This document shows, one piece after another, positions 1 through 64,000 of a stretch of DNA of 64,000 nucleotides (within the stretch, counting starts at the first letter, position 1; each line of letters opens with the position of its first letter). The position numbers were made by a program, and so were the translations under genes. This DNA is from Anaeromyxobacter dehalogenans 2CP-1 (GTDB lineage Bacteria; Myxococcota; Myxococcia; Myxococcales; Anaeromyxobacteraceae). The notes under the pieces are model-generated. The model worked only from the letters and a program-made list of their open reading frames with translations, was not told the DNA's origin and did not search any database. The stretch is taken from assembly GCF_000022145.1 (NCBI RefSeq), contig NC_011891.1:4322501-4386500 (forward strand), read 5' to 3'.

Positions 1-254
1 GCGCCGCACGCCGGCGGGACCTCCATGACGCTCGCCTACTGTAGCGCTTCGCCCGCGGGTCCGCGCCTTCCCGGCCGCGCACCACGGTGCACCATGAGGA
101 CGCGACGCGCAGAGGGGTGACGCCGTCGGTGCGCCGCGGCGCGGGGGTCGTGCGGGCGGGTGTGCGGCCGTGCGGCGCGCACGCCGGAGGTTGCACCTCC
201 CCTCGCGCCGCCGCTATCGTCGCACGGGCTCGCCCGGGCGAGCGGGAGGCGATC
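1..254. other. Upstream non-coding region at window edge
   Basis: No convincing complete gene is seen before the dehydrogenase start at 255. A minus-strand ATG at 26-24 reads MEVPPACGA to the window edge and has a weak purine stretch (GGCGAG) upstream, so the first codons of a divergent gene may lie here, but nine codons cannot settle this. The rest looks like a regulatory leader and includes a perfect 6-bp dyad at 186-200. Confidence 0.3.
186..200. promoter_or_regulatory. Inverted repeat GGAGGT-N3-ACCTCC upstream of SDR gene
   Basis: GGAGGT (186-191) and ACCTCC (195-200) form a perfect dyad with a 3-nt centre, ending 54 nt before the dehydrogenase ATG. It could be an operator for a dimeric repressor or a short hairpin in the leader. 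Only the symmetry is seen; the function is inferred. Confidence 0.3.
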
Positions 255-1028
255 ATGGCCGGCATCGAGGGGCGCGTGGCGCTGGTCACCGGCGGTGGGC
301 GCGGCATCGGGCGCGCCATCGCGCTCGCGCTGGCGCGCGCCGGGGCCGACGTGGCGGTGTCGGCCCGCAGCGTGCCGGAGATCGAGGCGGTGTCGGCGGA
401 GGTGGCGGCGCTCGGGCGCCGCACCCTGTTCCTGCCGCTCGACGTCTCGGACCGCGCGCAGCTCGCCGCCGCACCGGCGGCGGTGGCGGCCCGGCTCGGC
501 CCGGTGGACGTGCTCGTCAACAACGCAGGGATCCACGCGAGCGCGCCGCTGCAGCGCATGGACGACGAGACCTGGGACGCGCTCGTCGCGGTGGACCTCA
601 CCGCCCCGGTGCTGCTCACCCGAGCGTGCCTGCCCTCGATGTACGACCGCGGCTTCGGCCGCGTGATCAACGTCTCCTCGGTGGCGGGCCGGATCGGCCT
701 GAAGTACGGCTGCGCCTACTCCTCGGCCAAGCACGGGCTCATCGGCTTCACCCGGAGCCTGGCGCTGGAGGCGGCGCGCAAGGGCGTGACGGTGAACGCG
801 ATCTGCCCGAGCTGGACGGAGACGCGGATGCTGGACGAGGCGGTCGAGGACATCGCCCGCGCCACCGGTCGCAGCGAGGCGGAGGCGCGCGCGGCGATCC
901 TGAGGGCGAACCCGCTCGGCCGCGCGGCGCTGCCGGAGGAGGTGGCCGACGCGGCGGTGTTCCTCGCGCTGAACGGCGCGGTCACCGGCCAGGCCCTCCA
1001 CGTCGACGGCGGCGAGGTGATGGCCTGA
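255..1028 (+). CDS. SDR family NAD(P)-dependent oxidoreductase
   Basis: A 257-residue classical short-chain dehydrogenase/reductase. The N-terminal Rossmann cofactor motif reads TGGGRGIG (about residues 12-19), NNAG follows near residue 89, the catalytic Ser is in INVSS, and YSSAK gives the Tyr-x-x-x-Lys pair. The C-terminal GQALHVDGGEVMA is typical of FabG/3-hydroxybutyrate dehydrogenase-like members. The ATG at 255 is chosen because GGGAGG lies just upstream and the fold begins there; an in-frame start at 87 would add an implausible Arg/Pro-rich leader. The substrate cannot be told from sequence. It stands alone, convergent with the OmpA-family gene. Its TGA stop codon lies inside the dispersed repeat that begins at 1025. 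Confidence 0.93.
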   Translation: MAGIEGRVALVTGGGRGIGRAIALALARAGADVAVSARSVPEIEAVSAEVAALGRRTLFLPLDVSDRAQLAAAPAAVAARLGPVDVLVNNAGIHASAPLQRMDDETWDALVAVDLTAPVLLTRACLPSMYDRGFGRVINVSSVAGRIGLKYGCAYSSAKHGLIGFTRSLALEAARKGVTVNAICPSWTETRMLDEAVEDIARATGRSEAEARAAILRANPLGRAALPEEVADAAVFLALNGAVTGQALHVDGGEVMA

Positions 1029-1184
1029 GAGCACGTGATCCCCTCCCGTCGCCGCGGCGGCCGATCCGCGTCGCATCGCTTCGTTGCTCCTCCCTCACAT
1101 GCCGACGGGCATGCTCGGTCGTCGCGCCTCGCGCTGCTCGCGGCTCGACCGCCTGGCTCGGTCCGGGGATGGATTCACGCGCTC
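1025..1184 (+). repeat. Copy A of 160-bp dispersed repeat (inverted partner at 41515-41679)
   Basis: This stretch is nearly identical to the reverse complement of 41515-41679. By eye the differences are one 5-nt indel (ACCCA absent here) and one substitution. It begins at CTGAGAGCACGTGA, so its second to fourth bases are the stop codon of the SDR gene. It contains a 6-bp dyad CATGCC-GACG-GGCATG at 1098-1113. One frame starting at TTG 1084 encodes a peptide with MPTGMLGRRASRCSRLDRLA that is also encoded by the other copy. No transposase or terminal target duplication is visible. Confidence 0.9.
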
Positions 1185-1234
1185 TGAAGACGGCGCGGCC
1201 GGGCGCGCCAGGGGCGCGTCCGGCCGCGGAGGAC

Positions 1235-1258
1235 GCCGCCGCCCGTGCGGGCGGCGGC
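1235..1258. terminator. Strong hairpin between convergent SDR and OmpA-family genes
   Basis: GCCGCCGCCCG (1235-1245) and CGGGCGGCGGC (1248-1258) form a near-perfect inverted repeat of about 10 bp with a tight loop. It lies in the gap between two convergent stop codons, as a bidirectional terminator would. There is no T-tract, as is common in very GC-rich genomes, so the terminator call is inference. Confidence 0.5.
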
Positions 1259-1271
1259 CCCGGTGCGATCG

Positions 1272-2906
1272 CTACGGGTTCGCGTTCTGGATGGTGAACT
1301 CGACCCGGCGGTTGGCCTCGCGGCCCTTGGCGGTCTTGTTGGACTCGACCGGCTGATCCGGGCCGAAGCCCTTCGCCTCGAGGCGCGACGCGTCCACGCC
1401 CTTCGAGACCAGGTAGTCCTTCACGGCCTCGGCGCGCTTCTGCGAGAGCGCCCGGTTCGTCGCGGCGGAGCCGGTGCTGTCGGTGTGGCCCTCGATCGTC
1501 ACCACGCCCACCTGCGGGTTGGCGGCGACGAGCTTCGCCACGTCGTCGAGCAGCGCGTTGGACTTCGCCTTGATGGTGTCCTTGCCGGTGTCGAAGTAGA
1601 CCTTCTCCTTGATGTCGATCTTGCCGGCCTTGATCTCGGCGCGCTCCGGGGGGCAGCCCTGGTTCTCGGGGATGCCCGGCTTGTCGGGGCAGCGGTCCTT
1701 GTCGTCCGGCACGCCGTCCTTGTCGGAGTCCTTCGGGCAGCCCTGGTTGTCGGTGGCGCCGGGCACGCTCGGGCAGCGATCGAGGCGATCCGGCACGCCG
1801 TCACCGTCGGTGTCCTTGTCCGGGCAGCCCTGGTTCTCGGCGACGCCCTTCTCGAGCGGGCAGCGGTCCTGACCGTTGGCGACGCCGTCGCCGTCGTCGT
1901 CGAGCGTCGGGCACTGCTCGGGCGTGTGCGACTGGCCGGCCGCGCAGGGATCCGGGGGCGGCGGGGGCGGCGGCGGGGCGGCCTTCTTGCCGCCGGTGAA
2001 CGCGAAGCCGATCAGGCCGCGGTAGGTGGGCGTGCCGGGGGACTCCATGAAGCCGGGGCCACCCAGGGCGTAGATCTCGCCCTCGCCGAAGCCGTAGCGC
2101 ACGCCGGCGAGCAGCTCGGCGTTCTGCGACAGGCCGTCGAAGTTGAACGCGCCGCGCGCGGTGAGCTCGGCGCGCAGCTTGCCGGTGGTGGCGACGCCGA
2201 TGCCGCCGAGCACCTCGTGCGAGAGCTTGTCGCCTGCGGTGAGCTCCACGTCCTTCGTGCGGAACTGGCCGCCCGCGTCCGCCATCACGCGGAGGCCGCC
2301 GAAGGTCTTCCCGACCTCGAGGCGCGGCGCGATGATGAAGCCCTTCTCGCCGCCGTAGTCCACCTTGTCGGTCCACGGGAACACGACCTCGACCGCGATC
2401 GCGCTCGCGAGCGGCGCGCCGGCGCGCTCGCTGGTGATGCCGTAGCGGAGCATCGCGGAGGGGGCGGCGACGCCGCCCTGCGTCGGGTGGTTGATGGTGG
2501 TGTCACCCAGCGGCGACACGTAGTTCTCGGCGTACTGGTAGGCGACGGCCGGCACGTGGATGCCGAGCTCGAGGCGCTTCCAGAGGTTCATCGCCAGGTT
2601 GAGGTGGATGGTGGCGCGCTCGCGCAGCAGCTGCGTCTCCTTGGTGCCGTCCGAGAACAGGCCGCGCCCGCGGAGCTCGCCGTTCGTCAGGAGCACCATC
2701 GGCGACCGCTCGTAGTGGCCGGTGAGCGCCGCGCGGAACTGGCCTTCCTCGAGCACCTCGCCGTCGCCGAGGACGAGCGAGCCGTGCGCGGTGGGATCGA
2801 GGCGAAGACGCTGGCTGTCGATCGCCGGCCGGAAGTTCTGGGCGCTGGCCGTGCTGGCGAGCGCCAGCATGGCTGCCACCGCCAGGAAGCGGATACAGCG
2901 TGTCAT
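1272..2906 (-). CDS. OmpA-family outer membrane protein with thrombospondin type 3 repeats
   Basis: A 544-residue exported protein. Residues 1-23 form a signal peptide ending in ASTASAQ. A beta-barrel-like region rich in alternating hydrophobic strands follows. Near residues 330-415 come Pro-rich and Asp-rich calcium-binding thrombospondin type 3 repeats (DDDGDGV, DTDGDGVPD, DSDKDGVPD) with paired cysteines. The last 115 residues are an OmpA C-terminal peptidoglycan-binding domain, with VYFDTGKD, IEGHTDSTG and NRALSQKRAEAVKDYL. It probably links the outer membrane to the cell wall. The start at 2906 is chosen over an in-frame start 22 codons upstream because the signal peptide begins here and AGGGGG precedes it. 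Confidence 0.9.
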   Translation of the reverse strand: MTRCIRFLAVAAMLALASTASAQNFRPAIDSQRLRLDPTAHGSLVLGDGEVLEEGQFRAALTGHYERSPMVLLTNGELRGRGLFSDGTKETQLLRERATIHLNLAMNLWKRLELGIHVPAVAYQYAENYVSPLGDTTINHPTQGGVAAPSAMLRYGITSERAGAPLASAIAVEVVFPWTDKVDYGGEKGFIIAPRLEVGKTFGGLRVMADAGGQFRTKDVELTAGDKLSHEVLGGIGVATTGKLRAELTARGAFNFDGLSQNAELLAGVRYGFGEGEIYALGGPGFMESPGTPTYRGLIGFAFTGGKKAAPPPPPPPPDPCAAGQSHTPEQCPTLDDDGDGVANGQDRCPLEKGVAENQGCPDKDTDGDGVPDRLDRCPSVPGATDNQGCPKDSDKDGVPDDKDRCPDKPGIPENQGCPPERAEIKAGKIDIKEKVYFDTGKDTIKAKSNALLDDVAKLVAANPQVGVVTIEGHTDSTGSAATNRALSQKRAEAVKDYLVSKGVDASRLEAKGFGPDQPVESNKTAKGREANRRVEFTIQNANP

Positions 2907-2934
2907 GTGAAACCCCCTGAAATGGGCGGAGTAG

Positions 2935-2949
2935 GGTCCCCCTGGGACC
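2935..2949. promoter_or_regulatory. Inverted repeat GGTCCC-N3-GGGACC in ompA-like leader
   Basis: A 6-bp perfect dyad lies 29-43 nt upstream of the OmpA-family start, within its presumed leader. It could be an operator or an mRNA hairpin. Only the symmetry is seen. Confidence 0.3.
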
Positions 2950-3053
2950 TCGAACGGACGGCATTTTGCCACCTCCGGTGGACCCGGCGTCGGGAATTGC
3001 TCTACACACCTGAGGGGGGCGCCCCCTTAGGGCCTCCGAGGCAAGCGGTCGCC

Positions 3054-3082
3054 TTGACGCCCCTGTCGGGCTCTGCGCTAAT
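3054..3082 (+). promoter_or_regulatory. Sigma70-type promoter for trpB2
   Basis: TTGACG (3054-3059) and GCTAAT (3077-3082) are separated by 17 nt, matching the housekeeping -35/-10 layout (5/6 and 4/6 consensus). A start near 3089 would give a leader of about 57 nt. A GC-rich palindrome (GGGGGCGCCCCC) lies upstream near 3016-3027, in the shared region with the divergent OmpA-family gene. Confidence 0.5.
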
Positions 3083-3145
3083 GATCGATTTCTCGCGCCG
3101 CGCCCTCGGGCCTGCGGCGCCGGCCATCCCTCCTGCGAGGCGCGA

Positions 3146-4501
3146 ATGCAGACGAAGTTCCTGCTCGGCGAGAACCAGATCCCCACCCACTGGTACAACG
3201 TCATCCCGGACCTCCCGGAGCCGCTGTCCCCGGTGATCCACCCCGCCACCGGCAAGCCGGCCAGCCCGGACGACCTGGTCCGGATCTTCCCGCCGCAGCT
3301 CATCGAGCAGGAGGTCTCGACCCAGCGCTGGATCCAGATCCCCGAGCCGGTCCGCGAGATCTACCGGCTGTGGCGGCCGGCCCCGCTGTTCCGCGCCCAC
3401 CGCCTGGAGAAGGCGCTCGGGACCCCCGCGCACATCTACTACAAGTACGAGGGCGTCTCGCCGGCCGGCTCGCACAAGCCGAACACCGCGGTGCCGCAGG
3501 CCTACTACAACAAGCTCGCCGGCACGAAGCGCCTCGCCACCGAGACCGGCGCCGGACAGTGGGGCTCGTCGATCGCGCTCGCGGCGCAGATGTTCGGGCT
3601 CGCCTGCACCGTCTACATGGTGAAGGTGTCGTACGGGCAGAAGCCGTACCGCCGCAGCATGATGCAGCTCTGGGGCGCGGAGGTGATCCCCTCGCCCTCC
3701 GACCGCACCGCCGCGGGCCGCGGGATCCTGGCCGCGGATCCGGAGAGCCCCGGCTCGCTCGGCGTGGCGATCTCCGAGGCGGTGGAGGACGCGGTCACCC
3801 ACGAGGACACGCGCTACGCGCTGGGCAGCGTGCTGAACCACGTCTGCCTGCACCAGACCGTGATCGGGCTCGAGGCGAAGGAGCAGCTCAAGCTCGCCGG
3901 CGAGTACCCGGACGTCGTCATCGGGTGCCACGGCGGCGGCTCCAACTTCGCCGGCATCGGCTTCCCGTTCCTCGCCGACAAGGCCGCCGGCAAGGACGTC
4001 CGCATCCTCGCCATCGAGCCGTCGTCCTGCCCCACGCTGACGAAGGGCGCGTACACGTTCGACTACGGCGACACCGCCAAGATGGCGCCCATCATGCGGA
4101 TGTACACGCTGGGTCACGACTTCATGCCGCCCGGCATCCACGCCGGCGGCCTGCGCTACCACGGCGCGTCGCCGCTCGTGTCGCAGCTCGTGCACGCGGG
4201 CCTGGTGGAGGCGCGCGCGGTGGGGCAGCTCGCCTGCTTCGAGGCGGCGGTGCAGTTCGCCCGGGCCGAGGGGATCATCCCCGCGCCGGAGTCGTCGCAC
4301 GCGATCCGCGGCGCGGTCGAGGAGGCGCTGCGCGCGAAGGAGGAGGGGAGGGAGCGCGTCATCCTCTTCAACCTCTCCGGCCACGGCCACGTGGACATGA
4401 CGTCGTACGACCAGTTCCTCTCCGGCAAGCTCGACGACTTCGAGTACCCGGAGGAGAAGGTGCGCGCGTCGCTCGCGCACCTGCCCAAGGTCGAGCTGTA
4501 G
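3146..4501 (+). CDS. trpB2: Tryptophan synthase beta chain, TrpB2 type
   Basis: A 451-residue fold-type II PLP enzyme. It makes tryptophan from serine and indole. The length and the N-terminal extension (about 60 residues before the core) match TrpB2 rather than the roughly 400-residue TrpB1. The PLP lysine is K111 in AGSHKPNTA, followed by [10 protein letters not shown] and the phosphate-binding GCHGGGSNF loop. The C-terminal half has [10 protein letters not shown] and [11 protein letters not shown]. No trpA or other trp gene is adjacent, which fits the stand-alone indole-scavenging role proposed for TrpB2 proteins. The ATG at 3146 has GAGGCGCG just upstream and a good promoter at 3054-3082. 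Confidence 0.92.
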
Positions 4502-4723
4502 GCGAGGCCGCCGGGCCGCGCGGGCGCCCGCGCGTGCCCGGTGACGCGTCGCGCGAGCGAGCGCGCGCCGGGAGCACCTTCGGTGCGACGACCCAACCGA
4601 GATCGAGCGCCCCGGTGACACCCGCGCAGGCGCCCGGTTAGGTTCATGCGTCCGTCGTTCGACAACTGTCCGTGAACATCACCGCGGCGCGCTCCCCCGC
4701 TCGCCGCGACGTCCGGAGGTCCC

Positions 4724-5689
4724 ATGGTCCGCATCGCCGCCCTCGCGGCGCTGCTCGCGCTCGCGAGCGGCCCCGCCCGTGCCCAGGAGACGGTCCGCCT
4801 CGGCAACCTCAAGTTCGCCCACTACGGCGCGGTCTCCTACATGAAGGAGCACTGCAAGAAGTTCGGGCTCAACGTGGAGGAGATCGTCTTCCCGAAGGGC
4901 ATCGACATCTTCCCCGCCATCGTGAAGGGCGAGGTGGACCTCGCCGCCAGCGCCGCCGACGCCGCCATCGCGAACCGCTCCGGCGGCGGCCAGGTCTACG
5001 TGGTCGCCGGCTTCGCCAAGGGCGGCGCGCGCCTCGTGTCCGCGGTGGACCAGGCCATCACCAAGGTCGCCGACCTGAAGGGCAAGAAGGTGGGCGTGGC
5101 CCGCGGCGGCGCGCAGGAGCTGCTGCTGCTCGCCGAGCTGTCCAAGGCCGGCCTCACCTGGTCGGACAAGCCGGGCAAGGACGTGCAGATCGTCTACATG
5201 GCGTTCGCCGACCTCAACCAGGCGCTCATGCAGAAGCAGATCGACGCCATGTGCCAGTCCGAGCCGCAGTCGTCGCAGGCCATCAACAAGGGCTTCGGCA
5301 AGGAGGTGCTGAAGCCGTACGACACGCCGCTCGGCGAGCCGGTCCGCGTGATGGTGATGACCGAGAAGCTCTACAAGGAGCGGCCGCAGGTCGCGCAGAA
5401 GGTGCTCGACTGCTTCGTGGACGCGACCAAGTACTTCATCGACAACCCGAAGGCCGCCGAGAAGTACGTCGTCGAGCAGATGTTCAAGGGCCAGATCACG
5501 CCCGAGGACTACCGGGACGCGATCTCCAACTCCCCGTTCTCCTACGACGTCACCGCCGAGCACATCCAGATCACCACCGACCTGATGGCGAAGTACGGCG
5601 TGGGCAAGATGCAGAAGCCCCCCAAGGCCACCGACTGGGTGAAGACCGACCTGCTGCAGCACGCGAAGCAGAAGGCGGGCGTGAAGTAG
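4724..5689 (+). CDS. ABC transporter substrate-binding protein, NitT/TauT type
   Basis: A 321-residue periplasmic protein with a signal peptide (residues 1-21, cleavage after GPARAQ). The mature start ETVRLGNLKFAHYGAVSYMK and the type 2 binding-protein fold (KGEVDLAASAADAAIANRSG; later DQAITKVADLKGKKVGVARG) resemble nitrate/sulfonate/taurine-family receptors. GGAGG lies 4 nt before the ATG. The permease follows 2 bp after the stop and the ATPase overlaps that, so the three form one import operon. The ligand is not predictable: there are no linked catabolic genes. The 222-bp gap upstream holds no recognisable gene. Confidence 0.88.
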   Translation: MVRIAALAALLALASGPARAQETVRLGNLKFAHYGAVSYMKEHCKKFGLNVEEIVFPKGIDIFPAIVKGEVDLAASAADAAIANRSGGGQVYVVAGFAKGGARLVSAVDQAITKVADLKGKKVGVARGGAQELLLLAELSKAGLTWSDKPGKDVQIVYMAFADLNQALMQKQIDAMCQSEPQSSQAINKGFGKEVLKPYDTPLGEPVRVMVMTEKLYKERPQVAQKVLDCFVDATKYFIDNPKAAEKYVVEQMFKGQITPEDYRDAISNSPFSYDVTAEHIQITTDLMAKYGVGKMQKPPKATDWVKTDLLQHAKQKAGVK

Positions 5690-5691
5690 CG

Positions 5692-6501
5692 ATGAAGGGC
5701 GCGCTCCGACTCGCACGGTCGCTGGCCGTGCCGGTGATCTTCCTGGCCGCCTGGGAGGGCGTCTCCCGGGCCGGCTGGGTGTCCCCCATCGTCCTCCCCT
5801 CGCCCTCGCAGGTGCTGCTGCGCTGGATCGCCTACGCGCGCCCGCTCGAGCCGTACGCGGGAGGCAACTGGCTGGCCTGGGCGTTCTCCGGCGAGCTCCC
5901 GCACGACGCGCTCACCAGCCTGTACCGGGTGGTGGGCGGCTTCGCGGTGGGCGCCGGGCTGGCGCTGCCGCTCGGCCTGCTCATGGGCTCGCGGCCGGTG
6001 GTCTACGAGCTGATGAACCCGCTCGTGCAGATCCTCCGGCCCATCCCGCCCATCGCGTACATCCCGCTCGCGATCCTCTGGTTCGGCCTGGGCGACCCGC
6101 CGGCGTTCTTCCTCATCTCGCTGGGCGCGTTCTTCCCGGTGCTCATGAACACCATCGCCGGCGTGCGGAACGTGGACGCGATCTACGTCCGCGCCGCCCG
6201 CAACCTGGGCGCGTCGGAGTGGACGCTGTTCTGGCGCATCATGGTGCCCGCGGCCATGCCGTACATCCTGGCGGGCGTGCGCATCGGCATCGGCGTCGCG
6301 TTCATCGTGGTGATCGTGGCGGAGATGATCGCGGTGAACGCCGGCCTCGGCTACCGCATCCTCGAGGCGCGCGAGTACTTCTGGTCCGACAAGGTGATCG
6401 CGGGGATGATCTCGATCGGCATCGCCGGCCTGGGCATCGACCTCGGGATGAGCCGGCTCAACGGGTGGCTCCTTCGGTGGCACCGGGGGATGGAGGGATG
6501 A
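5692..6501 (+). CDS. ABC transporter permease, NitT/TauT type
   Basis: A 269-residue inner membrane protein with about six hydrophobic segments. The conserved cytoplasmic EAA-type loop reads RAARNLGASEWTLFWRIMVP near residues 164-183 and is the contact site for the ATPase. Its family is the binding-protein-dependent transport inner membrane component. The ATG at 5692 is 2 bp after the receptor gene's stop, and the stop overlaps the ATPase start (ATGA). This supports co-translation of a complete importer. Confidence 0.9.
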   Translation: MKGALRLARSLAVPVIFLAAWEGVSRAGWVSPIVLPSPSQVLLRWIAYARPLEPYAGGNWLAWAFSGELPHDALTSLYRVVGGFAVGAGLALPLGLLMGSRPVVYELMNPLVQILRPIPPIAYIPLAILWFGLGDPPAFFLISLGAFFPVLMNTIAGVRNVDAIYVRAARNLGASEWTLFWRIMVPAAMPYILAGVRIGIGVAFIVVIVAEMIAVNAGLGYRILEAREYFWSDKVIAGMISIGIAGLGIDLGMSRLNGWLLRWHRGMEG

Positions 6502-7319
6502 GGATGCCCGCCGAACTCCCCGGCGCCGCCGACGCGGCCATCCGGATCCGCGACGTCCGCAAGGTGTTCACCACCGGCGGGCGCGAGGTGAAGGCGCTCG
6601 ACGGCATCGACCTCGACATCGCCGAGGGCGAGTTCGTGTGCCTGCTCGGCCCCTCCGGCTGCGGCAAGTCCACGCTGCTCAACGCCATCGCCGGCTTCTC
6701 GCCACCCACCGCCGGCACCATCGTGGCGGGCGGCCGGCCGGTGACGGCCCCCGGGCCCGACCGCGCCATGGTCTTCCAGGAGTACGCGCTGTTCCCCTGG
6801 ATGACCGTGGAGAAGAACGTCGCGTTCGGCCTCGAGATGAAGGGGGCCTCGCGGGCCCAGATCCGCGAGCGGGTGGACGCGCTGCTCGCGAAGCTCAACC
6901 TGCGCGACTTCCGCGACCGCTTCCCGAAGGACCTGTCCGGCGGCATGCGCCAGCGCGTGGCCATCGCCCGCGTGCTCGCCATCGACTCGCCCATGCTGCT
7001 GATGGACGAGCCGTTCGGCGCGCTCGACGCGCTCACCCGGCGCAACCTGCAGGACGAGCTGCTCCGCATCTGGGCAGAGCTCCGGAAGACCATCGTGTTC
7101 GTGACGCACGGGATCGAGGAGTCCATCTACCTCGCAGACCGCGTGGTGGTGATGACCTACCGCCCCGGCACCGTGAAGCGCGACCTGCGCATCACCCTCC
7201 CCCGCCCGCGCGACCCCGCCTCGCCCGAGTTCAACGACGTGAAGCGCGAGATCTCCCGGCTGGTGATGGAGGAGCAGCTCCGCCACGAGCAGGCGGAGGC
7301 GGCGGCCACCGCCGACTGA
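6498..7319 (+). CDS. ABC transporter ATP-binding protein, NitT/TauT type
   Basis: A 273-residue ATPase. Walker A is GPSGCGKST (residues 51-59), the Q-loop is VFQEYALFPW, the signature is LSGGMRQRVAIARVLA, Walker B is MLLMDEPFGALD and the switch histidine is in FVTHGIEES. It powers the importer formed with the two genes upstream. The first ATG (6498) overlaps the permease stop. A second ATG at 6504 has better spacing from GGAGGG at 6492-6497, so the true start may be two codons later. It is the last gene of the operon. Confidence 0.92.
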   Translation: MRMPAELPGAADAAIRIRDVRKVFTTGGREVKALDGIDLDIAEGEFVCLLGPSGCGKSTLLNAIAGFSPPTAGTIVAGGRPVTAPGPDRAMVFQEYALFPWMTVEKNVAFGLEMKGASRAQIRERVDALLAKLNLRDFRDRFPKDLSGGMRQRVAIARVLAIDSPMLLMDEPFGALDALTRRNLQDELLRIWAELRKTIVFVTHGIEESIYLADRVVVMTYRPGTVKRDLRITLPRPRDPASPEFNDVKREISRLVMEEQLRHEQAEAAATAD

Positions 7320-7433
7320 TCCCGCCGCCGCGGGTCGCGCCCGGCGCGGGCGCTTCCCTGCGGCGCCGCGGGTTCGCATGCATCTCCGGTCGCCGCGCGC
7401 GGGGCGGTTCGCGCGCGCGGCCGGAGGTGCCCC

Positions 7434-8429
7434 GTGACCCTCGCTCGCCTCGCCCTCGCCGCGCTCGCGGCCGCGCTCCTGCCTCGTCTCGCGCACGCCG
7501 AGGCGCCGGCGGCCACCCCGGCGGCGCGCCTCGACGAGGCCGCGCTCGTGGCCCTGGCGGTGGCGCTCGCGGTCTCCCCCGCGCCCGCGCTCGACCCGGC
7601 CGCCGGCGCCGCCGACCCGGCCGCGGTCGAGCTCGGCGCCACCGTGCGCCTCCGCCAGGTCACGTTCGAGGAGCGCCCGCGGATCCGCGTCACCCTCGCC
7701 GGCGCCGGCCCGGCGCGCGCGTGGTGGAAGGTGGAGCGGACGAACCTCCCCGCGGAGGTCGAGCCCGGCGTCGTGTACCGCGACGTGGTGCTGAAGCTGA
7801 CGCTCGGGGGCCCTGCCGACGCCGTGCAGGCGCTGCTCGACGACGCGGCGCGGCTCGCGCCCGGGGTTCGCATCGAGCCCGCCATGAAGGACCCGGCCCG
7901 GGCCACGCCGCCGCCGGCCGCGCTGGCGGCTGCCACGCCGCTCCCTGCGGTGGCCGCCGCCTCGCCCGGGATGCCGGAGGACGCGCCAGCGCCCACGACG
8001 CTGGCTGCCGCCGCGGCGCCCCCGGCGGCCGCACTCCCTGCGTCGCCCGCGCCTCCCGGGCCCCCTGCTCCGGCTCCGGCCGCTCCGGCGCCCGCCGCTC
8101 CATCCGCCGCTGCTCCGGCGCCGGCCGCGGCGCTCCCCGCGCCCGCGCTCACCCTGCTCGCCGAGGCGCGGACCTCGGAGGGAGAGCGCGTCCAGCGCCT
8201 GCTCACCCCCGACGGCCGCGTGCTCGAGCGCGCGCTCGACGCGCACGGGGTGCTGGTCGGCCAGCGGGAGGCGGGCGACCTCTCCACGCTCCCGATCCGG
8301 ACGCAGCGGCGCGACGAGCGCGGGCAGGTGGTGCAGGTGGTGGACGCGGGGGGCGGCCGCGCGCTGGAGATCCTGCGCGATCCGATGGGCCGCCTCCTGT
8401 CCGCCCGCGTCCTGCCCGACGGGCGCTGA
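7434..8429 (+). CDS. Exported Pro/Ala-rich hypothetical protein
   Basis: A 331-residue protein with no recognised family. A signal peptide is clear (residues 1-23, ending in RLAHAEA), preceded by a strong GGAGG 6 nt before the GTG start. Residues about 65-150 look folded and mixed alpha/beta (VRLRQVTFEERPRIRVTLAG). A long Ala/Pro-rich linker follows (about 155-240). The C-terminal segment has repeated extended motifs (LLTPDGRVLERALDAHG, RDPMGRLLSARVLPDG) that recall short beta repeats. It sits between the ABC operon and the formate dehydrogenase operon, co-directional with both. Location in the periplasm or envelope is inferred. Confidence 0.75.
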   Translation: MTLARLALAALAAALLPRLAHAEAPAATPAARLDEAALVALAVALAVSPAPALDPAAGAADPAAVELGATVRLRQVTFEERPRIRVTLAGAGPARAWWKVERTNLPAEVEPGVVYRDVVLKLTLGGPADAVQALLDDAARLAPGVRIEPAMKDPARATPPPAALAAATPLPAVAAASPGMPEDAPAPTTLAAAAAPPAAALPASPAPPGPPAPAPAAPAPAAPSAAAPAPAAALPAPALTLLAEARTSEGERVQRLLTPDGRVLERALDAHGVLVGQREAGDLSTLPIRTQRRDERGQVVQVVDAGGGRALEILRDPMGRLLSARVLPDGR

Positions 8430-8684
8430 AGCGCGACGTCGATCCGCGCGCCCTGCGCGCGGGCGACGCCTCGCCGCGGATGAGACGCGCCTCATCATCG
8501 ACCTCACCGCTCCACATCCGGACGCGTACGCGCCGCTCGCTCGACGCACGGTCCATGGCGCCACGCGTCACGACGCCATTCACGAAGAGTCAAGGAAGGT
8601 GGGTGCCCCAACTGGCCACGCCGCGCCTCTGCCATCCGCCGAAGGACGGGGCTATGGAGATCGAACCTCCTGGAGGTTCGAGCC
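8430..8684. other. Intergenic region upstream of the formate dehydrogenase operon
   Basis: This gap holds no credible gene. It contains a 6-bp hairpin GATGAG-N6-CTCATC at 8479-8496 shortly after the preceding stop codon, a possible weak terminator. A perfect dyad at 8662-8680 overlaps the fdnG ribosome-binding site. I could not find a convincing sigma70 or sigma54 promoter by eye. Confidence 0.5.
8662..8680 (+). promoter_or_regulatory. Palindrome enclosing the fdnG Shine-Dalgarno sequence
   Basis: CGAACCTCC (8662-8670), T, GGAGGTTCG (8672-8680) is a perfect 9-bp inverted repeat. The right arm contains GGAGG, 8 nt before the fdnG ATG at 8685. In RNA it would fold as an 8-bp stem with a CTG triloop, burying the ribosome-binding site. 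In DNA it could be an operator. Either reading would control the whole operon. The symmetry is seen; the role is inferred. Confidence 0.5.
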
Positions 8685-11600
8685 ATGTCCGTCACCCGAC
8701 GCCAGTTCCTTCAGCTCACCGCCGCCGGCGTGGGCAGCACCGGCCTGGTCGCGCTGGGCTTCTCCCCGGATCGCGTCCTCGCCGACGTCCGCAACTTCAA
8801 GCTGTCGCGCACCGCCGAGACGCGGAACACCTGCCCGTACTGCTCGGTGGGCTGCGGCGTCATCCTCTACACGCTGGGCGATCGCTCCAAGAACGCGCAC
8901 AGCGCGGTGATGCACGTCGAGGGCGATCCCGACCACCCCGTGAACCGCGGCACGCTCTGCCCGAAGGGCGCGTCGTTGCTCGACTTCGTCCAGAGCCCGA
9001 ACCGCCTGCGCTACCCCGAGTACCGCGCGCCCGGCTCCGACAAGTGGGAGCGCGTCACCTGGGACTGGGCGCTCGACCGGATCGCGCGCCTCATGAAGGA
9101 CGACCGCGACAAGAACTTCGTCGCGAAGAACGCGGCGGGCGTGACGGTGAACCGCTGGCCCACCGTCGGCCTGCTGGCCGCGAGCGCCTCGTCGAACGAG
9201 ACCGGCTACATCACCCACAAGGTCTGGCGCGCGCTGGGCGGGGTCGCGATCGACAACCAAGCACGTGTTTGACACGGTCCAACGGTGGCCGGTCTGGCCC
9301 CCACGTTCGGCCGTGGCGCGATGACGAACAGCTGGGTCGACATCAAGAACGCCAACCTCGTCCTCGTCATGGGCGGCAACCCCGCCGAGGCGCACCCCTG
9401 CGGCTTCAAGTGGGTGGTCGAGGCGAAGGCGCACAACAAGGCGCAGCTCATCGTGGTCGACCCGCGCTTCACGCGGACCGCCGCGGTCGCCGACGTCTTC
9501 GCGCAGATCCGCCCGGGCACCGACATCGCGTTCCTGGGCGGCGTCATCCGGCACCTGCTGGAGAAGGACGCGATCCAGAAGCAGTACGTGACCGCGTACA
9601 CCAACGCCTCGCTCATCGTGAAGGAGGGCTACGGCTTCCAGGACGGCCTGTTCTCCGGGTACGACGAGGCGAAGCACACCTACGACAAGTCGACCTGGTC
9701 GTACGAGACCGGACCGGACGGCTTCGCGAGGAGCGACCCGACGCTGCAGGACCCGCGCTGCGTGTACCAGCTCATGAAGAAGCACTACGCGCGCTACACG
9801 CCGAAGATGGTGGCGGACATCACCGGCGTGCCCGAGGCCGCGTTCACGCGCATCTGCGACGCGATCGCCACCACCTCCGCGCCGGACCGCACCATGACGG
9901 CGCTGTACGCGCTCGGCTGGACGCAGCACTCGGTCGGCTCGCAGAACATCCGCTGCATCGCGATGATCCAGCTGCTGCTCGGCAACGTGGGCATGGCCGG
10001 CGGCGGCGTGAACGCGCTGCGCGGCCACTCCAACATCCAGGGGCTGACCGACCTCGGCCTGCTCTCCGACCTGCTGCCCGGCTACCTCACCGTGCCGCGC
10101 GACGCGGACACCGACGTCGAGACGTACCTGGCGAAGCGGACCCCGAAGCCGCTCCGGCCCGGCCAGATGAACTACTGGCAGAACTACCCGAAGTTCTACG
10201 CGTCGCTCATGAAGGCCTGGTACGGGAAGGCCGCCACCAAGGAGAACGGCTGGGCGTACGACTACCTGCCCAAGCTCGACAAGGTCTACGACATCCTCGC
10301 GGTCTTCGACCTGATGCACCAGGGCAAGGTGAACGGGTACCTCTGCCAGGGCTTCAACCCGCTCGCGTCGATCCCGAACAAGCCCAAGCTGCTCGAGTCG
10401 CTCTCGAAGCTGAAGTTCCTCGTCACCATCGACCCGCTCGTCACCGAGACCTCGAACTTCTGGCAGAACCACGGCGACCTCAACCCGGTCGAGTCCGCGA
10501 AGATCCAGACCGAGGTGTTCCGGCTGCCCTCCAGCTGCTTCGCCGAGGAGGACGGGTCGCTGGTGAACTCCGGGCGCACGCTGCAGTGGCACTGGAAGGC
10601 GGCCGAGCCGCCCGGCGAGGCGAAGGGCGACCCCGAGATCGTCGCGGCGCTCTTCACCCGCATCCGGGCGCTCTACGAGAAGGAGGGCGGCGCCTTCGCG
10701 GATCCGATCCGCGACCTGACCTGGGACTACAAGATCCCGCGCGCGCCGTCGGCCGAGGAGCTCGCCCGCGAGTTCAACGGCAAGGCGCTCGCGGACGTGA
10801 AGGACCCCAAGGCGGATCCGAAGGACCCGAAGGCCCCGCTGCTGGCGAAGGAGGGCGAGCAGCTCGCCACGTTCGCGCACCTGCAGGACGACGGCAGCAC
10901 CGCGTCCGGCAACTGGCTGTACTGCGGCTCCTTCACGCAGGCCGGCAACCAGATGGCGCGCCGCGACGTCTCCGACCCGAGCGGCCTGGGCGTCACGCCG
11001 TCCTGGGGCTGGTCGTGGCCGGCCAACCGCCGCGTGCTCTACAACCGCGCCTCCTGCGATCCGTCCGGGAAGCCGTGGGACAAGAACCGCAAGCTGGTCT
11101 GGTGGAACGGCGCGAAGTGGGTCGGGCACGACGTGCCGGACTTCAAGATCGACTCGAAGCCCGAGGAGGGCATGTCGCCCTTCATCATGAACCCGGAGGG
11201 CATGGGCCGGCTGTTCGCGCTCGACAAGATGGCCGAGGGGCCGTTCCCCGAGCACTACGAGCCGTTCGAGTCGCCGGCGGCGTCGAACGCGATGCACCCG
11301 AAGGTCGGGCCGAACCCGGCCGCGCGCATCTTCCCCGGCGACAAGGCGCAGCTCGGGCTGCCGGGTGAGTTCCCGTACGCCGCGACCACCTACCGCGTGG
11401 TGGAGCACTTCCACTTCTGGACCAAGCACGCGCGGATCCCGTCGGTGCTCCAGCCCGAGCTGTTCATCGAGCTGGACGAGGTGCTCGCCGGCAAGAAGGG
11501 CATCCGCAGCGGCGACGCCGTCGCGGTCCGCTCGAAGCGCGGCCGCATCGTGGGCAAGGCCGTGGTCACCAAGCGCATCAAGCCCCTGAAGATCGCGGGC

Positions 11601-11771
11601 CAGGAGGTCCACACCGTCGGGATCCCCATCCACTGGGGGTTCAACGGGCTCACCAAGCCCGGCTACATCTCGAACACCCTCACCCCCTTCGTCGGCGACG
11701 CGAACACCCAGACGCCCGAGTTCAAGGCGTTCCTGGTGGACGTGGAGAAGGCCGCGGCGGGGCAGGTCTAG
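8685..11771 (+). CDS. fdnG: Formate dehydrogenase catalytic subunit, selenocysteine-containing
   Basis: A 1028-residue molybdopterin formate dehydrogenase alpha subunit, oxidising formate to CO2 at the outer face of the inner membrane. A Tat signal (RRQFLQL, residues 5-11) directs folded export. One [4Fe-4S] cluster is ligated by C50, C53, C57 and C92. The in-frame TGA at 9270-9272 is read as selenocysteine 196: the flanking peptides QARV-U-HGPTVAGLAPTFGRGAM match the active site of respiratory formate dehydrogenases, and the reading frame continues unbroken to 11771. A SECIS-like hairpin follows. The C-terminal molybdopterin-dinucleotide-binding domain includes VVEHFHFWTKHA and HWGFNG. Expression needs SelA, SelB, SelC and SelD encoded elsewhere. 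Confidence 0.95.
9270..9272 (+). other. Selenocysteine codon (TGA) in fdnG
   Basis: TGA falls at codon 196, in the same frame as both halves of the gene. It sits between ARV and HGPTV, the same position as the selenocysteine of E. coli FdnG. A naive gene finder would split the gene into 8685-9272 and a fragment starting at GTG 9285. Confidence 0.93.
9281..9307 (+). promoter_or_regulatory. Bacterial SECIS-like hairpin downstream of UGA
   Basis: The upper stem GGCC (9287-9290)/GGCC (9296-9299) closes a GGUCU apical loop (9291-9295), the same loop bases known for E. coli formate dehydrogenase SECIS elements. The lower part can pair AAC (9281-9283) with GUU (9305-9307), with bulges. The loop begins 18 nt after the UGA, a spacing suitable for SelB binding during decoding. 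Confidence 0.8.
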
Positions 11772-11780
11772 GAGGCGGCC

Positions 11781-12656
11781 ATGGCGTTCCAGTCGCTCGA
11801 CGTCATCAACCGGTCCGCCTCCACCAGCACGCCGCCGCAGGCGCGCGGCGCGCTGGAGGTGGCGAAGCTCATCGACATCTCCAAGTGCATCGGCTGCAAG
11901 GCCTGCCAGTCGGCGTGCATGGAGTGGAACGACCTCCGCGACGAGGTCGGGGTGAACCCCGGGCACTACGACAACCCGGCCGACCTCACCGCGCAGTCGT
12001 GGACGGTGATGCGCTTCTACGAGGAGGAGCTCCCCGCGGACAGGGGGCTCGCCTGGCTCATCGTGAAGGACGGCTGCCTGCACTGCGCCGAGCCCGGGTG
12101 CCTGAAGGCGTGCCCGGCGCCGGGCGCGATCGTGCAGTACGCGAACGGGATCGTGGACTTCCAGCAGGACCAGTGCATCGGCTGCGGCTACTGCCAGACC
12201 GGCTGCCCGTTCAACATCCCGCGCTACTCGATGAAGGACCAGAAGGCGTACAAGTGCACGCTGTGCTCCGACCGCGTCTCGGTCGGGCTCGAGCCGGCGT
12301 GCGTCAAGACCTGCCCCACCGGCGCGCTCGCGTTCGGCACCAAGACCGACATGAAGGACCTCGCCGGCGAGCGCCTGGTCGAGCTGAAGGCGCGCGGCTT
12401 CGAGAAGGCGGCGCTCTACGATCCGTCCGGCGTGGGCGGCACGCACGTGCTGTTCGTGCTCCCGCACGGCGATCCGGAGCTGTACCGCCTGCCCAAGGAC
12501 CCGCGGGTGTCGCCGCTGGTGGCGCTGTGGCGCAGCGGCGTCGCCAAGACGCTCGGCGTCCTCACCATGGTCTCGGTCGTGGTGGCCGGGATCTTCCACT
12601 ACATGAAGGTCGGACCGGTCGAGGTCGACGAGGACCAGAAGGAGAACGGGTCATGA
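11781..12656 (+). CDS. fdnH: Formate dehydrogenase iron-sulfur (beta) subunit
   Basis: A 291-residue electron-transfer subunit. Four ferredoxin-type cysteine groups are visible: [12 protein letters not shown] (about 36-47), [27 protein letters not shown], and [21 protein letters not shown]. They indicate four [4Fe-4S] clusters passing electrons from the alpha to the gamma subunit. A single C-terminal transmembrane helix (near residues 252-270, [19 protein letters not shown]) anchors it. It starts 9 bp after fdnG, and its stop overlaps the start of fdnI. Confidence 0.95.
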
Positions 12657-13303
12657 TGCCTGCGATGCGGATGCCGCCGGGGAAGGAGGTCGTCCCCCGC
12701 TACTCGACCGGCGAGCGCCTCACGCACTGGGCGGTGGCGGTCGCGTACGTGGCCCTGTTCCTGTCCGGCCTCGCCATGTTCCACCCGTTCTTCTACTGGA
12801 CCAGCGCGCTGTTCGGCAGCGCCGCGTTCATGCGCGTGCTCCACCCGTTCCTCGGCGTGGCGCTGTTCGTGCTGTTCTACGCGTACGCGCTGCGCCTCTG
12901 GCGCGACAACATCCTGAGCGACAGCGACCGGAAGTGGATGGGCCAGATGGTCGCGTACATGAACAAGGCGGCCGAGCCCTACGTGGACGGCAAGTACAAC
13001 GCCGGCCAGAAGCTCATGTACTGGTCGATGATCGTGGTGATCGCCGGCCTGTTCCTCACCGGCATCGTGCTGTGGCGCCCCTACTTCGCGCCCTCCTTCT
13101 CGCTCGTCGCGCGCCGCTTCGCGGCGGTGATCCACGCCGGGCTCGCGTTCGTGATGTTCGTGGGCATCGGCATCCACGTGTACGCGGCCTACTGGACCAA
13201 GGGCTCGATGCGCGCCATGACCCGGGGCACCGTCTCCGGCGCGTGGGCGCGCTTCCATCACCCGGGCTGGTACGCCCGGATGACCGGCAAGGAGCGGCCG
13301 TGA
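12653..13303 (+). CDS. fdnI: Formate dehydrogenase cytochrome b (gamma) subunit
   Basis: A 216-residue inner membrane di-heme cytochrome b of the FdnI/FdoI type. About four transmembrane helices are seen. Candidate heme-ligand histidines lie in [12 protein letters not shown], in the second helix ([11 protein letters not shown]) and in the last helix ([22 protein letters not shown]). The last motif is typical of the family and lies near the quinone site. It passes electrons from FdnH to the quinone pool. The ATG at 12653 overlaps the fdnH stop (ATGA). Confidence 0.93.
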
Positions 13304-13340
13304 CGCGGCGGCGCGGGGCGGCGATCTCGGGGGAGGCCGC

Positions 13341-14195
13341 GTGAGCACGCTCGTGCAGCTCCCCGGGGTCGAGATCCCGTACCTGCGCCTGCCCGAGCCG
13401 GGCCTGCTCTTCACGGGCCGGGCCGCGCGGCTCGAGGCCGTCGCGGCGGAGCGCGGGGGCGATCCGTTCCTCGGCTTCCTGGGACGGCTCGCCGGCGCGC
13501 AGCGCGCCGCGACCGCGGCGGTGCCCGGCTTCACGCCGCCGCGCGCGCCGGGCCGCCCCGTGGACCGCGACGCGCTCGCCGCCGATCCGGCGCTCGGCGC
13601 GGTGCTCCGTGCGCTCCTCGTGGCGCTCCCCGCGGACGGCCTGCCCGACGCCGCCGCGGAGGCCGTGCGCGGCCTCCGGGACGCCGCGCCGGACGCGCTG
13701 CGGCGCATCGCGGGCGGCGTGCTCGCCGGGGCCTCCCGCCCCGAGGACCTGGCCGCGGCGACGTTCGTCGGGGCCGCGCTGCAGGTGCTCGCCACCGTGC
13801 GGGCCGCGCGGCTCGACCCGTCCACGGTGGCGCGGGTGGAGGGCGGCTGCCCGGTGTGCGGCTCCCCGCCGGTGGCCGGCGTGGTGCAGGGCGACGATCG
13901 CCTCCGCTACCTCACCTGCTCGCTCTGCGCGGCCGAGTGGCACCTCCCGCGGATCCGCTGCGCCGGCTGCCAGGCCACCGCCGGCCTCGCGTATCACCAC
14001 CTCGAGAACGATCCCGGCGCGCGCGCCGAGACCTGCGCCGCCTGCCAGGGCTACGTGAAGCTGTTCGACCTCGAGAAGCGCCCCGGCTCGGAGCCGTTCG
14101 CCGACGACGCGGCCACCCTCGCGCTCGACCTGCTCCTCGGCGAGGCCGGGCACGGGCGCGTCGGCCCGAACCTGTTCCTGCCCGTCGCCGGCTGA
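13341..14195 (+). CDS. fdhE: Formate dehydrogenase accessory protein FdhE
   Basis: A 284-residue cytoplasmic rubredoxin-like maturation factor for Tat-exported formate dehydrogenases. The C-terminal half has the paired CxxC motifs of the family: CPVCGSPP, CSLCAAEW, CAGCQA and CAACQG. The N-terminal half is helical and Ala-rich. The GTG at 13341 has GGGGGAGG about 6 nt upstream. It is the last gene of the formate dehydrogenase operon, 37 bp after fdnI. FdhD, the sulfur-transfer partner, is not in the window. Confidence 0.92.
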   Translation: MSTLVQLPGVEIPYLRLPEPGLLFTGRAARLEAVAAERGGDPFLGFLGRLAGAQRAATAAVPGFTPPRAPGRPVDRDALAADPALGAVLRALLVALPADGLPDAAAEAVRGLRDAAPDALRRIAGGVLAGASRPEDLAAATFVGAALQVLATVRAARLDPSTVARVEGGCPVCGSPPVAGVVQGDDRLRYLTCSLCAAEWHLPRIRCAGCQATAGLAYHHLENDPGARAETCAACQGYVKLFDLEKRPGSEPFADDAATLALDLLLGEAGHGRVGPNLFLPVAG

Positions 14196-14206
14196 TCGGG
14201 CGCGCG

Positions 14207-15247
14207 CTACCGCCCGGACTCGACCCAGGCGCGCAGGTGCAGCCGGGCCAGCTCGGCGTGCGCGGCGTGGCCGGCCGCCTCCGCCGCGTCGAGCATCCGC
14301 CCCAGCACGTCGTCCATGTCCACCGCCACGTGGCGTTGCCAGCCCGCGCGCAGCGCGAGCGCCCACGCGTCCGCGTGGCGCCCTCCGGCCCGGGCCCGAT
14401 CGCTCTCGGCGAGGCGGTGCGCGCGCAGCGGCCCCGGCCCGGCCAGCGCCGCGCGCAGCGCAGGATCCGGCGCGGCGCGCCCGCGGGTCGCGCGCAGCCA
14501 GGCGGCGGAGATGACGCGCGCGGCGCTCTCGCCCGGGCGCGCCAGGCGGCCGGCGAACGCGAGCGTCCCCCCGAACGCGCCCAGCGCGCCGGCGTACGCG
14601 CGGGCCGCCTCCGCGGCGCGCCCGCGCCCCTCCTCGTGCCAGCCCAGCACCGCGCCCGGCCAGGCGAGCTCCGGGCGCCTCTCGAGCGCGGTCCGCGCGG
14701 CGGCGGCCGCCGCGGCCCAGTCCTGCGCGAACAGCGCCGTTTCGTCCGCCCCGGTCAGCCGCCGCAGCGCGGCGCGCGCGGCGGCGGGCACGAGCCGTGC
14801 GTCGAGCAGCCAGTCCGAGAACGTCTCCCGGGCGACGCCGAGGTCCTGCGCCAGCGCCGCCGCGCCGGTTTCCCGCGCCAGCGCCGCGAGCCCGCTCTCC
14901 AGCGCTGCCTCGCACGCCCGGCGCAGGCGCGCCGGCTCGGACGCGAGCCCGGGGGCGAGATCGGTGGGGTGCCAGGCGCCGCCAGGGTGCCAGGCGATCG
15001 CCTCCACGGCCCGGCCGCCTGCCCCGAAGCGGATCGCGAGCACCGCGCCGTCGGCGCCGCGCGCGATCGGGAGCGCGTCCGGCAGCAGCTCGCCCCCGCG
15101 CACCGCGCCCGCGCCCGGCTCGAGCAGCGCCTCCGGGTCCACCGTCTCGTCGAACGGGCCCAGCCCGCCCGGCAGGAACAGCCCGCGAGGGAGCTGCAGG
15201 TGCAGCGCGCGCTCGACGGCGGCCAGGGCGCGGTCCGCGGAGTGCAT
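14207..15247 (-). CDS. Hypothetical protein, possible SUKH/SMI1-KNR4-like N-terminus
   Basis: A 346-residue protein with no signal peptide. The first 90 residues (LHLQLPRGLFLPGGLGPF, then LPIARGADGAVLAIRFG and AIAWHPGGAWHP) resemble the SMI1/KNR4 (SUKH) fold, where a short helix and LP motif precede a beta sheet. This is a tentative match by eye. The rest is Ala-rich and helical and could form TPR-like repeats. The start at 15247 is the first plausible Met; the same frame stays open far upstream through the tandem repeat, but those sequences are not coding-like. It is convergent with fdhE, with 11 bp between the stops. Confidence 0.7.
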   Translation of the reverse strand: MHSADRALAAVERALHLQLPRGLFLPGGLGPFDETVDPEALLEPGAGAVRGGELLPDALPIARGADGAVLAIRFGAGGRAVEAIAWHPGGAWHPTDLAPGLASEPARLRRACEAALESGLAALARETGAAALAQDLGVARETFSDWLLDARLVPAAARAALRRLTGADETALFAQDWAAAAAAARTALERRPELAWPGAVLGWHEEGRGRAAEAARAYAGALGAFGGTLAFAGRLARPGESAARVISAAWLRATRGRAAPDPALRAALAGPGPLRAHRLAESDRARAGGRHADAWALALRAGWQRHVAVDMDDVLGRMLDAAEAAGHAAHAELARLHLRAWVESGR

Positions 15248-15290
15248 GCCGGGATGGTAGCCATCCCGGCGGGAGCGCGCTTCTTCTGAC

Positions 15291-15544
15291 GGGGCTGCGC
15301 CCCGCCCCACGGAGCGGAGCTCCGCGGGGCCCCACCCTGCTGGCCGGGTCCCCTGCGCCGCCGCGGGCGGCTTCGCCGCGCGCACGGCGGCGCCCCGGCG
15401 GGCTCCCTTCGCTCGCCGGGGCTGCGCCCCGCCCCACGGAGCGGAGCTCCGCGGGGCCCCACCCTGCTGGCCGGGTCCCCTGCGCCGCCGCGGGCGGCTT
15501 CGCCGCGCGCACGGCGGCGCCCCGGCGGGCTCCCTTCGCTCGCC
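15291..15544. repeat. Perfect 127-bp tandem duplication
   Basis: 15291-15417 and 15418-15544 are identical copies by eye, and five bases of a third copy (GGGGC) follow. Each unit starts GGGGCTGCGCCCC and contains small palindromes such as GGAGCTCC and CGGCTTCGCCG. The array fills the gap between two minus-strand genes, upstream of one and downstream of the other. The first roughly 55 bp of the unit has a diverged relative at 55185-55240. The whole 311-bp gap (15248-15558) contains nothing else recognised. Confidence 0.95.
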
Positions 15545-15558
15545 GGGGCCTCTCCGCG

Positions 15559-16374
15559 CTACAGCGACCTGGACACCAGCACCACGCCGCAGCCCTGCCA
15601 GCTGAACAGCAGGCCCGCGTCGGCGTACTCGCCGGTGGTGGGCATGCCGGGCGCGCGATCGGTCCAGACGCGGCGCAGCTCCAGCGTGCCGCCGGTGACG
15701 CAGCCGTTGCCGTCGTGCTCGAGGTCGAGGTCGGCGAGCGTGGCGTAGGCGACGTGCATGCTCGCCTGCGCGGTGTGGATGGTGGCCGCGTTGTCGGACC
15801 GGACGCGGCCGATGATGGTCCCCGTGCCGAAGGTCAGGTTGCCGGTGAGGTGCGCGGAGACGTCGAGATCGTACCCGTCCGCCACGCTGTGGAGCGCGCT
15901 GGTGACGTCCCAGGCCAGCGTGGCGCCGTCGCGCGCGAACCAGCCGTTCACCGAGAGCTGATCGAGCCCCACGGTGATGGTGCAGCCGGAGTAGGAGATC
16001 CGGCCCGCGGTCACGGTCACGCACGTCGGGTCGTCGAAGCCGGTCAGGTCGGCCGCCGGGCGCACCGTGGTGACGGCGCGCTCGATGCCGGCGGCGCGGA
16101 GCGCGGTCACCGCGACGGTGGCGCTGCCCCAGGCCTGCGACGCCATCGCGTCCGCGAGCCCGGCCACCGAGGAGCCGTCGCTGCTCGTGCCCGACTGGAC
16201 CAGCTGCGCGTCGGCCGCGCTGCCCTGCGCCAGGTCCGCTGCGGCCTGCTCCTCGAACGTCGCCGCGCCCGCAGCGCCGTACGTGAACTTGCGGGAGGCG
16301 GGATCCGCCGCCTTGTCGTCGCCACCGCAGGCCATCGCCGCCGCGCACAGGGCGGCGATCGTGAGCTTTCGCAT
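15559..16374 (-). CDS. Putative lipoprotein of unknown function
   Basis: A 271-residue exported protein. A lipoprotein signal is seen: MRKLTIAALCAAAMACGGDD, with the lipidated Cys near residue 16 and Gly/Asp residues after it. The mature part is Ser/Thr/Gly-rich with many short alternating strands (ISYSGCTITVGLDQLSVNGW; GNLTFGTGTIIGRVRSD) and a few cysteines, suggesting a beta-rich surface or periplasmic protein. No family is recognised. The start at 16374 is chosen for the lipobox and GGGGA upstream; longer in-frame starts to 16503 lack signal-peptide character. Confidence 0.75.
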   Translation of the reverse strand: MRKLTIAALCAAAMACGGDDKAADPASRKFTYGAAGAATFEEQAAADLAQGSAADAQLVQSGTSSDGSSVAGLADAMASQAWGSATVAVTALRAAGIERAVTTVRPAADLTGFDDPTCVTVTAGRISYSGCTITVGLDQLSVNGWFARDGATLAWDVTSALHSVADGYDLDVSAHLTGNLTFGTGTIIGRVRSDNAATIHTAQASMHVAYATLADLDLEHDGNGCVTGGTLELRRVWTDRAPGMPTTGEYADAGLLFSWQGCGVVLVSRSL

Positions 16375-16548
16375 GAGAGTCCCCGTCGGCATTCGCCGGT
16401 TGGTGAAGCCCATCGCGTAGCACGCGCCCTCGCCGGGAGGGAGCCCCCGAAGCGTGCGGGGACGAACGCCCGACGTCCGCCCACAGGCGGCCAGGTGAGA
16501 CACGGTGGGTGAACGAGCCTCCGGCCACCGGCGCGGCGGCGCGCCGCG

Positions 16549-17370
16549 TCAGCCGAGGAACAGATCCGGCATCAGCTCGGCGCCGGGCTCGACCGCGTAG
16601 CGCGTGAGATCGGTGATCCCGGCCTCGCGCAGCACCTCGTCGTCGATGAAGAAGTTGCCGGTGCAGCCGCGGGACGGCCGGCGGAGGATCTCCAGGGCAG
16701 CGTCGGCGACGATCTCGGGCGTGCGCCCGTGGCGGGCGGTCTCGTCGCCGCCGAGCAGGTTCAGCGCGGCGGTGGCGATCACGGTGCGCGGCCACAGGGC
16801 GTTCACCGCGATGCCCTGGTCGCGCAGCTCCTCGGCCATGCCCAGCACGCACATGCTCATCCCGTACTTCGCCATGGTGTAGGCGAGGTGGTTCGCGAAC
16901 CAGCGCGGCTCCATCGAGAGCGGCGGCGACAGGTTCAGGATGTGCGGGTTCCCGGCGCGGGCGAGGTGGGGGATGCAGGCCTGCGAGGTGGCGAACGTGC
17001 CGCGCGCGTTCACCCCGTGCATCAGGTCCCAGCGCTTCATGGGCGTGTCCACCGTCCCGCCGAGGAAGATGGCGCTGGCGTTGTTCACGAGCACGTCGAT
17101 CCCGCCGAAGCGCTCGACCGCGCGCGCGACGGCCGCCGCGATCTGCGCCTCGTCGCGGATGTCGCACTCCACCGCGAGCGCGCGCCCGCCGGCGCGCTCC
17201 ATCTCCTCGGCCGCGTCGTGGATCGTCCCCGGCAGCCTCGGGTGCGGGGCCGAGGTCTTCGCGGCCACCACCACATTCGCGCCCTGGCGGGCGGCGGCCA
17301 CGCCGATGGCGCGCCCGATCCCCCGGCTCGCGCCGGTGATGAAGACGGTCTTGTCCTTGAGTGAAGTCAT
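16549..17370 (-). CDS. SDR family oxidoreductase, HSDL2-like
   Basis: A 273-residue short-chain dehydrogenase. The cofactor motif is TGASRGIG (residues 11-18); NNAS is near 95; YTMAK provides the catalytic Tyr and Lys. The distinctive insert after strand 2 (AKTSAPHPRLPGTIHDAAEE) and the C-terminal FFIDDEVLREAGITDLTRYA are characteristic of the hydroxysteroid dehydrogenase-like protein 2 group. The substrate is unknown. The expected catalytic Ser region reads LNLSPPLSM. It is monocistronic and divergent from the dcw cluster. Confidence 0.9.
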   Translation of the reverse strand: MTSLKDKTVFITGASRGIGRAIGVAAARQGANVVVAAKTSAPHPRLPGTIHDAAEEMERAGGRALAVECDIRDEAQIAAAVARAVERFGGIDVLVNNASAIFLGGTVDTPMKRWDLMHGVNARGTFATSQACIPHLARAGNPHILNLSPPLSMEPRWFANHLAYTMAKYGMSMCVLGMAEELRDQGIAVNALWPRTVIATAALNLLGGDETARHGRTPEIVADAALEILRRPSRGCTGNFFIDDEVLREAGITDLTRYAVEPGAELMPDLFLG

Positions 17371-17602
17371 GGCGGCCTCGGGCTGGGGGTCGAGCCGTTA
17401 TTCAGGGTCCTGCCACGGCGCGTCAACGGGTCGCTCGGGGCGCCGGTCCGGCCGCGTCCCACCGCGATATCGCTGCGGCCGAAGCGCGCGCCCAGCCTCG
17501 CGACGCTCCCACCGGTCGCGTGTGGGACAACGCCCACCCCCACGGCTCCAGATCCGATCCTGAACGCCGGCCCAGGCCCGTCCCGGCGCGCCGGGGCGAC
17601 CG

Positions 17603-17631
17603 TTGACTTCCCCGGCCGATGTCCGTAGATC
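17603..17631 (+). promoter_or_regulatory. Sigma70-type promoter of the dcw cluster
   Basis: TTGACT (17603-17608) and TAGATC (17626-17631) are 17 nt apart. The -35 is strong and the -10 is weak. Transcription would start near 17638, directly before the MraZ-box repeats, so MraZ bound there could block elongation or initiation. Confidence 0.5.
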
Positions 17632-17642
17632 CGAACCGTCCG

Positions 17643-17682
17643 GTGGGAGAAAGTGGCAAAAAGCGGATCCCGGCGGGAAGAT
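17643..17682 (+). promoter_or_regulatory. Four 10-nt MraZ-box-like direct repeats
   Basis: GTGGGAGAAA, GTGGCAAAAA, GCGGATCCCG and GCGGGAAGAT occur back to back with a strict 10-nt period and end 10 nt before the mraZ start codon. MraZ family proteins are known to bind tandem GTGGG-type boxes ahead of their own operon, so autoregulation of the dcw cluster is likely. The last two repeats are degenerate. Confidence 0.7.
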
Positions 17683-17692
17683 CGGCCAGCCC

Positions 17693-18130
17693 GTGTTCTT
17701 CGGAACCTTCAACCACGCGATCGACGCGAAGGGGCGCACCAGCCTCCCCGCGAAGTTTCGCGAGGCGCTGGCGGCGGCCGGGGAGCCGCGCATCGTGCTG
17801 ATGCAGTACCCGCACTGGCGGGCCGTGCAGGCGCTCCCGCAGTCGGTCTGGAACGAGCTGGTCAAGAAGGTGATGGAGGCCTCGCCGCTCGACGCGCGGT
17901 GGCAGCGCAACGTGCTCAAGTTCGTCTCGAGCGCGCACGAGGTGGACCTCGACGTCCACGGCCGCGTGCTGGTCCCGCCGCCGCTCCGCGAGTGGGCGGG
18001 CCTGCAGAAGGACGTCGTCTGGGTGGGGATGGGGCGGACCATCCACCTCTACGACCGGGCGGCCTACGACGAGCAGATGTCCGCGGAGATCCCGGCGGAC
18101 CAGGTGGTGGACTTCTTCAGGACGGCGTAG
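17693..18130 (+). CDS. mraZ: Transcriptional regulator MraZ
   Basis: A 145-residue protein with two SpoVT/AbrB-like swapped-hairpin domains. Each carries the family signature ([14 protein letters not shown], then [14 protein letters not shown]). MraZ forms ring oligomers that bind tandem boxes in front of the dcw operon. The GTG at 17693 is chosen because homologues begin MFFGTF and the sequence here reads (V)[10 protein letters not shown]. An in-frame start at 17603 would place the operator repeats inside the coding sequence. It is the first gene of the cluster. Confidence 0.93.
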
Positions 18131-18150
18131 CGGGCGAAGGGGAACGGGCA

Positions 18151-18453
18151 ATGTACGAGGCGCGCAACCAGGACGAGGTCACGGTGATCCGCTGCGTGGG
18201 CGAGCTCACGCGCGACGAGCTGTCCGCCATCGCGGGGCTGGCGCAGCGCGCCCGCCACGAGGGCCGGATGGTGGTGGTGGACCTGAAGCGCGTCACGCAC
18301 CTGCACTACGCAGGCGCGGCGCTGCTGAAGGCCATCCCCGGCCTGCGCGCCGCGGGCGCGAGCCGCTACGTGCGCGACCTGGTCCACGCCGGCGGCGCGG
18401 GCGGCTACGTGGAGCTGTACGGCGACGTGGAGGAGGCCGTCCGGGCGGCGTGA
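18151..18453 (+). CDS. Small STAS-domain-like protein in the dcw cluster
   Basis: A 100-residue cytoplasmic protein. Its pattern is that of a STAS (anti-sigma factor antagonist-like) fold: strand [17 protein letters not shown], helix, strand [26 protein letters not shown], then a terminal strand and helix ([15 protein letters not shown]). The usual phosphorylatable Ser/Thr of SpoIIAA-type proteins (D-S/T-x-G) is replaced by HLHYAGAA, so classical phospho-switching is unlikely. It lies 20 bp after mraZ and overlaps rsmH by 4 bp, so it is co-translated with the division cluster. GAAGGGGAA precedes the ATG. Confidence 0.8.
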
Positions 18454-19382
18454 GCGCGGACTTTCGCCATGAGCCGGTACTCGCGAACGAGATCCTGGAG
18501 CTCCTGCGCCCCCGGCCGGGCGAGCTCTTCCTCGACGGCACGCTCGGCGGCGGCGGCCACTCCGGCCTGCTGCTCGAGGCGGGGGCGCGCGTGATCGCCC
18601 TCGACAAGGATCCCCGCGCGCTCGCCGCGGCCACCGCCCGGCTCGCCCGCTTCGGCGAGGCGTTCCGCGCGGTGCGCTCCGACTTCCGCGACGCGAAGAA
18701 CGTGCTCGAGGCGCTCGGCATCGCCGCGGTGGACGGCGCGCTGGTGGACCTGGGCGTCTCCTCGCCCCAGCTCGACGAGGCGGAGCGCGGCTTCTCCTTC
18801 TCGCGCCCCGGGCCGCTCGACATGCGCATGGGCGACACCGGCGAGACGCTCGAGGACCTGCTGCGCCGGATCGACGAGCGCGAGCTGGCCCGCATCCTGC
18901 GCGAGTACGGCGAGGAGCCGTTCGCGCGGCCGGTGGCGCGCGCCGTCAAGGCGGCGCTGGAGACCGAGGCGCCGCTCGACACCGCGCGCCTCGCCGAGGT
19001 GGTCGCCGGCGCGATCCCGCGCAAGGCCTGGCCGCACCGGATCCACCCCGCCACCCGCACGTTCCAGGCGCTGCGGATCGCGGTGAACGACGAGCTCGGC
19101 GCGCTGGCCGCGTGGCTGGACGGCCTGCCCGGCGTCCTCGCCCCCGGCGGGCGCGCGGCGGCCATCTCGTTCCACTCGCTCGAGGACCGGATGGTGAAGG
19201 AGAAGTTCCGGGCGCTGACGCAGGCCTGCACCTGCCCGCCGGACCTGCCGGTGTGCGCCTGCGGGGCGAAGGCCTCGTTCGCGGCCATCACGCGCAAGGC
19301 CGTCAAGGCGTCCGACGAGGAGATCGCGCGCAACCCGCGCGCCCGGAGCGCGCGCCTGCGCGCGGTGGAGAAGCTGCGATGA
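18450..19382 (+). CDS. rsmH: 16S rRNA (cytosine-1402-N4)-methyltransferase RsmH
   Basis: A 310-residue SAM-dependent methyltransferase (formerly MraW) that methylates C1402 in the ribosomal P site. The SAM motif is [11 protein letters not shown] near residues 29-39. Other family motifs are [41 protein letters not shown] and [12 protein letters not shown]. The C-terminus has the CxC-type [13 protein letters not shown] segment and [15 protein letters not shown]. The GTG start overlaps the STAS gene stop; the stop overlaps the ftsL start. Confidence 0.96.
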
Positions 19383-19882
19383 GCGCCCGCGCCCCCGCGC
19401 GCCGCGCCGCGCCGGGCCTCCCCGGCGCCCGGCTGGCCGGCGAGATCGCGCTCGCGGCCGCGCTGCTCGCGGCGCTGGGCGTGTTCCACATCTGGTCGCG
19501 CACGCGCGTGGTGGCCGCGGGCTACGCGCTCGGCGAGCTGCAGAAGCAGCACGCCGAGCTGGTGGCCGCGCAGGATCAGCTGCGCATCGAGCTGGAGATG
19601 CTGCGCTCCCCCGGGCAGCTGGAGCGGGCGGTGCGCACGAGGCTTTCTGGGCTGGGCATGGCTCCGCCGGACCGCGGTGCGGTGTTGGCGGCAGGCCCGG
19701 AGCGTCCGCTAGACGCTCCGGGTAGGGCGGGCGTGGATGGGGTTGGTCACCCTCCTCGGCCGGCGGAGCCATCCCCTTCTGCTGGGCGGGCGGCGGCGGC
19801 GGGGCCTGTGGCGGCTCCCGGGGCGGCGTACGCGCTCCGGGGCCCGCTGCGGGCGGGTCGCGCGCCGCCGGGGGAGCCGTAG
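19379..19882 (+). CDS. ftsL: Cell division protein FtsL
   Basis: A 167-residue bitopic division protein. One transmembrane helix (near residues 21-37) is followed by a periplasmic coiled coil (about residues 40-85; [27 protein letters not shown]). It would join the FtsQ-FtsB-FtsL subcomplex. The first 110 residues fit the family. The remaining 55 (after [15 protein letters not shown]) are a Pro/Gly/Ala-rich tail not normally present, with many codons ending in T or A, unlike the neighbouring genes. An inverted repeat (9-bp arms, 19697-19705 and 19713-19721) sits at the junction. The assignment rests on topology and position between rsmH and ftsI. Confidence 0.85.
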
Positions 19883-19885
19883 GCC

Positions 19886-21913
19886 GTGCGCGCCGGGCCG
19901 GACCCCCGCGCCGCGCGCTGGATCGCCATCCGCATCACCGTCTTCGCCGTCCTCCTCGCCGCCGGCCTCGCCGCGGTCGCGGGGCGGGTGTTCTGGCTGC
20001 AGGTGCTGCAGCGCGACGCGCTCGCCGGGGAGGCGGTGGACCAGTACCTGCGCGAGCTGGTGCTCCGCCCGCGGCGCGGCGTCATCACCGACCGCAGCGG
20101 CGTGCTGCTCGCCGGCAGCGCCGACGCCCAGTCCGCCTACGCCGACCCCAAGCTGCTCGCCGAGCACGACCGCTCCGGCGCCGCGGTCCGCCGCATCGCG
20201 CGGATCCTGAAGCAGGACCCGCGGGCGCTGCAGCGGAAGCTCGCGAAGGGCGGGCGCTTCGTGTGGCTGGAGCGGCGCATCCCGCCCGCCGAGGCGGCCG
20301 CGCTGCGCAAATGGATCGACGAGGAGCGGGTGCGCGCGGTGCGCCTCGTGCCCGAGACGCGGCGCTACTACCCGAAGCTCGAGCTGGCCGCGCAGGTCCT
20401 GGGCGTGGTGGACGACGACGGCGCGGGCCGCGAGGGCGTGGAGCTCGCCGAGGACGAGCTGCTCCGCGGCGAGCCGGCGCGGGTGCCGTCGCTGCGCGAC
20501 GGGCGCGGGCGGGTGGTGCTCGCCGACGCGCCCTCGCCCGGCCGCGAGCGCGAGGGCGCGCGGGTGGAGCTGACGCTCGACCAGGGCCTGCAGGTGGTGA
20601 CGGAGCGGGCGCTGGCGCGGGCGGTGACCGGCTCGCGCGCGCTGTCCGGCACCGCCGTCGCGATGGACCCGCGCACCGGCGAGGTGCTGGCGCTCGCCAG
20701 CTACCCGGTCGCGAACGCGAACGCGCCGCGCAGCGCGGACGCCATCCGCAACCGCCCGGTGACCGACGCGTTCGAGCCGGGCTCGACCATCAAGACGTTC
20801 GTGATCGCGGCGGCGCTCGACCGCGGCGCGGTCGGCCCGAAGGACCCGTTCGACTGCGGCGCCGGGCGCTGGCCGGTGGGCAGCCACGTGATCCACGACA
20901 CGCACCCGGTGGGCTGGGCGGGCCCGTCGCGCATCCTGGTGGAGAGCTCGAACATCGGGGCGGCGCACGTCGGCGCCCGGCTCGGGCGCGAGGGCGTGCG
21001 CGAGGCGCTGCTCGCGTTCGGCTTCGGCGAGCGCCCCGGGATCGGGCTGCCCGGCGAGATCCGCGGGCAGGTGCTGCTGGCCCGGTCCGACATCGCGCTC
21101 GCCACCCAGAGCTTCGGCCAGGGCCCCATCACCGCCAGCCCGCTCCAGGTCACGACGGCGATGGCCGCGATCGCGAACGGCGGCGCGCTGGTGCGCCCGC
21201 GCCTGGTGAAGCGCGTGCTCGACCCCGCCACCGGGCAGGTGCTGGAGGCGCCCGCCGCCGAGGTGGTCCGGCAGGCGGTGCGCCCGGAGGTCGCCGCGAT
21301 GGTGGCGCGGTGGCTGGTGGGCGTGGTGGAGGAGCCGAAGGGAACGGGGAAGCGCGCGCGGCTCGACGGCTGGCGCGCCGCCGGCAAGACCGGCACCGCC
21401 CAGAAGCCGGACCGGATCTCCGGCGGCTACTCCTCCGACCGGCACTACAGCTCGTTCGTGGGCTTCGCGCCGGCCGAGCAGGCGCGCATCGCCATCGGCG
21501 TGTTCATCGACGAGCCGCGGGGCGAGATCTACGGCGGCGAGGTGGCGGCGCCCGCGTTCCGGGAGATCGCCGAGTACGCGCTGCGGATGATGGGCGTGCC
21601 GCCGGATCCATCGGCGGTGCGCACGCCCCCGCCCGCCGCGGTCGAGGTGGCGCAGGCGCCGCCCGCGGACGAGCCGCCCGAGCCGCCGGCGGTGGAGTGG
21701 GCCGACCGGCGCCAGGCGGCGATGCCCGCAGGCAGCGTGGCGGTCCCGGCGCTCGCCGGGCTCCCCATGCGCGCCGCCATCCGCCGCCTGGAGGAGCTCG
21801 ACCTCGCCCCCGAGCCGAGCGGCTCTGGCCGGGTGGTCGGCCAGACGCCCGCCGCGGGCAAGGTGGTCGGGCGCGGCTCGCGCGTCCGGGTGACGCTCGC
21901 TCCGGCGGGATGA
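19886..21913 (+). CDS. ftsI: Peptidoglycan transpeptidase FtsI (PBP3) with C-terminal PASTA domain
   Basis: A 675-residue class B penicillin-binding protein that crosslinks septal peptidoglycan. An N-terminal transmembrane anchor (about residues 15-33) precedes the dimerisation domain (RRGVITDRSGVLLA). The transpeptidase has the active-site S300-T-I-K303, S354-S-N356 and K501-T-G. After a Pro-rich linker a PASTA domain spans about 617-675 (PALAGLPMRAAIRRLEELDL; VVGQTPAAGKVV). PASTA tails are typical of SpoVD/PBP2x-type enzymes and of myxobacterial FtsI, and are absent from the E. coli enzyme. The GTG at 19886 is 3 bp after ftsL, with GGGGGAG upstream. Confidence 0.94.
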   Translation: MRAGPDPRAARWIAIRITVFAVLLAAGLAAVAGRVFWLQVLQRDALAGEAVDQYLRELVLRPRRGVITDRSGVLLAGSADAQSAYADPKLLAEHDRSGAAVRRIARILKQDPRALQRKLAKGGRFVWLERRIPPAEAAALRKWIDEERVRAVRLVPETRRYYPKLELAAQVLGVVDDDGAGREGVELAEDELLRGEPARVPSLRDGRGRVVLADAPSPGREREGARVELTLDQGLQVVTERALARAVTGSRALSGTAVAMDPRTGEVLALASYPVANANAPRSADAIRNRPVTDAFEPGSTIKTFVIAAALDRGAVGPKDPFDCGAGRWPVGSHVIHDTHPVGWAGPSRILVESSNIGAAHVGARLGREGVREALLAFGFGERPGIGLPGEIRGQVLLARSDIALATQSFGQGPITASPLQVTTAMAAIANGGALVRPRLVKRVLDPATGQVLEAPAAEVVRQAVRPEVAAMVARWLVGVVEEPKGTGKRARLDGWRAAGKTGTAQKPDRISGGYSSDRHYSSFVGFAPAEQARIAIGVFIDEPRGEIYGGEVAAPAFREIAEYALRMMGVPPDPSAVRTPPPAAVEVAQAPPADEPPEPPAVEWADRRQAAMPAGSVAVPALAGLPMRAAIRRLEELDLAPEPSGSGRVVGQTPAAGKVVGRGSRVRVTLAPAG

Positions 21914-21932
21914 TAGAAGGAGGCGCGCCGCC

Positions 21933-21950
21933 CGTGTCCCGCCGGACACG
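21933..21950 (+). other. Hairpin between ftsI and murE
   Basis: CGTGTCC (21933-21939), loop CGCC, GGACACG (21944-21950) is a perfect 7-bp stem. It lies in the 117-bp gap between ftsI and murE, the longest same-strand gap in the cluster before ddl. It may attenuate transcription or mark an internal operon boundary. There is no T-tract. Confidence 0.4.
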
Positions 21951-22030
21951 CCCGCGCGCAAGCGGCCGGACCCGCGGAGGAAAACGAGGCGGACGGCCGT
22001 TTGCATGGTATCTCCCGCTGGTAGCGAACA

Positions 22031-23521
22031 ATGAGGCTCTCCACCGTCATCGCCGGCAGCGGCGCCCGCGGCGATCTCGCCGGCGATCCCGAGATCACCC
22101 GCGTCACCGGCGACTCGCGGGAGGTGATCCCGGGCGCGGTGTTCTTCGCGCTCCCCGGCGTCCAGCACGACGGCCACGCCTTCGCCGCCGAGGCGGCGCG
22201 ACGGGGCGCCATCGCCGTGGTCGCCGAGCGGCCGGTCGAGTGCGCGCCCGCGCGGCTGCTGCTCGCCCCGTCCGCGCGCAGGGCCATGGCGCTCGCCGCC
22301 GCCAGCTTCCACGGCCGGCCGGCCGAGCGCCTCCGCATGGCCGCGGTCACCGGCACGAACGGGAAGACGACCGTCACCTACCTGGTGGAGGCGTGCGCGC
22401 GCGCCGCCGCGGTGCCGGTGGGCGTGCTCGGGACGATCTCGTTCCGCTTCCCCGGCGCGGACCGGCCCGCCAGCCACACCACTCCGGAGTCCACCGCCAT
22501 CCAGGCGGTGCTGGCGGAGATGGTCGCGGCCGGCGCGAGGGACGCGGTGATGGAGGTCTCGTCGCACGCGCTCGCGCAGGAGCGGGTGGCCGGGATCCGC
22601 TTCCAGGCGGCCGGCTTCACGAACCTCACGCGCGACCACCTCGACTACCACCGCGACATGGACGCGTACTTCGCGGCGAAGCGCCGGCTGTTCACCGAGC
22701 ACCTCGCGCCCGGCGGCACCGCGGTGATCAACGCGCGCGATCCCTGGGGCGCGCGCCTGGCCGACCAGCTCGGGCCGGGGCCGCGCGTCTGGCGCTACGG
22801 CGTCCGGGCCGGCGACGCGCTGCGCGCGCTCGAGGTGCGGACCGGCCTCGCCGGCACCAGCGCGACGTTCGAGACGCCGGCCGGCGCCATCGCGATCCGC
22901 TCCCCGCTCGTCGGCCAGCACAACCTCGAGAACCTGCTCTGCGCCGCGGGCCTCGCGCTCGGCCTGGGCCTGCCGCCGGAGGCGGTCGCCCGCGGCCTCG
23001 CCGCCTCGCACGGCGCGCCGGGCCGGCTGGAGCGGATCGACGGCCGCGGCCTGTCGGTCTTCGTGGACTACGCCCACACCGACGACGCGCTGGCGCGCAT
23101 GATCGCGGCGCTGCGCGGGCTCTCGCCGCGGCGGCTGATCTGCGTGTTCGGCTGCGGCGGCGACCGGGACCGCGGCAAGCGCCCGCTCATGGGCGCGGCG
23201 GCCGCGGCCGCGGACCTCGCCATCGTCACCAGCGACAACCCGCGCACCGAGGACCCGCTCGCCATCATCGCCGACGTGCTGCCCGGCCTGGACCGCGCCG
23301 GGAAGCCCTCCCTCGGCGCCGCCCGCGCGCGCGCCGGCGAGGACGGCTACCTGGTCGAGCCGGACCGTCGCGCCGCCATCGCGCTCGCGGTGGAGTGCGC
23401 GCGCGAGGGCGACGCGGTGCTCGTCGCCGGCAAGGGGCACGAGGACTACCAGCAGGTGGGCGCCGAGAAGCGCCCCTTCTCCGACCGCGACGAGGCGCGC
23501 AAGGCGCTCGGGATCGCATGA
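22031..23521 (+). CDS. murE: UDP-MurNAc-tripeptide synthetase MurE (meso-DAP adding)
   Basis: A 496-residue Mur ligase adding the third stem-peptide residue. The ATP site is VTGTNGKTT (about 106-114). The carbamylated lysine and His regions (THTTPESTAIQ-like, EVSSHALAQ) are present. D402-NPR-TEDP is the family signature for meso-diaminopimelate selection, so the peptidoglycan should be of the DAP type. The ATG at 22031 follows a 117-bp gap. The stop overlaps murF (ATGA). Confidence 0.95.
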   Translation: MRLSTVIAGSGARGDLAGDPEITRVTGDSREVIPGAVFFALPGVQHDGHAFAAEAARRGAIAVVAERPVECAPARLLLAPSARRAMALAAASFHGRPAERLRMAAVTGTNGKTTVTYLVEACARAAAVPVGVLGTISFRFPGADRPASHTTPESTAIQAVLAEMVAAGARDAVMEVSSHALAQERVAGIRFQAAGFTNLTRDHLDYHRDMDAYFAAKRRLFTEHLAPGGTAVINARDPWGARLADQLGPGPRVWRYGVRAGDALRALEVRTGLAGTSATFETPAGAIAIRSPLVGQHNLENLLCAAGLALGLGLPPEAVARGLAASHGAPGRLERIDGRGLSVFVDYAHTDDALARMIAALRGLSPRRLICVFGCGGDRDRGKRPLMGAAAAAADLAIVTSDNPRTEDPLAIIADVLPGLDRAGKPSLGAARARAGEDGYLVEPDRRAAIALAVECAREGDAVLVAGKGHEDYQQVGAEKRPFSDRDEARKALGIA

Positions 23522-24924
23522 CCACTCCCCGCTCCACCCCGCAGTTCACGCCCGACGAGCTCGCGGGCGCCACGCGAGGCCGCTGGCTCGGCGCGCCGCC
23601 GTCCGCGGTGGCGGGCGTCTCGACCGACACCCGCACGCTCTCCCCCGGGCAGCTCTTCGTGGCGCTGAAGGGCGAGCGCTTCGACGCGCACGATCACCTG
23701 GAGGCCGCGGCCGCCGCCGGCGCCGCCGCGCTGGTGGTGTCGGAGGCCTGGGCCGCCGCGCACCCCGCCCCGCCCCGCGCCGCGCTGGCGGTGGCCGACC
23801 CGCTCGCCGCCCTCGGCGCCATCGCCCGCCACCACCGCTGCCGCTTCGGCATCCCGGTGATCGGGGTCACCGGCTCGAACGGCAAGACCACCACGCGCGA
23901 GATGATCGCGGCGATCCTGGCCACCCGCGGCCCGGTGCTGAAGACCGAGGGCAACCTGAACAACGAGGTGGGCGTCCCGCTCACGCTGTTCGGCCTCGAG
24001 GACGCGCACGCGACCGCCGTCATCGAGATGGGGATGAACCACCCCGGGGAGATCGCGCGCCTCGCCGCCATCGCCCAGCCGCAGGTGGGCGTGGTGACGC
24101 TGGCGGCCCCCGCCCACCTGGAGGGGCTCGGCACGGTGGACGCGGTGGCCGACGCGAAGGCCGAGCTGTACGAGGGGCTGCCCGCCGGCGGGATCGCGGT
24201 GGTGAACGCGGACGACGCGCGCATGCTGAAGCGCGGCGTCGCCTCCGGGCGGCGCATGCTCACCTTCGCCTCCGGCCGCGGCCGCCGCGGCGACGTGGTG
24301 GTGCTCGAGGTCGTCTCGCAGTCGGTGGAGGGGCTCCGCTTCGTCCTCGGCGTGGGCAACCGCGAGGTCCCGGTCCACATCCCCGGCCTGGTCGGCGCGC
24401 ACAACGCCCGCAACGCCGCGGCCGCCGCCTGCGCGGCCATCGCGGTGGGCTGCACCGACCGCGAGATCGCGCAGGGGCTCGCCGCGGTGCGCCCGGTGGG
24501 CCGCCGCCTGCGCCTGGAGCGCCTCCCCTCCGGCGTCCAGCTGGTGGACGACTGCTACAACGCGAACCCGGCCTCGATGTCGGCGGCGCTGGACGTCCTG
24601 CGCGACCTCGCGGCCGCCCCCGGCGCCCGCGCGTTCGCGGTGCTCGGGGACATGCTCGAGCTGGGCGCGTTCGAGGCGGAGGCGCACCGCGCGCTGGGCG
24701 CCGAGGCGGCCGCCGCGGGCGTGGCGGTGCTGGCCGCGTTCGGGCCGCGCGCCCGCGCCACCGCCGAGGCGGCCGGCGCGGCCGGCCTCGCCGAGACCTT
24801 CCACACCGAGGACCTGGACCGCCTCGTCGCGTTCGTGCGCGAGCGGCTCCGTCCCACCGACGTCCTGCTCGTGAAGGGGAGCCGCGGCATGAAGCTCGAG
24901 CGGCTCGTCGAGGCCCTGCGCTAG
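23518..24924 (+). CDS. murF: UDP-MurNAc-tripeptide-D-Ala-D-Ala ligase MurF
   Basis: A 468-residue Mur ligase attaching D-Ala-D-Ala to the UDP-MurNAc tripeptide. The N-terminal domain has GVSTDTRTLSPGQLFVALKG. The ATP motif GVTGSNGKTTT lies near 116-126, with NLNNEVGVPLTL and EMGMNHPGEI after it. The C-terminal domain has DDCYNANPASM, which binds the substrate. It overlaps murE by 4 bp and abuts mraY with no gap. Confidence 0.95.
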   Translation: MTTPRSTPQFTPDELAGATRGRWLGAPPSAVAGVSTDTRTLSPGQLFVALKGERFDAHDHLEAAAAAGAAALVVSEAWAAAHPAPPRAALAVADPLAALGAIARHHRCRFGIPVIGVTGSNGKTTTREMIAAILATRGPVLKTEGNLNNEVGVPLTLFGLEDAHATAVIEMGMNHPGEIARLAAIAQPQVGVVTLAAPAHLEGLGTVDAVADAKAELYEGLPAGGIAVVNADDARMLKRGVASGRRMLTFASGRGRRGDVVVLEVVSQSVEGLRFVLGVGNREVPVHIPGLVGAHNARNAAAAACAAIAVGCTDREIAQGLAAVRPVGRRLRLERLPSGVQLVDDCYNANPASMSAALDVLRDLAAAPGARAFAVLGDMLELGAFEAEAHRALGAEAAAAGVAVLAAFGPRARATAEAAGAAGLAETFHTEDLDRLVAFVRERLRPTDVLLVKGSRGMKLERLVEALR

Positions 24925-26067
24925 ATGCTCTACCACCTCCTCTACCCGCTGGCCTACAAGCTCAGCCTCCTCAACGTCCTCCGCTACCCGTCGTTCCGCA
25001 TCGTGGCGGCGGGCCTCACCGCCATGGTGCTGGGCCTGCTGCTCGGGCCGATCTTCATCGAGCGGATGCGGGTGCTGCAGTACGGCTCGACCAACGTCCG
25101 CGAGGACACGCCGGACACGCACAAGAAGAAGGCGGGCACGCCGTCGATGGGCGGCGCGCTGATCCTCGCGTCGGTCGCGATCGCCACCCTGCTGTTCGCG
25201 GACCTCGCGAACCGCTTCGTGTGGGCGGCGCTGCTCGTGACGCTGGGCTACGGCGCCATCGGCTTCACCGACGACTGGCTCAAGATCTCGAAGAAGAACT
25301 CGAAGGGCCTGGCCGGCAAGAAGAAGCTCGTGCTGCAGGTGCTGGTGGTGGTGGTGGTCTACTACGCCTGCCTGACCGACTGGCGCTTCCACGTCGAGCA
25401 CCGCTTCCCGTGGGTGTTCGTGGGCAGCTACGTGGACCTCCACGTCACCCTGCCGTTCGTGCCCTCCCGGCTCTTCAACCCGGACCTCGGCTTCCTGTAC
25501 CTGCCGTTCATGGTGTTCGTGGTGATCGCCACCTCGAACGCGGTGAACCTGACCGACGGCCTGGACGGCCTCGCCATCGGCCCGACCGTCGTGTCGGCCA
25601 TGACGTTCCTGGCGCTGTCCTACGTGGCGGGCGCCACCATCGCCGGGTTCAGCCTGGCCGAGTACCTGCGGGTGCCGTACATCCCCGGCGCGGAGGAGCT
25701 GGGCGTGTTCTGCTCGGCCATCTTCGGCGCGGGCGTGGCGTTCCTCTGGTACAACACCTATCCGGCGTCGGTGTTCATGGGCGACGTGGGCTCGCTCGCC
25801 CTGGGGGGCGGCCTCGGCATGATGGCGGTGCTCACCAAGAACGAGTTCGCGAGCGCCATCCTGCACGGCGTCTTCCTGACCGAGACGGTGAGCGTCATCC
25901 TCCAGGTCTGGTCGTTCAAGACCACCGGCAAGCGCATCTTCCGGATGGCGCCCATCCACCACCACTACGAGCTGAAGGGGTGGGCGGAGCCGAAGATCAT
26001 CGTCCGCTTCTGGATCATCTCGGTGATGCTGGCGCTGGTTGCGCTGCTCTCCATCAAGCTGAGGTAG
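24925..26067 (+). CDS. mraY: Phospho-MurNAc-pentapeptide transferase MraY
   Basis: A 380-residue polytopic membrane enzyme (about ten helices) that makes lipid I from UDP-MurNAc-pentapeptide and undecaprenyl phosphate. Catalytic and metal-binding motifs are seen in order: the cytoplasmic KKKAGTPSMGG, GFTDDWLK, NLTDGLDGLA, FMGDVGSLALGG and the histidine motif IHHHYELKGW. The ATG directly follows the murF stop. murD starts 2 bp after its stop. Confidence 0.96.
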   Translation: MLYHLLYPLAYKLSLLNVLRYPSFRIVAAGLTAMVLGLLLGPIFIERMRVLQYGSTNVREDTPDTHKKKAGTPSMGGALILASVAIATLLFADLANRFVWAALLVTLGYGAIGFTDDWLKISKKNSKGLAGKKKLVLQVLVVVVVYYACLTDWRFHVEHRFPWVFVGSYVDLHVTLPFVPSRLFNPDLGFLYLPFMVFVVIATSNAVNLTDGLDGLAIGPTVVSAMTFLALSYVAGATIAGFSLAEYLRVPYIPGAEELGVFCSAIFGAGVAFLWYNTYPASVFMGDVGSLALGGGLGMMAVLTKNEFASAILHGVFLTETVSVILQVWSFKTTGKRIFRMAPIHHHYELKGWAEPKIIVRFWIISVMLALVALLSIKLR

Positions 26068-26069
26068 CC

Positions 26070-27458
26070 GTGGCCGCACCGGACCTGAAGGGCACGAGGG
26101 TGACGGTGGTGGGGCTCGCGAAGAGCGGCGTCGCCGCCGCGCGGCTCTGCGCCCGCGAGGGCGCGCGCGTCACCGTCACCGACCGCCGCGGCGAGGCCGA
26201 GCTGGGCGGCGCGCTCGCCGCGCTCCCGGCCTCGGTGACCCGCCACCTGGGCGGCCACGACCCCGCCGACTTCACCGGCGCCGAGCTGGTCGTGGCGTCG
26301 CCGGGCGTGCCGCTCGCGAACCCGGAGATCCAGGAGGCGCGGCGGCGCGGCGTGGCGGTGTGGGGCGAGGTCGAGCTGGCCGCGCGCTTCCTGGGCGGCC
26401 TGCCGATCGTCGGGATCACCGGGACGAACGGCAAGTCGACCACCACCGCGCTCACCGGCGCGCTGCTCGCCCGCGACCGGCGGACGTTCGTGGGCGGCAA
26501 CCTGGGCACCCCGCTCTCCGAGCTGGTCCTGTCCGGCGAGCCCGCCGACGCCGCGGTGGTCGAGCTGTCCTCCTTCCAGCTGGAGGGGATCGAGCGCTTC
26601 CGCGCCCGGGTGGCGGCGGTCCTGAACGTCACCCCCGACCACCTCGACCGCTACCCCGACGTGGACGCGTACGCGGCCGCCAAGGCGCGGCTGTTCGCCA
26701 CGCAGCAGCCGGACGACGTGGCCGTCGCGAACGCGCGCGACCCGCGGGCGCTCGCCATGGCCGGCGCGTCCCGCGCCGACCTGCACACCTTCGGCTTCGG
26801 CGCGCCCACCCCCGCCTCCGCCCGCGACGAGGGCGGCGAGCCCGGGCCCGAGGGCACCGCCATCTGGTTCACGCCGCGCGGGCGCGCGCCCGAGCGCTAC
26901 CAGCTCCGCAACCGCGCGCTGCGCGGCCGGCACAACCGCGAGAACGCCATGGCCGCCGTGCTCTGCGCGCGCCTCATGGGCGTGCCCGGCGAGGCGGTCC
27001 AGGCCGGGCTCGACGCGTTCCCCGGCCTGCACCACCGGCTCGAGCTGGTCGCGGAGGGGCGCGGGGTGGAGTGGGTGAACGACTCCAAGGCCACCAACGT
27101 GGACTCCACCTTCGTCGGCCTGGCCGCGTTCCCGTCCGGCGCCCCGCGCGTGGTCCTCATCATGGGCGGCCGCGGCAAGAAGGCGCCCTACGCGCCGCTG
27201 CGCCCGCTGTTCGGCGGGCGAGTCAAGGCGCTGCTCACCATCGGGGAGGACGCGCCCGCCATCGAGCGGGAGCTGGGCGACCTCGCGCCCACCGAGCCGT
27301 GCGGCGACCTGGCCGACGCGGTCCGCCGGGCGGCGGTCCTCTCGGGGCCGGGCGACGTGGTGCTGCTCTCCCCCGCCTGCGCCAGCTACGATCAGTTCGC
27401 GAACTACGAGGAGCGCGGCGAGGCCTTCCGCCGGCTCGCGACGGAGCAGGCGCGATGA
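26070..27458 (+). CDS. murD: UDP-MurNAc-L-Ala-D-Glu ligase MurD
   Basis: A 462-residue Mur ligase adding D-glutamate. The N-terminal Rossmann-like domain begins VTVVGLAKSGVAAARL. The ATP site GITGTNGKSTTT lies near 114-125. ELSSFQLEGI, NVTPDHLDRY, HNRENAMAA and NDSKATNVDST are family motifs, and LLSPACASYDQF ends the C-terminal domain. The GTG at 26070 is 2 bp after mraY. The stop overlaps the ftsW start. Confidence 0.95.
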   Translation: MAAPDLKGTRVTVVGLAKSGVAAARLCAREGARVTVTDRRGEAELGGALAALPASVTRHLGGHDPADFTGAELVVASPGVPLANPEIQEARRRGVAVWGEVELAARFLGGLPIVGITGTNGKSTTTALTGALLARDRRTFVGGNLGTPLSELVLSGEPADAAVVELSSFQLEGIERFRARVAAVLNVTPDHLDRYPDVDAYAAAKARLFATQQPDDVAVANARDPRALAMAGASRADLHTFGFGAPTPASARDEGGEPGPEGTAIWFTPRGRAPERYQLRNRALRGRHNRENAMAAVLCARLMGVPGEAVQAGLDAFPGLHHRLELVAEGRGVEWVNDSKATNVDSTFVGLAAFPSGAPRVVLIMGGRGKKAPYAPLRPLFGGRVKALLTIGEDAPAIERELGDLAPTEPCGDLADAVRRAAVLSGPGDVVLLSPACASYDQFANYEERGEAFRRLATEQAR

Positions 27459-28684
27459 GGCTCTTCCGCCACGCCCGGGAGGAACGCGCGCCCGAGGCGC
27501 CGCGGGCGGGCGCGCCCGGCTTCGACCCGCTCCTGATCTCGGCGGTGCTGCTGCTCGTGGCGCTCGGCCTGGTGATGGTCTACTCGGCGAGCGCGGTGGA
27601 GGCGGGCCGCCGCCTGGGCGACGAGTTCTACTACCTGAAGCGGCAGCTGGTGGCCGTCGCCATCGGCCTGGCCGGCATGGCCGCGGTGCTGCGGGTGGGC
27701 TACCGCCGGCTGGCCGCGCTGGCGTACCCGCTGCTCGCGGCCACGCTGGCGGCGCTCGTGCTGGTGAAGCTGGTGGGCCGCACCGCCGGCGGCGCGCAGC
27801 GCTGGATCCCGCTCGGCCCGGTGAACCTGCAGCCCGCCGAGCTCGCCAAGGTCGCGCTGGTGCTCTACCTCGCGCACTCGCTCTCGCGGAAGCAGTCCAA
27901 GATGCGGATGTTCTCCATCGGCCTGCTGCCGCACCTGCTCGTCACGCTGCTCATGGTGGGCCTGTGCCTGTGGCAGAAGGACCTCGGCACCGGCTTCATC
28001 CTGTTCATGGTGCTGTTCGCGATGCTGTTCGCGGCCGGCGCGCGGGTCTCGTACCTGGTGGCGGCGGGGCTGGTGGCCGCGCCCATCGCCTGGCACTTCA
28101 TCAAGTCCACCGAGTACCGGTACCAGCGGTGGCTCGCGTTCATGAACCCCGAGCAGTACAAGACCACCTTCGGCTTCCAGCTCTGGGAGTCGCTGCTCGG
28201 CACCGCGAACGGCGGCTGGCTGGGGCAGGGGCTGGGCCAGGGCAAGGGCAAGCTGTACTTCCTGCCCGCCGCGCACACCGACTTCATCGCCGCGGTGCTG
28301 GCGGAGGAGACCGGGCTCATCGGGATGGCGCTCCTGCTCGTGCTCTACGGCGTCGTCCTCTGGCGCGGCACCCGCGCCGCGCTGCGCGCGCCGGACGCGT
28401 TCGGCTGCTACGCCGCCCTGGGCGTCACCGCGCTCGTCGGCACGCAGGCGCTCGTCAACCTGGCGGTGGTGTTCGGCCTCGCGCCGACCAAGGGGCTCAC
28501 CCTGCCCTTCGTATCGTACGGCGGCAGCTCCATCATGACGCTGCTCGCCGCGACCGGCCTGCTGCTGTCGGTGAGCGGCGAGCGCGGCGGCTTCCTGACC
28601 CGGGCGCCCGCGGCGGTGCGGGTGGGCGCGCCCATCGGCGGCGCGCCGCGGCTGTCCGCGGCCCGCGCGGAGGACGCGTCATGA
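27455..28684 (+). CDS. ftsW: Septal peptidoglycan glycosyltransferase FtsW
   Basis: A 409-residue SEDS-family membrane protein with about ten helices that polymerises lipid II at the septum with FtsI. Motifs include VMVYSAS in the first helix, GGAQRWIPLGPVNLQPAELAK, the large extracytoplasmic loop with GLGQGKGKLYFLPAAHTDFI, and LPFVSYGGSS near the end. The ATG at 27455 overlaps the murD stop; the stop overlaps the murG start. It lies between murD and murG, as in most dcw clusters. Confidence 0.95.
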   Translation: MRLFRHAREERAPEAPRAGAPGFDPLLISAVLLLVALGLVMVYSASAVEAGRRLGDEFYYLKRQLVAVAIGLAGMAAVLRVGYRRLAALAYPLLAATLAALVLVKLVGRTAGGAQRWIPLGPVNLQPAELAKVALVLYLAHSLSRKQSKMRMFSIGLLPHLLVTLLMVGLCLWQKDLGTGFILFMVLFAMLFAAGARVSYLVAAGLVAAPIAWHFIKSTEYRYQRWLAFMNPEQYKTTFGFQLWESLLGTANGGWLGQGLGQGKGKLYFLPAAHTDFIAAVLAEETGLIGMALLLVLYGVVLWRGTRAALRAPDAFGCYAALGVTALVGTQALVNLAVVFGLAPTKGLTLPFVSYGGSSIMTLLAATGLLLSVSGERGGFLTRAPAAVRVGAPIGGAPRLSAARAEDAS

Positions 28685-29832
28685 GGATGATGGTGGCGGG
28701 CGGCGGCACCGGCGGCCACGTGTTCCCCGGCATCGCGCTGGCGGAGGAGGTGGTCACGCGCCACCCCGCCAACGACGTGGTCTTCGTGGGCACCGCCCGC
28801 GGCCTGGAGGCCTCGGTGGTCCCGGCCGCCGGCTTCCCCATCGAGCTCATCGAGGTGAAGGGGCTGAAGGGGAAGGGCATCGCGGGCGCGCTGCTCAACC
28901 TGCTGCTGCTGCCCCGCGCGTTCCTCCAGTCCTGGCGCATCCTGCGGCGCTGGCGGCCGGACGTGGTGGTGGGCGTGGGCGGCTACGCCAGCGGCCCGGT
29001 GGTGCTCACCGCCTGGGCCATGCGCATCCCCACCGCGGTGCAGGAGCAGAACGCGATCGCCGGCCTCACCAACCGGCTCCTCGGGCGCGTCGTGAAGGCG
29101 GCGTTCACCGCGTTCCCCGAGGCGGCCCGGCACTTCGCGGCCCGCAAGGTCTACCAGCTCGGCAACCCCATCCGCCGGCGGCTGATGGAGAACTACATGC
29201 GGCCCGAGTCGGCGCACGGCCAGCCGCGGCTGCTCGTGTTCGGTGGCTCGCAGGGCGCGCACGCGCTCAACATGCGCGTCATCGAGGCGCTGCCGCACCT
29301 CGCCGACCTGCGCGAGCGGATCCAGATCACGCACCAGACCGGCGCGCGCGACCGCGAGTACGTCGAGAAGGGCTACCGCGCCTGCGGGTTCACCCCGGAC
29401 GTGCGCGAGTTCATCGACGACATGAGCGCGGCGTACGCGGGCTGCGACCTGGTGGTGTGCCGGGCCGGCGCGACCACGCTCGCCGAGCTGACCGTCTGCA
29501 AGAAGCCGTCGATCCTGGTCCCCTTCCCCGCCGCCGCCGACAACCACCAGGTGAAGAACGCGCGCAGCCTGGTGGACGCAGGGGCCGCGGTGATGATCGA
29601 GGAGCGCGACCTCACCGGCGAGGTGCTGGCGCGCGAGATCCGCGAGATCCTGGACGCGCCGGAGCGCCGCGAGCGGATGGCGCGGGCCGCGGGCCGGCTG
29701 GGCAGCCCGCAGGCCGCCAAGGAGATCGCGGACGTGTGCATGGAGCTGGTCCGCCGCCGCTGGGGCTCGCCCTTCGGCCAGGCGCGCGAGCCCGGGCAGA
29801 AGCCCGCGCGCCCGCCGGATCCCGCGTCGTAG
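28681..29832 (+). CDS. murG: Lipid II synthase (GlcNAc transferase) MurG
   Basis: A 383-residue peripheral membrane GT-B glycosyltransferase converting lipid I to lipid II. The first glycine loop is [10 protein letters not shown] (residues 7-16). GVGGYASGP and [12 protein letters not shown] follow. The second domain has FGGSQGA and the UDP-GlcNAc signature [11 protein letters not shown] with [10 protein letters not shown]. The C-terminus is extended by a Pro-rich tail of about 20 residues. It overlaps ftsW by 4 bp and is 22 bp before murC. Confidence 0.95.
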
Positions 29833-29854
29833 CGCCCGAGGAGCGTCCCGAGAC

Positions 29855-31231
<1,377 letters not shown>

Positions 31232-31283
31232 GCGCTCCCTCCCCCCGCCCGCGGCGCGGCCCGGCCCGCCCGGCCCCCCGCGC

Positions 31284-32273
31284 ATGACCTGGCGCGACGA
31301 GATCGCCCGCCGCGTCCGCGGCGAGCACCTGCGCGACGCGCCGCTCGCGCCGCGCACCGCGGTGCGGGTGGGCGGTCCGGCCGACCTGCTCTGCCGCCCC
31401 GCCGACGGCGACGCGCTCTCGGCGCTGCTCCGCGCGGTGCGCGAGCTGGGGGTGCCGCTCTCGGTGCTGGGCGGCGGCGCGAACACGCTGGTCGCGGACG
31501 CCGGCGTGCGCGGGGTGGTGCTGCGGCTGCCGCAGGAGTTCCCGGGCGAGTCCACCGACGGTGACACGCTGGTCCTCTCCGCCGGCGCGCCCATCTCGCG
31601 GCTGCCGGCGCGGGCGCACGCGCACGGCCTCGTCGGCATGGAGTTCCTGGGCGGGATCCCGGGGACGCTGGGCGGCGCGGCCGCCATGAACGCCGGCACG
31701 CGCCTGGGCGAGATGAAGGACGTCGTCACCCGGCTCGAGCTCGCCACCCCCGACGGCACCGGCTTCGTGCCGGCCTCGGCGCTGGGCTACGCCTACCGGA
31801 CCTGCCGGCTCCCGCCCGGCGCGGTCATCGCCCGCGTCGAGGTGCGGCTCCACCCCGGCGACGTGGCCGCGAGCGAGGCGCTCATGCGCGAGGACCGCGA
31901 GCGCCGCCGCGCCACCCAGCCGCTCTACCGGCCCACCTTCGGCTCCACCTTCACGAACCCGCCGGGCGAGTACGCCGGGCGCCTGGTGGAGGCGGTCGGG
32001 CTGAAGGGGCACCGCGTCGGCAACGCGATCTGGTCGCCGGTGCACGCGAACTTCGTGACGAACCTGGGCGGCGCCACCGCCCGCGACGTGCTCGCGCTCG
32101 TGCGGCTGGCGCGGGCCCGGGTGCAGGAGCGGTTCGGGATCGCGCTCGAGACCGAGGTCCGGCTCCTGGGCGAGTTCCTCGAAGAGGATCTGGAAGGGCT
32201 GGACGGGCACGCCGCCGCGGGCGGCGGCCCCGGCGCGGCGAGCGGGGGCGTGCGCCCCCCGGAGGCGACATGA
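31284..32273 (+). CDS. murB: UDP-N-acetylenolpyruvoylglucosamine reductase MurB
   Basis: A 329-residue FAD-dependent reductase making UDP-MurNAc. FAD-binding elements include VRVGGPADLLCRP, LGGGANTLVAD and FLGGIPGTLGGAAAMNAG. GSTFTNPPGEYAGRLVEAVG contains the catalytic Ser and matches the type II MurB form. GNAIWSPVHANFVTNLGGAT completes the active site. The C-terminus carries a Gly/Ala-rich tail. It starts 52 bp after murC in a GC-rich gap and overlaps ddl by 4 bp. Confidence 0.94.
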   Translation: MTWRDEIARRVRGEHLRDAPLAPRTAVRVGGPADLLCRPADGDALSALLRAVRELGVPLSVLGGGANTLVADAGVRGVVLRLPQEFPGESTDGDTLVLSAGAPISRLPARAHAHGLVGMEFLGGIPGTLGGAAAMNAGTRLGEMKDVVTRLELATPDGTGFVPASALGYAYRTCRLPPGAVIARVEVRLHPGDVAASEALMREDRERRRATQPLYRPTFGSTFTNPPGEYAGRLVEAVGLKGHRVGNAIWSPVHANFVTNLGGATARDVLALVRLARARVQERFGIALETEVRLLGEFLEEDLEGLDGHAAAGGGPGAASGGVRPPEAT

Positions 32274-33196
32274 GCACGTGGACGGGCAAGCGGGTGGCGG
32301 TGCTGTACGGCGGACGCTCCAGCGAGCGCGAGGTGTCGCTCAGGACCGGCGCCGCCTGCGCCGACGCGCTCCGGCAGAAGGGGCACGAGGTGGTGCTGCT
32401 GGACGTGGACCTCGAGGTGGCGGCGCGGCTCCGCGCCGAGCGGGTCGAGGTCGCGTTCGTGGCGCTGCACGGCCGCTTCGGCGAGGACGGCAGCATCCAG
32501 GGGCTGCTCGAGTCGATGGCCATCCCGTACACCGGCTCCGGCGTGCTCGCCTCGGCCATGGGCATGGACAAGACCGTGTCGAAGGCGATCTTCCGCTCGC
32601 TCGGCCTGGCCGTCGCCGACTACCGCGTGTTCCCGCGCGCCTCGGCCGGCTCGATCGGCGTGGGCGATCTCCCGTTCGGCCTTCCGTGCGTGGTGAAGCC
32701 CGCCGGCGAGGGCTCGTCCGTGGGCGTGCACCTCGTGAACGAGGCCGCGGAGCTCGGCCCCGCCTGCCGCGACGCCGCCTCCCACGCCGGCGACGTGATC
32801 GTCGAGCGGTACGTCAAGGGCACCGAGGTGGACGTGGCGGTGCTGGACGGGAAGGCGCTCGGGGCGATCGAGATCGTCCCCGCGAACGCGTTCTACGACT
32901 ACGCCGCGAAGTACACCGCCGGCACCACGAAGTACTTCTACCCGGCGCGCCTCCCCGAGGCGCACGTCCGCGCGGTGATGCAGGCGGCCGAGGCCGCGCA
33001 CCGCGGGATCGGCTGCAGCGGCGTGACCCGCGTGGACTTCATCGTGGCCGGCGACGGGACGCCGTACATCCTGGAGGTGAACACGCTGCCCGGGATGACC
33101 GCGACGTCGCTCGTCCCGAAGATCGCCGCCGGCCTGGGCCTGTCGTTCCCCGACCTGTGCGAGCGGATCCTGGACGGCGCTGCGTTGAAGGCCTGA
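32270..33196 (+). CDS. ddl: D-alanine-D-alanine ligase
   Basis: A 308-residue ATP-grasp ligase, DdlB-sized. The N-terminal domain has LYGGRSSEREVSLRTG. The ATP-grasp region has VVKPAGEGSSVGV, VERYVKGTEVDVAVLDG and the metal-binding VDFIVAGDGTPYILEVNTLPGM. The ATG overlaps the murB stop. It ends the first plus-strand run of the dcw cluster; a cytochrome gene on the other strand separates it from ftsQ. Confidence 0.95.
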   Translation: MSTWTGKRVAVLYGGRSSEREVSLRTGAACADALRQKGHEVVLLDVDLEVAARLRAERVEVAFVALHGRFGEDGSIQGLLESMAIPYTGSGVLASAMGMDKTVSKAIFRSLGLAVADYRVFPRASAGSIGVGDLPFGLPCVVKPAGEGSSVGVHLVNEAAELGPACRDAASHAGDVIVERYVKGTEVDVAVLDGKALGAIEIVPANAFYDYAAKYTAGTTKYFYPARLPEAHVRAVMQAAEAAHRGIGCSGVTRVDFIVAGDGTPYILEVNTLPGMTATSLVPKIAAGLGLSFPDLCERILDGAALKA

Positions 33197-33215
33197 GCGA
33201 GGTCCGCGCCGCCCG

Positions 33216-34292
33216 TCAGCGGGCGACGTACGCCTTCGCCTCGTGGCACGCCTTCGCGCAGCTCCCGCCGCTGGCGGTGCGCGTGAAGCCGAGCTTCAGC
33301 ACGTAGCCGCCGCTCCCGTAGGCCACGCTGTCGCGGACGTGCCGCTCCTGCCTGGACGCGTGCGCGTCGTGGCAGGCCCGGCAGGCGAGGCCCCGCTCCC
33401 GGTTCACGTGCACCGCGTGCAGGTTCCGGGCGCCGTCCCGGAAGCGGGTGAACGCGGTGGTCTCGGCCTCCGAGACCAGCCGGTCGTTGTGGCAGCCGAA
33501 GCAGAGCGCGTAGCTTCGCCGGTCGTAGGGCGCGTACAGCTTGTCGGGCAGGTCCGCCACCAGCAGCCGCGGGTGGTCGCCGCCGTGGGTGCGGTGGCAG
33601 GCGGCGCAGTCGCGCTCGCGGACCGGCTCGTGCCAGACCGGGTTCTCCTCCAGCCATCGGCGCATGTTGAGCATCGTCCGCCCGTCCGCCGCCGTCATGC
33701 CGTCCTTCGAGTGGCAGCCGACGCACAGCTCGAATGCCGGCGCGATGAGCAGCGCCTCGTGGCGGGCGGCGTGGGGATCGTGGCAGCTCGCGCAGGCCCG
33801 CCCCTCGGTCACCGGGGCGTGCTTCATCGGCGCCGCGGCGGCCTGGGCGGCGACCCCGGGGTGGCAGCGGGCGCACAGCTCGGCCACCGGGGCCGCGAGC
33901 AGCGACGGGCCGGCGCCGTCGTGCGGGTTGTGGCAGGTGGTGCAGGAGCGGACGGCCGGCGCGTGCTTGAGCTTGCGCGCCATCACCTCGCGCATCTCCT
34001 CGTGGCACTCGAGGCACCCGGCGTTCACGCTCGCGTGGCGCAGGGGGCCGGGGCTGGCGCGGTCGGCCGAGCGGTGGCAGGCGCCGCAGTCGCCGGCCGC
34101 GTACGGCGCGTGGGTCGAGCGGGCCTGGCCGGGCGGGAGCGGCGCCGTCGCCGCGGCGGCGCGCCGCACCGCGGGCACGGGCGGCGCCGCCGCGGCCGTC
34201 CCCGCGGGCGTAGCGCGGGCCGGCCCGGCCGCCCCGGCAGCGATGCTGGCCGCGGCGAGGAATCCCGCCACCTTGGCGCGCCCGTGGTGCAT
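33216..34292 (-). CDS. Multiheme cytochrome c, DmsE/doubled-CXXCH type
   Basis: A 358-residue exported cytochrome. Residues 1-28 are a signal peptide (ending PARATPAG). Nine CxxCH heme sites are seen (CGACH, CLECH, CTTCH, CARCH, CASCH, CVGCH, CAACH, CFGCH, CRACH). A tenth site is CAKACH (CxxxCH), so a decaheme protein is plausible. The paired spacing resembles the doubled-CXXCH family and DmsE/MtrA-like periplasmic electron carriers. It probably moves electrons through the periplasm. It sits on the minus strand between ddl and ftsQ, convergent with ddl, and is unrelated to cell division by family. Confidence 0.92.
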   Translation of the reverse strand: MHHGRAKVAGFLAAASIAAGAAGPARATPAGTAAAAPPVPAVRRAAAATAPLPPGQARSTHAPYAAGDCGACHRSADRASPGPLRHASVNAGCLECHEEMREVMARKLKHAPAVRSCTTCHNPHDGAGPSLLAAPVAELCARCHPGVAAQAAAAPMKHAPVTEGRACASCHDPHAARHEALLIAPAFELCVGCHSKDGMTAADGRTMLNMRRWLEENPVWHEPVRERDCAACHRTHGGDHPRLLVADLPDKLYAPYDRRSYALCFGCHNDRLVSEAETTAFTRFRDGARNLHAVHVNRERGLACRACHDAHASRQERHVRDSVAYGSGGYVLKLGFTRTASGGSCAKACHEAKAYVAR

Positions 34293-34548
34293 GTGCGTTC
34301 GCTCCCGGTGGCCGGCCGGCGCGGGCGACTCCTCCCGCCCGGCTCGGAGCGCTGCGTGCTGCCCGAGATGCTAGCGCATCCTCACCGGAAGACGAGAAGC
34401 CGGGCGGTCCGGGATTCGCGGGCGGAAAACTTGCCAGCGGCCGGTGCTGCGGCATCCTGCACCGTCGGGTGATAGCGCCCGGAAGCGCCCTCTGGTTTCA
34501 TGCACGTGGGCTGCGGTGGGCGGATGTATCCGGGTGGCGGGAGCGGCG
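34293..34548. other. Divergent intergenic region between cytochrome c and ftsQ
   Basis: No gene is seen in this 256-bp gap. It must hold the promoter for the ftsQ-ftsA-ftsZ run as well as that of the cytochrome. A dyad GATGC-N4-GCATC lies at 34367-34380. I could not pick a convincing -35/-10 pair. Confidence 0.45.
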
Positions 34549-35433
34549 GTGGCGCGGGGTCCGAACCGGCGGCGCGTGGACAGGGTTCCGGGGGAGCGGC
34601 GGCGACGGCTGGCCCGCGCGATGGCGCTCGCCCTGCCCTCGATCCTCGCGCTCGCGGCCCTGGGCGGCGCCGCGACCCTCGGCTGGCGCGTCGGCTGGAA
34701 GAGCGACCTGCTGCGCGTCCGCGAGATCCGGTTCGAGGGGCTCTCGCGCGCGACGCCGCAGGAGCTGCTCGATCTCTCGCCGGTGCAGCCGGGCGACCAC
34801 CTCCTGTTCGTCGACACCGACGCGATGGCGGCGGCGCTGCGGCGCCACCCCTGGATCGCGTCGGCCCAGGTCCGCCGCACCTTCCCGCCCGCGCTCGAGG
34901 TGCAGCTCGCGGAGCGGCGGCCGGCCGCGCTGGTGGACCTGGGCGGCCTGTACCTGGTGGACGACCGCGGCGAGGTGTTCAAGCGCGCGGTCCCGGGCGA
35001 CGGGCTGGACCTGCCGGTCATCACCGGCATCGAGCGCGAGGCGTGGGCGGAGGGGCGCGGCGAGCTCGCGCCGCTGCTGGGCGGCGCCCTGGCGCTGCTC
35101 GGCCGCTGGTCGGCGCGCGGCCTCGACGCGCGCTCGACGATCTCGGAGATCCACGTGGACCCGGAGTACGGGACCACGCTCTGGTCGGACGAGGGGACGG
35201 AGATCCGCCTCGGACAGGGAGATCTGGAGGAGAAGCTGACGCGCCTCCACCGCGTCCTCTCGGCGCTCGACGCCGAGGGGGAGCGGGCGGAGGTGCTGCA
35301 CCTGGACAACCGCCGCCGCCCGGACTGGGTGGCGGTCCGGGTGGCCGGTCGGCGCGGTGAGCCGGACGGACGGTCGTCGTACGCAGCGGGTGGTGGTGGT
35401 GGTCCGCAGGGACGCTCGTCGTCGCTGCGGTAG
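34549..35433 (+). CDS. ftsQ: Cell division protein FtsQ
   Basis: A 294-residue bitopic division protein. A short basic cytoplasmic tail (ARGPNRRRVDRVPGERRRR) leads to one transmembrane helix (about residues 24-42). A POTRA domain (VREIRFEGLSRATPQELLDL, then DTDAMAAALRRHPWIASAQV) and the FtsQ beta domain follow. The C-terminus ends in a Gly/Ser-rich tail. The GTG at 34549 is preferred over in-frame starts from 34444 because GGGAG lies 5 nt upstream and the Arg-rich N-terminus fits the family. Confidence 0.9.
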   Translation: MARGPNRRRVDRVPGERRRRLARAMALALPSILALAALGGAATLGWRVGWKSDLLRVREIRFEGLSRATPQELLDLSPVQPGDHLLFVDTDAMAAALRRHPWIASAQVRRTFPPALEVQLAERRPAALVDLGGLYLVDDRGEVFKRAVPGDGLDLPVITGIEREAWAEGRGELAPLLGGALALLGRWSARGLDARSTISEIHVDPEYGTTLWSDEGTEIRLGQGDLEEKLTRLHRVLSALDAEGERAEVLHLDNRRRPDWVAVRVAGRRGEPDGRSSYAAGGGGGPQGRSSSLR

Positions 35434-35498
35434 GACGGGTCCGAGAGGGCCCTAGGTGGGCGAAAGCGCGACGGCGCGGTCACGCCCGGAGGTTCAAC

Positions 35499-36731
35499 AT
35501 GGCGAAGAGCGGGGACATCCTCGTCGGCCTGGACATCGGCACGACGAAGATCTGCGCCATCGTCGGCGAGGTCACCGACGACGGCTCGATCGACATCATC
35601 GGCATCGGCTCGCACCCGTCGAAGGGGCTGCGGAAGGGCGTGGTGGTCAACATCGACGCCACCGTCGCCTCGATCAAGCGTGCGATCGAGGAGGCCGAGC
35701 ACATGGCGGGGTGCGAGATCACCACCGTCTACACCGGCATCGCCGGCGGCCACATCAAGGCGTTCCCCTCGCACGGCGTGGTGGCGGTGAAGGACAAGGA
35801 GGTCCGCCAGCAGGACGTGGACCGCGTCATCGACCAGGCCAAGGCGGTCGCCATCCCGCTGGACCGCGAGGTGATCCACGTGCTCCCGCAGGAGTTCGTG
35901 GTGGACGACCAGGACGGCGTGAAGGAGCCGGTCGGGATGAGCGGCGTGCGCCTGGAGGCGAAGGCGCTCATCGTCACCGGCGCGGTCTCCTCGGCGCAGA
36001 ACATCGTCAAGTGCGCGCAGCGCACCGGCCTGAACGTGGCCGACATCGTGCTGCAGCCGCTGGCCTCCTCGCTCGCGACGCTCTCCGAGGACGAGAAGGA
36101 GCTGGGCGTGTGCCTGGTGGACGTCGGCGGCGGCACCACCGACATCGCCATCTTCCACAACGGCTCGATCCAGCACACCGCGGTGATCTCGCTCGGCGGC
36201 AACCACCTCACCAACGACGTGGCGGTGGGGCTGCGCACGCCCACCCACGAGGCGGAGCGGATCAAGAAGCAGTACGGCTGCGCCATGGCCTCGATGGTGG
36301 ACAAGACCGAGACCATCGAGGTGCCGAGCGTGGGCGGCGGCCAGCCGCGGGTCCTCTCGCGCCACATCCTCGCCGAGATCGTGGAGCCGCGCGTCGAGGA
36401 GATCTTCATGCTGGTGCAGCACGAGATCCAGAAATGCGGGATGGAGGAGATCCTCGCCTCGGGCGTGGTGATCACCGGCGGCTCGACGCTGCTCGCCGGG
36501 ATGCCCGAGATGGCCGAGGAGGTGCTGGGCGTGCCGGTGCGGCGGGGGCTGCCGCGGGGGATCGGCGGCCTGGTGGACGTGGTGAAGAGCCCGATGTACG
36601 CCACCGCGGTCGGCCTGGTGATCTACGGCGCGCACCAGCAGGACGACAGCCCGTACTTCAAGATCCGCGACGAGAACGTGTACCGGAAGGTGAAGGTCCG
36701 CATGAAGGAGTGGCTCGGGCAGATCTTCTAG
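35499..36731 (+). CDS. ftsA: Cell division protein FtsA
   Basis: A 410-residue actin-like protein that tethers FtsZ to the membrane. The phosphate 1 motif is VGLDIGTTKICAIVGE (about residues 9-24). The 1C domain has GIAGGHIKAFPSHGVV. Phosphate 2 is VDVGGGTTDIAIF; the adenosine motif is VVITGGSTLLAGM. The C-terminal amphipathic membrane-targeting helix reads RMKEWLGQIF. It starts 65 bp after ftsQ with GGAGG upstream. ftsZ follows 18 bp after the stop. Confidence 0.96.
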   Translation: MAKSGDILVGLDIGTTKICAIVGEVTDDGSIDIIGIGSHPSKGLRKGVVVNIDATVASIKRAIEEAEHMAGCEITTVYTGIAGGHIKAFPSHGVVAVKDKEVRQQDVDRVIDQAKAVAIPLDREVIHVLPQEFVVDDQDGVKEPVGMSGVRLEAKALIVTGAVSSAQNIVKCAQRTGLNVADIVLQPLASSLATLSEDEKELGVCLVDVGGGTTDIAIFHNGSIQHTAVISLGGNHLTNDVAVGLRTPTHEAERIKKQYGCAMASMVDKTETIEVPSVGGGQPRVLSRHILAEIVEPRVEEIFMLVQHEIQKCGMEEILASGVVITGGSTLLAGMPEMAEEVLGVPVRRGLPRGIGGLVDVVKSPMYATAVGLVIYGAHQQDDSPYFKIRDENVYRKVKVRMKEWLGQIF

Positions 36732-36749
36732 CCGCGGGGGAACCGACCA

Positions 36750-37967
36750 ATGATCGAGTACACCGACAGGCAGGACGCGGCGAAGATCAAGGTGATCGGC
36801 GTCGGCGGCGGTGGCGGCAACGCCATCAACACCATGGTGGCGGGTCGCCTCGAGGGCGTGGAGTTCATCGCCGCCAACACCGACGTGCAGGCGCTGGCCG
36901 CGAACAAGGCGGGGGTGAAGATCCAGCTCGGCAAGTCCGCCTCGCGCGGGCTGGGCGCGGGCGCGAACCCCGAGGTGGGGCGCACCGCGGCGCTGGAGGA
37001 GCGCGAGCAGATCGCCGCGGCGCTCGAGGGCGCCGACATGGTGTTCGTGACCGCCGGCATGGGCGGCGGCACCGGCACCGGCGGCGCGCCGGTGGTGGCC
37101 GACATCGCGAAGGCCACCGGGGCGCTCACCGTGGGCGTGGTGACGAAGCCGTTCCTGTTCGAGGGGAACAAGCGGCGCAAGCAGGCCGAGGCCGGCATCG
37201 CCGAGCTGGCCGCGGCGGTCGACACGCTCATCGTGATCCCGAACCAGCGGCTGCTCTCGGTGGCGGGCGAGAACATGTCGCTCGCCGACGCGTTCAAGCG
37301 CGCCGACGAGGTGCTGCTGAACGCGGTGCAGGGCATCTCCGACCTCATCACCGTGCACGGCATCGTCAACGTGGACTTCGCCGACGTGCGCACCATCATG
37401 GGCGGCCAGGGCATGGCGCTCATGGGCACGGGCCGGTCCTCCGGCGAGCAGCGCACGGTCGAGGCGATGCAGGCCGCCATCAGCTCGCCGCTGCTCGAGG
37501 ACGTCACGCTCGACGGCGCCACCGGCCTGCTGGTGAACATCACCGGCGGCCCGAACCTGACGCTGCACGAGGTGAACGAGGCGGTGTCGATGGCGCAGTC
37601 CGCCGCCGACGCCGACGCGAACATCATCTTCGGCTCGGTCATCGACGAGCGGCTGGGCGACGAGGTGAAGATCACCGTCATCGCCACCGGCTTCCAGGCG
37701 CGGGAGGAGCGCAGCCGCGCCATCGCCCGGAAGGTCGAGCCGGTGGAGGCGCGGGCGCCGGCGACGGTCCGGCAGGTGCCGCCGCCGCTGCCGGTCGAGG
37801 CCACCGCCAAGGCGCCCATCCGGCTGCAGACCCCGGCGGCGCCGGCCCACGCCACCGCGCCCGCGAAGGTGTCGTTCCGCCGCGAGGCGCCGGTGTACCG
37901 CCCGGCCGACGAGGACCAGTACGACATCCCGGCGTTCCTGCGCCGGGGCAACCCGCCGCGCGAGTAG
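36750..37967 (+). CDS. ftsZ: Cell division GTPase FtsZ
   Basis: A 405-residue tubulin-like GTPase forming the division ring. The tubulin signature is [10 protein letters not shown] near 105-115. [13 protein letters not shown] (about 14-26), the T7 synergy loop [11 protein letters not shown], and [12 protein letters not shown] are present. After the globular domain a Pro/Ala-rich linker (about 320-385) leads to the conserved C-terminal peptide [11 protein letters not shown], which binds FtsA. GGGGGAA precedes the ATG. It is the last gene of the dcw cluster, followed by a large hairpin. Confidence 0.97.
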
Positions 37968-37971
37968 TCCT

Positions 37972-38033
37972 CCCCGGAACCTCGCGCCCCGCGGCGCGCC
38001 CGCTCGCCGGGCGCGCCGCGCTTCGTTCCGGGG
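37972..38033. terminator. Large nested hairpin after ftsZ
   Basis: The outer arms CCCCGGAAC (37972-37980) and GTTCCGGGG (38025-38033) enclose an inner perfect stem GCGGCGCGCCC (37991-38001)/GGGCGCGCCGC (38009-38019) with a 7-nt loop. It fills the gap between convergent stops of ftsZ and the HD gene, so it probably terminates both. Confidence 0.75.
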
Positions 38034-38039
38034 CCTGCG

Positions 38040-38684
38040 CTACGGCGCGGGCGGGGGCGGCTCCGGCGGGACCGGGGCGTCGGGCAGGTCCGCCGCCGGC
38101 GCGCCGTCGAGCCCGAGCCGCGCCGCGATCGGCACCTGCGCCCGCAGCACCAGCGCGACCAGCTCCGGGAGCGGCAGCCCCACCTCCTCCGCGCCGCGCC
38201 GGATGTACTCGCGGTCCACCGAGCGCGCGAACGCCTTGTCCTTCATCCGCTTCACCACCGACTCCACCGGCACGTCGGCGATCCGCCTCGAGGGGCGGAC
38301 CAGCGCGCAGGCGCCCACGAAGCCGGTCAGCTCGTCGGCCGCCACGATCGCCTTCTCCATGGGCGCCTCGCGCGCGACGCCGGTGTAGAACGCGTGCCCG
38401 CCCACCGCCTTCACGATGGGCTCCGGCCAGCCGCGGGCGCGCAGGATCTCCATGCCGCGGAACACGTGGTCCTGCTCGGTCGGGAAGCGCTCGTAGTCGA
38501 AGTCGTGGAGCAGGCCCACCAGGCCCCAGGTCTCCAGCCCGGCCGGATCGGCCACGCCGGCGCGCAGCGCCAGGGCGCGCATCGACGCCTCGACCGCCAG
38601 CGCGTGGCGGCGGAGCGGCTGGGACGCGGTGTGCTCGCAGAGGAGCGACCAGGCGGCGGCGCGGGACGGGACGGGGGCGGTCAT
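38040..38684 (-). CDS. HD-domain (HDIG-type) protein
   Basis: A 214-residue cytoplasmic protein. The HD metal-site motif is GLLHDFDYERFPTEQDH (H60-D61), with an upstream His near 27 (RRHALAVEASM) and further residues in VGGHAFY and AADELTGF, a pattern of HD phosphohydrolase-like proteins. The substrate is unknown. The C-terminal 25 residues are Pro-rich. It is convergent with ftsZ and probably monocistronic, with the SRPBCC gene upstream on the same strand 72 bp away. Confidence 0.88.
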   Translation of the reverse strand: MTAPVPSRAAAWSLLCEHTASQPLRRHALAVEASMRALALRAGVADPAGLETWGLVGLLHDFDYERFPTEQDHVFRGMEILRARGWPEPIVKAVGGHAFYTGVAREAPMEKAIVAADELTGFVGACALVRPSRRIADVPVESVVKRMKDKAFARSVDREYIRRGAEEVGLPLPELVALVLRAQVPIAARLGLDGAPAADLPDAPVPPEPPPPAP

Positions 38685-38756
38685 GCGCCGATGGTAGCCG
38701 CCGGCCGGTGCGCGCGCACCGGGTCTCCCCGTTCCGGCGCCGCTCCCCGTCCGCGC

Positions 38757-39167
38757 TCAGCCGAGCTCACCCAGCAGCGCGCCCAGCCGCGCAAGGACCG
38801 CCGGCCAGCCCGGCTTCATGCCCTCGAACGCGCGGCGGCCCAGCGGCGAGTCGAGATCGAACCCCTCGTGCGTCAGCGTGAGCCGGGTTCCGGTGCCCTC
38901 GGGCGTGAGGCGCCAGGTGATGATCGTGTCGAGGGTCCCCGAGGCGAAGCGGTACCGCAGCAGGCGCTCCGGCTGGACCTCCAGCACCTCGCACGGCTGC
39001 TTGCCGAACGGGCCCATGTCGAGATCGAACCGGTGGCCGACGACCGGCCGGACGTCACCCGCGGCCCACCAGCGGGCGTGCAGCTGCGGGTCCGTGAGCG
39101 CCCTCCACACCGCCGCGGGCGCGTGCGCGTAGAAGTGCTCCAGGTGGATGCCAGGCGAGGGGGTCAT
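38757..39167 (-). CDS. SRPBCC (AHSA1/CalC-type) domain protein
   Basis: A 136-residue small hydrophobic-cavity protein of the Aha1/START-like type. The pattern is a first strand (HLEHFYAHAPAAVWRALT), ARWWAAGDVRPVVGHRFDLDMGPFG, central strands (TIITWRLTPEGTGTRLTLTHEGF) and a long C-terminal helix (FEGMKPGWPAVLARLGALLGEL). It probably binds a small hydrophobic ligand. The start overlaps the ArsR-type regulator's stop (ATGA), and this ArsR-SRPBCC pairing is common in bacteria. Its expression should follow the regulator's promoter. Confidence 0.9.
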   Translation of the reverse strand: MTPSPGIHLEHFYAHAPAAVWRALTDPQLHARWWAAGDVRPVVGHRFDLDMGPFGKQPCEVLEVQPERLLRYRFASGTLDTIITWRLTPEGTGTRLTLTHEGFDLDSPLGRRAFEGMKPGWPAVLARLGALLGELG

Positions 39168-39481
39168 CTCGTTCCTTTCTCGTCGAGGAGGTCCTCGAGC
39201 GCGGTGAGGCGCTGCGTCCAGTAACGCTCGAACGTCTCGAGCCAGCGCTCGACCTCCGAGAGCGGGCGCGGATCGAGGTGGTAGTAGCGCTCGCGACCGC
39301 GCGGCTCCTCGCGGACGAGCCGGGCCCGCCTGAGGACCTGGAGGTGCTCGGAGACGGCCGGGCGCCCGACCTCGAACGCGCGCGCCAGCTCGTTGACGGC
39401 GCGAGGACCCTTGCGGAGCTGCCACAGGATCTCGCGCCGGATCGGGCTCGCGAGCGCGGAGAAGACGTCGACGTGCGGCAT
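39164..39481 (-). CDS. ArsR-family winged-helix transcriptional regulator
   Basis: A 105-residue regulator. It starts FSALASPIRREILWQL, and its helix-turn-helix is ELARAFEVGRPAVSEHLQVLRRARLV, followed by the wing PRGRERYYHLDPRPL. It lacks the metal-binding ELCVC motif, so it is of the SRPBCC-associated (SdpR-like) kind, not an arsenic sensor. The ATG at 39481 has no Shine-Dalgarno. The -10 of the upstream promoter places the predicted transcription start at or next to this ATG. A perfect 7-bp dyad lies between -35 and -10, consistent with autorepression. Confidence 0.9.
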   Translation of the reverse strand: MPHVDVFSALASPIRREILWQLRKGPRAVNELARAFEVGRPAVSEHLQVLRRARLVREEPRGRERYYHLDPRPLSEVERWLETFERYWTQRLTALEDLLDEKGTR

Positions 39482-39487
39482 GCGTCG

Positions 39488-39517
39488 ACAATATGTCGGA
39501 ACTTTCCGACGCGTCAA
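39488..39517 (-). promoter_or_regulatory. Promoter with embedded operator for the arsR-SRPBCC operon
   Basis: On the minus strand TTGACG (39517-39512) and TATTGT (39493-39488) are 18 nt apart. The spacer holds the inverted repeat GTCGGAA-N2-TTCCGAC (39495-39510). A repressor bound there would cover the promoter. The predicted start is about 39481-39482, so the mRNA may be leaderless. Confidence 0.65.
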
Positions 39518-39583
39518 CGATCTCCGACGGGTCGCTCCCGGCCGGGCCGGACCCCGGCGCGCGCACGCCGCGCGCCGAGGGAG

Positions 39584-40585
39584 CTACGCGCCGCGCGCGA
39601 GCCTGGGCACCAGGTGCCGGACCGAGGCGTCGTAGCGCCAGCTCGTGCCCATGTGGCCGCCCTCGAACTCCTCGTGCACCACCGGCACGCCGCCCGCGCG
39701 CAGCGCCTCCGCGACCATGCGGGCGCCCCAGCGCAGGTGGAACTCGTCGCGGGTGCCGCAGTCGAGGAACACGCTCGCGAGGCGCCGGTAGGCCTCGAGC
39801 GCGCGCGGCACGAAGCGGACCGGATCGGCCTCCAGCCAGCGCGACCACACGTCCTCGCGGATCCGGCCGCTGGGCAGCTCGAACGGGAGCGCGAGGCCGA
39901 GCGGCGCGGCGGGATCCGCGGCGTAGTGCGCGGCCATCGCGAGCACGTTCAGCACCGGGTGGTCGGCGCCCGCGAGCCTCGTCTCGCGCGCCCGCTGCTT
40001 CGCGTCGTCCAGCCACGCGGCCGCGTCGGGCGCGCCGAGCAGCGCCGCCGCCGCCTGGGGGAGGTCGTGCAGGTAGCAGTACTCGAAGTAGGCGTCGCCG
40101 GCGTGGCAGCCGAGGTGCGCGAAGACGTCGGGCCGGTCCCGGCCCATGCACAGCGCGCCGTAGCCGCCCGAGCTCTTCCCCACCACGGCGCGCGCCTCGC
40201 GCCGCGGGACGGTCCCGAGCCGCGCGTCCACCAGGCGCACCACGTCCTCCGCCACGTAGTCCTGGTAGCGGCCCACCGCGGGCGCGTTGATCCACTGCGT
40301 CCCGCCCAGCGCGGTGAAGCCGTCCGGGAACACCGCCACGAACGGCGGGACCTCGCCGGCCGCGACCAGCGCGTCGAGCCGCTCCGGCACGGTGGGCTGG
40401 AACGCGCTCACGTTCAGCCAGCCGCGCGCCGAGCCGGCGAAGCCGTGGAGGAAGTAGACCGCGGGCAGCCCGGCCGCGCCGCCCGGCGGCACCCAGCACA
40501 GCAGCGGCCGCCGCGCCGGATCGCCGAGCGGGTTCCCGGCCAGCGCCTGCGAGTCGATCTCGAGCTCCAGCAGCGATCCGTGCAT
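39584..40585 (-). CDS. Putative alpha/beta-hydrolase esterase (esterase D-like)
   Basis: A 333-residue protein of the putative esterase (PF00756-type) family. YFLHGFAGSARGW forms the oxyanion region. The nucleophile elbow is GKSSGGYGAL, with Ser138. A likely acid lies in VFLDCGTRDEFH and the His in EFEGGHMGTSWRY. No signal peptide is seen, so it is probably cytoplasmic. The ATG at 40585 is the first Met of the fold; the open frame extends further upstream without coding character. It is on the same strand as the ArsR operon but 66 bp upstream of its promoter region. Confidence 0.88.
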   Translation of the reverse strand: MHGSLLELEIDSQALAGNPLGDPARRPLLCWVPPGGAAGLPAVYFLHGFAGSARGWLNVSAFQPTVPERLDALVAAGEVPPFVAVFPDGFTALGGTQWINAPAVGRYQDYVAEDVVRLVDARLGTVPRREARAVVGKSSGGYGALCMGRDRPDVFAHLGCHAGDAYFEYCYLHDLPQAAAALLGAPDAAAWLDDAKQRARETRLAGADHPVLNVLAMAAHYAADPAAPLGLALPFELPSGRIREDVWSRWLEADPVRFVPRALEAYRRLASVFLDCGTRDEFHLRWGARMVAEALRAGGVPVVHEEFEGGHMGTSWRYDASVRHLVPRLARGA

Positions 40586-40625
40586 GTCGCCTCCGCGTGG
40601 TCGAGCGGTAACGCGGCGCCGCTGC

Positions 40626-40676
40626 GGGGGCAAGCGCAGCCCCCGGGACGCACGAAGGCCGCCCCGGGGGGCGGCC
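40626..40676 (-). terminator. Two adjacent GC hairpins after the beta-barrel gene
   Basis: GGCCGCCCC (40657-40665)/GGGGCGGCC (40668-40676) and GGGGGC (40626-40631)-N7-GCCCCC (40639-40644) follow the stop of the minus-strand beta-barrel gene. They probably end its transcript before the esterase gene. No T-tract is present. Confidence 0.55.
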
Positions 40677-40704
40677 TCCGGCGCTGCGCGCTGGGCTCCG
40701 CGCG

Positions 40705-41352
40705 CTACAGGTCGAACTGGCCGCGCCAGCCGACCTGCAGCCACTCGTGGAACTTCTTGTCGTTGATGCTGCCGCCGCCGGAGATCACGCCGGAGGCGTC
40801 GCCCTTGTCGTAGCGGCCGAGGCTCAGCATCAGGAACGGCCCGGTGCGGAGCTGCGGCGCGACGAAGAAGTCCATGCCGGCCTGCAGGTTCAGCCACTCC
40901 ACGCCCTTCCACTTCATGGTCAGGTTCTCGCCGCCGCCCTCCGCCTTCAGCCGGTTCCACTCGTACCCGATGCCGAGGCCGAGCCACGGCGCGAGGTTGC
41001 CGGCGCGCGGCAGCGTGTAGATCCCCTCGACCCCGAGCCGCATCACGTACGCGGAGCAGTCCACCCCGGACACGTCGCACGTCGACTTCAGGTCGCCCCC
41101 GGCGCGGGCGAAGCCGTAGGAGAAGTAGGGACCGACCGCGAGGTCCGGCGTCACCCGGAACAGCGCGTCCACCTGGATCGGCACCTGCCCGTCCACCCAG
41201 TCGGACATCTTCAGCTTGTCGCCGCCGCCGCCGCCCACGTCCCCGAGCCCCCAGGCATAGCCGAGCCGGAGACCCAGGCTGACCTGCGCGCTCGAGGCGG
41301 TCGGCAGCATCAGCGCGGCGAGCACCGCGCCCAGCGTCACGATCCTGCGCAT
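40705..41352 (-). CDS. Outer membrane beta-barrel protein
   Basis: A 215-residue exported protein. The signal peptide is residues 1-23 (MRRIVTLGAVLAALMLPTASSAQ). The mature part has regular amphipathic strands (VSLGLRLGYAWGLG, PDLAVGPYFSYGFARAG, LAPWLGLGIGYEWNRLKAEG, TGPFLMLSLGRYDKG) and ends in the aromatic WRGQFDL, as small eight-stranded outer membrane barrels do. Two cysteines (TCDVSGVDC) may form a disulfide in a loop. Function is unknown. A hairpin pair follows the stop. The repeat copy B lies 162 bp upstream. Confidence 0.85.
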   Translation of the reverse strand: MRRIVTLGAVLAALMLPTASSAQVSLGLRLGYAWGLGDVGGGGGDKLKMSDWVDGQVPIQVDALFRVTPDLAVGPYFSYGFARAGGDLKSTCDVSGVDCSAYVMRLGVEGIYTLPRAGNLAPWLGLGIGYEWNRLKAEGGGENLTMKWKGVEWLNLQAGMDFFVAPQLRTGPFLMLSLGRYDKGDASGVISGGGSINDKKFHEWLQVGWRGQFDL

Positions 41353-41514
41353 GGCGTTCCCCCTCACGTGATCGGGGTCGCCGCCGGCGCGGAAGTCGCG
41401 CCGCGAGCCCCGCTGCCGCGAGATGATACGTGGCGGGGGTCCGCCGGCAACTTCGCGGCAGGGCACGCGATCCGGCGCTGCGACACGCCGCCGCGGCGGC
41501 AGCGGCGGCGCTCG

Positions 41515-41679
41515 GAGCGCGTGAATCCATCCCCGGACCGAGCCAGGCGGTCGAGCCGCGAGCAGCGCGAGGCGCGACGACCGAGCATGCCCGTCGGCAT
41601 GTGAGGGAGGAGCAACGACGCGATGCGACGCGGATCGGCCGCCGCGGCGACGGGAGGGGATGGGTTCACGTGCTCTCAG
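41515..41679 (-). repeat. Copy B of 160-bp dispersed repeat (inverted partner at 1025-1184)
   Basis: Read on the minus strand it matches copy A over its full length, with the 5-nt ACCCA insertion and one substitution noted there. It too begins CTGAGAGCACGTGA, and the TGA (41678-41676) is the stop codon of the adjacent hypothetical gene. The CATGCC/GGCATG dyad is at 41586-41601. A minus-strand frame encodes the same MPTGMLGRRASRCSRLDRLA peptide. It lies upstream of the beta-barrel gene. Confidence 0.9.
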
Positions 41680-42056
41680 CGGCCGCGCGCGAGCACCAGG
41701 CCGGTGCGGGCGGTCAGCTCGGTGGTGCGGGCGAGGAGCGACTGCGCCTCCGCGTACAGCGGATCGGCGTCGCCCGCCTCCTCTGCCGGGAGCTCGCCGA
41801 TGCGCGCGAGCAGGTCGGTCACGCGGAGCAGGTGCTGGTGCGCGAGCAGGAGGTCGCGCCCGAGCCGCGCGCCCTGGCGCGTGAAGATGAGGCCGCTCTG
41901 GAACAGCCGCGAGAGGCCGCGCCGGTTCACCTCGTCCACGCCGCGGCAGCGCGCCTGCAGCTCGCGCAGCCGGCGCGACTCGCGCGCCTGCGCGAGGTCC
42001 ACCACCGTGGACGGGCTCGCGGCGGCGCGGCGCGATCGGGGGAGCGGGGACGGCAT
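41676..42056 (-). CDS. Small hypothetical protein, helical and Arg/Leu-rich
   Basis: A 126-residue basic protein without a signal peptide or recognised family. It looks all-helical (ESRRLRELQARCRGVDEVNRRGLSRLFQSG; RLGRDLLLAHQHLLRVTDLLARIGEL), possibly a coiled coil. Coding-like composition and a clean ATG at 42056 support it. Its TGA lies inside repeat copy B. It is downstream of alaS on the same strand, 111 bp away. Confidence 0.65.
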   Translation of the reverse strand: MPSPLPRSRRAAASPSTVVDLAQARESRRLRELQARCRGVDEVNRRGLSRLFQSGLIFTRQGARLGRDLLLAHQHLLRVTDLLARIGELPAEEAGDADPLYAEAQSLLARTTELTARTGLVLARGR

Positions 42057-42167
42057 CGCGGGGAATCGTAGGCACCCCGCGCCACCACGGTCAACGGGCG
42101 CCGGCGCTTGACAGTTCGCGCCGGAGGTGGAGGCCGCGCGCGCTCCCGCGGGGGCGCGCGCCGCGCG

Positions 42168-44885
42168 TCACGCGAGCGCGCGCGTGGCGAGCTCGGCCAC
42201 CTTCTCGAGCGCCTTCTCCAGGCCGGCCGGGTCCGAGCCGCCCGCCTGCGCCATGTCCGGCTTGCCGCCGCCGGAGCCGCCCACCAGCTTCGCGGCCTCC
42301 TTCACCAGGTCGCCGGCCTTCAGGCGCGCGGTGAGATCGCGGGTCACCGCCACCAGCAGGATCGCCTTGCCGTCCTGCTCGGCGCCGAGCGCCACCACGC
42401 CCTTGCCCAGGCGATCGCGCAGCTTGTCGGCGAGCTCGCGCAGCGCCTTGCCGTCGCCGTCCACGCGCGCGGCCAGCACCTTCGCGCCGCCCACGTCCTT
42501 CGCCAGCGCGGCGAGGTCGCCGGACTGCGCCGCGGCGGCCTTCGAGCGCGCCTCCTCCAGCGCGCGCTCCAGGTCCTTCACGCGCCGCTGCGTCTGGTCG
42601 ATCTTCTGCGCGACCTCCAGCGCGCCGGCCTTGAGCAGCGCCGCGGCGCGCCGCAGCTCCTCCGCCTCGCGCTGCTGGACCTCGACCGCGCGCGCGCCGG
42701 TGTACGCCACCAGGCGCCGCACGCCCGAGGCGATCGACTCCTCCGAGCCGATCTTGAAGAACGCGATGTCGCCGGACCGGCGCACGTGCGTGCCGCCGCA
42801 CAGCTCCTTGGAGGGGCCGATGCGGACCACGCGCACCACGTCGCCGTACTTCTCGCCGAAGATCATCATCGCGCCGGCGTGGCGCGCCTCCTCCAGCTTC
42901 AGCACCGCGGTCTCGGTCTCGGCGTTCTCCCGGACGAGGTCGTTCACCCGCCGCTCCACCGCGGCCAGCTCCTCCTCGGTGACCGGCTGGAAGTGCGAGA
43001 AGTCGAAGCGCAGGTAGTCCGGCGCCACCACCGAGCCGGCCTGCTTCACGTGCTCGCCCAGCACCTCGCGCAGCGCGAACTGCAGCAGGTGCGTGGCGGA
43101 GTGGTTCGCGCGCACGAGGTCGCGCCGGCGGTCGTCCACCGCGAGCTCCACCGCGTCGCCCACCGCCACCTCGCCGCGCAGCACCTCGCCCACGTGCGTG
43201 ACCAGCCCCGGCACCGGGCGCTGCGCGTCGTCCACCCGGATCTCCAGCCCCGGGCCGGTGATGCGGCCCACGTCGCCCACCTGGCCGCCGGACTCGCCGT
43301 AGAACGGCGTCGCGTCGGTGACGAGCTCGACCTTGTCGCCCTTGCCGGCGCGCGCCACGCGGGCGCCGTTCGCGAGGATCGCCTTCACCTGCGCGCGGGC
43401 CGCCGGCTGCTCGTAGCCGAGGAACTTCACCTCGCCGAGCTCGCGCGCGATCTGCTTGTGCAGGTCGTCGACGCCCTGCTCGCCCGAGCCCTTCCACTCG
43501 GAGCGCGCGCGCTGCTCCGCCATGTGGCGGTCGAAGCCCTGCTCGTCCACGTCGAACCCGCGCTCCGCCGCGATGACGCGGGTGAGGTCGAGCGGGAAGC
43601 CGAACGTGTCGTAGAGCTGGAACGCCACCTTGCCGTCGATGATCGGCCGCGCCCGGCCCGGCGCCGGGGTGGCGGGCTTGCCGTCGTGGATCGCGTCGGG
43701 GACGAGCTTGCGCATCTCGCCCTCGAGGATGGCGAGCCCCTTGTCGAGCGTGCGGCGGAAGGACTCCTCCTCCTGCTGCGCCACCTTCTCGATGAACGCG
43801 CGGTTCTCCCGCGTCTCCGGATAGGCCCCGCCCATCTCGTCGATGACGGCCCCGCACACCGCCGCCAGGAACGGCTTCTCCAGCCCGAGCCGCTTCCCGT
43901 GCCGGATGGCGCGCCGCATGATCCGGCGGAGCACGTAGCCGCGCCCCTCGTTCGACGGGAGCACGCCGTCGCCCACCAGGAACGTGGTGGCGCGGGCGTG
44001 GTCGGCGATGACGCGCATCGAGACGCCGTCGTCGGACGCGGCGTCGTAGCGCTTCCCGGAGAGCCGCTCCACCGCCTGGATGATGCTGCGGAACAGGTCG
44101 GTGTCGTAGTTCGAGCGCTTGCCCTGCACGACCGACGCGAGCCGCTCCAGGCCGGCGCCCGTGTCGATGGAGGGCTTGGGCAGCGGCGTGAGCCCGCCGT
44201 CCTGGCCGCGCTCGAACTGCATGAACACGAGGTTCCAGATCTCGAGCCAGCGGTCGCAGTCGCAGGCGACGCCCTGGCACTTGCGCCCGGCCAGCTCCTC
44301 GGCGCAGGGGATGTCGTTGCCCTGGAAGTAGTGCAGCTCGGAGCAGGGGCCGCACGGGCCGGTGTCGCCCATGGCCCAGAAGTTGTCCTTCGCGCCCAGC
44401 TTGTGGATGCGCTCCACCGGCACGCCCTGCGCCTTCCACAGCTCGAACGCCTCCTCGTCCCAGGGCAGCGTCCCCTCGCCCGCGAAGACGGTGGCCGCGA
44501 GCCGGTCCTTCGCGATGCCGAGCCACGCCGGGCCGGTGACGAGCTCCCACGCCCAGGCGATCGCGTCGCGCTTGAAGTAGTCGCCGAAGGAGAAGTTCCC
44601 CATCATCTCGAAGAACGTGTGGTGACGGGCGGTGAACCCGACGTTCTCGAGGTCGTTGTGCTTTCCGCCGGCGCGCACGCACTTCTGCGCGGTGGTGGCG
44701 CGCGAGTAGTCGCGGCGCTCGCGTCCGGTGAACACGTCCTTGAACTGGACCATCCCGGCGTTCGTGAAGAGCAGCGTCGGATCGTTCTGCGGGACGAGCG
44801 AGGCGCTCGCCACCCGGCGGTGGCCGTGCTCCTCGAAGTAGCGCTGGAACAGCTCGCGGATCTCGGCGGCGGTCAGGGTCTTCAT
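42168..44885 (-). CDS. alaS: Alanyl-tRNA synthetase
   Basis: A 905-residue class II synthetase charging tRNA-Ala. The aminoacylation core begins with SLVPQNDPTLLFTNAGM and contains RHHTFFEMMGNFSFGDYFK and DTGAGLERLASV. The editing domain has HSATHLLQFALREVLG and CGGTHVRRSGDI, providing the metal-binding His and Cys. The DHHA1 tail ends with VGGSGGGKPDMAQAGGSDP, typical of AlaS. The start at 44885 (MKTLTAAEIRELFQRYF) matches the family; in-frame ATG/TTG codons 5-6 codons upstream are possible. No strong Shine-Dalgarno is seen. Confidence 0.97.
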   Translation of the reverse strand: MKTLTAAEIRELFQRYFEEHGHRRVASASLVPQNDPTLLFTNAGMVQFKDVFTGRERRDYSRATTAQKCVRAGGKHNDLENVGFTARHHTFFEMMGNFSFGDYFKRDAIAWAWELVTGPAWLGIAKDRLAATVFAGEGTLPWDEEAFELWKAQGVPVERIHKLGAKDNFWAMGDTGPCGPCSELHYFQGNDIPCAEELAGRKCQGVACDCDRWLEIWNLVFMQFERGQDGGLTPLPKPSIDTGAGLERLASVVQGKRSNYDTDLFRSIIQAVERLSGKRYDAASDDGVSMRVIADHARATTFLVGDGVLPSNEGRGYVLRRIMRRAIRHGKRLGLEKPFLAAVCGAVIDEMGGAYPETRENRAFIEKVAQQEEESFRRTLDKGLAILEGEMRKLVPDAIHDGKPATPAPGRARPIIDGKVAFQLYDTFGFPLDLTRVIAAERGFDVDEQGFDRHMAEQRARSEWKGSGEQGVDDLHKQIARELGEVKFLGYEQPAARAQVKAILANGARVARAGKGDKVELVTDATPFYGESGGQVGDVGRITGPGLEIRVDDAQRPVPGLVTHVGEVLRGEVAVGDAVELAVDDRRRDLVRANHSATHLLQFALREVLGEHVKQAGSVVAPDYLRFDFSHFQPVTEEELAAVERRVNDLVRENAETETAVLKLEEARHAGAMMIFGEKYGDVVRVVRIGPSKELCGGTHVRRSGDIAFFKIGSEESIASGVRRLVAYTGARAVEVQQREAEELRRAAALLKAGALEVAQKIDQTQRRVKDLERALEEARSKAAAAQSGDLAALAKDVGGAKVLAARVDGDGKALRELADKLRDRLGKGVVALGAEQDGKAILLVAVTRDLTARLKAGDLVKEAAKLVGGSGGGKPDMAQAGGSDPAGLEKALEKVAELATRALA

Positions 44886-44958
44886 AGATGGGATCGGCAT
44901 CAATAACAGAGGTTTGCGCCGGGAGCCACCGCCGCGCGGCCCGCCCGCGTCCCGCGCG

Positions 44959-45387
44959 TCAGCGACCGGCGGCGTCCACGCCGGGCAGGACCACCCGCCA
45001 GGCGCCGTCCTCGCGCACCAGCGTCACCTCGCCCTTCCCGCCGGCCTCGTCCTCCACCGCCACGATCGCGGTCCCGGACGACTCGCGCACCACCACCGCG
45101 CTGCGGATCCGCGCGGCCCGGGCGGCGAAGTCGCCCAGCACGAGCTCGCGCCCGCTCGCCGGCACCACCCCGGGCGCCCGGCCTGCCAGCGCCTTCGCCT
45201 CGGCGTCGAGCGCCTCGCGCGAGCGCGCCGAGAGCATCGACCAGACGGTGCCGGCGTCGCCGGCGCGCGCCGCGGAGGCGAAGCGGCGGTACTGGTCGGC
45301 GGGGCTGGCCGGGGCGCGGCAGGCGGCGAGGGCGAGGGCGCCGGTGACGAGGACGGCGAGGAGCGCAGGGGAGCGGAGGCGTCGCAT
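44959..45387 (-). CDS. Putative lipoprotein (DUF4878-like small periplasmic domain)
   Basis: A 142-residue exported protein. The lipobox is LALAACRAP (Cys about residue 23). The mature sequence starts with a helix (SPADQYRRFASAARAGDAGTVWSMLSARSREALDAEAKA) and then antiparallel strands (AIVAVEDEAGGKGEVTLVREDGAWRVVLPG), the pattern of small NTF2-like/DUF4878 lipoproteins. The match is by eye only. It lies 73 bp from alaS on the same strand and is divergent from the lipoprotein at 45530. Confidence 0.78.
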   Translation of the reverse strand: MRRLRSPALLAVLVTGALALAACRAPASPADQYRRFASAARAGDAGTVWSMLSARSREALDAEAKALAGRAPGVVPASGRELVLGDFAARAARIRSAVVVRESSGTAIVAVEDEAGGKGEVTLVREDGAWRVVLPGVDAAGR

Positions 45388-45529
45388 GGCGCGAGTGTAG
45401 CCTCGCGGCCGGCCTCCCGCCTCCCCGGCAGGCGCCGGCCCTGCGGGGCCCGGCTCGCCCGCCGGCGTGCTGCCCGGGGCTGGCCCACCACGCGCCGGGC
45501 GCCCAGCTTTTCGTCCGGGAGGAACCACG

Positions 45530-46123
45530 ATGAGGATCCATGCCTTGCTTCTGGGCGTCCCGGCCGCGATCGGGCTCGCCTGCAGCACCCCGAGCTCCCG
45601 CTCCAGTGCGCACACGTCGAGCGCGCGCACCAGCCAGCGGGCCAGCGCCGACGCCGCCGCCAGCGCGCCGGCGGCGACCAACCCCGCCGCGCGGGCCGAG
45701 GAGGGCGCGCAGGCCGGCGCGACCTCGGACGTGAAGGGCCACGCCAGCGACCAGGTGATCTCCGGGCGGGTGGCGCAGTCCGACGGCAGCACGCTGACCA
45801 TCCAGTCGGCGGACGGGACGCAGCGCTCGCTCCACGTGGCGGCCCAGACCGTCGTCACCGTGGACGGCCACGACGCGCGGATCTCCGACCTGGCGCCCGG
45901 CCAGGACGTGCGCGCCAGCTTCAACGAGGTGGACGGCCGCGAGATCGCCGTGAAGGTCGAGGCGATGGGCGCGGCCGGCACCGGCAGCAGCGGCTACACG
46001 CCCGGCACGCCGCCGGGGGCGCACCCGTCGGACGGCTCGCGCAACGACGCCGGGCGTGGCGGGACCACCGGCGCGCCGGAGAGCACCACGCCGCAGGGCT
46101 CGAGCCCCGGGACGCGGTACTAG
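45530..46123 (+). CDS. Putative lipoprotein with a small beta domain and disordered flanks
   Basis: A 197-residue exported protein. MRIHALLLGVPAAIGLACS gives a lipidated Cys near residue 18. A Ser/Ala-rich disordered stretch follows. A compact beta domain lies near residues 78-145 (VISGRVAQSDGSTLTIQSADGTQRSLHVAAQTVVTVDG; DLAPGQDVRASFNEVDGREIAVKVEA), like the OB-like DUF5666 repeat type. The tail is Gly/Ser/Pro-rich. GGGAGGA precedes the ATG. It appears monocistronic, with a strong hairpin after it. Confidence 0.8.
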   Translation: MRIHALLLGVPAAIGLACSTPSSRSSAHTSSARTSQRASADAAASAPAATNPAARAEEGAQAGATSDVKGHASDQVISGRVAQSDGSTLTIQSADGTQRSLHVAAQTVVTVDGHDARISDLAPGQDVRASFNEVDGREIAVKVEAMGAAGTGSSGYTPGTPPGAHPSDGSRNDAGRGGTTGAPESTTPQGSSPGTRY

Positions 46124-46156
46124 CGACCGGACGACGAGCGGGAGGCGGGGGCGTGG

Positions 46157-46186
46157 GGGCCTCCGGGCGCATCGGCCCGGGGGCCC
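46157..46186. terminator. 12-bp hairpin between convergent lipoprotein and trmB genes
   Basis: GGGCCTCCGGGC (46157-46168), a 6-nt loop and GCCCGGGGGCCC (46175-46186) pair over 12 positions with one G-T wobble. The position between two convergent stops suggests a bidirectional terminator. Confidence 0.65.
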
Positions 46187-46192
46187 TCGCGA

Positions 46193-46798
46193 TCACGGCT
46201 TCAGGAGGCGCAGGCGCCACACCGGCTCGCCGCTCGCGAGGTAGCGGCGCTCGCGCGTGGACGGGATCTCGTCGGGCGCGGCCTCCGCGAAGCGGCCCGG
46301 GCCGGCGGCGTTGCGGAAGCCGGCCTCCTCGAGGCGGATCACCGCCTCGCGCGCGTAGCGCTCCACGTCGGTGCGGAAGTCGAGCACGCCGCCGGGCGCG
46401 AGCAGGCCGAGGAGCAGCGCGGACATCCGATCGTCCACCAGGCGCCGGCGGTGGTGGCGCCGCTTCCACCACGGGTCGGGGAAGTGCACGTGGATCGCCG
46501 CGAGCGAGCCCGCGGCGAACAGCCGCGGGGCGAGGAGCCGCGCGTCCCCGTTCAGCACCAGCAGGTTGGAGAGCCCGTGCCGCGCGCCCTTCGCCGCCAG
46601 CACCGCGGCGAACTTCCGCCGCTGCTCGATCCCCACCAGCGCCCGGTCGGGGAACGCGCGCGCGAACCCGAGCGCGAAGCCGCCGTGTCCGCAGCCGATC
46701 TCCAGCTCGAGGCGGCCGCCGGCCGCGCCGAAGCGGGCGCGCCAGTCGGGCAGGAGGTCGCGCACGATGGGTGCGTCGTCTTCGATGGAGAAGATCAT
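46193..46798 (-). CDS. trmB: tRNA (guanine-N7-)-methyltransferase
   Basis: A 201-residue SAM-dependent methyltransferase making m7G46 in tRNA. The SAM motif is LELEIGCGHGGFALGFA (about 30-46). GIEQRRKFAAVLAAKG, the substrate motif HVHFPDPWWKRRHHRRRLV, and FRTDVERYAREAV are TrmB hallmarks. The C-terminus has STRERRYLASGEPVWRL. The ATG at 46798 is divergent from the lipoprotein at 46833, with a gap of only 34 bp. Confidence 0.94.
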   Translation of the reverse strand: MIFSIEDDAPIVRDLLPDWRARFGAAGGRLELEIGCGHGGFALGFARAFPDRALVGIEQRRKFAAVLAAKGARHGLSNLLVLNGDARLLAPRLFAAGSLAAIHVHFPDPWWKRRHHRRRLVDDRMSALLLGLLAPGGVLDFRTDVERYAREAVIRLEEAGFRNAAGPGRFAEAAPDEIPSTRERRYLASGEPVWRLRLLKP

Positions 46799-46832
46799 GA
46801 GCGGGCCTCTCTTAGCATGGTAAGAAACCTCC

Positions 46833-48445
46833 GTGCTCCGGCGCCTCCTCCTGCCGGCTCTCCTGGCCGTGGCGCTCGGCGCCGGCGGCTGCCGCGGACG
46901 CAGCCCCGGCCCGCCCCCCGAGCGCTTCGTGCCCGCCGCCGTGCGGGCGGTGGTGGTCGTCCCGGAGACCGGGCGCGCCAGCCGCGAGCTGGCGGCCCTG
47001 CACGCCGCCGTGTCGGCGTTCCCCGGCGCGACCGCCGTCGCCGAGGCGCGCGGGGCCATCGCGGCCCAGCTCGGCTTCGACCCGCTCGATCCGAAGGGCC
47101 TCGCCGAGGCCGGCGTGGACGCGCGCCGCGGGGCGGCGCTCGCGCTGCTCGACGCGGGCGGCGCGCCGCCGCGGGCGCTGCTGGTGCTCCCGGTGGGCGA
47201 CGCGGCCAGGATGGACGCGTTGCTGGCGCGCCTCGCCCGCGAGCGGCTCGGGGCGGACCTCCGCACCGCCGAGCCGCGCGGGACGTTCTCGACCGTCGCG
47301 TTCCGGCGCGCCGCCGGCGAGCCCATCGCGCTCGCCTACCTCGTCACCCAGCGCACCGCGCTCGTGTCGCAGGGGCCGGGCGCGGCCGACCTCGTGGCCG
47401 AGGCGGCCGGGCTCGCGCCGGAGCGGGCGCTGGCGGGGGACGCCGCGTTCGGCGCCGCGCGGCGGGCGCTGGGCGACGCGCCGGCCGCGGTCGCCTTCGC
47501 GCCGCCGGGCTCGCCGCTCCTCGCGCGCGCGTGGCCGGTGCGAGACGGCCTCGCCCTGGGCCTCTCGGGCGGGCCGGGCGGGCTGCGCGCCAGCGCGGCC
47601 GTGCTGCTCGGCGCGCGCGAGCCGTCCTTCCGCGCGCTCGCCGGCGGCGGCGCGGCCGCGGCCCTGCTGGCGCGCCTCCACCCCGAGGCGCAGCTCGCGG
47701 CGCGCTGGGACGGCGAGCCCGGCCCGCTCGGCGGCAAGCTCGTCCCGATGCTCTCGCGCGCCGACCGCGCGCGCCTCGCCGCCCGCGGCCTCGACCCGCA
47801 GCGCGACGGGTTCGACCTGCTCGCGCCCGGGGTGGCCCTGGCGCTCTCGCTCTCGCCGGGCCTGGAGCTGACCGGGCTCACCGAGGCGACGCTCCGCGCC
47901 GATCCGCTGCGGCTCGTGCGCCTCGAGGCGGTGGCGCGCGTGAAGGACCGGGAGCGCGCCCGGGCCGCGTTCGACCGGATCGCCCCGCCCCCGCGGCGCC
48001 CGCGCGCCGCCCGCGCCGGCGCCGGGTCGCCCGCCCCGGGCACCTGGCGGATCGCCACGCCGAGCGGCGAGCTGGCCTGGCGGCTCGATGGCGATCGCCT
48101 GGCGCTCGCCGGCGGCGCTCCCGGCGCGCTCGACGCGCTGGTGGCGCGGCTCGACGGCGGCGGCGACGGCTTCCGCGCGCCCACGCGCGCCGCCGGGGCG
48201 GCGCTGAAAGGCGGGCTGGGGGGCGCGGTGCTCGACGTGCAGCGGCTGGTGGCCGGCGTGCGCGCGCTGCCGGAGGACGCCTTCGGCACCGGGCCGTCCG
48301 GGTTCGTGGTCCGGTCGGTGGTGGACCGGTTCCTGGAGCCGGCCGCGCGCCTGTCGGCGGTGTCGCTCGGCGCGCAGCTCGCGGAGGGGGCGCTGGTCCT
48401 GGCCGCGGAGGTGGAGGTGATGCCGTCCGCGCCGCAGGTGCGGCC

Positions 48446-48449
<4 letters not shown>
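46833..48449 (+). CDS. Large putative lipoprotein linked to an ABC exporter
   Basis: A 538-residue exported protein of no recognised family. A lipoprotein signal is seen (LLPALLAVALGAGGCRG, Cys near residue 20). The mature part is Ala/Arg/Leu-rich with repeated DUF3352-like features: a VPAAVRAVVVVPETGRASRELAAL opening and several alternating strand/helix units. The GTG overlaps no upstream gene. Its stop overlaps the start of the ABC ATPase, so the lipoprotein, ATPase and permease form one operon. It could be the periplasmic partner or cargo of the exporter; this is inference. Confidence 0.8.
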
Positions 48450-49110
<661 letters not shown>

Positions 49111-49114
<4 letters not shown>

Positions 49115-50400
49115 GCGCGCGTGGCGTCCTCTGGATCGCGCGGGCGAACCTGCGCGCCGACCGCAAGGGCGCGCTGCTGAACGCGGCCGCCGCCTGCGTG
49201 GGCGCGGCGGCGCTGGTGTTCATCCTGGCGCTCGGCATGGGCGTCTCGCACGCGGCCCGGCGCATGTTCCCGGCGGACGCGCGGCTGGTGGAGGTGGTCC
49301 CGGCCGGCGTGGCGCTGGGCGGGGTCCTGGGCGGCGGGCGCCTCGACGACGCGGCGCTGGCGCGGCTCGGGCGCCTCCCCGGCGTCGAGCAGGCCTGGCC
49401 GCGGCTCTCGCTGCGCGTGCCGGTGGCGGCGTCCCGGCCGCCCACCGGGCTCGACTACAACTGGCCGCCCGGCATGACCCTCCAGATCCCGGTGGTGGGC
49501 GTGGCGCCCGGGCTGGTGCAGGCCGACCTGCGGGCGGGGCGCGCCTTCGCGGACCCGGGCCCGGGCGGCGGCCCGATCCCGGTGCTGCTCTCGCGGCGGC
49601 TGCTCGAGGTCTACGACAAGACCATCGCGCCGGCCTGGAACGTGCGGAGGCTGCCGCCGGGCCTGTCCATCGTGGGGCTCCAGCTCCCGGTGCGGGTCGG
49701 CTTCTCGATCGTGCCGCAGAAGACCGAGGACCGGGTGTACGAGGCGCGCCTGGAGCTGGCCGGGCTCTCGGATCGCGTGCCGCTCTACCTGATGGCGATG
49801 CCGCTCGACACCGTGCGGCGCCTGCACCGCGAGTACGGCAAGCCGGACGCGGGCTACACGCAGGTGACGCTGCTCGCGCGCCGCCCCGACGACGTGCCGG
49901 CGGTCATGGCGGCGGTGCGGCGCATGGGCTTCTCGGTGGACGAGGGGGAGCGCTCGGCGGCGGAGCGCGTGGGCACGGTGGTGGCGGTGACCACCGGCGC
50001 GCTCGCGCTGCTCGCCGGCGTCCTGTGCGCGCTCGCGGCGCTCGCCATCGCGCAGTCGCTCTCGGCGAGCGTGCGCGGCCGGGCGAAGGAGATCGCGATC
50101 CTGGAGGCGGTGGGCGCGGCGCCCGCCGACGTGCGCGCGGTGGTGCTCGCGGAGGCGGCGCTGGTGGGGCTGGTGGGCGGCGCGATCGGCACCGCGCTGG
50201 CGGTGGCCGCGGCGCGGGTCACCGACGCGGCCGCGGCCCGCGCGCTCCCGGACTTCCCGTTCCGCCCGGACACCTTCTTCGCGCTGCCGCCCTGGCTCGT
50301 CGTGCTCGGCGTCGCGGTGCCGGCGGCGGCGGCGGTGGTGGGCGCGCTCGCGCCGGCGGCGTTCGCGGCGCGGATCGATCCGGCGAGAACGTTGTCGTGA
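49111..50400 (+). CDS. ABC transporter permease, FtsX/MacB type
   Basis: A 429-residue membrane protein. One N-terminal helix (about residues 20-44, after RANLRADRKGALLNA) and three C-terminal helices (starting near 290, 335 and 395) flank a large periplasmic domain. The cytoplasmic loop VRGRAKEIAILEAVGAAPADVRAVVLAEA is the FtsX-family coupling motif. Such permeases move lipoproteins or act as mechanotransmitters, not importers. The GTG overlaps the ATPase stop. Confidence 0.9.
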
Positions 50401-50640
50401 TGACCCTTCGACTCCGCCCGCTCGTCCCGACCCTTCGACTCCGGCGAGCCTCCGGCTCGCCTACGCTCAGGGTGAGCGGAAGTCAGAGACGCTCGGGGTG
50501 AGCGAGACGACTGGGGCACGGCCGGAGTCGAGGGACGCTCAGGGTGGCCCTTCGACTCCGGCGAGCCTCCGGCTCGATCGCTCATCCCGAGCGTAGCGCG
50601 GCCTTCGGGCCGCGCGGAGTCGAGGGACGAACCACGAGCA
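50401..50640. repeat. Composite REP-like intergenic repeats
   Basis: The gap after the permease is built from copies of one motif in both orientations. CCCTTCGACTCCGGCGAGCC begins identical 29-nt units at 50431-50459 and 50548-50576. Inverted GAGTCGAGGGA occurs near 50525 and 50616, and ACGCTCAGGGTG or close variants occurs several times. A hairpin GCGCGGCC-TTCG-GGCCGCGC (50596-50615) ends the block. This resembles the dispersed TTCGACTCC/GCTCAGGGTGAGC elements found between genes of many GC-rich bacteria. It may also terminate transcription. Confidence 0.8.
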
Positions 50641-50653
50641 GCGGTGCCGCCGC

Positions 50654-52375
50654 CTACCCGCGCCCGGGCCGCACGACGATCATCGCGCCCACCAGCAGCT
50701 TGTGGCTGCGGGGGTTCTTGATCCCGTTCCAGCGGCACAGGTCCTGGAGCTCGACGCCGAAGCGCTGCGCGATGGACCAGAGCGTGTCGCCGGCGCGGAC
50801 CCGCAGCGTCTGGTGCGCGGGCTTCGCGGCGGGCGCGGCGGCGGAGGCGGTCCGCACCGGCGCCTGGGCGGCGGCGCGCTCGGCGGCGGCCGGGCGGCGC
50901 GCCTCGGGCTCCGGCGCGCGCGCGGCCACCGCCACCCCGGCGGCGGGCCGCGGGATGATCAGCTCCGTGCCGACGCGCAGCTTCCGCGCGCTCTTCAGGC
51001 CGTTCATCTCCAGGATGCCCTGGGCCGGCACGCCGTAGCGCTGCGCGATCCGGCCGATGCTGTCGCCGCGGCGGACCACGTGCCCGGCGAACGTCAGGCG
51101 GGTCTTCGCGCGGAGCGCCGGCCACGCCTCGGCGAACGCCTCGGCGCGCTCGGCGGGGATCTTGATCCTGTACGGGCGGGGCGGCGTGCAGGCGCGGCGC
51201 AGCTCGGGGTTGAGGTCGATGATCTCCTTCTCGGAGACGCCGGCGGCGCGCGCGATGACGGTGAGCAGCGTGGCGTCCGGGACGTCCACCTCCTCGTACT
51301 CCGTCCACGCCTGCCGCTCGATCTCCTCCTGCCGGAACCCGAACGCCTCGTGGTGCTTGGTGATGATGGCGGCCGCCATCAGCTTCGGCACGTAGCCCTT
51401 GGTCTCGGCGCGGAGCACCTTCTTGCCGGGGACGTCCGCCATCTCCCAGAAGTCGTCGTACCCCATCCGCTGCGCGGCGAGGACGCGGCCGGCGCCGGCG
51501 TTGTAGCCGGCCCACGCCAGCCGCCAGTCGCCGGTCTGCTCGCGCAGCCGCTTCAGGAAGCGCGCGGCGGCGCGGGCGGAGCGCTCCGGATCGCGCCGCT
51601 CGTCCACCCAGAAGTCCTGCTTCAGGCCGTAGCTCTTGCCCGTCGCGGCGATGAACTGCCAGGGGCCGGACGCCTTGGCGCGGCTGTAGGCGAAGTTGCC
51701 GAAGCCGCTCTCGATCATCGCGAGGAAGACCGTGTCCTGCGGCAGCCCCTCGTCCTTCAGGATCTTGCGGTACCGCTCCATGTACCGGTGCGAGCGCCCG
51801 AGCCACTTCACGAAGTGGGCGCGGACGCTGGGCGACTGGAAGAAGCGGACGTACGCGACCACCGCCTCGTTCACGTCGATGGGGATGTCGTACTCGGCCT
51901 GGAGCGTGGCGAGATCGTGGTCGATCTCGGGGAGCAGCGGGATCCGCCCGGCGCCCTCGCCCCGCGGCGTGGCGTCGCGGCCCAGCGCGCCCTCCACGCG
52001 GTCGCGGATGGGGGACTCGAGCCCGAGCCCGTCGGCGCCCACCGTCCGGCGGCCCTCGGCGCCGTCCTGCACCCGCGACGCCTCCTCGGCCTGGCGCAGG
52101 TCCTCCAGCTCCGCCGACTCCTGCTCGATCTCCTCCGCGATGGCGGGCTCGTCGGGCGCGTCCGCGTTCGCGATCGCGTCCTGCACCGACGGCTCCTGGC
52201 GGCGCTGCGCCGGCTTCGGCGGCGCCACGATCTGCGCCTCCGGCACCTCCGCGGCGGGCAGGGCCTGGGCGGCGGCCTGGACGGTGACGCCCCGGGAGGC
52301 GGGGCCCTGGGGGCTGGCCGGCCCGGCCAGGGCGAGCGCGCAAACGGCTAGGAAGGTCGTGCGGATCTGCCTCAT
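50654..52375 (-). CDS. MltD-like membrane-bound lytic transglycosylase with LysM domains
   Basis: A 573-residue exported muramidase cutting peptidoglycan glycan strands. A signal peptide spans residues 1-23. An acidic linker follows (about 60-110). The SLT domain (about 165-320) has the catalytic Glu in AMIESGFGNFAYSRAKASG, PWQFIAATGKSYGLK, and the motif WAGYNAGAGRV. A degenerate LysM-like segment near 345-400 precedes two clear LysM domains near 420-465 (VVRRGDSIGRIAQRYGV) and 525-570 (RVRAGDTLWSIAQRFGV). The start at 52375 is chosen for the signal peptide; longer frames upstream lack one. Confidence 0.92.
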   Translation of the reverse strand: MRQIRTTFLAVCALALAGPASPQGPASRGVTVQAAAQALPAAEVPEAQIVAPPKPAQRRQEPSVQDAIANADAPDEPAIAEEIEQESAELEDLRQAEEASRVQDGAEGRRTVGADGLGLESPIRDRVEGALGRDATPRGEGAGRIPLLPEIDHDLATLQAEYDIPIDVNEAVVAYVRFFQSPSVRAHFVKWLGRSHRYMERYRKILKDEGLPQDTVFLAMIESGFGNFAYSRAKASGPWQFIAATGKSYGLKQDFWVDERRDPERSARAAARFLKRLREQTGDWRLAWAGYNAGAGRVLAAQRMGYDDFWEMADVPGKKVLRAETKGYVPKLMAAAIITKHHEAFGFRQEEIERQAWTEYEEVDVPDATLLTVIARAAGVSEKEIIDLNPELRRACTPPRPYRIKIPAERAEAFAEAWPALRAKTRLTFAGHVVRRGDSIGRIAQRYGVPAQGILEMNGLKSARKLRVGTELIIPRPAAGVAVAARAPEPEARRPAAAERAAAQAPVRTASAAAPAAKPAHQTLRVRAGDTLWSIAQRFGVELQDLCRWNGIKNPRSHKLLVGAMIVVRPGRG

Positions 52376-52778
52376 CGCTCCTCGGCTTCTGCTGCGGGGG
52401 GCCGGTCCGTTGGCCGGCCGTTCGGATGCCACATCGTACCGGGGCCACCGGGTCGTGCCAAATCGGGCGCCCGGGGGATCTGCTGACTCCTCTCACTGCG
52501 GCGGACCGTCCTCCTCCTCGCTTCGGGGGACCGCTGCCTCGCCTGGCCGCCGATCGACCACCCCGATCGCCGGAAGCCTGTGCACCGCCCTCGCGGCAAC
52601 GTCAGGCCCCTTCGGCGGCCATCCGCGCGGGTGCGCGCAGGGGGCCGCGCGGCTAAAGCACCCCGCCACGGTCGCTCCGGTACCGCCCTGGAACCGCCGG
52701 CACCCCCGGGCATTCCGGCGTTCCCCACCGAAATCGGTCCGTGCTACACCCCCGACCCCGCTTGCCGCACGCCTGACC
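52376..52778. other. 403-bp divergent intergenic region
   Basis: No gene is recognised between the lytic transglycosylase and the Dus gene. Both strands have short open frames with no family features or start signals. A 5-bp dyad ACCGA-AA-TCGGT lies at 52727-52738, 40 nt before the Dus ATG. Promoters for both genes must be here but were not resolved. Confidence 0.5.
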
Positions 52779-53825
52779 ATGCAGATCGGCCCCTACCAGT
52801 TCCCCGGCCGCTACTTCCTCGCCCCGCTGGCCGGCGTGTCCGACCGCCCGTTCCGCGCCATCTGCCGGCGCATGGGCGCGAGCTTCGCGTACACCGAGAT
52901 GGTCTCGGCGCACGGCCTGATGCACGGCGCGCTGCAGACCTCGAGCTACCTCGACCGCGAGCCGGACGAGGACCCGTTCGCGGTACAGATCTTCGCCTCG
53001 GAGCCGGAGGTGCTCGCACGCGGGGCCGCGGTCGCGGTCGCGGCGGGCGCCGGCATGATCGACGTCAACATGGCCTGCCCGGTGAAGAAGGTGTGCGGCA
53101 GCGGCGCCGGGGCGGCCATGGGGCGCGATCCGCGCAGGGTCGAGGAGGCGGTCCGCGCCATCCGCGCCGCGGTCCCGGTACCGGTCACGGTCAAGATCCG
53201 CGCCGGCTGGGACGAGGGCGAGGTGAACTGCGTCGACGTCGCGCGCGCGGCCGAGGCCGGCGGCGCCGCGGCGGTGGCGCTGCACGGGCGCACCCGCAGC
53301 CAGCTCTACTCCGGCAAGGCGCGCTGGGAGCTGGTCCGGGCGGTGAAGCAGGCGGTCGCGATCCCGGTGCTCGGCTCGGGGGACGTGTGGACCGCCGCCG
53401 ACGCCGTGCGCATGCGGGAGGAGACCGGGTGCGACGCGGTGCTGGTGGCGCGCGGCGCCTGCGGCAACCCGTGGATCTTCCGCGAGCTGCGGGCCATCGA
53501 GGCCGGCCGCCCGCCGCCCCCGCCGCCCGGCCGCGACGAGTGGGTGGGCACGGTGCTCGAGCACGTCCGCCTCCAGGTGGAGCACCGGGCCCGCATGGCG
53601 CCGGGCGAGCCCGCCGAGGCCTCGGAGCGCCACGCCATCCGCGAGCTGCGCAAGCACCTGCTCTGGTACACGCGCGGCCGGCGCGGCGGCGTGCACTTCC
53701 GCCGCGACGCGGCCGCGCTGGTGACCGCGGCCGACGTGGCGGCGCAGCTGGAGCGCCACTTCCCCGCGGGCGGCGACAGCTTCGAGCTCGATCCCGGCTT
53801 CCGCGCCTCGGAGGACGGCGAGTGA
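52779..53825 (+). CDS. dusB: tRNA-dihydrouridine synthase, DusB-like
   Basis: A 348-residue flavin enzyme reducing uridine in the tRNA D-loop. The FMN TIM barrel begins PGRYFLAPLAGVSDRPFRAI. The catalytic Cys is C100 in VNMACPVKKVCGSGAGAAM. VTVKIRAGWDEG, ALHGRTRSQLYSG and IPVLGSGDVWTAADA are family motifs. A helical C-terminal domain holds RELRKHLLWYTRG. The context of a Fis-like gene directly downstream matches the dusB-fis pairing known from enterobacteria, supporting the DusB assignment over other Dus classes. Confidence 0.92.
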   Translation: MQIGPYQFPGRYFLAPLAGVSDRPFRAICRRMGASFAYTEMVSAHGLMHGALQTSSYLDREPDEDPFAVQIFASEPEVLARGAAVAVAAGAGMIDVNMACPVKKVCGSGAGAAMGRDPRRVEEAVRAIRAAVPVPVTVKIRAGWDEGEVNCVDVARAAEAGGAAAVALHGRTRSQLYSGKARWELVRAVKQAVAIPVLGSGDVWTAADAVRMREETGCDAVLVARGACGNPWIFRELRAIEAGRPPPPPPGRDEWVGTVLEHVRLQVEHRARMAPGEPAEASERHAIRELRKHLLWYTRGRRGGVHFRRDAAALVTAADVAAQLERHFPAGGDSFELDPGFRASEDGE

Positions 53826-53865
53826 GCGCGCGCGGACCGCACGGCGGCCGGCGGGGATCGGCGCG

Positions 53866-54252
53866 GTGAAGGCGCTGCTCCTCGAGGGCGCGCCCGACGC
53901 GCTCCGGCGCGCCTGCGAGGCGGGGCGGCTGGAGGTGGTCGAGGTGCGCTCGATCCCGGACGGCCGCGCCCGGCTCGCGCGCGAGGCGTTCGCGCTGGTG
54001 GACGGCCGCATCACGCGGCCCTGCGCCCTCGACGAGGAGCTGCGCCAGCGGGTGGACGCCTTCTTCGACCGGCTCGAGGGCCAGCCCGCGAGCGGTCTCT
54101 ACGACGCGGTGATGCGCGAGGTGGAGCGCCCCCTCATCTCGGGCGCGCTGGCCCGGGCCCGGGGCGTGCGCTCCGCCGCCGCGGAGGCGCTCGGCATCGA
54201 CCGCGGTACGCTGGCCCGCCGCATGCGCGCGCTCGGCCTGGACGAACCATGA
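53866..54252 (+). CDS. Small protein with a Fis-type helix-turn-helix
   Basis: A 128-residue protein. The C-terminal 50 residues are a Fis/NtrC-type DNA-binding domain: LYDAVMREVERPLISGALAR, then a helix-turn-helix AAAEALGIDRGTLARRMRALGL. The N-terminal 75 residues are unlike Fis and start with a strand-helix unit (KALLLEGAPDALRRACEAGRLEVVEVRSI). It lies 40 bp after dus and overlaps the ZIP transporter start. It could be a nucleoid-associated or local regulator. Confidence 0.82.
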   Translation: MKALLLEGAPDALRRACEAGRLEVVEVRSIPDGRARLAREAFALVDGRITRPCALDEELRQRVDAFFDRLEGQPASGLYDAVMREVERPLISGALARARGVRSAAAEALGIDRGTLARRMRALGLDEP

Positions 54253-55115
54253 CCCAGACGCAGTCCCTCGCCCTGTACACCGCCGCCATCCTGGTGGGCG
54301 CGCTCACCGGCGGCTCGCTCCCGCTGCTCGGACGCGTGGGCCGCTCCGACATCGGCCTGTCGTTCTCGGCGGGCGTGATGCTCGGCGCCGCGTTCTTCCA
54401 CATGCTGCCCGAGGCGGTGGAGGAGAGCGGCGCGGGGATCCTGCCGTACGTGCTGGTCGGGTTCCTGCTCCTGTTCCTGCTGGAGCGCTTCGTGCTCGTG
54501 CACGTCTGCGCCGAGCCCGGGCCGAACGCGCGGCTCTCGCAGGCCGCCCCGCTTCCGGCCGGGGTGGAGGCCGCCGGCCACGATCACCACGCCCACGCCC
54601 ACGCGCACGTCGGCGCGGACGGCGCGGTCGCGCTGGAGGAGGACGGCACCGGGTGCGCCGTCCACACCACGCTCGGGCTCGCCGCGTTCGTGGGGATGAG
54701 CGCGCACACGCTGGTGGACGGCTTCGCGCTCGGCGCCGCGAGCGGCCACGCCGAGCTCGGGCTGCTCGTGTTCCTCGCCATCCTCGCGCACAAGATCCCG
54801 AACTCGTTCTCGCTCTCGGCCATCCTGCGCGCCGAGGGCTACTCGCGCGGCCGGGCGCTCGCGATGAACGCGGCCTTCGCGCTGATGGTGCCGGTCGGCG
54901 CCGGCATCTACCTGGTGCTGCGCCAGGTGGTGCGGGTCGAGACGTTCACCGCCGCCGCGCTCGCCGCGAGCGCGGGCACGTTCCTGCACCTGTCGCTCTC
55001 GGACATCCTCCCCGACCTGCACCGCCGCGGCGGCTCGAAGTGGGTCCTCTCCGGCGCGCTGCTGTTCGGGCTCGCGGTGATGTGGGGGCTGCGCGCGCTG
55101 AACCACGCGCACTGA
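54249..55115 (+). CDS. ZIP-family metal cation transporter
   Basis: A 288-residue inner membrane protein with about eight helices. The variable cytoplasmic loop holds a His-rich run (HDHHAHAHAH, residues 111-120) that would bind zinc. The helix IV metal motif is SAHTLVDGFALGAA and helix V has AHKIPNSFSLSAIL. Both are ZIP hallmarks for Zn, Fe or Mn uptake. The ATG overlaps the stop of the Fis-like gene, so the three genes (dus, fis-like, zip) appear co-transcribed. A long hairpin starts at its stop codon. Confidence 0.93.
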   Translation: MTQTQSLALYTAAILVGALTGGSLPLLGRVGRSDIGLSFSAGVMLGAAFFHMLPEAVEESGAGILPYVLVGFLLLFLLERFVLVHVCAEPGPNARLSQAAPLPAGVEAAGHDHHAHAHAHVGADGAVALEEDGTGCAVHTTLGLAAFVGMSAHTLVDGFALGAASGHAELGLLVFLAILAHKIPNSFSLSAILRAEGYSRGRALAMNAAFALMVPVGAGIYLVLRQVVRVETFTAAALAASAGTFLHLSLSDILPDLHRRGGSKWVLSGALLFGLAVMWGLRALNHAH

Positions 55116-55172
55116 ACGACAGTCCGCGGCCGGCGATCACCTGCGGTGATTGGCGGCCGCGCTGTCGTTCAG
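55112..55172. terminator. 61-nt long inverted repeat starting at the zip stop codon
   Basis: The arms begin CTGAACGACAG (55112) and end CTGTCGTTCAG (55172), and stay paired inward through CGCGGCC and GATCACC-TGC-GGTGAT apart from a 2-nt bulge and one or two mismatches. It lies between the convergent zip and glutamate-cysteine ligase genes and overlaps the zip stop. It is far longer than a usual intrinsic terminator stem and has no T-tract. Confidence 0.65.
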
Positions 55173-55184
55173 CAAGGTTGCCAC

Positions 55185-55240
55185 GGGGCGTGCCGCCCCG
55201 CCCCGTCGAGCGGAGCTCGCCGGGGTCCCCACCCCTGCTG
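55185..55240. repeat. Diverged relative of the 127-bp tandem unit
   Basis: GCCCCGCCCC, GAGCGGAGCTC, CGGGG and CCCACCC..TGCTG occur in the same order and spacing as in the first 55 bp of the unit at 15291. I judge the identity high but not perfect, by eye. The similarity ends after TGCTG. Confidence 0.65.
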
Positions 55241-55270
55241 CGCGCGGATCACCGCGCGGACGCGAGGGGG

Positions 55271-56632
55271 CTACGCGATCCGCAGGTGCTCCGCCAGCGC
55301 CCGGTCGCCGCGGCGGAACGCGTCGAGCGCGTCGTCGGCGGGGGAGCGGCGCGAGGCGGCGCGCTCCCGGAGCGGCGCGAGCCATACCCGCTCGTCCTCG
55401 CCGCGCTGGCCGCAGCAGTGCTGCCGGCACAGGCCGTTCCCGGCCGCGTCGAGCAACGTCGCCGCCACGTCCGCCAGCACCCGGCCGTCGGGCAGCCGCG
55501 CCTCCAGCCCCTCGCGGCCGGCGCCGATCATGAGCGCCCGCCGCTCGGCCACCGACAGGCCGCGCACCGTGTCCCAGGCCCAGGCCCGCGCCTCGCGGTC
55601 GTAGAGCAGCCCCTTCCAGAACGCGACCAGCGCCTTGGTCATGGCGGCGTCGCAGGCGTCGGCGGCGCGCACCTCCACCACGCCCTTCACCCGCACCTCG
55701 GGGAACAGCGTGGTGAGGTGATCCTCCCAGTCCATGAGCGTGGGGCGCTCGCCGGCGATGCCGTCGGCGAGGAACTGCCGGAACGTCCGCCCGCCCGGAT
55801 CGACGTAGCCGCCGTCGCGGCGGAAGAAGATCATGGGGATGTCGAGCGCCCACTCGGCGTAGCGGCGGTACGGGTCGTCGTCGAACCCCGGCTCGAACGC
55901 GAAGCCGAGCAGGCCGGCGCGGGACGGGTCGGTCTCCTCCCACACCGCCACCCGGTACGACTTCCAGCCGACGGGCCGGCCATTCACGATGGGTGAGTTC
56001 GCGAACAGCGCCGCCACCGCCGGCTGGACCGCCAGCGCGACCCGGAGCTTCTCGGCCATGTCGCGCGGCCCGGAGAAGTCGAACGAGGCCTGGGCCGAGG
56101 CGGTCATGGACATCATGTCCGGCCCGAGCCGGCCCCGGGCGGCCAGGTACGGCCGCATCACCGCGTAGCGGTTCTTCGGCATCCAGGGCGAGCTCGCCGG
56201 CGTGCCCCACGGCCGGTAGCCGGCGGCGAGGAACTCGAGCCCGAGGTCGGCCGCGAGCTCGCGGCACTTCTGGAGGTGCCGGTCCAGCTCGGCGGCCACC
56301 ACGTGCACGTCGGCGAACGGCCGGCCGGACAGCTCGATCTGCCCGCCCGGCTCGATGGAGACGGTGAGCCCCTGGCACTGCGAGGCGATGATCCGCCCGT
56401 CCTCCTCGAACGGCTCGTAGCCGTACCGCGAGAACCCGCGCAGCACCGCCGCGACGCCCCGCGGCCCGTCGTACGGGATGGGCTCGAGCGTGCCCGCGAC
56501 GAGCGCGAGCTTTTCGTGCTCGAGGCCGACCTTCCAGCCGGCGCGAGGCCGCTCGCGCGCCGCGAACCAGCCGGCGAGATCGTCGATCCCGCGCACCGGC
56601 GGGCTGTCCTGGACATGGGCGTCGAGCGACAT
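55271..56632 (-). CDS. gshA: Glutamate-cysteine ligase, plant-type GCS2 family
   Basis: A 453-residue ATP-dependent ligase catalysing the first step of glutathione synthesis. Family motifs are WKVGLEHEKLAL, GRIIASQCQGLTVSIEPGGQIELSG, ASAQASFDFSG and the C-terminal half with LMDWEDHLTTLFPEVRVKGVVEVR. The length and motifs fit the proteobacterial/plant GCS2 type rather than the E. coli GshA fold. GNGLCRQHCCGQRGED near the end adds a Cys cluster. No gshB is in the window. It is convergent with zip. Confidence 0.93.
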   Translation of the reverse strand: MSLDAHVQDSPPVRGIDDLAGWFAARERPRAGWKVGLEHEKLALVAGTLEPIPYDGPRGVAAVLRGFSRYGYEPFEEDGRIIASQCQGLTVSIEPGGQIELSGRPFADVHVVAAELDRHLQKCRELAADLGLEFLAAGYRPWGTPASSPWMPKNRYAVMRPYLAARGRLGPDMMSMTASAQASFDFSGPRDMAEKLRVALAVQPAVAALFANSPIVNGRPVGWKSYRVAVWEETDPSRAGLLGFAFEPGFDDDPYRRYAEWALDIPMIFFRRDGGYVDPGGRTFRQFLADGIAGERPTLMDWEDHLTTLFPEVRVKGVVEVRAADACDAAMTKALVAFWKGLLYDREARAWAWDTVRGLSVAERRALMIGAGREGLEARLPDGRVLADVAATLLDAAGNGLCRQHCCGQRGEDERVWLAPLRERAASRRSPADDALDAFRRGDRALAEHLRIA

Positions 56633-56666
56633 GCGGGCGGAATCTACCCGCGCCCCGCCGGTGGCG

Positions 56667-57287
56667 CTACCTCGTCTCGCCGCCCGCCGGGCGTGCGTCC
56701 GCGCGCGCCGGCGCCGCGGGCTGGAGCAGGTCCTCCAGGAAGAACGCGGACAGCTCCGCGCGCCCGGCGAGACCCGCCTTGCGGTACACGGCGAGCGCCT
56801 GCTGCCGCACGGTGCGCTCGCTCGTCCGCCGCAGGTCCGCCACGTCCTTGTGCGCGAGCCCCTTCAGCAGGAGCAGCGCCACCTCGCGCTCCGCCGCCGA
56901 GAGGCCCCAGCGGTCGAACTGGTGGTCGATGGCGGCGGCCAGGCCGCGCAGGTGCTCCTGCGACTCGGCGCGGAAGCGGGCCAGGTCGGCCTCGGCGCGC
57001 ACCAGGTCGCGCTGCAGCGCCCGGGTGCGGCGCCGGGCGAGGGCGAGCTGCGCCCACAGCGCCACCGCCCCGCCGAGCGCCACCGCCATGATCGCGACCT
57101 CGAGCGCGATGTGCCCGGGGGAGCCGCCCGCGCGCGCGTCGGAGGCGACGTCGAGCCCCACCAGCACCGTCACGAGGCCCAGGATGGCCGAGGGGACCGC
57201 CAGCACCCACGGCCTGGGCGCGTCGGCGTCCGCCGCATGTGCGCCGCCCAGCCCCGCGGATGCGCTCTGCTTTTCCACGTGTGTCAT
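56667..57287 (-). CDS. Membrane-anchored LuxR-type transcriptional regulator
   Basis: A 206-residue regulator. Two hydrophobic helices lie near residues 30-46 (LAVPSAILGLVTVLVGLDV) and 58-78 (IALEVAIMAVALGGAVALWA). A charged coiled coil (about 80-115) follows. A LuxR/GerE helix-turn-helix is near 128-180 (GLSAAEREVALLLLKGLAHKDVADLRRTSERTVRQQALAVYRKAGL). It has no receiver domain, so the signal would come through the membrane or the coiled coil. It is divergent from a DUF2231-like membrane protein. The start at 57287 follows a dyad that overlaps its ATG. Confidence 0.88.
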   Translation of the reverse strand: MTHVEKQSASAGLGGAHAADADAPRPWVLAVPSAILGLVTVLVGLDVASDARAGGSPGHIALEVAIMAVALGGAVALWAQLALARRRTRALQRDLVRAEADLARFRAESQEHLRGLAAAIDHQFDRWGLSAAEREVALLLLKGLAHKDVADLRRTSERTVRQQALAVYRKAGLAGRAELSAFFLEDLLQPAAPARADARPAGGETR

Positions 57288-57297
57288 CCGTCGGATG
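57285..57297. promoter_or_regulatory. Dyad overlapping the LuxR-type start codon
   Basis: CATCCG (57285-57290), T, CGGATG (57292-57297) is a perfect 6-bp dyad in which the left arm contains the start codon of the regulator (minus strand). It lies in the 81-bp divergent gap shared with the DUF2231-like gene, and could be an autoregulatory site. Confidence 0.4.
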
Positions 57298-57368
57298 GCG
57301 GCCGGCCGGGGGGCCGGACAGGTTGGGCGCGTCCGGCCCGAACCCGCCGGCCCAGGAGCCCGCACGCC

Positions 57369-57905
57369 ATGCCGACCCTACCCCTGCACCCCGCCATCGT
57401 CCACGTCCCCCTCGGTCTCGCCTTCGTGCTGCCGCTCGTCGCGGCCGGGCTCGCCGTCGCGCTCTGGCGCGGCGCCCTGCCCCGGCGCAGCTTCGCCGTC
57501 GTGGTGGCGCTCCAGGCGATCCTGGTCGGGGGCGGCGTCGTGGCGATGCAGCTCGGCGAGCGCGACGAGAAGCAGGCCGAGACGGTGATCTCGGAGAAGC
57601 TCATCGAGGCGCACGAGGAGCGCGCGGAGGTGTTCGTGTGGGCCGCCGGCGCGGTGCTCGCCGTCAGCGCCGCGGTGCTGGTGGTGCCGGCGGCCGCCGC
57701 GACCGCGGTGGCCGGGGTCGTGGTGGCGGGCACGGTCGCGGTCGCCGCGCTGGCGGTGTCCGCCGGCCAGGCGGGGGGTGAGCTCGTGTACCGCCACGGG
57801 GCGGCGAGCGCCTACCTCCTGCGCAGCGCGCCCGCCGGGGCGATCCCGGCGGTGGACGCGGCACGCGTTCACCGCGAGGCCGAGCACGACGACGAGGACC
57901 GCTGA
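57369..57905 (+). CDS. DUF2231-like inner membrane protein
   Basis: A 178-residue protein with four hydrophobic segments. The opening LPLHPAIVHVPLGLAFVLPL, with two histidines just inside the first helix, is the DUF2231 signature. The periplasmic or cytoplasmic loop GERDEKQAETVISEKLIEAHEERAEVFVWAA adds a further His, suggesting heme or metal binding by analogy with related families. A short charged C-terminus rich in His/Asp/Glu follows. It is divergent from the LuxR-type regulator. Confidence 0.85.
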   Translation: MPTLPLHPAIVHVPLGLAFVLPLVAAGLAVALWRGALPRRSFAVVVALQAILVGGGVVAMQLGERDEKQAETVISEKLIEAHEERAEVFVWAAGAVLAVSAAVLVVPAAAATAVAGVVVAGTVAVAALAVSAGQAGGELVYRHGAASAYLLRSAPAGAIPAVDAARVHREAEHDDEDR

Positions 57906-57984
57906 GGGGGCATGGGCCGCCCCCGGGCATGATTCCCGGCCCCGCCGGTTGGATCCCGGTGGGACCTGGGCCGGGCCGATCTGC

Positions 57985-58013
57985 TTGCGCGGGATCCTGC
58001 TGCAACCTATCCT
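57985..58013 (+). promoter_or_regulatory. Sigma70-type promoter of the S41 protease
   Basis: TTGCGC (57985-57990) and TATCCT (58008-58013) are 17 nt apart. Transcription would start near 58020, giving a leader of about 50 nt before the ATG at 58071. Confidence 0.45.
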
Positions 58014-58070
58014 CCCACGATACGTAGGTTTTCCCGCTTGCCTGCCCTACCCTCCCTGCCCAGGCGCCCC

Positions 58071-61000
58071 ATGATCCGCCCCTTCCGGCTGTTCGCCACC
58101 CTGGCGGCCTCGCTCGCGCTCGCGCTCGGCGTCACGGCCCGCTTCGTCCGCGCCGAGCCCGAGGCGCCTCCGCCGGCCGTCGCGTTCAAGGGCGCCGCGC
58201 CGGTGCCGGCGCGCGCCGGCGGCAACGGCGACTACCAGCTCGAGCGGCTGCCCATCCTGTCGAGGGTGATCCTCCAGGTGAAGGACAACTACGTGGACCC
58301 GGGCCGCGTGGATCCGAAGGGCATGGTGGTCGCGGCGCTCGAGGCGGTGGAGAAGACCGTCGCCGAGGTGATGGTGCAGGGCGACGAGAAGTCGCCCCGG
58401 CTCACGCTCACGGTGGGCAGCGCCTCCCGCGAGCTCGACATCTCCGGCGTGAAGAGCATCTGGGAGATCCGCACCGTCCTCGGCGAGGCGATGGGCTTCA
58501 TCCAGCAGCACCTCGTCGCCCACAAGGACCTGCGCGAGATCGAGTACGCCGCGGTGAACGGCCTGCTCCAGACGCTCGACCCGCACACCGTCCTGTTCGA
58601 CCCGAAGTCGTTCAAGGAGATGAAGCTGCAGACCCGCGGCGAGTTCGGCGGGCTCGGGTTCGTGGTGGCGATGCGCGACAGCAACCTGACCGTGGTCCGG
58701 GTGCTCCGGAACACGCCGGCGCAGCGCGCCGGGGTGAAGCCGAAGGACGTGATCGCGCGCATCGAGGAGCAGTCCACCGTCAACATGGACCTGCAGGACG
58801 CGGTGGACCGCCTCCGCGGTCGGCCGCAGAGCAAGGTGGCCATCACCATCCAGCGCCCGACCCAGGAGCCGCGGCGGATGGTGCTGACCCGCGAGGTGAT
58901 CAGCATCGAGACGGTGCCGCAGGCGCAGCTCCTCGACGGCAACGTCGGCTACGTCAAGCTCACCCAGTTCTCCACCAACAGCACCCGCGACCTGGTGCAG
59001 GCGCTCCAGCAGCAGCGCGCGCAGGCCGGCGGCAAGCTGCAGGGCCTGGTGCTCGATCTCCGCGGCAACCCGGGCGGCCTGCTCGACCAGGCCATCTCGG
59101 TCTCCGACCTGTTCCTCTCGGAGGGCGTGATCGTCAAGACGGTGGGCGAGGGCGACAAGCAGCAGATCCACGAGGTGAAGGAGGCGAGCGCCGAGCCCTC
59201 CGACCTCACCGGCCTGCCCATCGTCGTCATCGTCAACAACAGCACCGCCTCCGCCAGCGAGATCGTCGCCGGCGCGCTCAAGAACAACGGGCGCGCGCTG
59301 GTGATCGGCCGCCAGAGCTTCGGCAAGGGCTCGGTGCAGGTGCTCTACGACTTCAGCGACCCGAGCCGCCCCGCCGACGAGGCCGCGCTCAAGCTCACCA
59401 TCGCGCAGTACCTCACCCCGGGTGACGTCTCCATCCAGGAGGTGGGCATCACGCCGGACGTGCTGCTGCTGCCGGGCCGCGCGCTGAAGGAGCAGGTCAA
59501 CTACTTCGCCCCGCCGCGCTCGATGGGCGAGGCCGACCTCGACCGCCACCTCACCAACCCGGCCGACCGCACCGTCCCCGAGGCGGCCCGCGCCGAGGCG
59601 CGCAAGAAGCGCCAGGACAAGCCGCCGCTCGAGCTGCGCTACCTGCTCGACGAGAAGGAGGACCTGGTCGCGAAGCAGCTGAAGAAGGACGCGGCCGCCG
59701 AGGCCTCCCCGCACGGCGACGTGACCGAGCTGACGCCGGAGCAGCAGGAGGACGAGGACGCCGACGCCGATCCGGATCGCTTCGTCGAGGACTACCAGAT
59801 CCGCTTCGCGAAGGACCTGCTGCGCCGCGCGCCCTACCCGGATCGCGCCCGCCAGCTCGAGGCCGCCAAGGCGCTCGTGTCCGAGCGGCACCAGCAGGAG
59901 GAGACGCGGCTGCAGAAGCGCCTCGCCGAGCTGGGCGTCGACTGGGCCGACGGCCAGGCCAGCCGCGGCAACCCGCGCGCGGTGGTGACGGTGTCGCCGC
60001 CGCCGGGCAAGGAGCTGCGCGCCGGCGAGACGATGCCCTGGACCGTGACGGTCGAGAACCGCGGCGACGCGCCGTTCCGGCGCCTCCGCGCCTGGACCAC
60101 CGCCGACAAGAACGGGCTGCTCGACCGCCGCGAGTTCGTGTTCGGCGCGGTGCGCCCGGGCGAGAAGCGCACCTGGACGGCCCCGGTGAAGCTGCCGAAG
60201 GGCATGGACACCCGCCGCGACGAGGTGACGCTCCACTTCGAGGACGAGGGCGGCAAGGCGCCGCCGGACGTCACCACGGCGGTGGCGGTCACCGAGGTGC
60301 AGAAGCCGGTGTTCGCGTTCAGCGCCCAGGTGGACGACGCCAAGGGCGGCAACGGCGACGGGCTCCCGCAGCGGGGCGAGACGTTCAACCTCCGGGTGGA
60401 CGTGCGCAACGCCGGCCCGGGCGTCTCGGGCGACAAGACCTACGTGCTGCTGAAGAACCTCGGGGACGAGAAGCTCTTCATCAAGAAGGGGCGCGAGGTG
60501 ATCGGCGCGCTCAAGCCGGGCGAGGTGAAGACCGCCACCATGGAGGTCGAGCTCCGCCGCGGCTCGAAGAGCGACACCTCGCCGGTCCGCGTCACCATCG
60601 TGGACGAGAAGATGGACGAGTACGTCTCCGAGAAGCTCGACCTGCCGGTGGCGACGGACGAGCCGGCCCGCACCGCCGCGCACGGCGCGGTGCGCGTGGA
60701 GGTCGCGGACGCCCAGCTCCGCACCGGCGCGAGCGCCACCGCCCCGGTGATCGCGGCCGCGCGCAAGGGCGCGGTGCTGCCGGTGGACGCCCGCTTCGGC
60801 GAGTTCTACCGGGTCGAGTGGCAGAAGGGGCGCTACGCGTTCGCCGCCGAGGGCGAGGTGAAGCCGCTGAAGGCGGCCGGGACGGCGCGGAGCGGCGCCG
60901 TGGTCGAGGTGTGGCAGCGCGAGCCGCCGCGCATCGCGTTCTCGCCCGACCCGCTGAAGGGCGCGCCGGTGGTGGACGGCAACACCTTCAAGCTCCAGGG

Positions 61001-61292
61001 CACCGCCAGCGTGCCGCCCTCGGCGGATCCGACGGCGCGCCTGCGCGACGTGTTCGTGTTCGTGAACGAGCAGAAGGTCTTCTTCAAGGTCCAGCCGGAC
61101 ACGGCCACCTCCTCGAAGATGGACTTCACCGCCGACCTGCCGCTCAAGCCCGGCAACAACGTCGTCACCGTGTTCGCCCGCGAGGACGACGAGTTCCAGA
61201 GCCGCCGGAGCGTGGTGGTGTTCCGCCGCACGCCGCCGGAGGTCGCGGCCGAGGCCGGGCGCGGGCAGGCGCAGCGGAGCAGCGGGCAGTAG
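58071..61292 (+). CDS. S41 C-terminal processing protease with a long C-terminal extension
   Basis: A 1073-residue exported serine protease. A signal peptide spans about residues 1-32. A PDZ domain (about 190-275; GGLGFVVAMRDSNLTVVRVL) precedes the S41 core. The catalytic dyad is S394 (NNSTASASEI) and K419 (RQSFGKGSV). CtpA family enzymes usually have 400-550 residues. The extra 500 residues contain two CARDB/Ig-like beta domains (about 630-760 and 760-860), an SH3b-like domain (about 870-925) and another Ig-like domain at the end. The ATG at 58071 is preferred over TTG 58038 because the signal peptide starts there. Confidence 0.9.
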   Translation: MIRPFRLFATLAASLALALGVTARFVRAEPEAPPPAVAFKGAAPVPARAGGNGDYQLERLPILSRVILQVKDNYVDPGRVDPKGMVVAALEAVEKTVAEVMVQGDEKSPRLTLTVGSASRELDISGVKSIWEIRTVLGEAMGFIQQHLVAHKDLREIEYAAVNGLLQTLDPHTVLFDPKSFKEMKLQTRGEFGGLGFVVAMRDSNLTVVRVLRNTPAQRAGVKPKDVIARIEEQSTVNMDLQDAVDRLRGRPQSKVAITIQRPTQEPRRMVLTREVISIETVPQAQLLDGNVGYVKLTQFSTNSTRDLVQALQQQRAQAGGKLQGLVLDLRGNPGGLLDQAISVSDLFLSEGVIVKTVGEGDKQQIHEVKEASAEPSDLTGLPIVVIVNNSTASASEIVAGALKNNGRALVIGRQSFGKGSVQVLYDFSDPSRPADEAALKLTIAQYLTPGDVSIQEVGITPDVLLLPGRALKEQVNYFAPPRSMGEADLDRHLTNPADRTVPEAARAEARKKRQDKPPLELRYLLDEKEDLVAKQLKKDAAAEASPHGDVTELTPEQQEDEDADADPDRFVEDYQIRFAKDLLRRAPYPDRARQLEAAKALVSERHQQEETRLQKRLAELGVDWADGQASRGNPRAVVTVSPPPGKELRAGETMPWTVTVENRGDAPFRRLRAWTTADKNGLLDRREFVFGAVRPGEKRTWTAPVKLPKGMDTRRDEVTLHFEDEGGKAPPDVTTAVAVTEVQKPVFAFSAQVDDAKGGNGDGLPQRGETFNLRVDVRNAGPGVSGDKTYVLLKNLGDEKLFIKKGREVIGALKPGEVKTATMEVELRRGSKSDTSPVRVTIVDEKMDEYVSEKLDLPVATDEPARTAAHGAVRVEVADAQLRTGASATAPVIAAARKGAVLPVDARFGEFYRVEWQKGRYAFAAEGEVKPLKAAGTARSGAVVEVWQREPPRIAFSPDPLKGAPVVDGNTFKLQGTASVPPSADPTARLRDVFVFVNEQKVFFKVQPDTATSSKMDFTADLPLKPGNNVVTVFAREDDEFQSRRSVVVFRRTPPEVAAEAGRGQAQRSSGQ

Positions 61293-61318
61293 GCAGGAGC
61301 CACCGCCCTCGCCTCTCC

Positions 61319-61352
61319 AGGGCCCCGGACCGCTCCCCGCGGCCGGGGCCCT
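61319..61352 (+). terminator. Hairpin terminator after the S41 protease
   Basis: AGGGCCCCGG (61319-61328) and CCGGGGCCCT (61343-61352) form a perfect 10-bp stem with a 14-nt loop, 27 nt after the stop codon. Confidence 0.65.
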
Positions 61353-61455
61353 CTCGTCGGAGGCCGGACCGGCGCCGCGGGGAACCTGCTCCCGGGTCCC
61401 ACCCGGCGACCCGCGATTCGCCCCGCGGGGCCCCCTCCGGTAGAATTCCGCCCCC

Positions 61456-64000
61456 ATGGCGGAGGTGAGACAGCAGCCCGCCCCCGCCCACTCCTCGGAG
61501 CCCGGGGCGGGGTCCGGGGCCGGCTTCGAGCTGCGGCTCGAGCGCGGCGGCGCCTCGGTGCGGCTCGCGGATCGCGAGCTGGCGCCGGGGCTCACGCTCG
61601 AGTCGCTCACGCTCCGCGTCCCGGACGTCCACTTCCCGTTCGACGCCGGCGCCGGCGCGGCGCAGTTCCGCAGCCGGCTCACCGACCTGCTCGAGCTGCG
61701 CGTGGCGCTCACGCCCGCGCCGGTCGAGGCCGCCCTGGCCCGCGCCGGCCTGGGCGCCCTGGGCCTGGAGGACGTCCGGATCGCGTTTCGCGAGGGCTTC
61801 GCCGAGCTGGCCGGGCGCATCGCCGCGGGGCCGGCGTTCACGCTGCAGGCGGGGCTCCTGCCGCGCGGCGAGCGGGGCCTGGCGCTCGTGTTCCACTCGC
61901 CCCGGCTCTACGGGCCGGCGCCGCTCCCGGCCGCCGCGCTCCCGCACCTGGCGGCGCGGGCGCTGGAGGCGGCCGGCGCCGCGGCCCTGCCGGGCGACCC
62001 GCTCGCGCCGCTGCTGCGCGCCGCGCTCGCGCCGCGGGGCTGGAAGCTGCCGCGCCCGCACGGCGCGCGCCTGGCGAAGGCCGCGTTCGCGCCGGGCGTC
62101 GCGCGGATCGCCTGGGAGGCGGCGGCCGGGCCGGCCGAGGCGGGCGGCGCGCCGGAGCTGCTCGCCGCCGACGAGGGCGCGCGCGCGTTCGCGCCGGCCT
62201 GCGAGGCGCTGGCGCGCGGCGAGCCCGAGCACGCGCGCGAGGCGCTGCTGGCCCAGGGGGCCGCCGCGGCCGCCCACCCGTTCGCGGCCGAGCTGCTGCT
62301 CTCGCTCCTGCTCCTCGAGGATCGCTTCCACGACGAGGCGCTCGACCTCGCCGCGGCCTGGCTGCAGCGGCGCCCGGACTTCGCGCCGGCGCTCCTCGCC
62401 GAGGCGCTGGTGCGGCAGGCGCGCGGCGAGCCGGCCCGGGCGGCGCGCGCGTACACGGCGCTCGCCGCCGCCGCGGGCGGCCGGGGCGAGGCGTTCGCGG
62501 CGCTCGCCGCCGCCGAGGCGGTGTTCGACGTGCCGGGCGCGGACCCGGCCGACGCGCTGCGCGCGGCCGAGGTGGCGCTGGAGGTCCGGCGCGACCACGT
62601 GCCCGCGCTCCGGGCGCTCCGCGCGCTCTCGGCCGCCTCGGGGGATCGCGAGGCGCTGGTCCGCGCCGACCGGCGGCTGGTGGCCTACGATCCGGATCCC
62701 CAGGAGAAGGCCCGCGCCCACGCCGAGCTGGGCGAGCTGCTGCTGCACAGCGATCCGGCCGCGGCCCGCCTCCACCTCGACCAGGCGCTCCGCCTCGCCC
62801 CGGAGGATCCGGCCCCGCTCGCCGCGCTGGCGCGGGCCTGCGCCGCGGCGGGCGAGCCGCTCCGCGCCGTCCGGGCGCTGGACCGGCTGAAGGAGCTCCA
62901 CCTCGCGCGCGGGGATCGCGCCGCGGCGGCGGATGCGGCGCTGGAGGCGGGCGCCGCCTGGGAGGGACCGCTCGCGCACGCCGAGAACGCGCTCCTGCGC
63001 TACCGCGCCGCCGCCGAGCTGGCGCCGGGCCCCGAGGTCCACGCCCGCGCCGCCCGCGCCGCCGAGGCGCTCGGGCACTGGGCCGAGGCGTCCGACTTCC
63101 ACGCGATGGCGCTCGCCGGCATCGACGCGGCCACGCCGGACGGCGCGGCGCTGGCGGTGCGCACGCGGCTCGCGCTCGCCGAGGTGGCCGAGCGGCGGCT
63201 GGGCGATCCGGCCGCGGCGGCGGCGCACCTCGAGGCGGCGGCGACGCTCGCGCCCGGCGACGCGACGGTGCTGGCGCGGCTGGCGGAGCGGCTCCGCGGG
63301 CTGGGACGGCCGCCGGCGCTCGCCGCCGCGCTCGACCGGCTCGCCGGGCTGGAGCCGGACCCGGACGCGCGGGCGGCGCTGCTGGCCGAGGCCGGCGCCG
63401 CGCTGCGCGCGGCCGGCCAGGACGGCGAGGCGGCCCGCCGCTTCGCCGCGGCGCTGGCGCTCGCGCCGGCCTGCGCCCCGGCCCTCTCCGGCCAGGCCGA
63501 GCTCGCCGCGGCGCTCGGCGACGCCGCCGCGGAGCGCGAGGCGCTGGAGCGGCTGCGCGCGCTGACCGCGGACGCGGAGGCCGCCGCCGCGCTCGACGAT
63601 CGCATCGCCGCGGCCGCGGAGCGCGCCGGCGACCTCGCCGCGGCGCTCGCCGCCGCGTCCTCGGCCCGCGCCGCCCGGCCCGACCCGGCCCGGCTCGCCG
63701 CCGAGCTGCGGCTGGCGCGACGGGTGGCGGACGCGAGCACCGTGGCGGAGCTGCTGGCGGAGTCCGCCCGCCTGGCCGCGGCGGCCGGCGACGCGCCCAC
63801 CGCGGCCGCGGCCTGGCTGGAGCGGGGGCGGTTGCTCGTGCCGGTGGACCCGCCCGCCGCCCTGGCGGCGCTCGCGGAGGCGCGGGCGGCGGCGCCGGGC
63901 GACCCGGCGGTGCTGCGCGTGCAGGCGGACGCGGCCGCGCGCGCCGGCGACCCCCGGCTCGCGCTCGGGGCGCTGCGCGCGCTGCTGGCGGGCGGCGCCG
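61456..64000 (+). CDS. Large TPR-repeat protein (runs off the window)
   Basis: At least 848 residues, cut by the window end. The N-terminal 200 residues form a mixed alpha/beta domain (GFELRLERGGASVRLADRELAPGL; LTDLLELRVALTPAPVEAAL). From about residue 260 onward the sequence is a long array of tetratricopeptide-like helical pairs (ARAHAELGELLLHSDPAAAR, LDQALRLAPEDPAPLAALAR and similar). Composition is extremely Ala-rich. No signal peptide is seen. TPR arrays bind proteins; the partner is unknown. The ATG at 61456 follows the terminator at 61319 by about 100 bp, with a short AT-rich spot (TAGAATTC) just before it. Confidence 0.85.
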   Translation, partial: MAEVRQQPAPAHSSEPGAGSGAGFELRLERGGASVRLADRELAPGLTLESLTLRVPDVHFPFDAGAGAAQFRSRLTDLLELRVALTPAPVEAALARAGLGALGLEDVRIAFREGFAELAGRIAAGPAFTLQAGLLPRGERGLALVFHSPRLYGPAPLPAAALPHLAARALEAAGAAALPGDPLAPLLRAALAPRGWKLPRPHGARLAKAAFAPGVARIAWEAAAGPAEAGGAPELLAADEGARAFAPACEALARGEPEHAREALLAQGAAAAAHPFAAELLLSLLLLEDRFHDEALDLAAAWLQRRPDFAPALLAEALVRQARGEPARAARAYTALAAAAGGRGEAFAALAAAEAVFDVPGADPADALRAAEVALEVRRDHVPALRALRALSAASGDREALVRADRRLVAYDPDPQEKARAHAELGELLLHSDPAAARLHLDQALRLAPEDPAPLAALARACAAAGEPLRAVRALDRLKELHLARGDRAAAADAALEAGAAWEGPLAHAENALLRYRAAAELAPGPEVHARAARAAEALGHWAEASDFHAMALAGIDAATPDGAALAVRTRLALAEVAERRLGDPAAAAAHLEAAATLAPGDATVLARLAERLRGLGRPPALAAALDRLAGLEPDPDARAALLAEAGAALRAAGQDGEAARRFAAALALAPACAPALSGQAELAAALGDAAAEREALERLRALTADAEAAAALDDRIAAAAERAGDLAAALAAASSARAARPDPARLAAELRLARRVADASTVAELLAESARLAAAAGDAPTAAAAWLERGRLLVPVDPPAALAALAEARAAAPGDPAVLRVQADAAARAGDPRLALGALRALLAGGA

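Follow-up and report, generated by a model that had tools for sequence, protein, structure and literature searches.

MITEs at gene ends in Anaeromyxobacter dehalogenans 2CP-1: insertion with duplication of a TGA that is mostly a stop codon, and an IS1182-family element with similar ends

Background

Why should two nearly identical pieces of noncoding DNA, lying in opposite orientations in one region of a bacterial chromosome, each start exactly at the stop codon of a different gene? This question is raised by a 64,000-nucleotide stretch of the chromosome of Anaeromyxobacter dehalogenans 2CP-1 (NC_011891.1, positions 4,322,501 to 4,386,500; hereafter the window, with positions counted from its first letter). 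The original prediction, made from the letters of the window alone, considered recent spread, selection or gene conversion for the pair, and a target preference or a role at gene ends for the junction with the stop codon. Here we describe the pair as two members of a MITE family, and compare the family with its empty sites, with an insertion sequence in the same genome and with its relatives in other genomes.

Results and discussion

The two copies in the window

Over the 160 bp queried, the copies differ by one 5-nt gap and one T/G substitution (96% identity), as predicted, and in both of them the adjacent gene indeed has its in-frame stop at the TGA within the CTGAG junction, this gene being an SDR-like dehydrogenase gene for copy 1 and a 126-aa ORF for copy 2. 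The gap corresponds to 5 nt (ACCCA) close to the left end which are absent from copy 1 when compared with copy 2, and just past the originally proposed end of the element the right flanking trinucleotide is TGA in copy 1 versus CGA in copy 2. The ORF upstream of copy 1 spans 87–1028, with the M of MAGIEG at about position 255 as its likely start, and has a coding score of 103 and a GC3 of 0.99 as far as its TGA stop. The features of the two loci are as follows:

255–1028, + strand: gene upstream of copy 1, SDR-like oxidoreductase (TGGGRGIG and YSSAKHG motifs)
1026–1028, + strand: left TGA of the target duplication of copy 1, the stop codon of the SDR-like gene (single TGA at the empty orthologous sites in relatives G001 and G002)
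1029–1184, + strand: MITE copy 1, end to end without the duplicated TGA (ends GAGCACGTGA...TTCACGCGCTC)
1044–1164, − strand: conserved structured core of copy 1, the − strand being the one that folds (covariance model R1, 128 bits)
1185–1187, + strand: right TGA of the target duplication of copy 1
1272–2972, − strand: convergent neighbour to the right of copy 1, OmpA-like C-terminal region (ORF list)
41512–41514, − strand: right-end trinucleotide of copy 2, CGA and not TGA
41515–41675, − strand: MITE copy 2, end to end without the duplicated TGA, 161 bp
41535–41655, + strand: conserved structured core of copy 2, the + strand being the one that folds (covariance model R1, 126.5 bits)
41676–41678, − strand: left-end target duplication of copy 2, the TGA stop of the 126-aa ORF
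41676–42056, − strand: gene upstream of copy 2, a 126-aa ORF beside an alaS-like gene (ORF list; coding score 45)

No Rfam family matches the element in the window at gathering score, and there was no credible match among its relatives. The only Rfam match in the window is a SECIS_3 selenocysteine insertion element at 9267–9325 on the + strand (RF01989, 80 bits, gathering score 63), which implies a selenoprotein gene at that position.

A family of 46 full copies on the chromosome

A blastn search of the complete chromosome (5,029,329 bp) recovered 41 full-length or nearly full-length copies with 93–100% identity, together with fragments, and the flanks are unique to each copy. End-pattern matches and analysis of the individual loci bring the total to 46 full copies, in addition to partial or broken ones. 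The element is about 161 bp long and is bounded by GAGCACGTGAACCCATCC on the left and, as inverted repeat, GAGCGCGTGAATCCATCC on the right, with terminal inverted repeats of about 20 bp around a core of about 122 nt, and as a whole it forms one foldback hairpin. The aligned copies have NTGA next to the left end and TGAN next to the right end, a minority type having one additional A between the TGA and the left end, and the orientation relative to the TGA is identical in 46/46 full copies. The high identity of the window copies could be taken as a sign that ordinary intergenic DNA was duplicated locally or underwent gene conversion, but this is refuted by the genome-wide count of at least 41 copies, whose flanks are unrelated and whose junctions are precise, and by the empty sites described below, and we regard it as virtually out of the question. 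The family is thus neither an isolated pair nor one lacking a link to stop codons.

Several loci show further rearrangement. Two miniature remnants, L012 (chromosome position ~992487) and L048 (91826–91873), consist of two element ends fused together, apparently by deletion of the hairpin, and one of them was then adjoined by a new full copy. Tandem MITEs with one CTGAG in common are found at L014/L015, L031 and L039, where a further element has inserted at the TGA on the right of a copy already present, while at L034 several copies of the short tandem repeat 'acgttcacggtgggtcc' lie to the right of the MITE.

Insertion duplicates a TGA in an asymmetric target

Related strains contain the empty sites which the original prediction proposed looking for. 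Two relatives have GGCC-TGA-AGACGG where 2CP-1 has GGCC-TGA-element-TGA-AGACGG, and three further empty sites agree with a single TGA before insertion. The TGA is therefore a 3-bp target duplication, and as the TGA is duplicated the gene retains its stop codon; at L001 no sequence was lost at the insertion site and the 3-bp TGA was duplicated. Most of the sites tested are empty in close relatives, while L009 is also occupied in relative G001, and hence some insertions are not unique to 2CP-1. The MITE is thus mobile, as demonstrated by insertion polymorphism, and the recent spread suggested for the window copies is borne out by the number of copies (at least 41) and by the polymorphism relative to two relatives.

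The consensus of the reconstructed empty sites is asymmetric, CTGA-GCGC (insertion after the A; fuller form CTGAGCGC), with C preceding the TGA in 87% of sites and the GCGC following it in 84, 68, 79 and 74%, respectively, and the left side otherwise nearly unconstrained. With an asymmetric target all 46 copies face one way, which places the left end at the stop codon. A symmetric palindromic target was considered and rejected: the CTNAG core is palindromic, yet the wider consensus is not symmetric.

At about eight copies CGA replaces TGA at the right, partly clustered in one sub-lineage; these include L003, L004, L005, L021, L022, L027 and L042, four of which belong to one haplotype. The right trinucleotide (CGA or TGA) may travel along with the element, and the CGA copies are left unexplained by plain target duplication.

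An IS1182-family insertion sequence with similar ends

Five MITE copies have a longer left flank in common, which is a 1.5-kb insertion sequence encoding a 427-aa transposase of the IS1182 family (NF033551, 370 bits with a cut-off of 270, E=2e-110) of the DDE type. The original statement that no transposase is near holds locally, but this transposase, with similar ends, is found in 10 copies elsewhere on the chromosome; it is absent from eight congeners. The ends of the insertion sequence are GAGAGCGTGAAGGAATC and GGGACCGTGAAGTAATC, and it has TGA at both sides in the same orientation as the MITE, mostly at stop codons, with an in-frame stop at most of the left flanks which are not formed by a MITE. 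The first 11 bases of one MITE sub-lineage are identical to the start of the insertion sequence, whereas overall the ends are similar rather than identical, with at best 14/17 positions matching on the left and 11/17 on the right. Among the genus genomes searched, the insertion sequence and a high MITE copy number co-occur only in 2CP-1. Based on the similar ends and the same TGA duplication, this insertion sequence is likely to mobilise the MITE. A curated insertion sequence annotation for strain 2CP-1 has been published (PMC3129680), and the insertion sequence itself may therefore be catalogued already.

Five of the 10 insertion sequence copies (L094–L098) directly adjoin a MITE, each inserted exactly at the TGA of its left foot. 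The adjoining MITEs are of at least three haplotypes, and hence the five insertions are separate, as if hairpin feet were preferred targets.

As the insertion sequence is absent from MITE-bearing relatives, other transposases, or transposases since lost, must have acted there. In other myxobacteria IS1182-family elements share ends with some relatives of the core and are flanked by CTAG, for example CTAG-AGCGCCGAACAGGTT and CTAG-CAGGCTGCTGAAAA. A matched IS1182 element was not found for every end type, and when the ends of MITEs were compared with those of NF033551 elements of the same genome, in 13 further genomes, only similar ends were obtained, in a few cases. Within the autonomous insertion sequence the core was not found, the sole match (19 bits) lying inside the transposase gene.

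A covarying core that folds on one strand

The core was aligned from 33 relatives in many genomes, between the bounds TCCCGTCGCC and GGCTCGGTCC. All 33 fold into a single long hairpin with small, purine-rich and highly conserved internal loops; compensatory changes are seen at 39/50 pairs, and 96.3% of the alignment cells are paired, versus 35–47% in slid controls. The folding strand has 126 G-U pairs against 9 A-C mismatches, a bias common to ends and core, from which it follows that selection keeps only one strand foldable, and this strand is the antisense of the upstream gene. The two strands have RNA folding energies of −115.9 versus −93.3 kcal/mol, and DNA parameters give the same order (−59.1 versus −47.6 kcal/mol).

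Such a fold, better on one strand by a large margin even with DNA parameters, together with the uniform orientation of all full copies relative to the TGA, is what would be expected if the element were REP-like or IS200/IS605-like, with an HUH (Y1) transposase moving it in the form of single-stranded DNA. We consider this quite improbable, as the Y1 (PF01797) matches in 2CP-1 are weak (best 7e-5) and none was found linked to the element, the duplication is a clean 3 bp, the insertion sequence with similar ends is a DDE element, and the replication-strand bias is not clear (about 24 versus 17 of the 41 blastn copies, with the position of the origin assumed).

Relatives of the core carry other ends and use other stop triplets

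Using a covariance-model search, the core was found in 40/193 Myxococcota genomes from 27/90 genera, frequently in multiple copies, and an exact core motif scan detected further cores with terminal repeats in records titled Planctomycetota, Elusimicrobia and Binatia; motif hits lacking terminal repeats, such as those in Halobiforma and Rothia, are probably due to chance. Spread by phage was also considered, and is rejected with a single viral contig only. With element boundaries at these broad loci set from the covariance model, the terminal repeats are lineage-specific, and include TGA-GAGCCTGTGAA, CTAG-AGCGCCGAACAGG, TAG-AGCGCATGTCACAA and CTAG-CAGGGTGCTGAAAA among others, as well as TCA-GAGGCCGTGAA in another lineage, where the stop is at the right end. 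In sub-families with a palindromic duplication (CTAG, TTAA) either end can adjoin the stop. An in-frame TGA, TAG or TAA is present at the junction in 18/71 broad loci (strict window) versus 0.5% at random positions in the same loci, using a gene model which misses many genes outside Anaeromyxobacter. From its conservation across unrelated ends we infer that the core may be a cis-acting mobilisation signal, which would be needed with any IS1182-type ends.

The placement directly after a stop codon, and the very stable and covarying hairpin, would also fit a functional gene-end element (a terminator, RNA-stabilising hairpin or regulatory RNA) selected for the benefit of the upstream gene, as the original prediction had suggested among its options. 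This is unlikely, however, because selection for folding acts on the antisense strand relative to the upstream gene, so that the best-folding strand is not its mRNA, and because the CTAG and TTAA sub-families occur with either end at the stop. Against it are also the tested sites, mostly empty in close relatives, and the arrangement of neighbouring genes, which shows operon avoidance only. Strand and orientation tests likewise argue against a terminator or 3'-UTR role, and we regard any such function as improbable.

How much of the stop-codon pattern is survival?

In-frame stops were called in 2CP-1 with a codon-usage score trained on its genome and a simple home-made gene caller. At 38/49 left junctions the upstream gene ends in frame at the left TGA; of the remaining ones, five come after another MITE or the insertion sequence, and L012 comes after a MITE remnant which itself abuts a stop. 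With the latter counted in, 39/44 primary sites are at an in-frame stop, in agreement with the predicted target preference at gene ends, and the five primary sites not at a stop still carry the same TGA. In a 464-kb sample of the genome, used to calculate the expectation, stops make up 45% of noncoding CTGAG sites, or 71% when the comparison is restricted to stops and convergent intergenic sites, and after weighting by the full target consensus they represent 46% of noncoding sites and 12% of all sites. The observed 39/44 differs from an expectation of 46% with p ~3e-9, and from one of 70% with p ~0.003. Purging of insertions within genes thus accounts for much of the pattern, leaving an approximately two-fold excess at stops which depends on the simple gene caller and on the assumption that all intergenic sites are equally tolerated.

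This excess could be read as active targeting, in which gene ends are sensed by the machinery or by the folded core, for instance through terminated translation, the ends of transcription or the feet of hairpins, over and above mere survival there. The frequency of stops exceeds both the target-matched noncoding expectation and that for stops plus convergent intergenic sites, relatives with other ends also use TAG and TAA stops, half of the insertion sequence copies have the TGA at the base of a MITE hairpin as their exact site, and IS1272, of the same family, targets hairpins which are often terminators (PMC4923244). On the other hand, some sites with this TGA are not at stops, much of the share of stops is already expected from a target sequence including a stop triplet together with the loss of coding insertions, intergenic sites may be counter-selected as promoters, and the empty sites fold only slightly more strongly than other stops. 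We therefore think active targeting rather unlikely, and would put forward with similarly little confidence a joint claim on the core: that this structured module is itself selfish and works in the form of one folded strand of RNA or DNA, that it has been combined with the ends of many different IS1182-like transposons in several phyla, and that it directs insertion actively to TGA, TAG and TAA stops.

The account we favour, and consider probable, is that of a MITE family mobilised by IS1182-type transposases at targets containing a stop triplet, with the stop restored and coding insertions purged. An IS1182-family DDE transposase, supplied in trans, would cut the ends of the MITE, and insertion at the asymmetric C-TGA-GCGC with a 3-bp stagger would duplicate the TGA and set one fixed direction. 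A TGA serving as stop codon would be restored by the duplication, leaving the gene intact, and removal by selection of insertions within genes would let copies build up at gene ends.

Comparison with known mobile elements

Foldback MITEs and IS1182 elements are already known kinds. The foldback-hairpin MITEs ERIC, Correia/NEMIS and RUP are 100–200 bp long, imperfectly palindromic over their full length, present in dozens of copies, without an ORF and mobilised in trans, and the 2CP-1 element resembles them in all these respects; it differs in that it inserts on stop codons and restores the stop, and in a core that is kept across unrelated terminal repeats and phyla. REP/BIME sequences with their RAYT transposases are palindromic, located at gene 3' ends and oriented, as is the element described here, but the latter has a target duplication and a linked Y1 transposase was not found. 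Rickettsia palindromic elements are located inside ORFs and are translated; they share with our element the hairpin structure, a similar size and the tight link with reading frames, whereas the 2CP-1 element abuts the stop and leaves the protein unchanged.

The closest likeness by transposase is with the IS1182 family members IS1272 and TnSha1, through the transposase family of the partner insertion sequence, the location at gene ends and the five insertion sequence copies at hairpin feet. IS1272 and TnSha1 remove the hairpin which they target, and show neither a duplication nor a consensus in primary sequence (PMC5678879, PMC4923244), in contrast to the 3-bp TGA duplication, sequence-specific asymmetric site and fixed orientation seen here; stem-loop deletion of the IS1272 type without duplication was not encountered, the TGA being duplicated. 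In the literature searched, which covered few subscription papers, there was no earlier account of stop-restoring insertion or of the core.

Conclusions

With the stop codon itself as the target duplication, the family has a clean solution for life in a compact genome, as it can insert at gene ends without altering a protein. If the system is active, it would lend itself naturally to the tagging of genes at their 3' ends. The strand-specific hairpin core, common to elements with unrelated terminal repeats, offers a testable lead on how IS1182-type elements choose hairpins and gene ends.

Follow-up and report, generated by a model that had tools for sequence, protein, structure and literature searches.

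The gene at positions 8685-11771 (forward strand) of the window, i.e. the whole 64-kb stretch of DNA analysed here, almost certainly encodes a selenocysteine-containing FdnG-type alpha subunit of formate dehydrogenase-N and bears its own SECIS element, as judged from its sequence. In translation, the frame holds a single internal stop, a TGA at codon 196 (9270-9272, context TGA-C), and the ORF list presents the two halves of fdnG as separate ORFs (8685-9272 and 9285-11771). When the TGA is read through as selenocysteine, the product of 1,028 residues matches the TIGR01553 model of formate dehydrogenase-N alpha subunits over residues 3-1022 (1511 bits for a cut-off of 814.2) and its residues 1-1023 align with the full length of E. 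coli FdnG (1kqf_A; 1540 bits, ~62% identity). The selenocysteine of the E. coli protein (X in that sequence) lies opposite codon 196 and is shared here, followed by a histidine (RV-U-HGPTVAGLAPTFGRGAMTN). Both the translation and this alignment thus agree with the initial annotation, which had described the frame as open except for a TGA at the active-site position of FdnG. The protein also contains a twin-arginine signal (TRRQFLQL), and a GGAGG that is likely to be the ribosome-binding site can be read 8 bases 5' of the ATG (8672-8676, forward strand).

A TGA within a frame may also stem from an error in the sequence or a mutation that abolished the gene's function, and fdnG would then be a pseudogene. 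The two ORFs that a standard gene finder is expected to report are compatible with such a history, yet codon 196 is a stop in all 24 genes of the family and a TGA in all 80 relatives listed, fdnG has no other disruption, and the part of the gene that follows the TGA combines a GC3 of 0.99 with homology over its full length. The conservation of the TGA together with the covariation of the SECIS (see below) refutes the pseudogene explanation, whose probability we regard as vanishingly small. The possibility of an error at 9270-9272, which had been named beforehand as a reason to doubt the prediction, is excluded by the stop found at codon 196 in the 80/80 relatives listed and, after realignment, in 36/36 other genes inspected. 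Some matches in relatives seemed to have extra stops (a second TGA or a TAG), but the realignment shows no other internal stop; the only extra stop still inside an alignment is at query position 1024 of one relative (L042), at the C-terminal end, so the extra stops of the relatives were taken as terminal. No support for the expected splitting of the gene by automated annotation comes from E. coli fdnG, which RefSeq presents as one CDS of 3,048 bases.

The sequence directly 3' of the TGA (CACGGUCCAACGGUGGCCGGUCUGGCCCCC) belongs to a bacterial SECIS element at 9267-9325 (forward strand), which was detected with the Rfam covariance model SECIS_3 (RF01989) at 80 bits (cut-off 63, E = 2.6e-17 for the 64 kb window). 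This is the sole Rfam match above the cut-off in the window and the best-scoring SECIS_3 match across the 5.03 Mb genome. It covers the full model (1-59) and shares all its main pairs, nothing material being different. The apical hairpin, GGCC-GGUCU-GGCC, occupies positions 9287-9299 (forward strand) above an unpaired U at 9286 and is supported by sequence, conservation and compensatory changes. A hairpin with a GGUCU loop had been anticipated in the initial annotation, and that part of the claim holds, but its distance to the TGA was measured as 15-27 nt instead of the 14-26 nt originally given. Folding had been suggested as a check; the single sequence folds no more stably than its shuffles (z = -1.03), a result uninformative on its own, so the conservation of the hairpin was examined, and it is the covariance model and the conservation among relatives that support the structure.

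The broad scan of genome contigs provided 80 relatives' loci among the matches listed. The TGA is followed by C in 80/80 of these, the loop conforms to [AG]GT[CT]T in 80/80, and the four pairs of the apical stem are perfect in 79/80, the stem occurring in three versions (GGCA/TGCC, AGCA/TGCT and GGCC/GGCC). The second FdhA of the genus has yet another stem, CCCC/GGGG. Across 14 distinct sequences, 84.8% of the cells for SECIS_3 pairs show a formed pair, versus 79.9% in shuffles and 30-51% when the structure is slid; four pairs show changes on both sides, and the compensatory changes exceed those of nearly all shuffles. The lower stem is weaker, as pair 17-44 is broken in 11 and pair 10-50 in 7 of the 14 sequences. 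Codon usage points in the same direction. All 24 family genes use GGT at codon 203, which supplies the GU of the loop, versus a background of 74 GGT among the 2,074 glycine codons of these genes (3.6%), and the rare arginine codon CGT occupies position 210 (9312-9314) in 20/24 of them versus a background of 3.1%; these two are the sole rare codons so strongly kept across the whole gene. Plain synonymous identity over codons 197-213 (0.82 for a gene mean of 0.77, with 22.5% of windows as high) is not significant, whereas the sharper rare-codon test is. Based on these sequence comparisons, we conclude that selection acts on the hairpin at the RNA level. Codon 210 sits outside the apical hairpin. 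It might mark a lengthening of the lower SECIS stem that is specific to the family and would tune selenocysteine insertion in these GC-rich genomes, although we consider this suggestion improbable.

The presence of a functional selenocysteine system elsewhere in the genome had been predicted from the fdnG sequence, and the search of the genome (5,029,329 bases in one contig) recovered all of its components: a tRNA-Sec with a UCA anticodon (76.7 bits), selA (509 bits), selB (315 bits) and selD (387 bits), the three protein genes each scoring above their curated cut-offs. A lack of selB and selC, the other finding named beforehand as counting against the prediction, is thereby excluded. These genes do not form one operon: selA and selB are ~12 kb apart and the tRNA-Sec gene is ~1.8 Mb away. 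The selD gene (genome 3923608-3924534; minus strand of the stretch examined, L081:2004-3182) has an in-frame TGA (GAG-U-ACK), so SelD itself is predicted to be a selenoprotein; selD genes with an in-frame TGA are known from other bacteria. The homologous position is a TGA in two further formate dehydrogenase alpha subunits as well, encoded at genome 2096355-2099393 (ARLUHSPTV; plus strand of the stretch examined, L082:2712-5918) and near 990393-991751 (ARIUHSSTV; minus strand, L083:4447-4746). Both coincide with SECIS_3 matches below the threshold and bring the genome to three predicted selenocysteine-containing formate dehydrogenase alpha subunits. It could be argued that the TGA of fdnG is read in another way, as cysteine, as tryptophan or by simple readthrough. 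Nevertheless, all the sel genes are present in the genome, the SECIS is conserved, and E. coli FdnG has its selenocysteine at the aligned position, which makes any decoding other than selenocysteine highly improbable. What was observed directly comprises the gene with its TGA, the SECIS and its covariation, and the full set of sel genes.

The genes that follow on the same strand are those of a formate dehydrogenase locus. The iron-sulfur beta subunit is encoded by fdnH (11781-12656; TIGR01582, 414 bits, cut-off 335) and the cytochrome b556 gamma subunit by fdnI (12653-13303; TIGR01583, 170 bits, cut-off 116; PF01292), whose start overlaps the end of fdnH in the sequence ATGA. They are followed by fdhE (13341-14195), which codes for a formate dehydrogenase accessory protein; its TIGR01562 score (186.9 bits) is marginally below the cut-off of 187.65, and its three FdhE Pfam domains are above theirs. 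The locus is thus a standard fdnGHI-fdhE block headed by fdnG. The order G-H-I, the position of the SECIS and its GGUCU/AGUCU loop are common to this locus and the E. coli formate dehydrogenase-N system (fdnGHI; FdnG structure 1KQF), the differences being the presence of fdhE directly after fdnI and the apical stem, GGCC/GGCC here versus AGCA/UGCU in E. coli fdnG. Of the 24 family genomes, 23 have the fdnG gene, and the one without it has an estimated completeness of 66%. Anaeromyxobacter sp. PSR-1 and A. oryzae have relatives with 90% and 84% identity. A scan of base composition found no further TGA-interrupted coding frames in the whole 64-kb window, but it is a blunt tool: even fdnG escaped it, its first fragment being diluted by upstream non-coding bases. 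The window has a GC content of 75% and many of its long antisense ORFs are spurious, for instance the one at 8652-12599 on the reverse strand, opposite fdnGH.

By analogy with the characterised E. coli system, from which selenocysteine insertion, cofactor, export and enzyme activity are inferred, SelA would convert Ser-tRNA-Sec into Sec-tRNA with selenophosphate provided by SelD. During translation of the fdnG mRNA, SelB, with GTP and Sec-tRNA-Sec, would bind the hairpin 15-27 nt 3' of the UGA at codon 196, contacting it through the GGUCU loop, and selenocysteine would be delivered at the UGA. In the finished alpha subunit, Sec196 would ligate the molybdenum or tungsten cofactor, and the subunit would be exported with FdnH via the Tat pathway. 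FdnG, FdnH and FdnI would then make up a formate:quinone oxidoreductase in the membrane, with formate being oxidised at its outer face.

A survey of bacterial selenoproteins (Zhang et al. 2006, PMC1794560) reported FdhA in 67 of 75 selenocysteine-using bacteria and attributed 11 selenoproteins to Anaeromyxobacter dehalogenans, including FdhA (3) and SelD (Table 3). The three FdhAs and SelD are the same set as in this genome, although the strain surveyed may differ; the finding is thus correct and already known. A selenocysteine-encoding fdnG with its SECIS is well supported, represents textbook biology and was already catalogued for the genus, so that current understanding is unchanged. What it offers is the confirmation, in Anaeromyxobacter, of a selenoprotein that is among the commonest in bacteria and, in the fdnG SECIS, a clean example of RNA-level selection within a GC-rich coding sequence.

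Follow-up and report, generated by a model that had tools for sequence, protein, structure and literature searches.

A gene for a c-type cytochrome with ten predicted heme sites lies between ddl and ftsQ in the division cluster of Anaeromyxobacter dehalogenans 2CP-1, and comparison with relatives suggests that it is what remains of an old gene cassette. We propose that a divergent cassette encoding a three-heme cytochrome, the decaheme cytochrome and ResA-like-domain/TPR proteins entered the ddl/ftsQ gap early in the Anaeromyxobacter family. The cassette would have landed upstream of an already existing ftsQ promoter, which would have kept ftsQAZ expressed. Later the A. dehalogenans clade would have lost all cassette genes but the decaheme gene, which stayed under purifying selection. 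Taken as a whole, with a decaheme cytochrome carrying a CxxxCH site, a role in periplasmic electron transfer and an ftsQ promoter that predates the cassette, this reading appears reasonably probable to us.

The window, which is the whole stretch of DNA analyzed (64,000 nucleotides), comes from a genome that consists of a single contig of 5,029,329 bases. The features around the cytochrome gene are listed in Table 1. The ftsZ and murC labels, like that of murG, are presumed from characteristic sequence features plus matches in relatives.

Table 1. Window coordinates of the cytochrome gene, its neighbors in the division cluster and the features discussed in the text.
Feature	Position	Strand	Basis or remark
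murC	29855-31231	plus	label from matches in relatives
murB	31284-32273	plus	profile matches
ddl	32270-33196	plus	profile matches; stop 19 bases from cytochrome stop
decaheme c-type cytochrome gene	33216-34292	minus	ATG start, 358 aa ORF, signal-like N-terminal segment
CxxxCH site (CAKACH)	33243-33260	minus	residues 345-350; conserved family-wide
intergenic region, cytochrome and ftsQ divergent	34293-34548		site of the three-heme gene in relatives; absent here
promoter-like ftsQ block (GAAAACTTGC ... GGGTGATAGCGCCCGGAAGCG)	34425-34487	plus	upstream conservation
ftsQ	34549-35433	plus	GTG start; POTRA_1 (FtsQ-type) and FtsQ_DivIB_C matches
ftsA	35499-36731	plus	profile matches
ftsZ	36750-37967	plus	label from matches in relatives

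The decaheme cytochrome and its CxxxCH site

The 358-aa translation contains nine CxxCH motifs (CGACH, CLECH, CTTCH, CARCH, CASCH, CVGCH, CAACH, CFGCH and CRACH) in addition to the CxxxCH site. The open reading frame and profile matches confirm the original prediction of an antisense gene with these ten sites that splits murC-murB-ddl from ftsQ-ftsA-ftsZ. The protein shares with the doubled-CxxCH cytochromes (PF09699, TIGR01905) CxxCH pairs with the family spacing, and its score of 155.5 bits against Pfam Paired_CXXCH_1 (PF09699) is far above the gathering cut-off of 20.6. What sets it apart from them is the invariant CxxxCH at its terminus and the cassette context found in most relatives. Judged by its sequence, the cytochrome is a member of a widespread doubled-CxxCH group with a predicted C-terminal CxxxCH heme site (GG-x-C-x3-C-H). 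A structure model of the cytochrome had a mean pLDDT of 50.7 and was too poor for use in a fold search.

CxxxCH was present in 18/18 orthologs besides the window; in two of them a contig end truncates the gene at its opposite end. A search through public genomes retained 79 loci, four of which (L081, L082, L083 and L088) repeat G017, G009, G021 and G030; 78 had a readable open reading frame, L129 being dropped because no long multiheme frame was found in it. Terminal GG-x-C-x3-C-H occurred at 71 of these 78 loci, from many phyla, and the seven loci without CxxxCH were more distant relatives, related to each other. In the alignment of orthologs, exactly 20 columns contained His in 15 or more of the 17 rows, comprising ten proximal positions in the heme motifs and ten candidate distal positions; 19 of the 20 columns were invariant and the remaining one was Met in two rows. 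Ten hemes with two His ligands apiece would require just this number. The match favors use of the CxxxCH site, and we infer that the cytochrome carries ten bis-His hemes. Because it is invariant, the CxxxCH site is probably used for heme.

It had been claimed that such a site requires a heme lyase tolerant of a longer spacer. Use of the site is probable, as just described, but the tolerance would not be extraordinary: heme attachment to CxxxCH has been proven by mass in MmcA, a Methanosarcina acetivorans protein (PMC11024163). MmcA resembles the decaheme cytochrome in its CxxxCH and differs in being an archaeal heptaheme protein related to tetrathionate reductase, in another context. CcmE had no match in the A. 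dehalogenans genome (5 of 14 genomes gave a positive control), whereas ResB matched in three regions of it (G000:C1:973335-974660, 1960132-1960620 and 2072316-2072561). The lack of CcmE and the presence of ResB make System II the likely maturation route, and the genome's System II machinery would then also serve the CxxxCH site. The three ResB regions raise the possibility that several maturation systems exist, perhaps specialized. No dedicated heme lyase was seen in the ddl/ftsQ cassettes; a CcsA/ResC-like gene cluster, labeled by eye only, was near 6 of 82 wider loci.

Contents and history of the ddl/ftsQ gap

Sixty genomes were searched, the window's own included, and full or near-full orthologs of the cytochrome were present in 18 others at 44-94% identity, a signal therefore far beyond chance. 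In 16 of these genomes the ortholog occupied the ddl/ftsQ gap in antisense orientation, four of the 16 having a single flank on the contig. The two orthologs outside the gap were those of G021, at another locus in the same family, and G030, from another family. Gene calls in the gaps that contain other genes, in the G030 stretch and at the 82 wider loci came from a loose custom script that may miss or misplace genes. In 14 of the in-gap relatives, the gap contained a divergent cassette that included the decaheme gene. The usual order was the three-heme cytochrome, the decaheme and then one to three ResA-like-domain/TPR proteins without CxxC; two to four partner genes commonly accompanied the cytochrome. 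The ResA-like/TPR genes stood between the cytochrome and ddl in 14/16, and the small three-heme cytochrome between the decaheme and ftsQ in 12/16. The decaheme gene was alone in the gap in the window, G001 and G002 (the G001 contig ends within the gene). No copy of the ResA-like/TPR partner was found in the window's own genome, and a search there for the three-heme cytochrome gave the decaheme itself as best match.

The original prediction spoke of an insertion. Insertion itself was upheld, as an ancient cassette found in the same gap in most relatives with an ortholog, but the gene was neither recent nor single: comparison of the junction showed the cytochrome shared at this position across most of the family. 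A recent insertion of one gene special to this species would fit the three genomes of the same genus that lack the cytochrome and have other genes in the gap, a multicopper oxidase-like gene among them (G003, G005 and G007), and also the one genus of the family in which the gap is empty and ddl and ftsQ adjoin (G013, G018, G021 and G023). Same-gap orthologs across several genera, accompanied by extra cassette genes, speak against it, as does the tree, which makes the sister clade's other gap genes a later change. We regard a recent insertion as extremely improbable.

The four states of the site were mapped on a tree built from concatenated cell-wall and division proteins and fit three changes, the minimum, compared with a shuffled mean of 9.4. 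These three changes place cassette entry early in the family, reduction in the A. dehalogenans clade and replacement in the sister clade. At the basal fork the empty-gap genus may or may not have branched first, so that it may either never have had the cassette or have lost it. In 14 other-family genomes, the 3.5-3.8 kb around ftsQ held no cytochrome match. The in-gap rows did not form one clade in the cytochrome tree, which took in 14 of the 78 wider loci: G021 nested inside them with G009 (99/99), suggesting a move within the family, and L087 also fell among them, on a long branch. Further carriers were found in Verrucomicrobiota, Acidobacteriota and other Myxococcota, which makes lateral spread of the cassette likely. 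In three relatives (L076:7786-10122, L077:3555-5966 and L078:4733-6463) a multicopper oxidase-like gene, along with other genes, takes the place of the cytochrome cassette in the gap; scanning one of the three showed that the other genes encode an AIG2-like protein and one weakly similar to Vut. The ddl/ftsQ gap seems to be a favored site of gene exchange.

From the cytochrome ATG to the ftsQ GTG there are 256 bases, and the original prediction reasoned that the insertion must have forced ftsQ to have its own promoter there. Such a promoter finds support in a conserved block, about 63 bases long, upstream of ftsQ, common to seven Anaeromyxobacter genomes whatever genes lie further upstream; the reasoning had to be reversed, since part of the block also precedes ftsQ where the gap is empty. 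A weight matrix of the block scored 98.7 bits in the window and at most -29.9 in shuffles. Because the six sequences behind the matrix come from the genus and include the window, its high scores there are in part built in. In 20 of the 21 other family genomes, among them 4/4 with an empty gap, ftsQ was preceded at a distance of 53-90 bases by a GATA-type core, GGG[CT]GATA.CG (chance 0.08 per stretch at two mismatches allowed); among other families the core was found in 1 of 14 genomes, degenerate and far upstream. The AAAACTTGC part, with at most one mismatch, was present in 15/21 other family genomes and absent from the four empty-gap ones, and its AAAACTGGC form occurred in 5 of 14 other-family genomes (chance 0.004). 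We infer that the block is an ftsQ promoter, and its partial presence in empty-gap genomes suggests that this promoter is probably older than the cassette. Scans of 33100-34700 for a consensus sigma-70 promoter and for a terminator found neither.

The decaheme gene itself has changed considerably in A. dehalogenans. In the cytochrome tree, 0.82 changes per column fell on the branch leading to the three A. dehalogenans-type genomes. Of 108 columns without variation in the other 15 rows, 18 were altered in the window, none of them a heme Cys or His. The same leave-one-row-out count was 0-3 in in-gap rows, 10 in G021 and 13 in G030. The long branch and the changed columns could reflect an altered function of the window cytochrome. 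Another reading is that the gene is a decaying leftover without function. Loss of the partner genes would agree with decay, as would the gene's GC of 0.776 (0.65-0.69 in family orthologs outside the A. dehalogenans clade), its eight Lys residues (21-33 in the family) and its identity to the G022 protein of 0.524, compared with 0.752 for its sister G006, while the corresponding ddl values are nearly unchanged (0.74 and 0.782). However, all ten heme motifs are intact in the three A. dehalogenans-type genomes, one of which, G001, has a copy cut short by the contig, and the distal His are all intact in the two aligned A. dehalogenans-type rows. The open reading frame is retained, and dN/dS is in the range 0.17-0.28 (0.275 and 0.166 to two close relatives), similar to murB and ddl, so selection still acts on the gene. 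Decay is thus very unlikely.

The ResA-like/TPR partner

The partner family was encoded directly downstream of the cytochrome on the same strand at 40 of 82 loci (50 genes), two of which repeat others. A model built from an alignment of 22 partner proteins had a mean pLDDT of 91.8; its best PDB match was 1su9_B (E 4.7e-09), and nine of its ten best PDB matches were ResA chains (4nmu is named ResA). The model therefore points to a ResA/TlpA fold for one half of the protein, the other half being TPR repeats. CxxC was absent from the aligned region of all 46 partner proteins kept in the alignment, out of 50, after sizes outside 250-440 aa were dropped. The partner is thus like ResA in fold and differs from it in lacking CxxC (46/46) and in its fused TPR repeats.

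ResA is the thiol reductase of System II apocytochrome maturation. Chaperones of apocytochromes can be TPR proteins, and CcmI and SirG both belong to this class. In Shewanella, these two chaperones are reported to be needed for SirA, which has an atypical site (PMC6976685), and from this precedent the partner may, by analogy, be a cytochrome assembly factor. In the dedicated maturation sets NrfEFG and SirEFG, too, an unusual heme motif goes together with a TPR-type apocytochrome chaperone encoded in the same cluster. In contrast to these sets, no heme lyase was seen in the cassette, and its TPR protein has a ResA-like domain without CxxC. The likeness also fails in that the TPR protein, encoded with the cytochrome in 14/16 in-gap relatives, is absent from the window's own genome.

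The partner was within 5 kb at 36 of 71 loci with CxxxCH and at none of seven without; this difference favors an assembly role but is weak, being confounded by ancestry, as the seven are distant and interrelated. An assembly role is opposed by A. dehalogenans, which retains CxxxCH without the partner, and by most of 17 further partner loci. At 14 of these 17 no CxxxCH decaheme stood directly beside the partner, and at three one did (G163:C19, G192:C35 and G070:C19), so the idea of the partner as an obligatory companion was rejected. Among the 14, L208 is a fragment split off from the end of the G020 cassette, L209 lies on a short contig and L215-L218 match weakly. Lone ResA-like/TPR copies were seen in family genomes at L202:4229-5569, L203:3046-3921, L204:4731-5543 and L207:4307-5188, none of them accompanied by a multiheme gene in the sequence retrieved around it. 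In MAGs of Hydrogenimonas, Helicobacteraceae and Sulfurimonas (L115, L122 and L154), relatives had 11 CxxCH plus CxxxCH; an 8-heme gene followed immediately downstream, and the ResA-like/TPR partner was missing.

The partners might instead act in electron transfer or redox sensing. Their position directly downstream of a cytochrome and their ResA-like fold would suit this, but the absence of CxxC from 46/46 aligned proteins implies no usual thiol redox chemistry, and TPR repeats suit protein binding; we consider such a role possible, if doubtful. A bolder form of the assembly idea, which we put forward as speculative and rather unlikely, is that a catalytically dead ResA with TPRs would be a new System II accessory factor holding the apocytochrome for heme loading on the terminal CxxxCH, that the cytochrome/pseudo-ResA module would have spread across many phyla, and that the A. 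dehalogenans decaheme, through many changes away from its heme sites, would have become able to mature in the partner's absence. In a small literature search, no paper joined multiheme cytochrome, redoxin, TPR and gene cluster, and none, judged by titles and the starts of abstracts, dealt with a cytochrome inside the dcw cluster.

Predicted function and significance

A signal-like N-terminus and ten likely bis-His sites make periplasmic electron transfer the plain reading of the cytochrome, which would probably act in anaerobic or extracellular respiration. In G030 (L053:6085-13038), the ortholog and its partner adjoin 14-heme and 10-heme cytochromes and a 557-aa protein. The 14-heme cytochrome matches the Geobacter CxxxxCH family; the 557-aa protein is without a Pfam match and may be a porin. 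This neighborhood hints at extracellular respiration.

The cytochrome could also be the MtrA/DmsE-type periplasmic half of a porin-cytochrome conduit that passes electrons across the outer membrane. It has in common with MtrA/DmsE the ten heme sites, the predicted periplasmic location and similar repeat segments, and it gave weak matches to TIGR03508 (DmsE decaheme, 90.4 bits) and to chain 6r2q_A, presumably the MtrA subunit of MtrCAB despite a label to the contrary. The multiheme genes and the 557-aa protein beside the G030 ortholog would also fit. However, the TIGR03508 score is under the curated cut-off of 192.2 bits, the tenth site is CxxxCH, and no porin gene was found beside the cytochrome in the window or recognized in the ddl/ftsQ cassettes. 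The score against NF041028 (GSU2203 family decaheme) was 67.5 bits, also below its curated cut-off (325). In addition, the species' published porin-cytochrome (pcc) cluster has a different periplasmic cytochrome, with 12-14 hemes (PMC4245776). A conduit role is therefore unlikely. The genome paper on strain 2CP-C counted 68 cytochrome genes, and its main text contained no match to the prefix Adeh_37 or to ftsQ (PMC2330069).

Periplasmic electron transfer by a cytochrome from an old cassette thus remains the reading that we favor. The terminal CxxxCH signature and the recurring partner define a recognizable multiheme group, from Anaeromyxobacter to Planctomycetes and Nitrospirae, in which heme loading on a stretched motif becomes testable by simple gene removals. 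For the Anaeromyxobacter family, the proposed history means that a division cluster can be split harmlessly when new genes land upstream of an existing promoter, and that one gap, from ddl to ftsQ, would have been filled, reduced and refilled within a single family.
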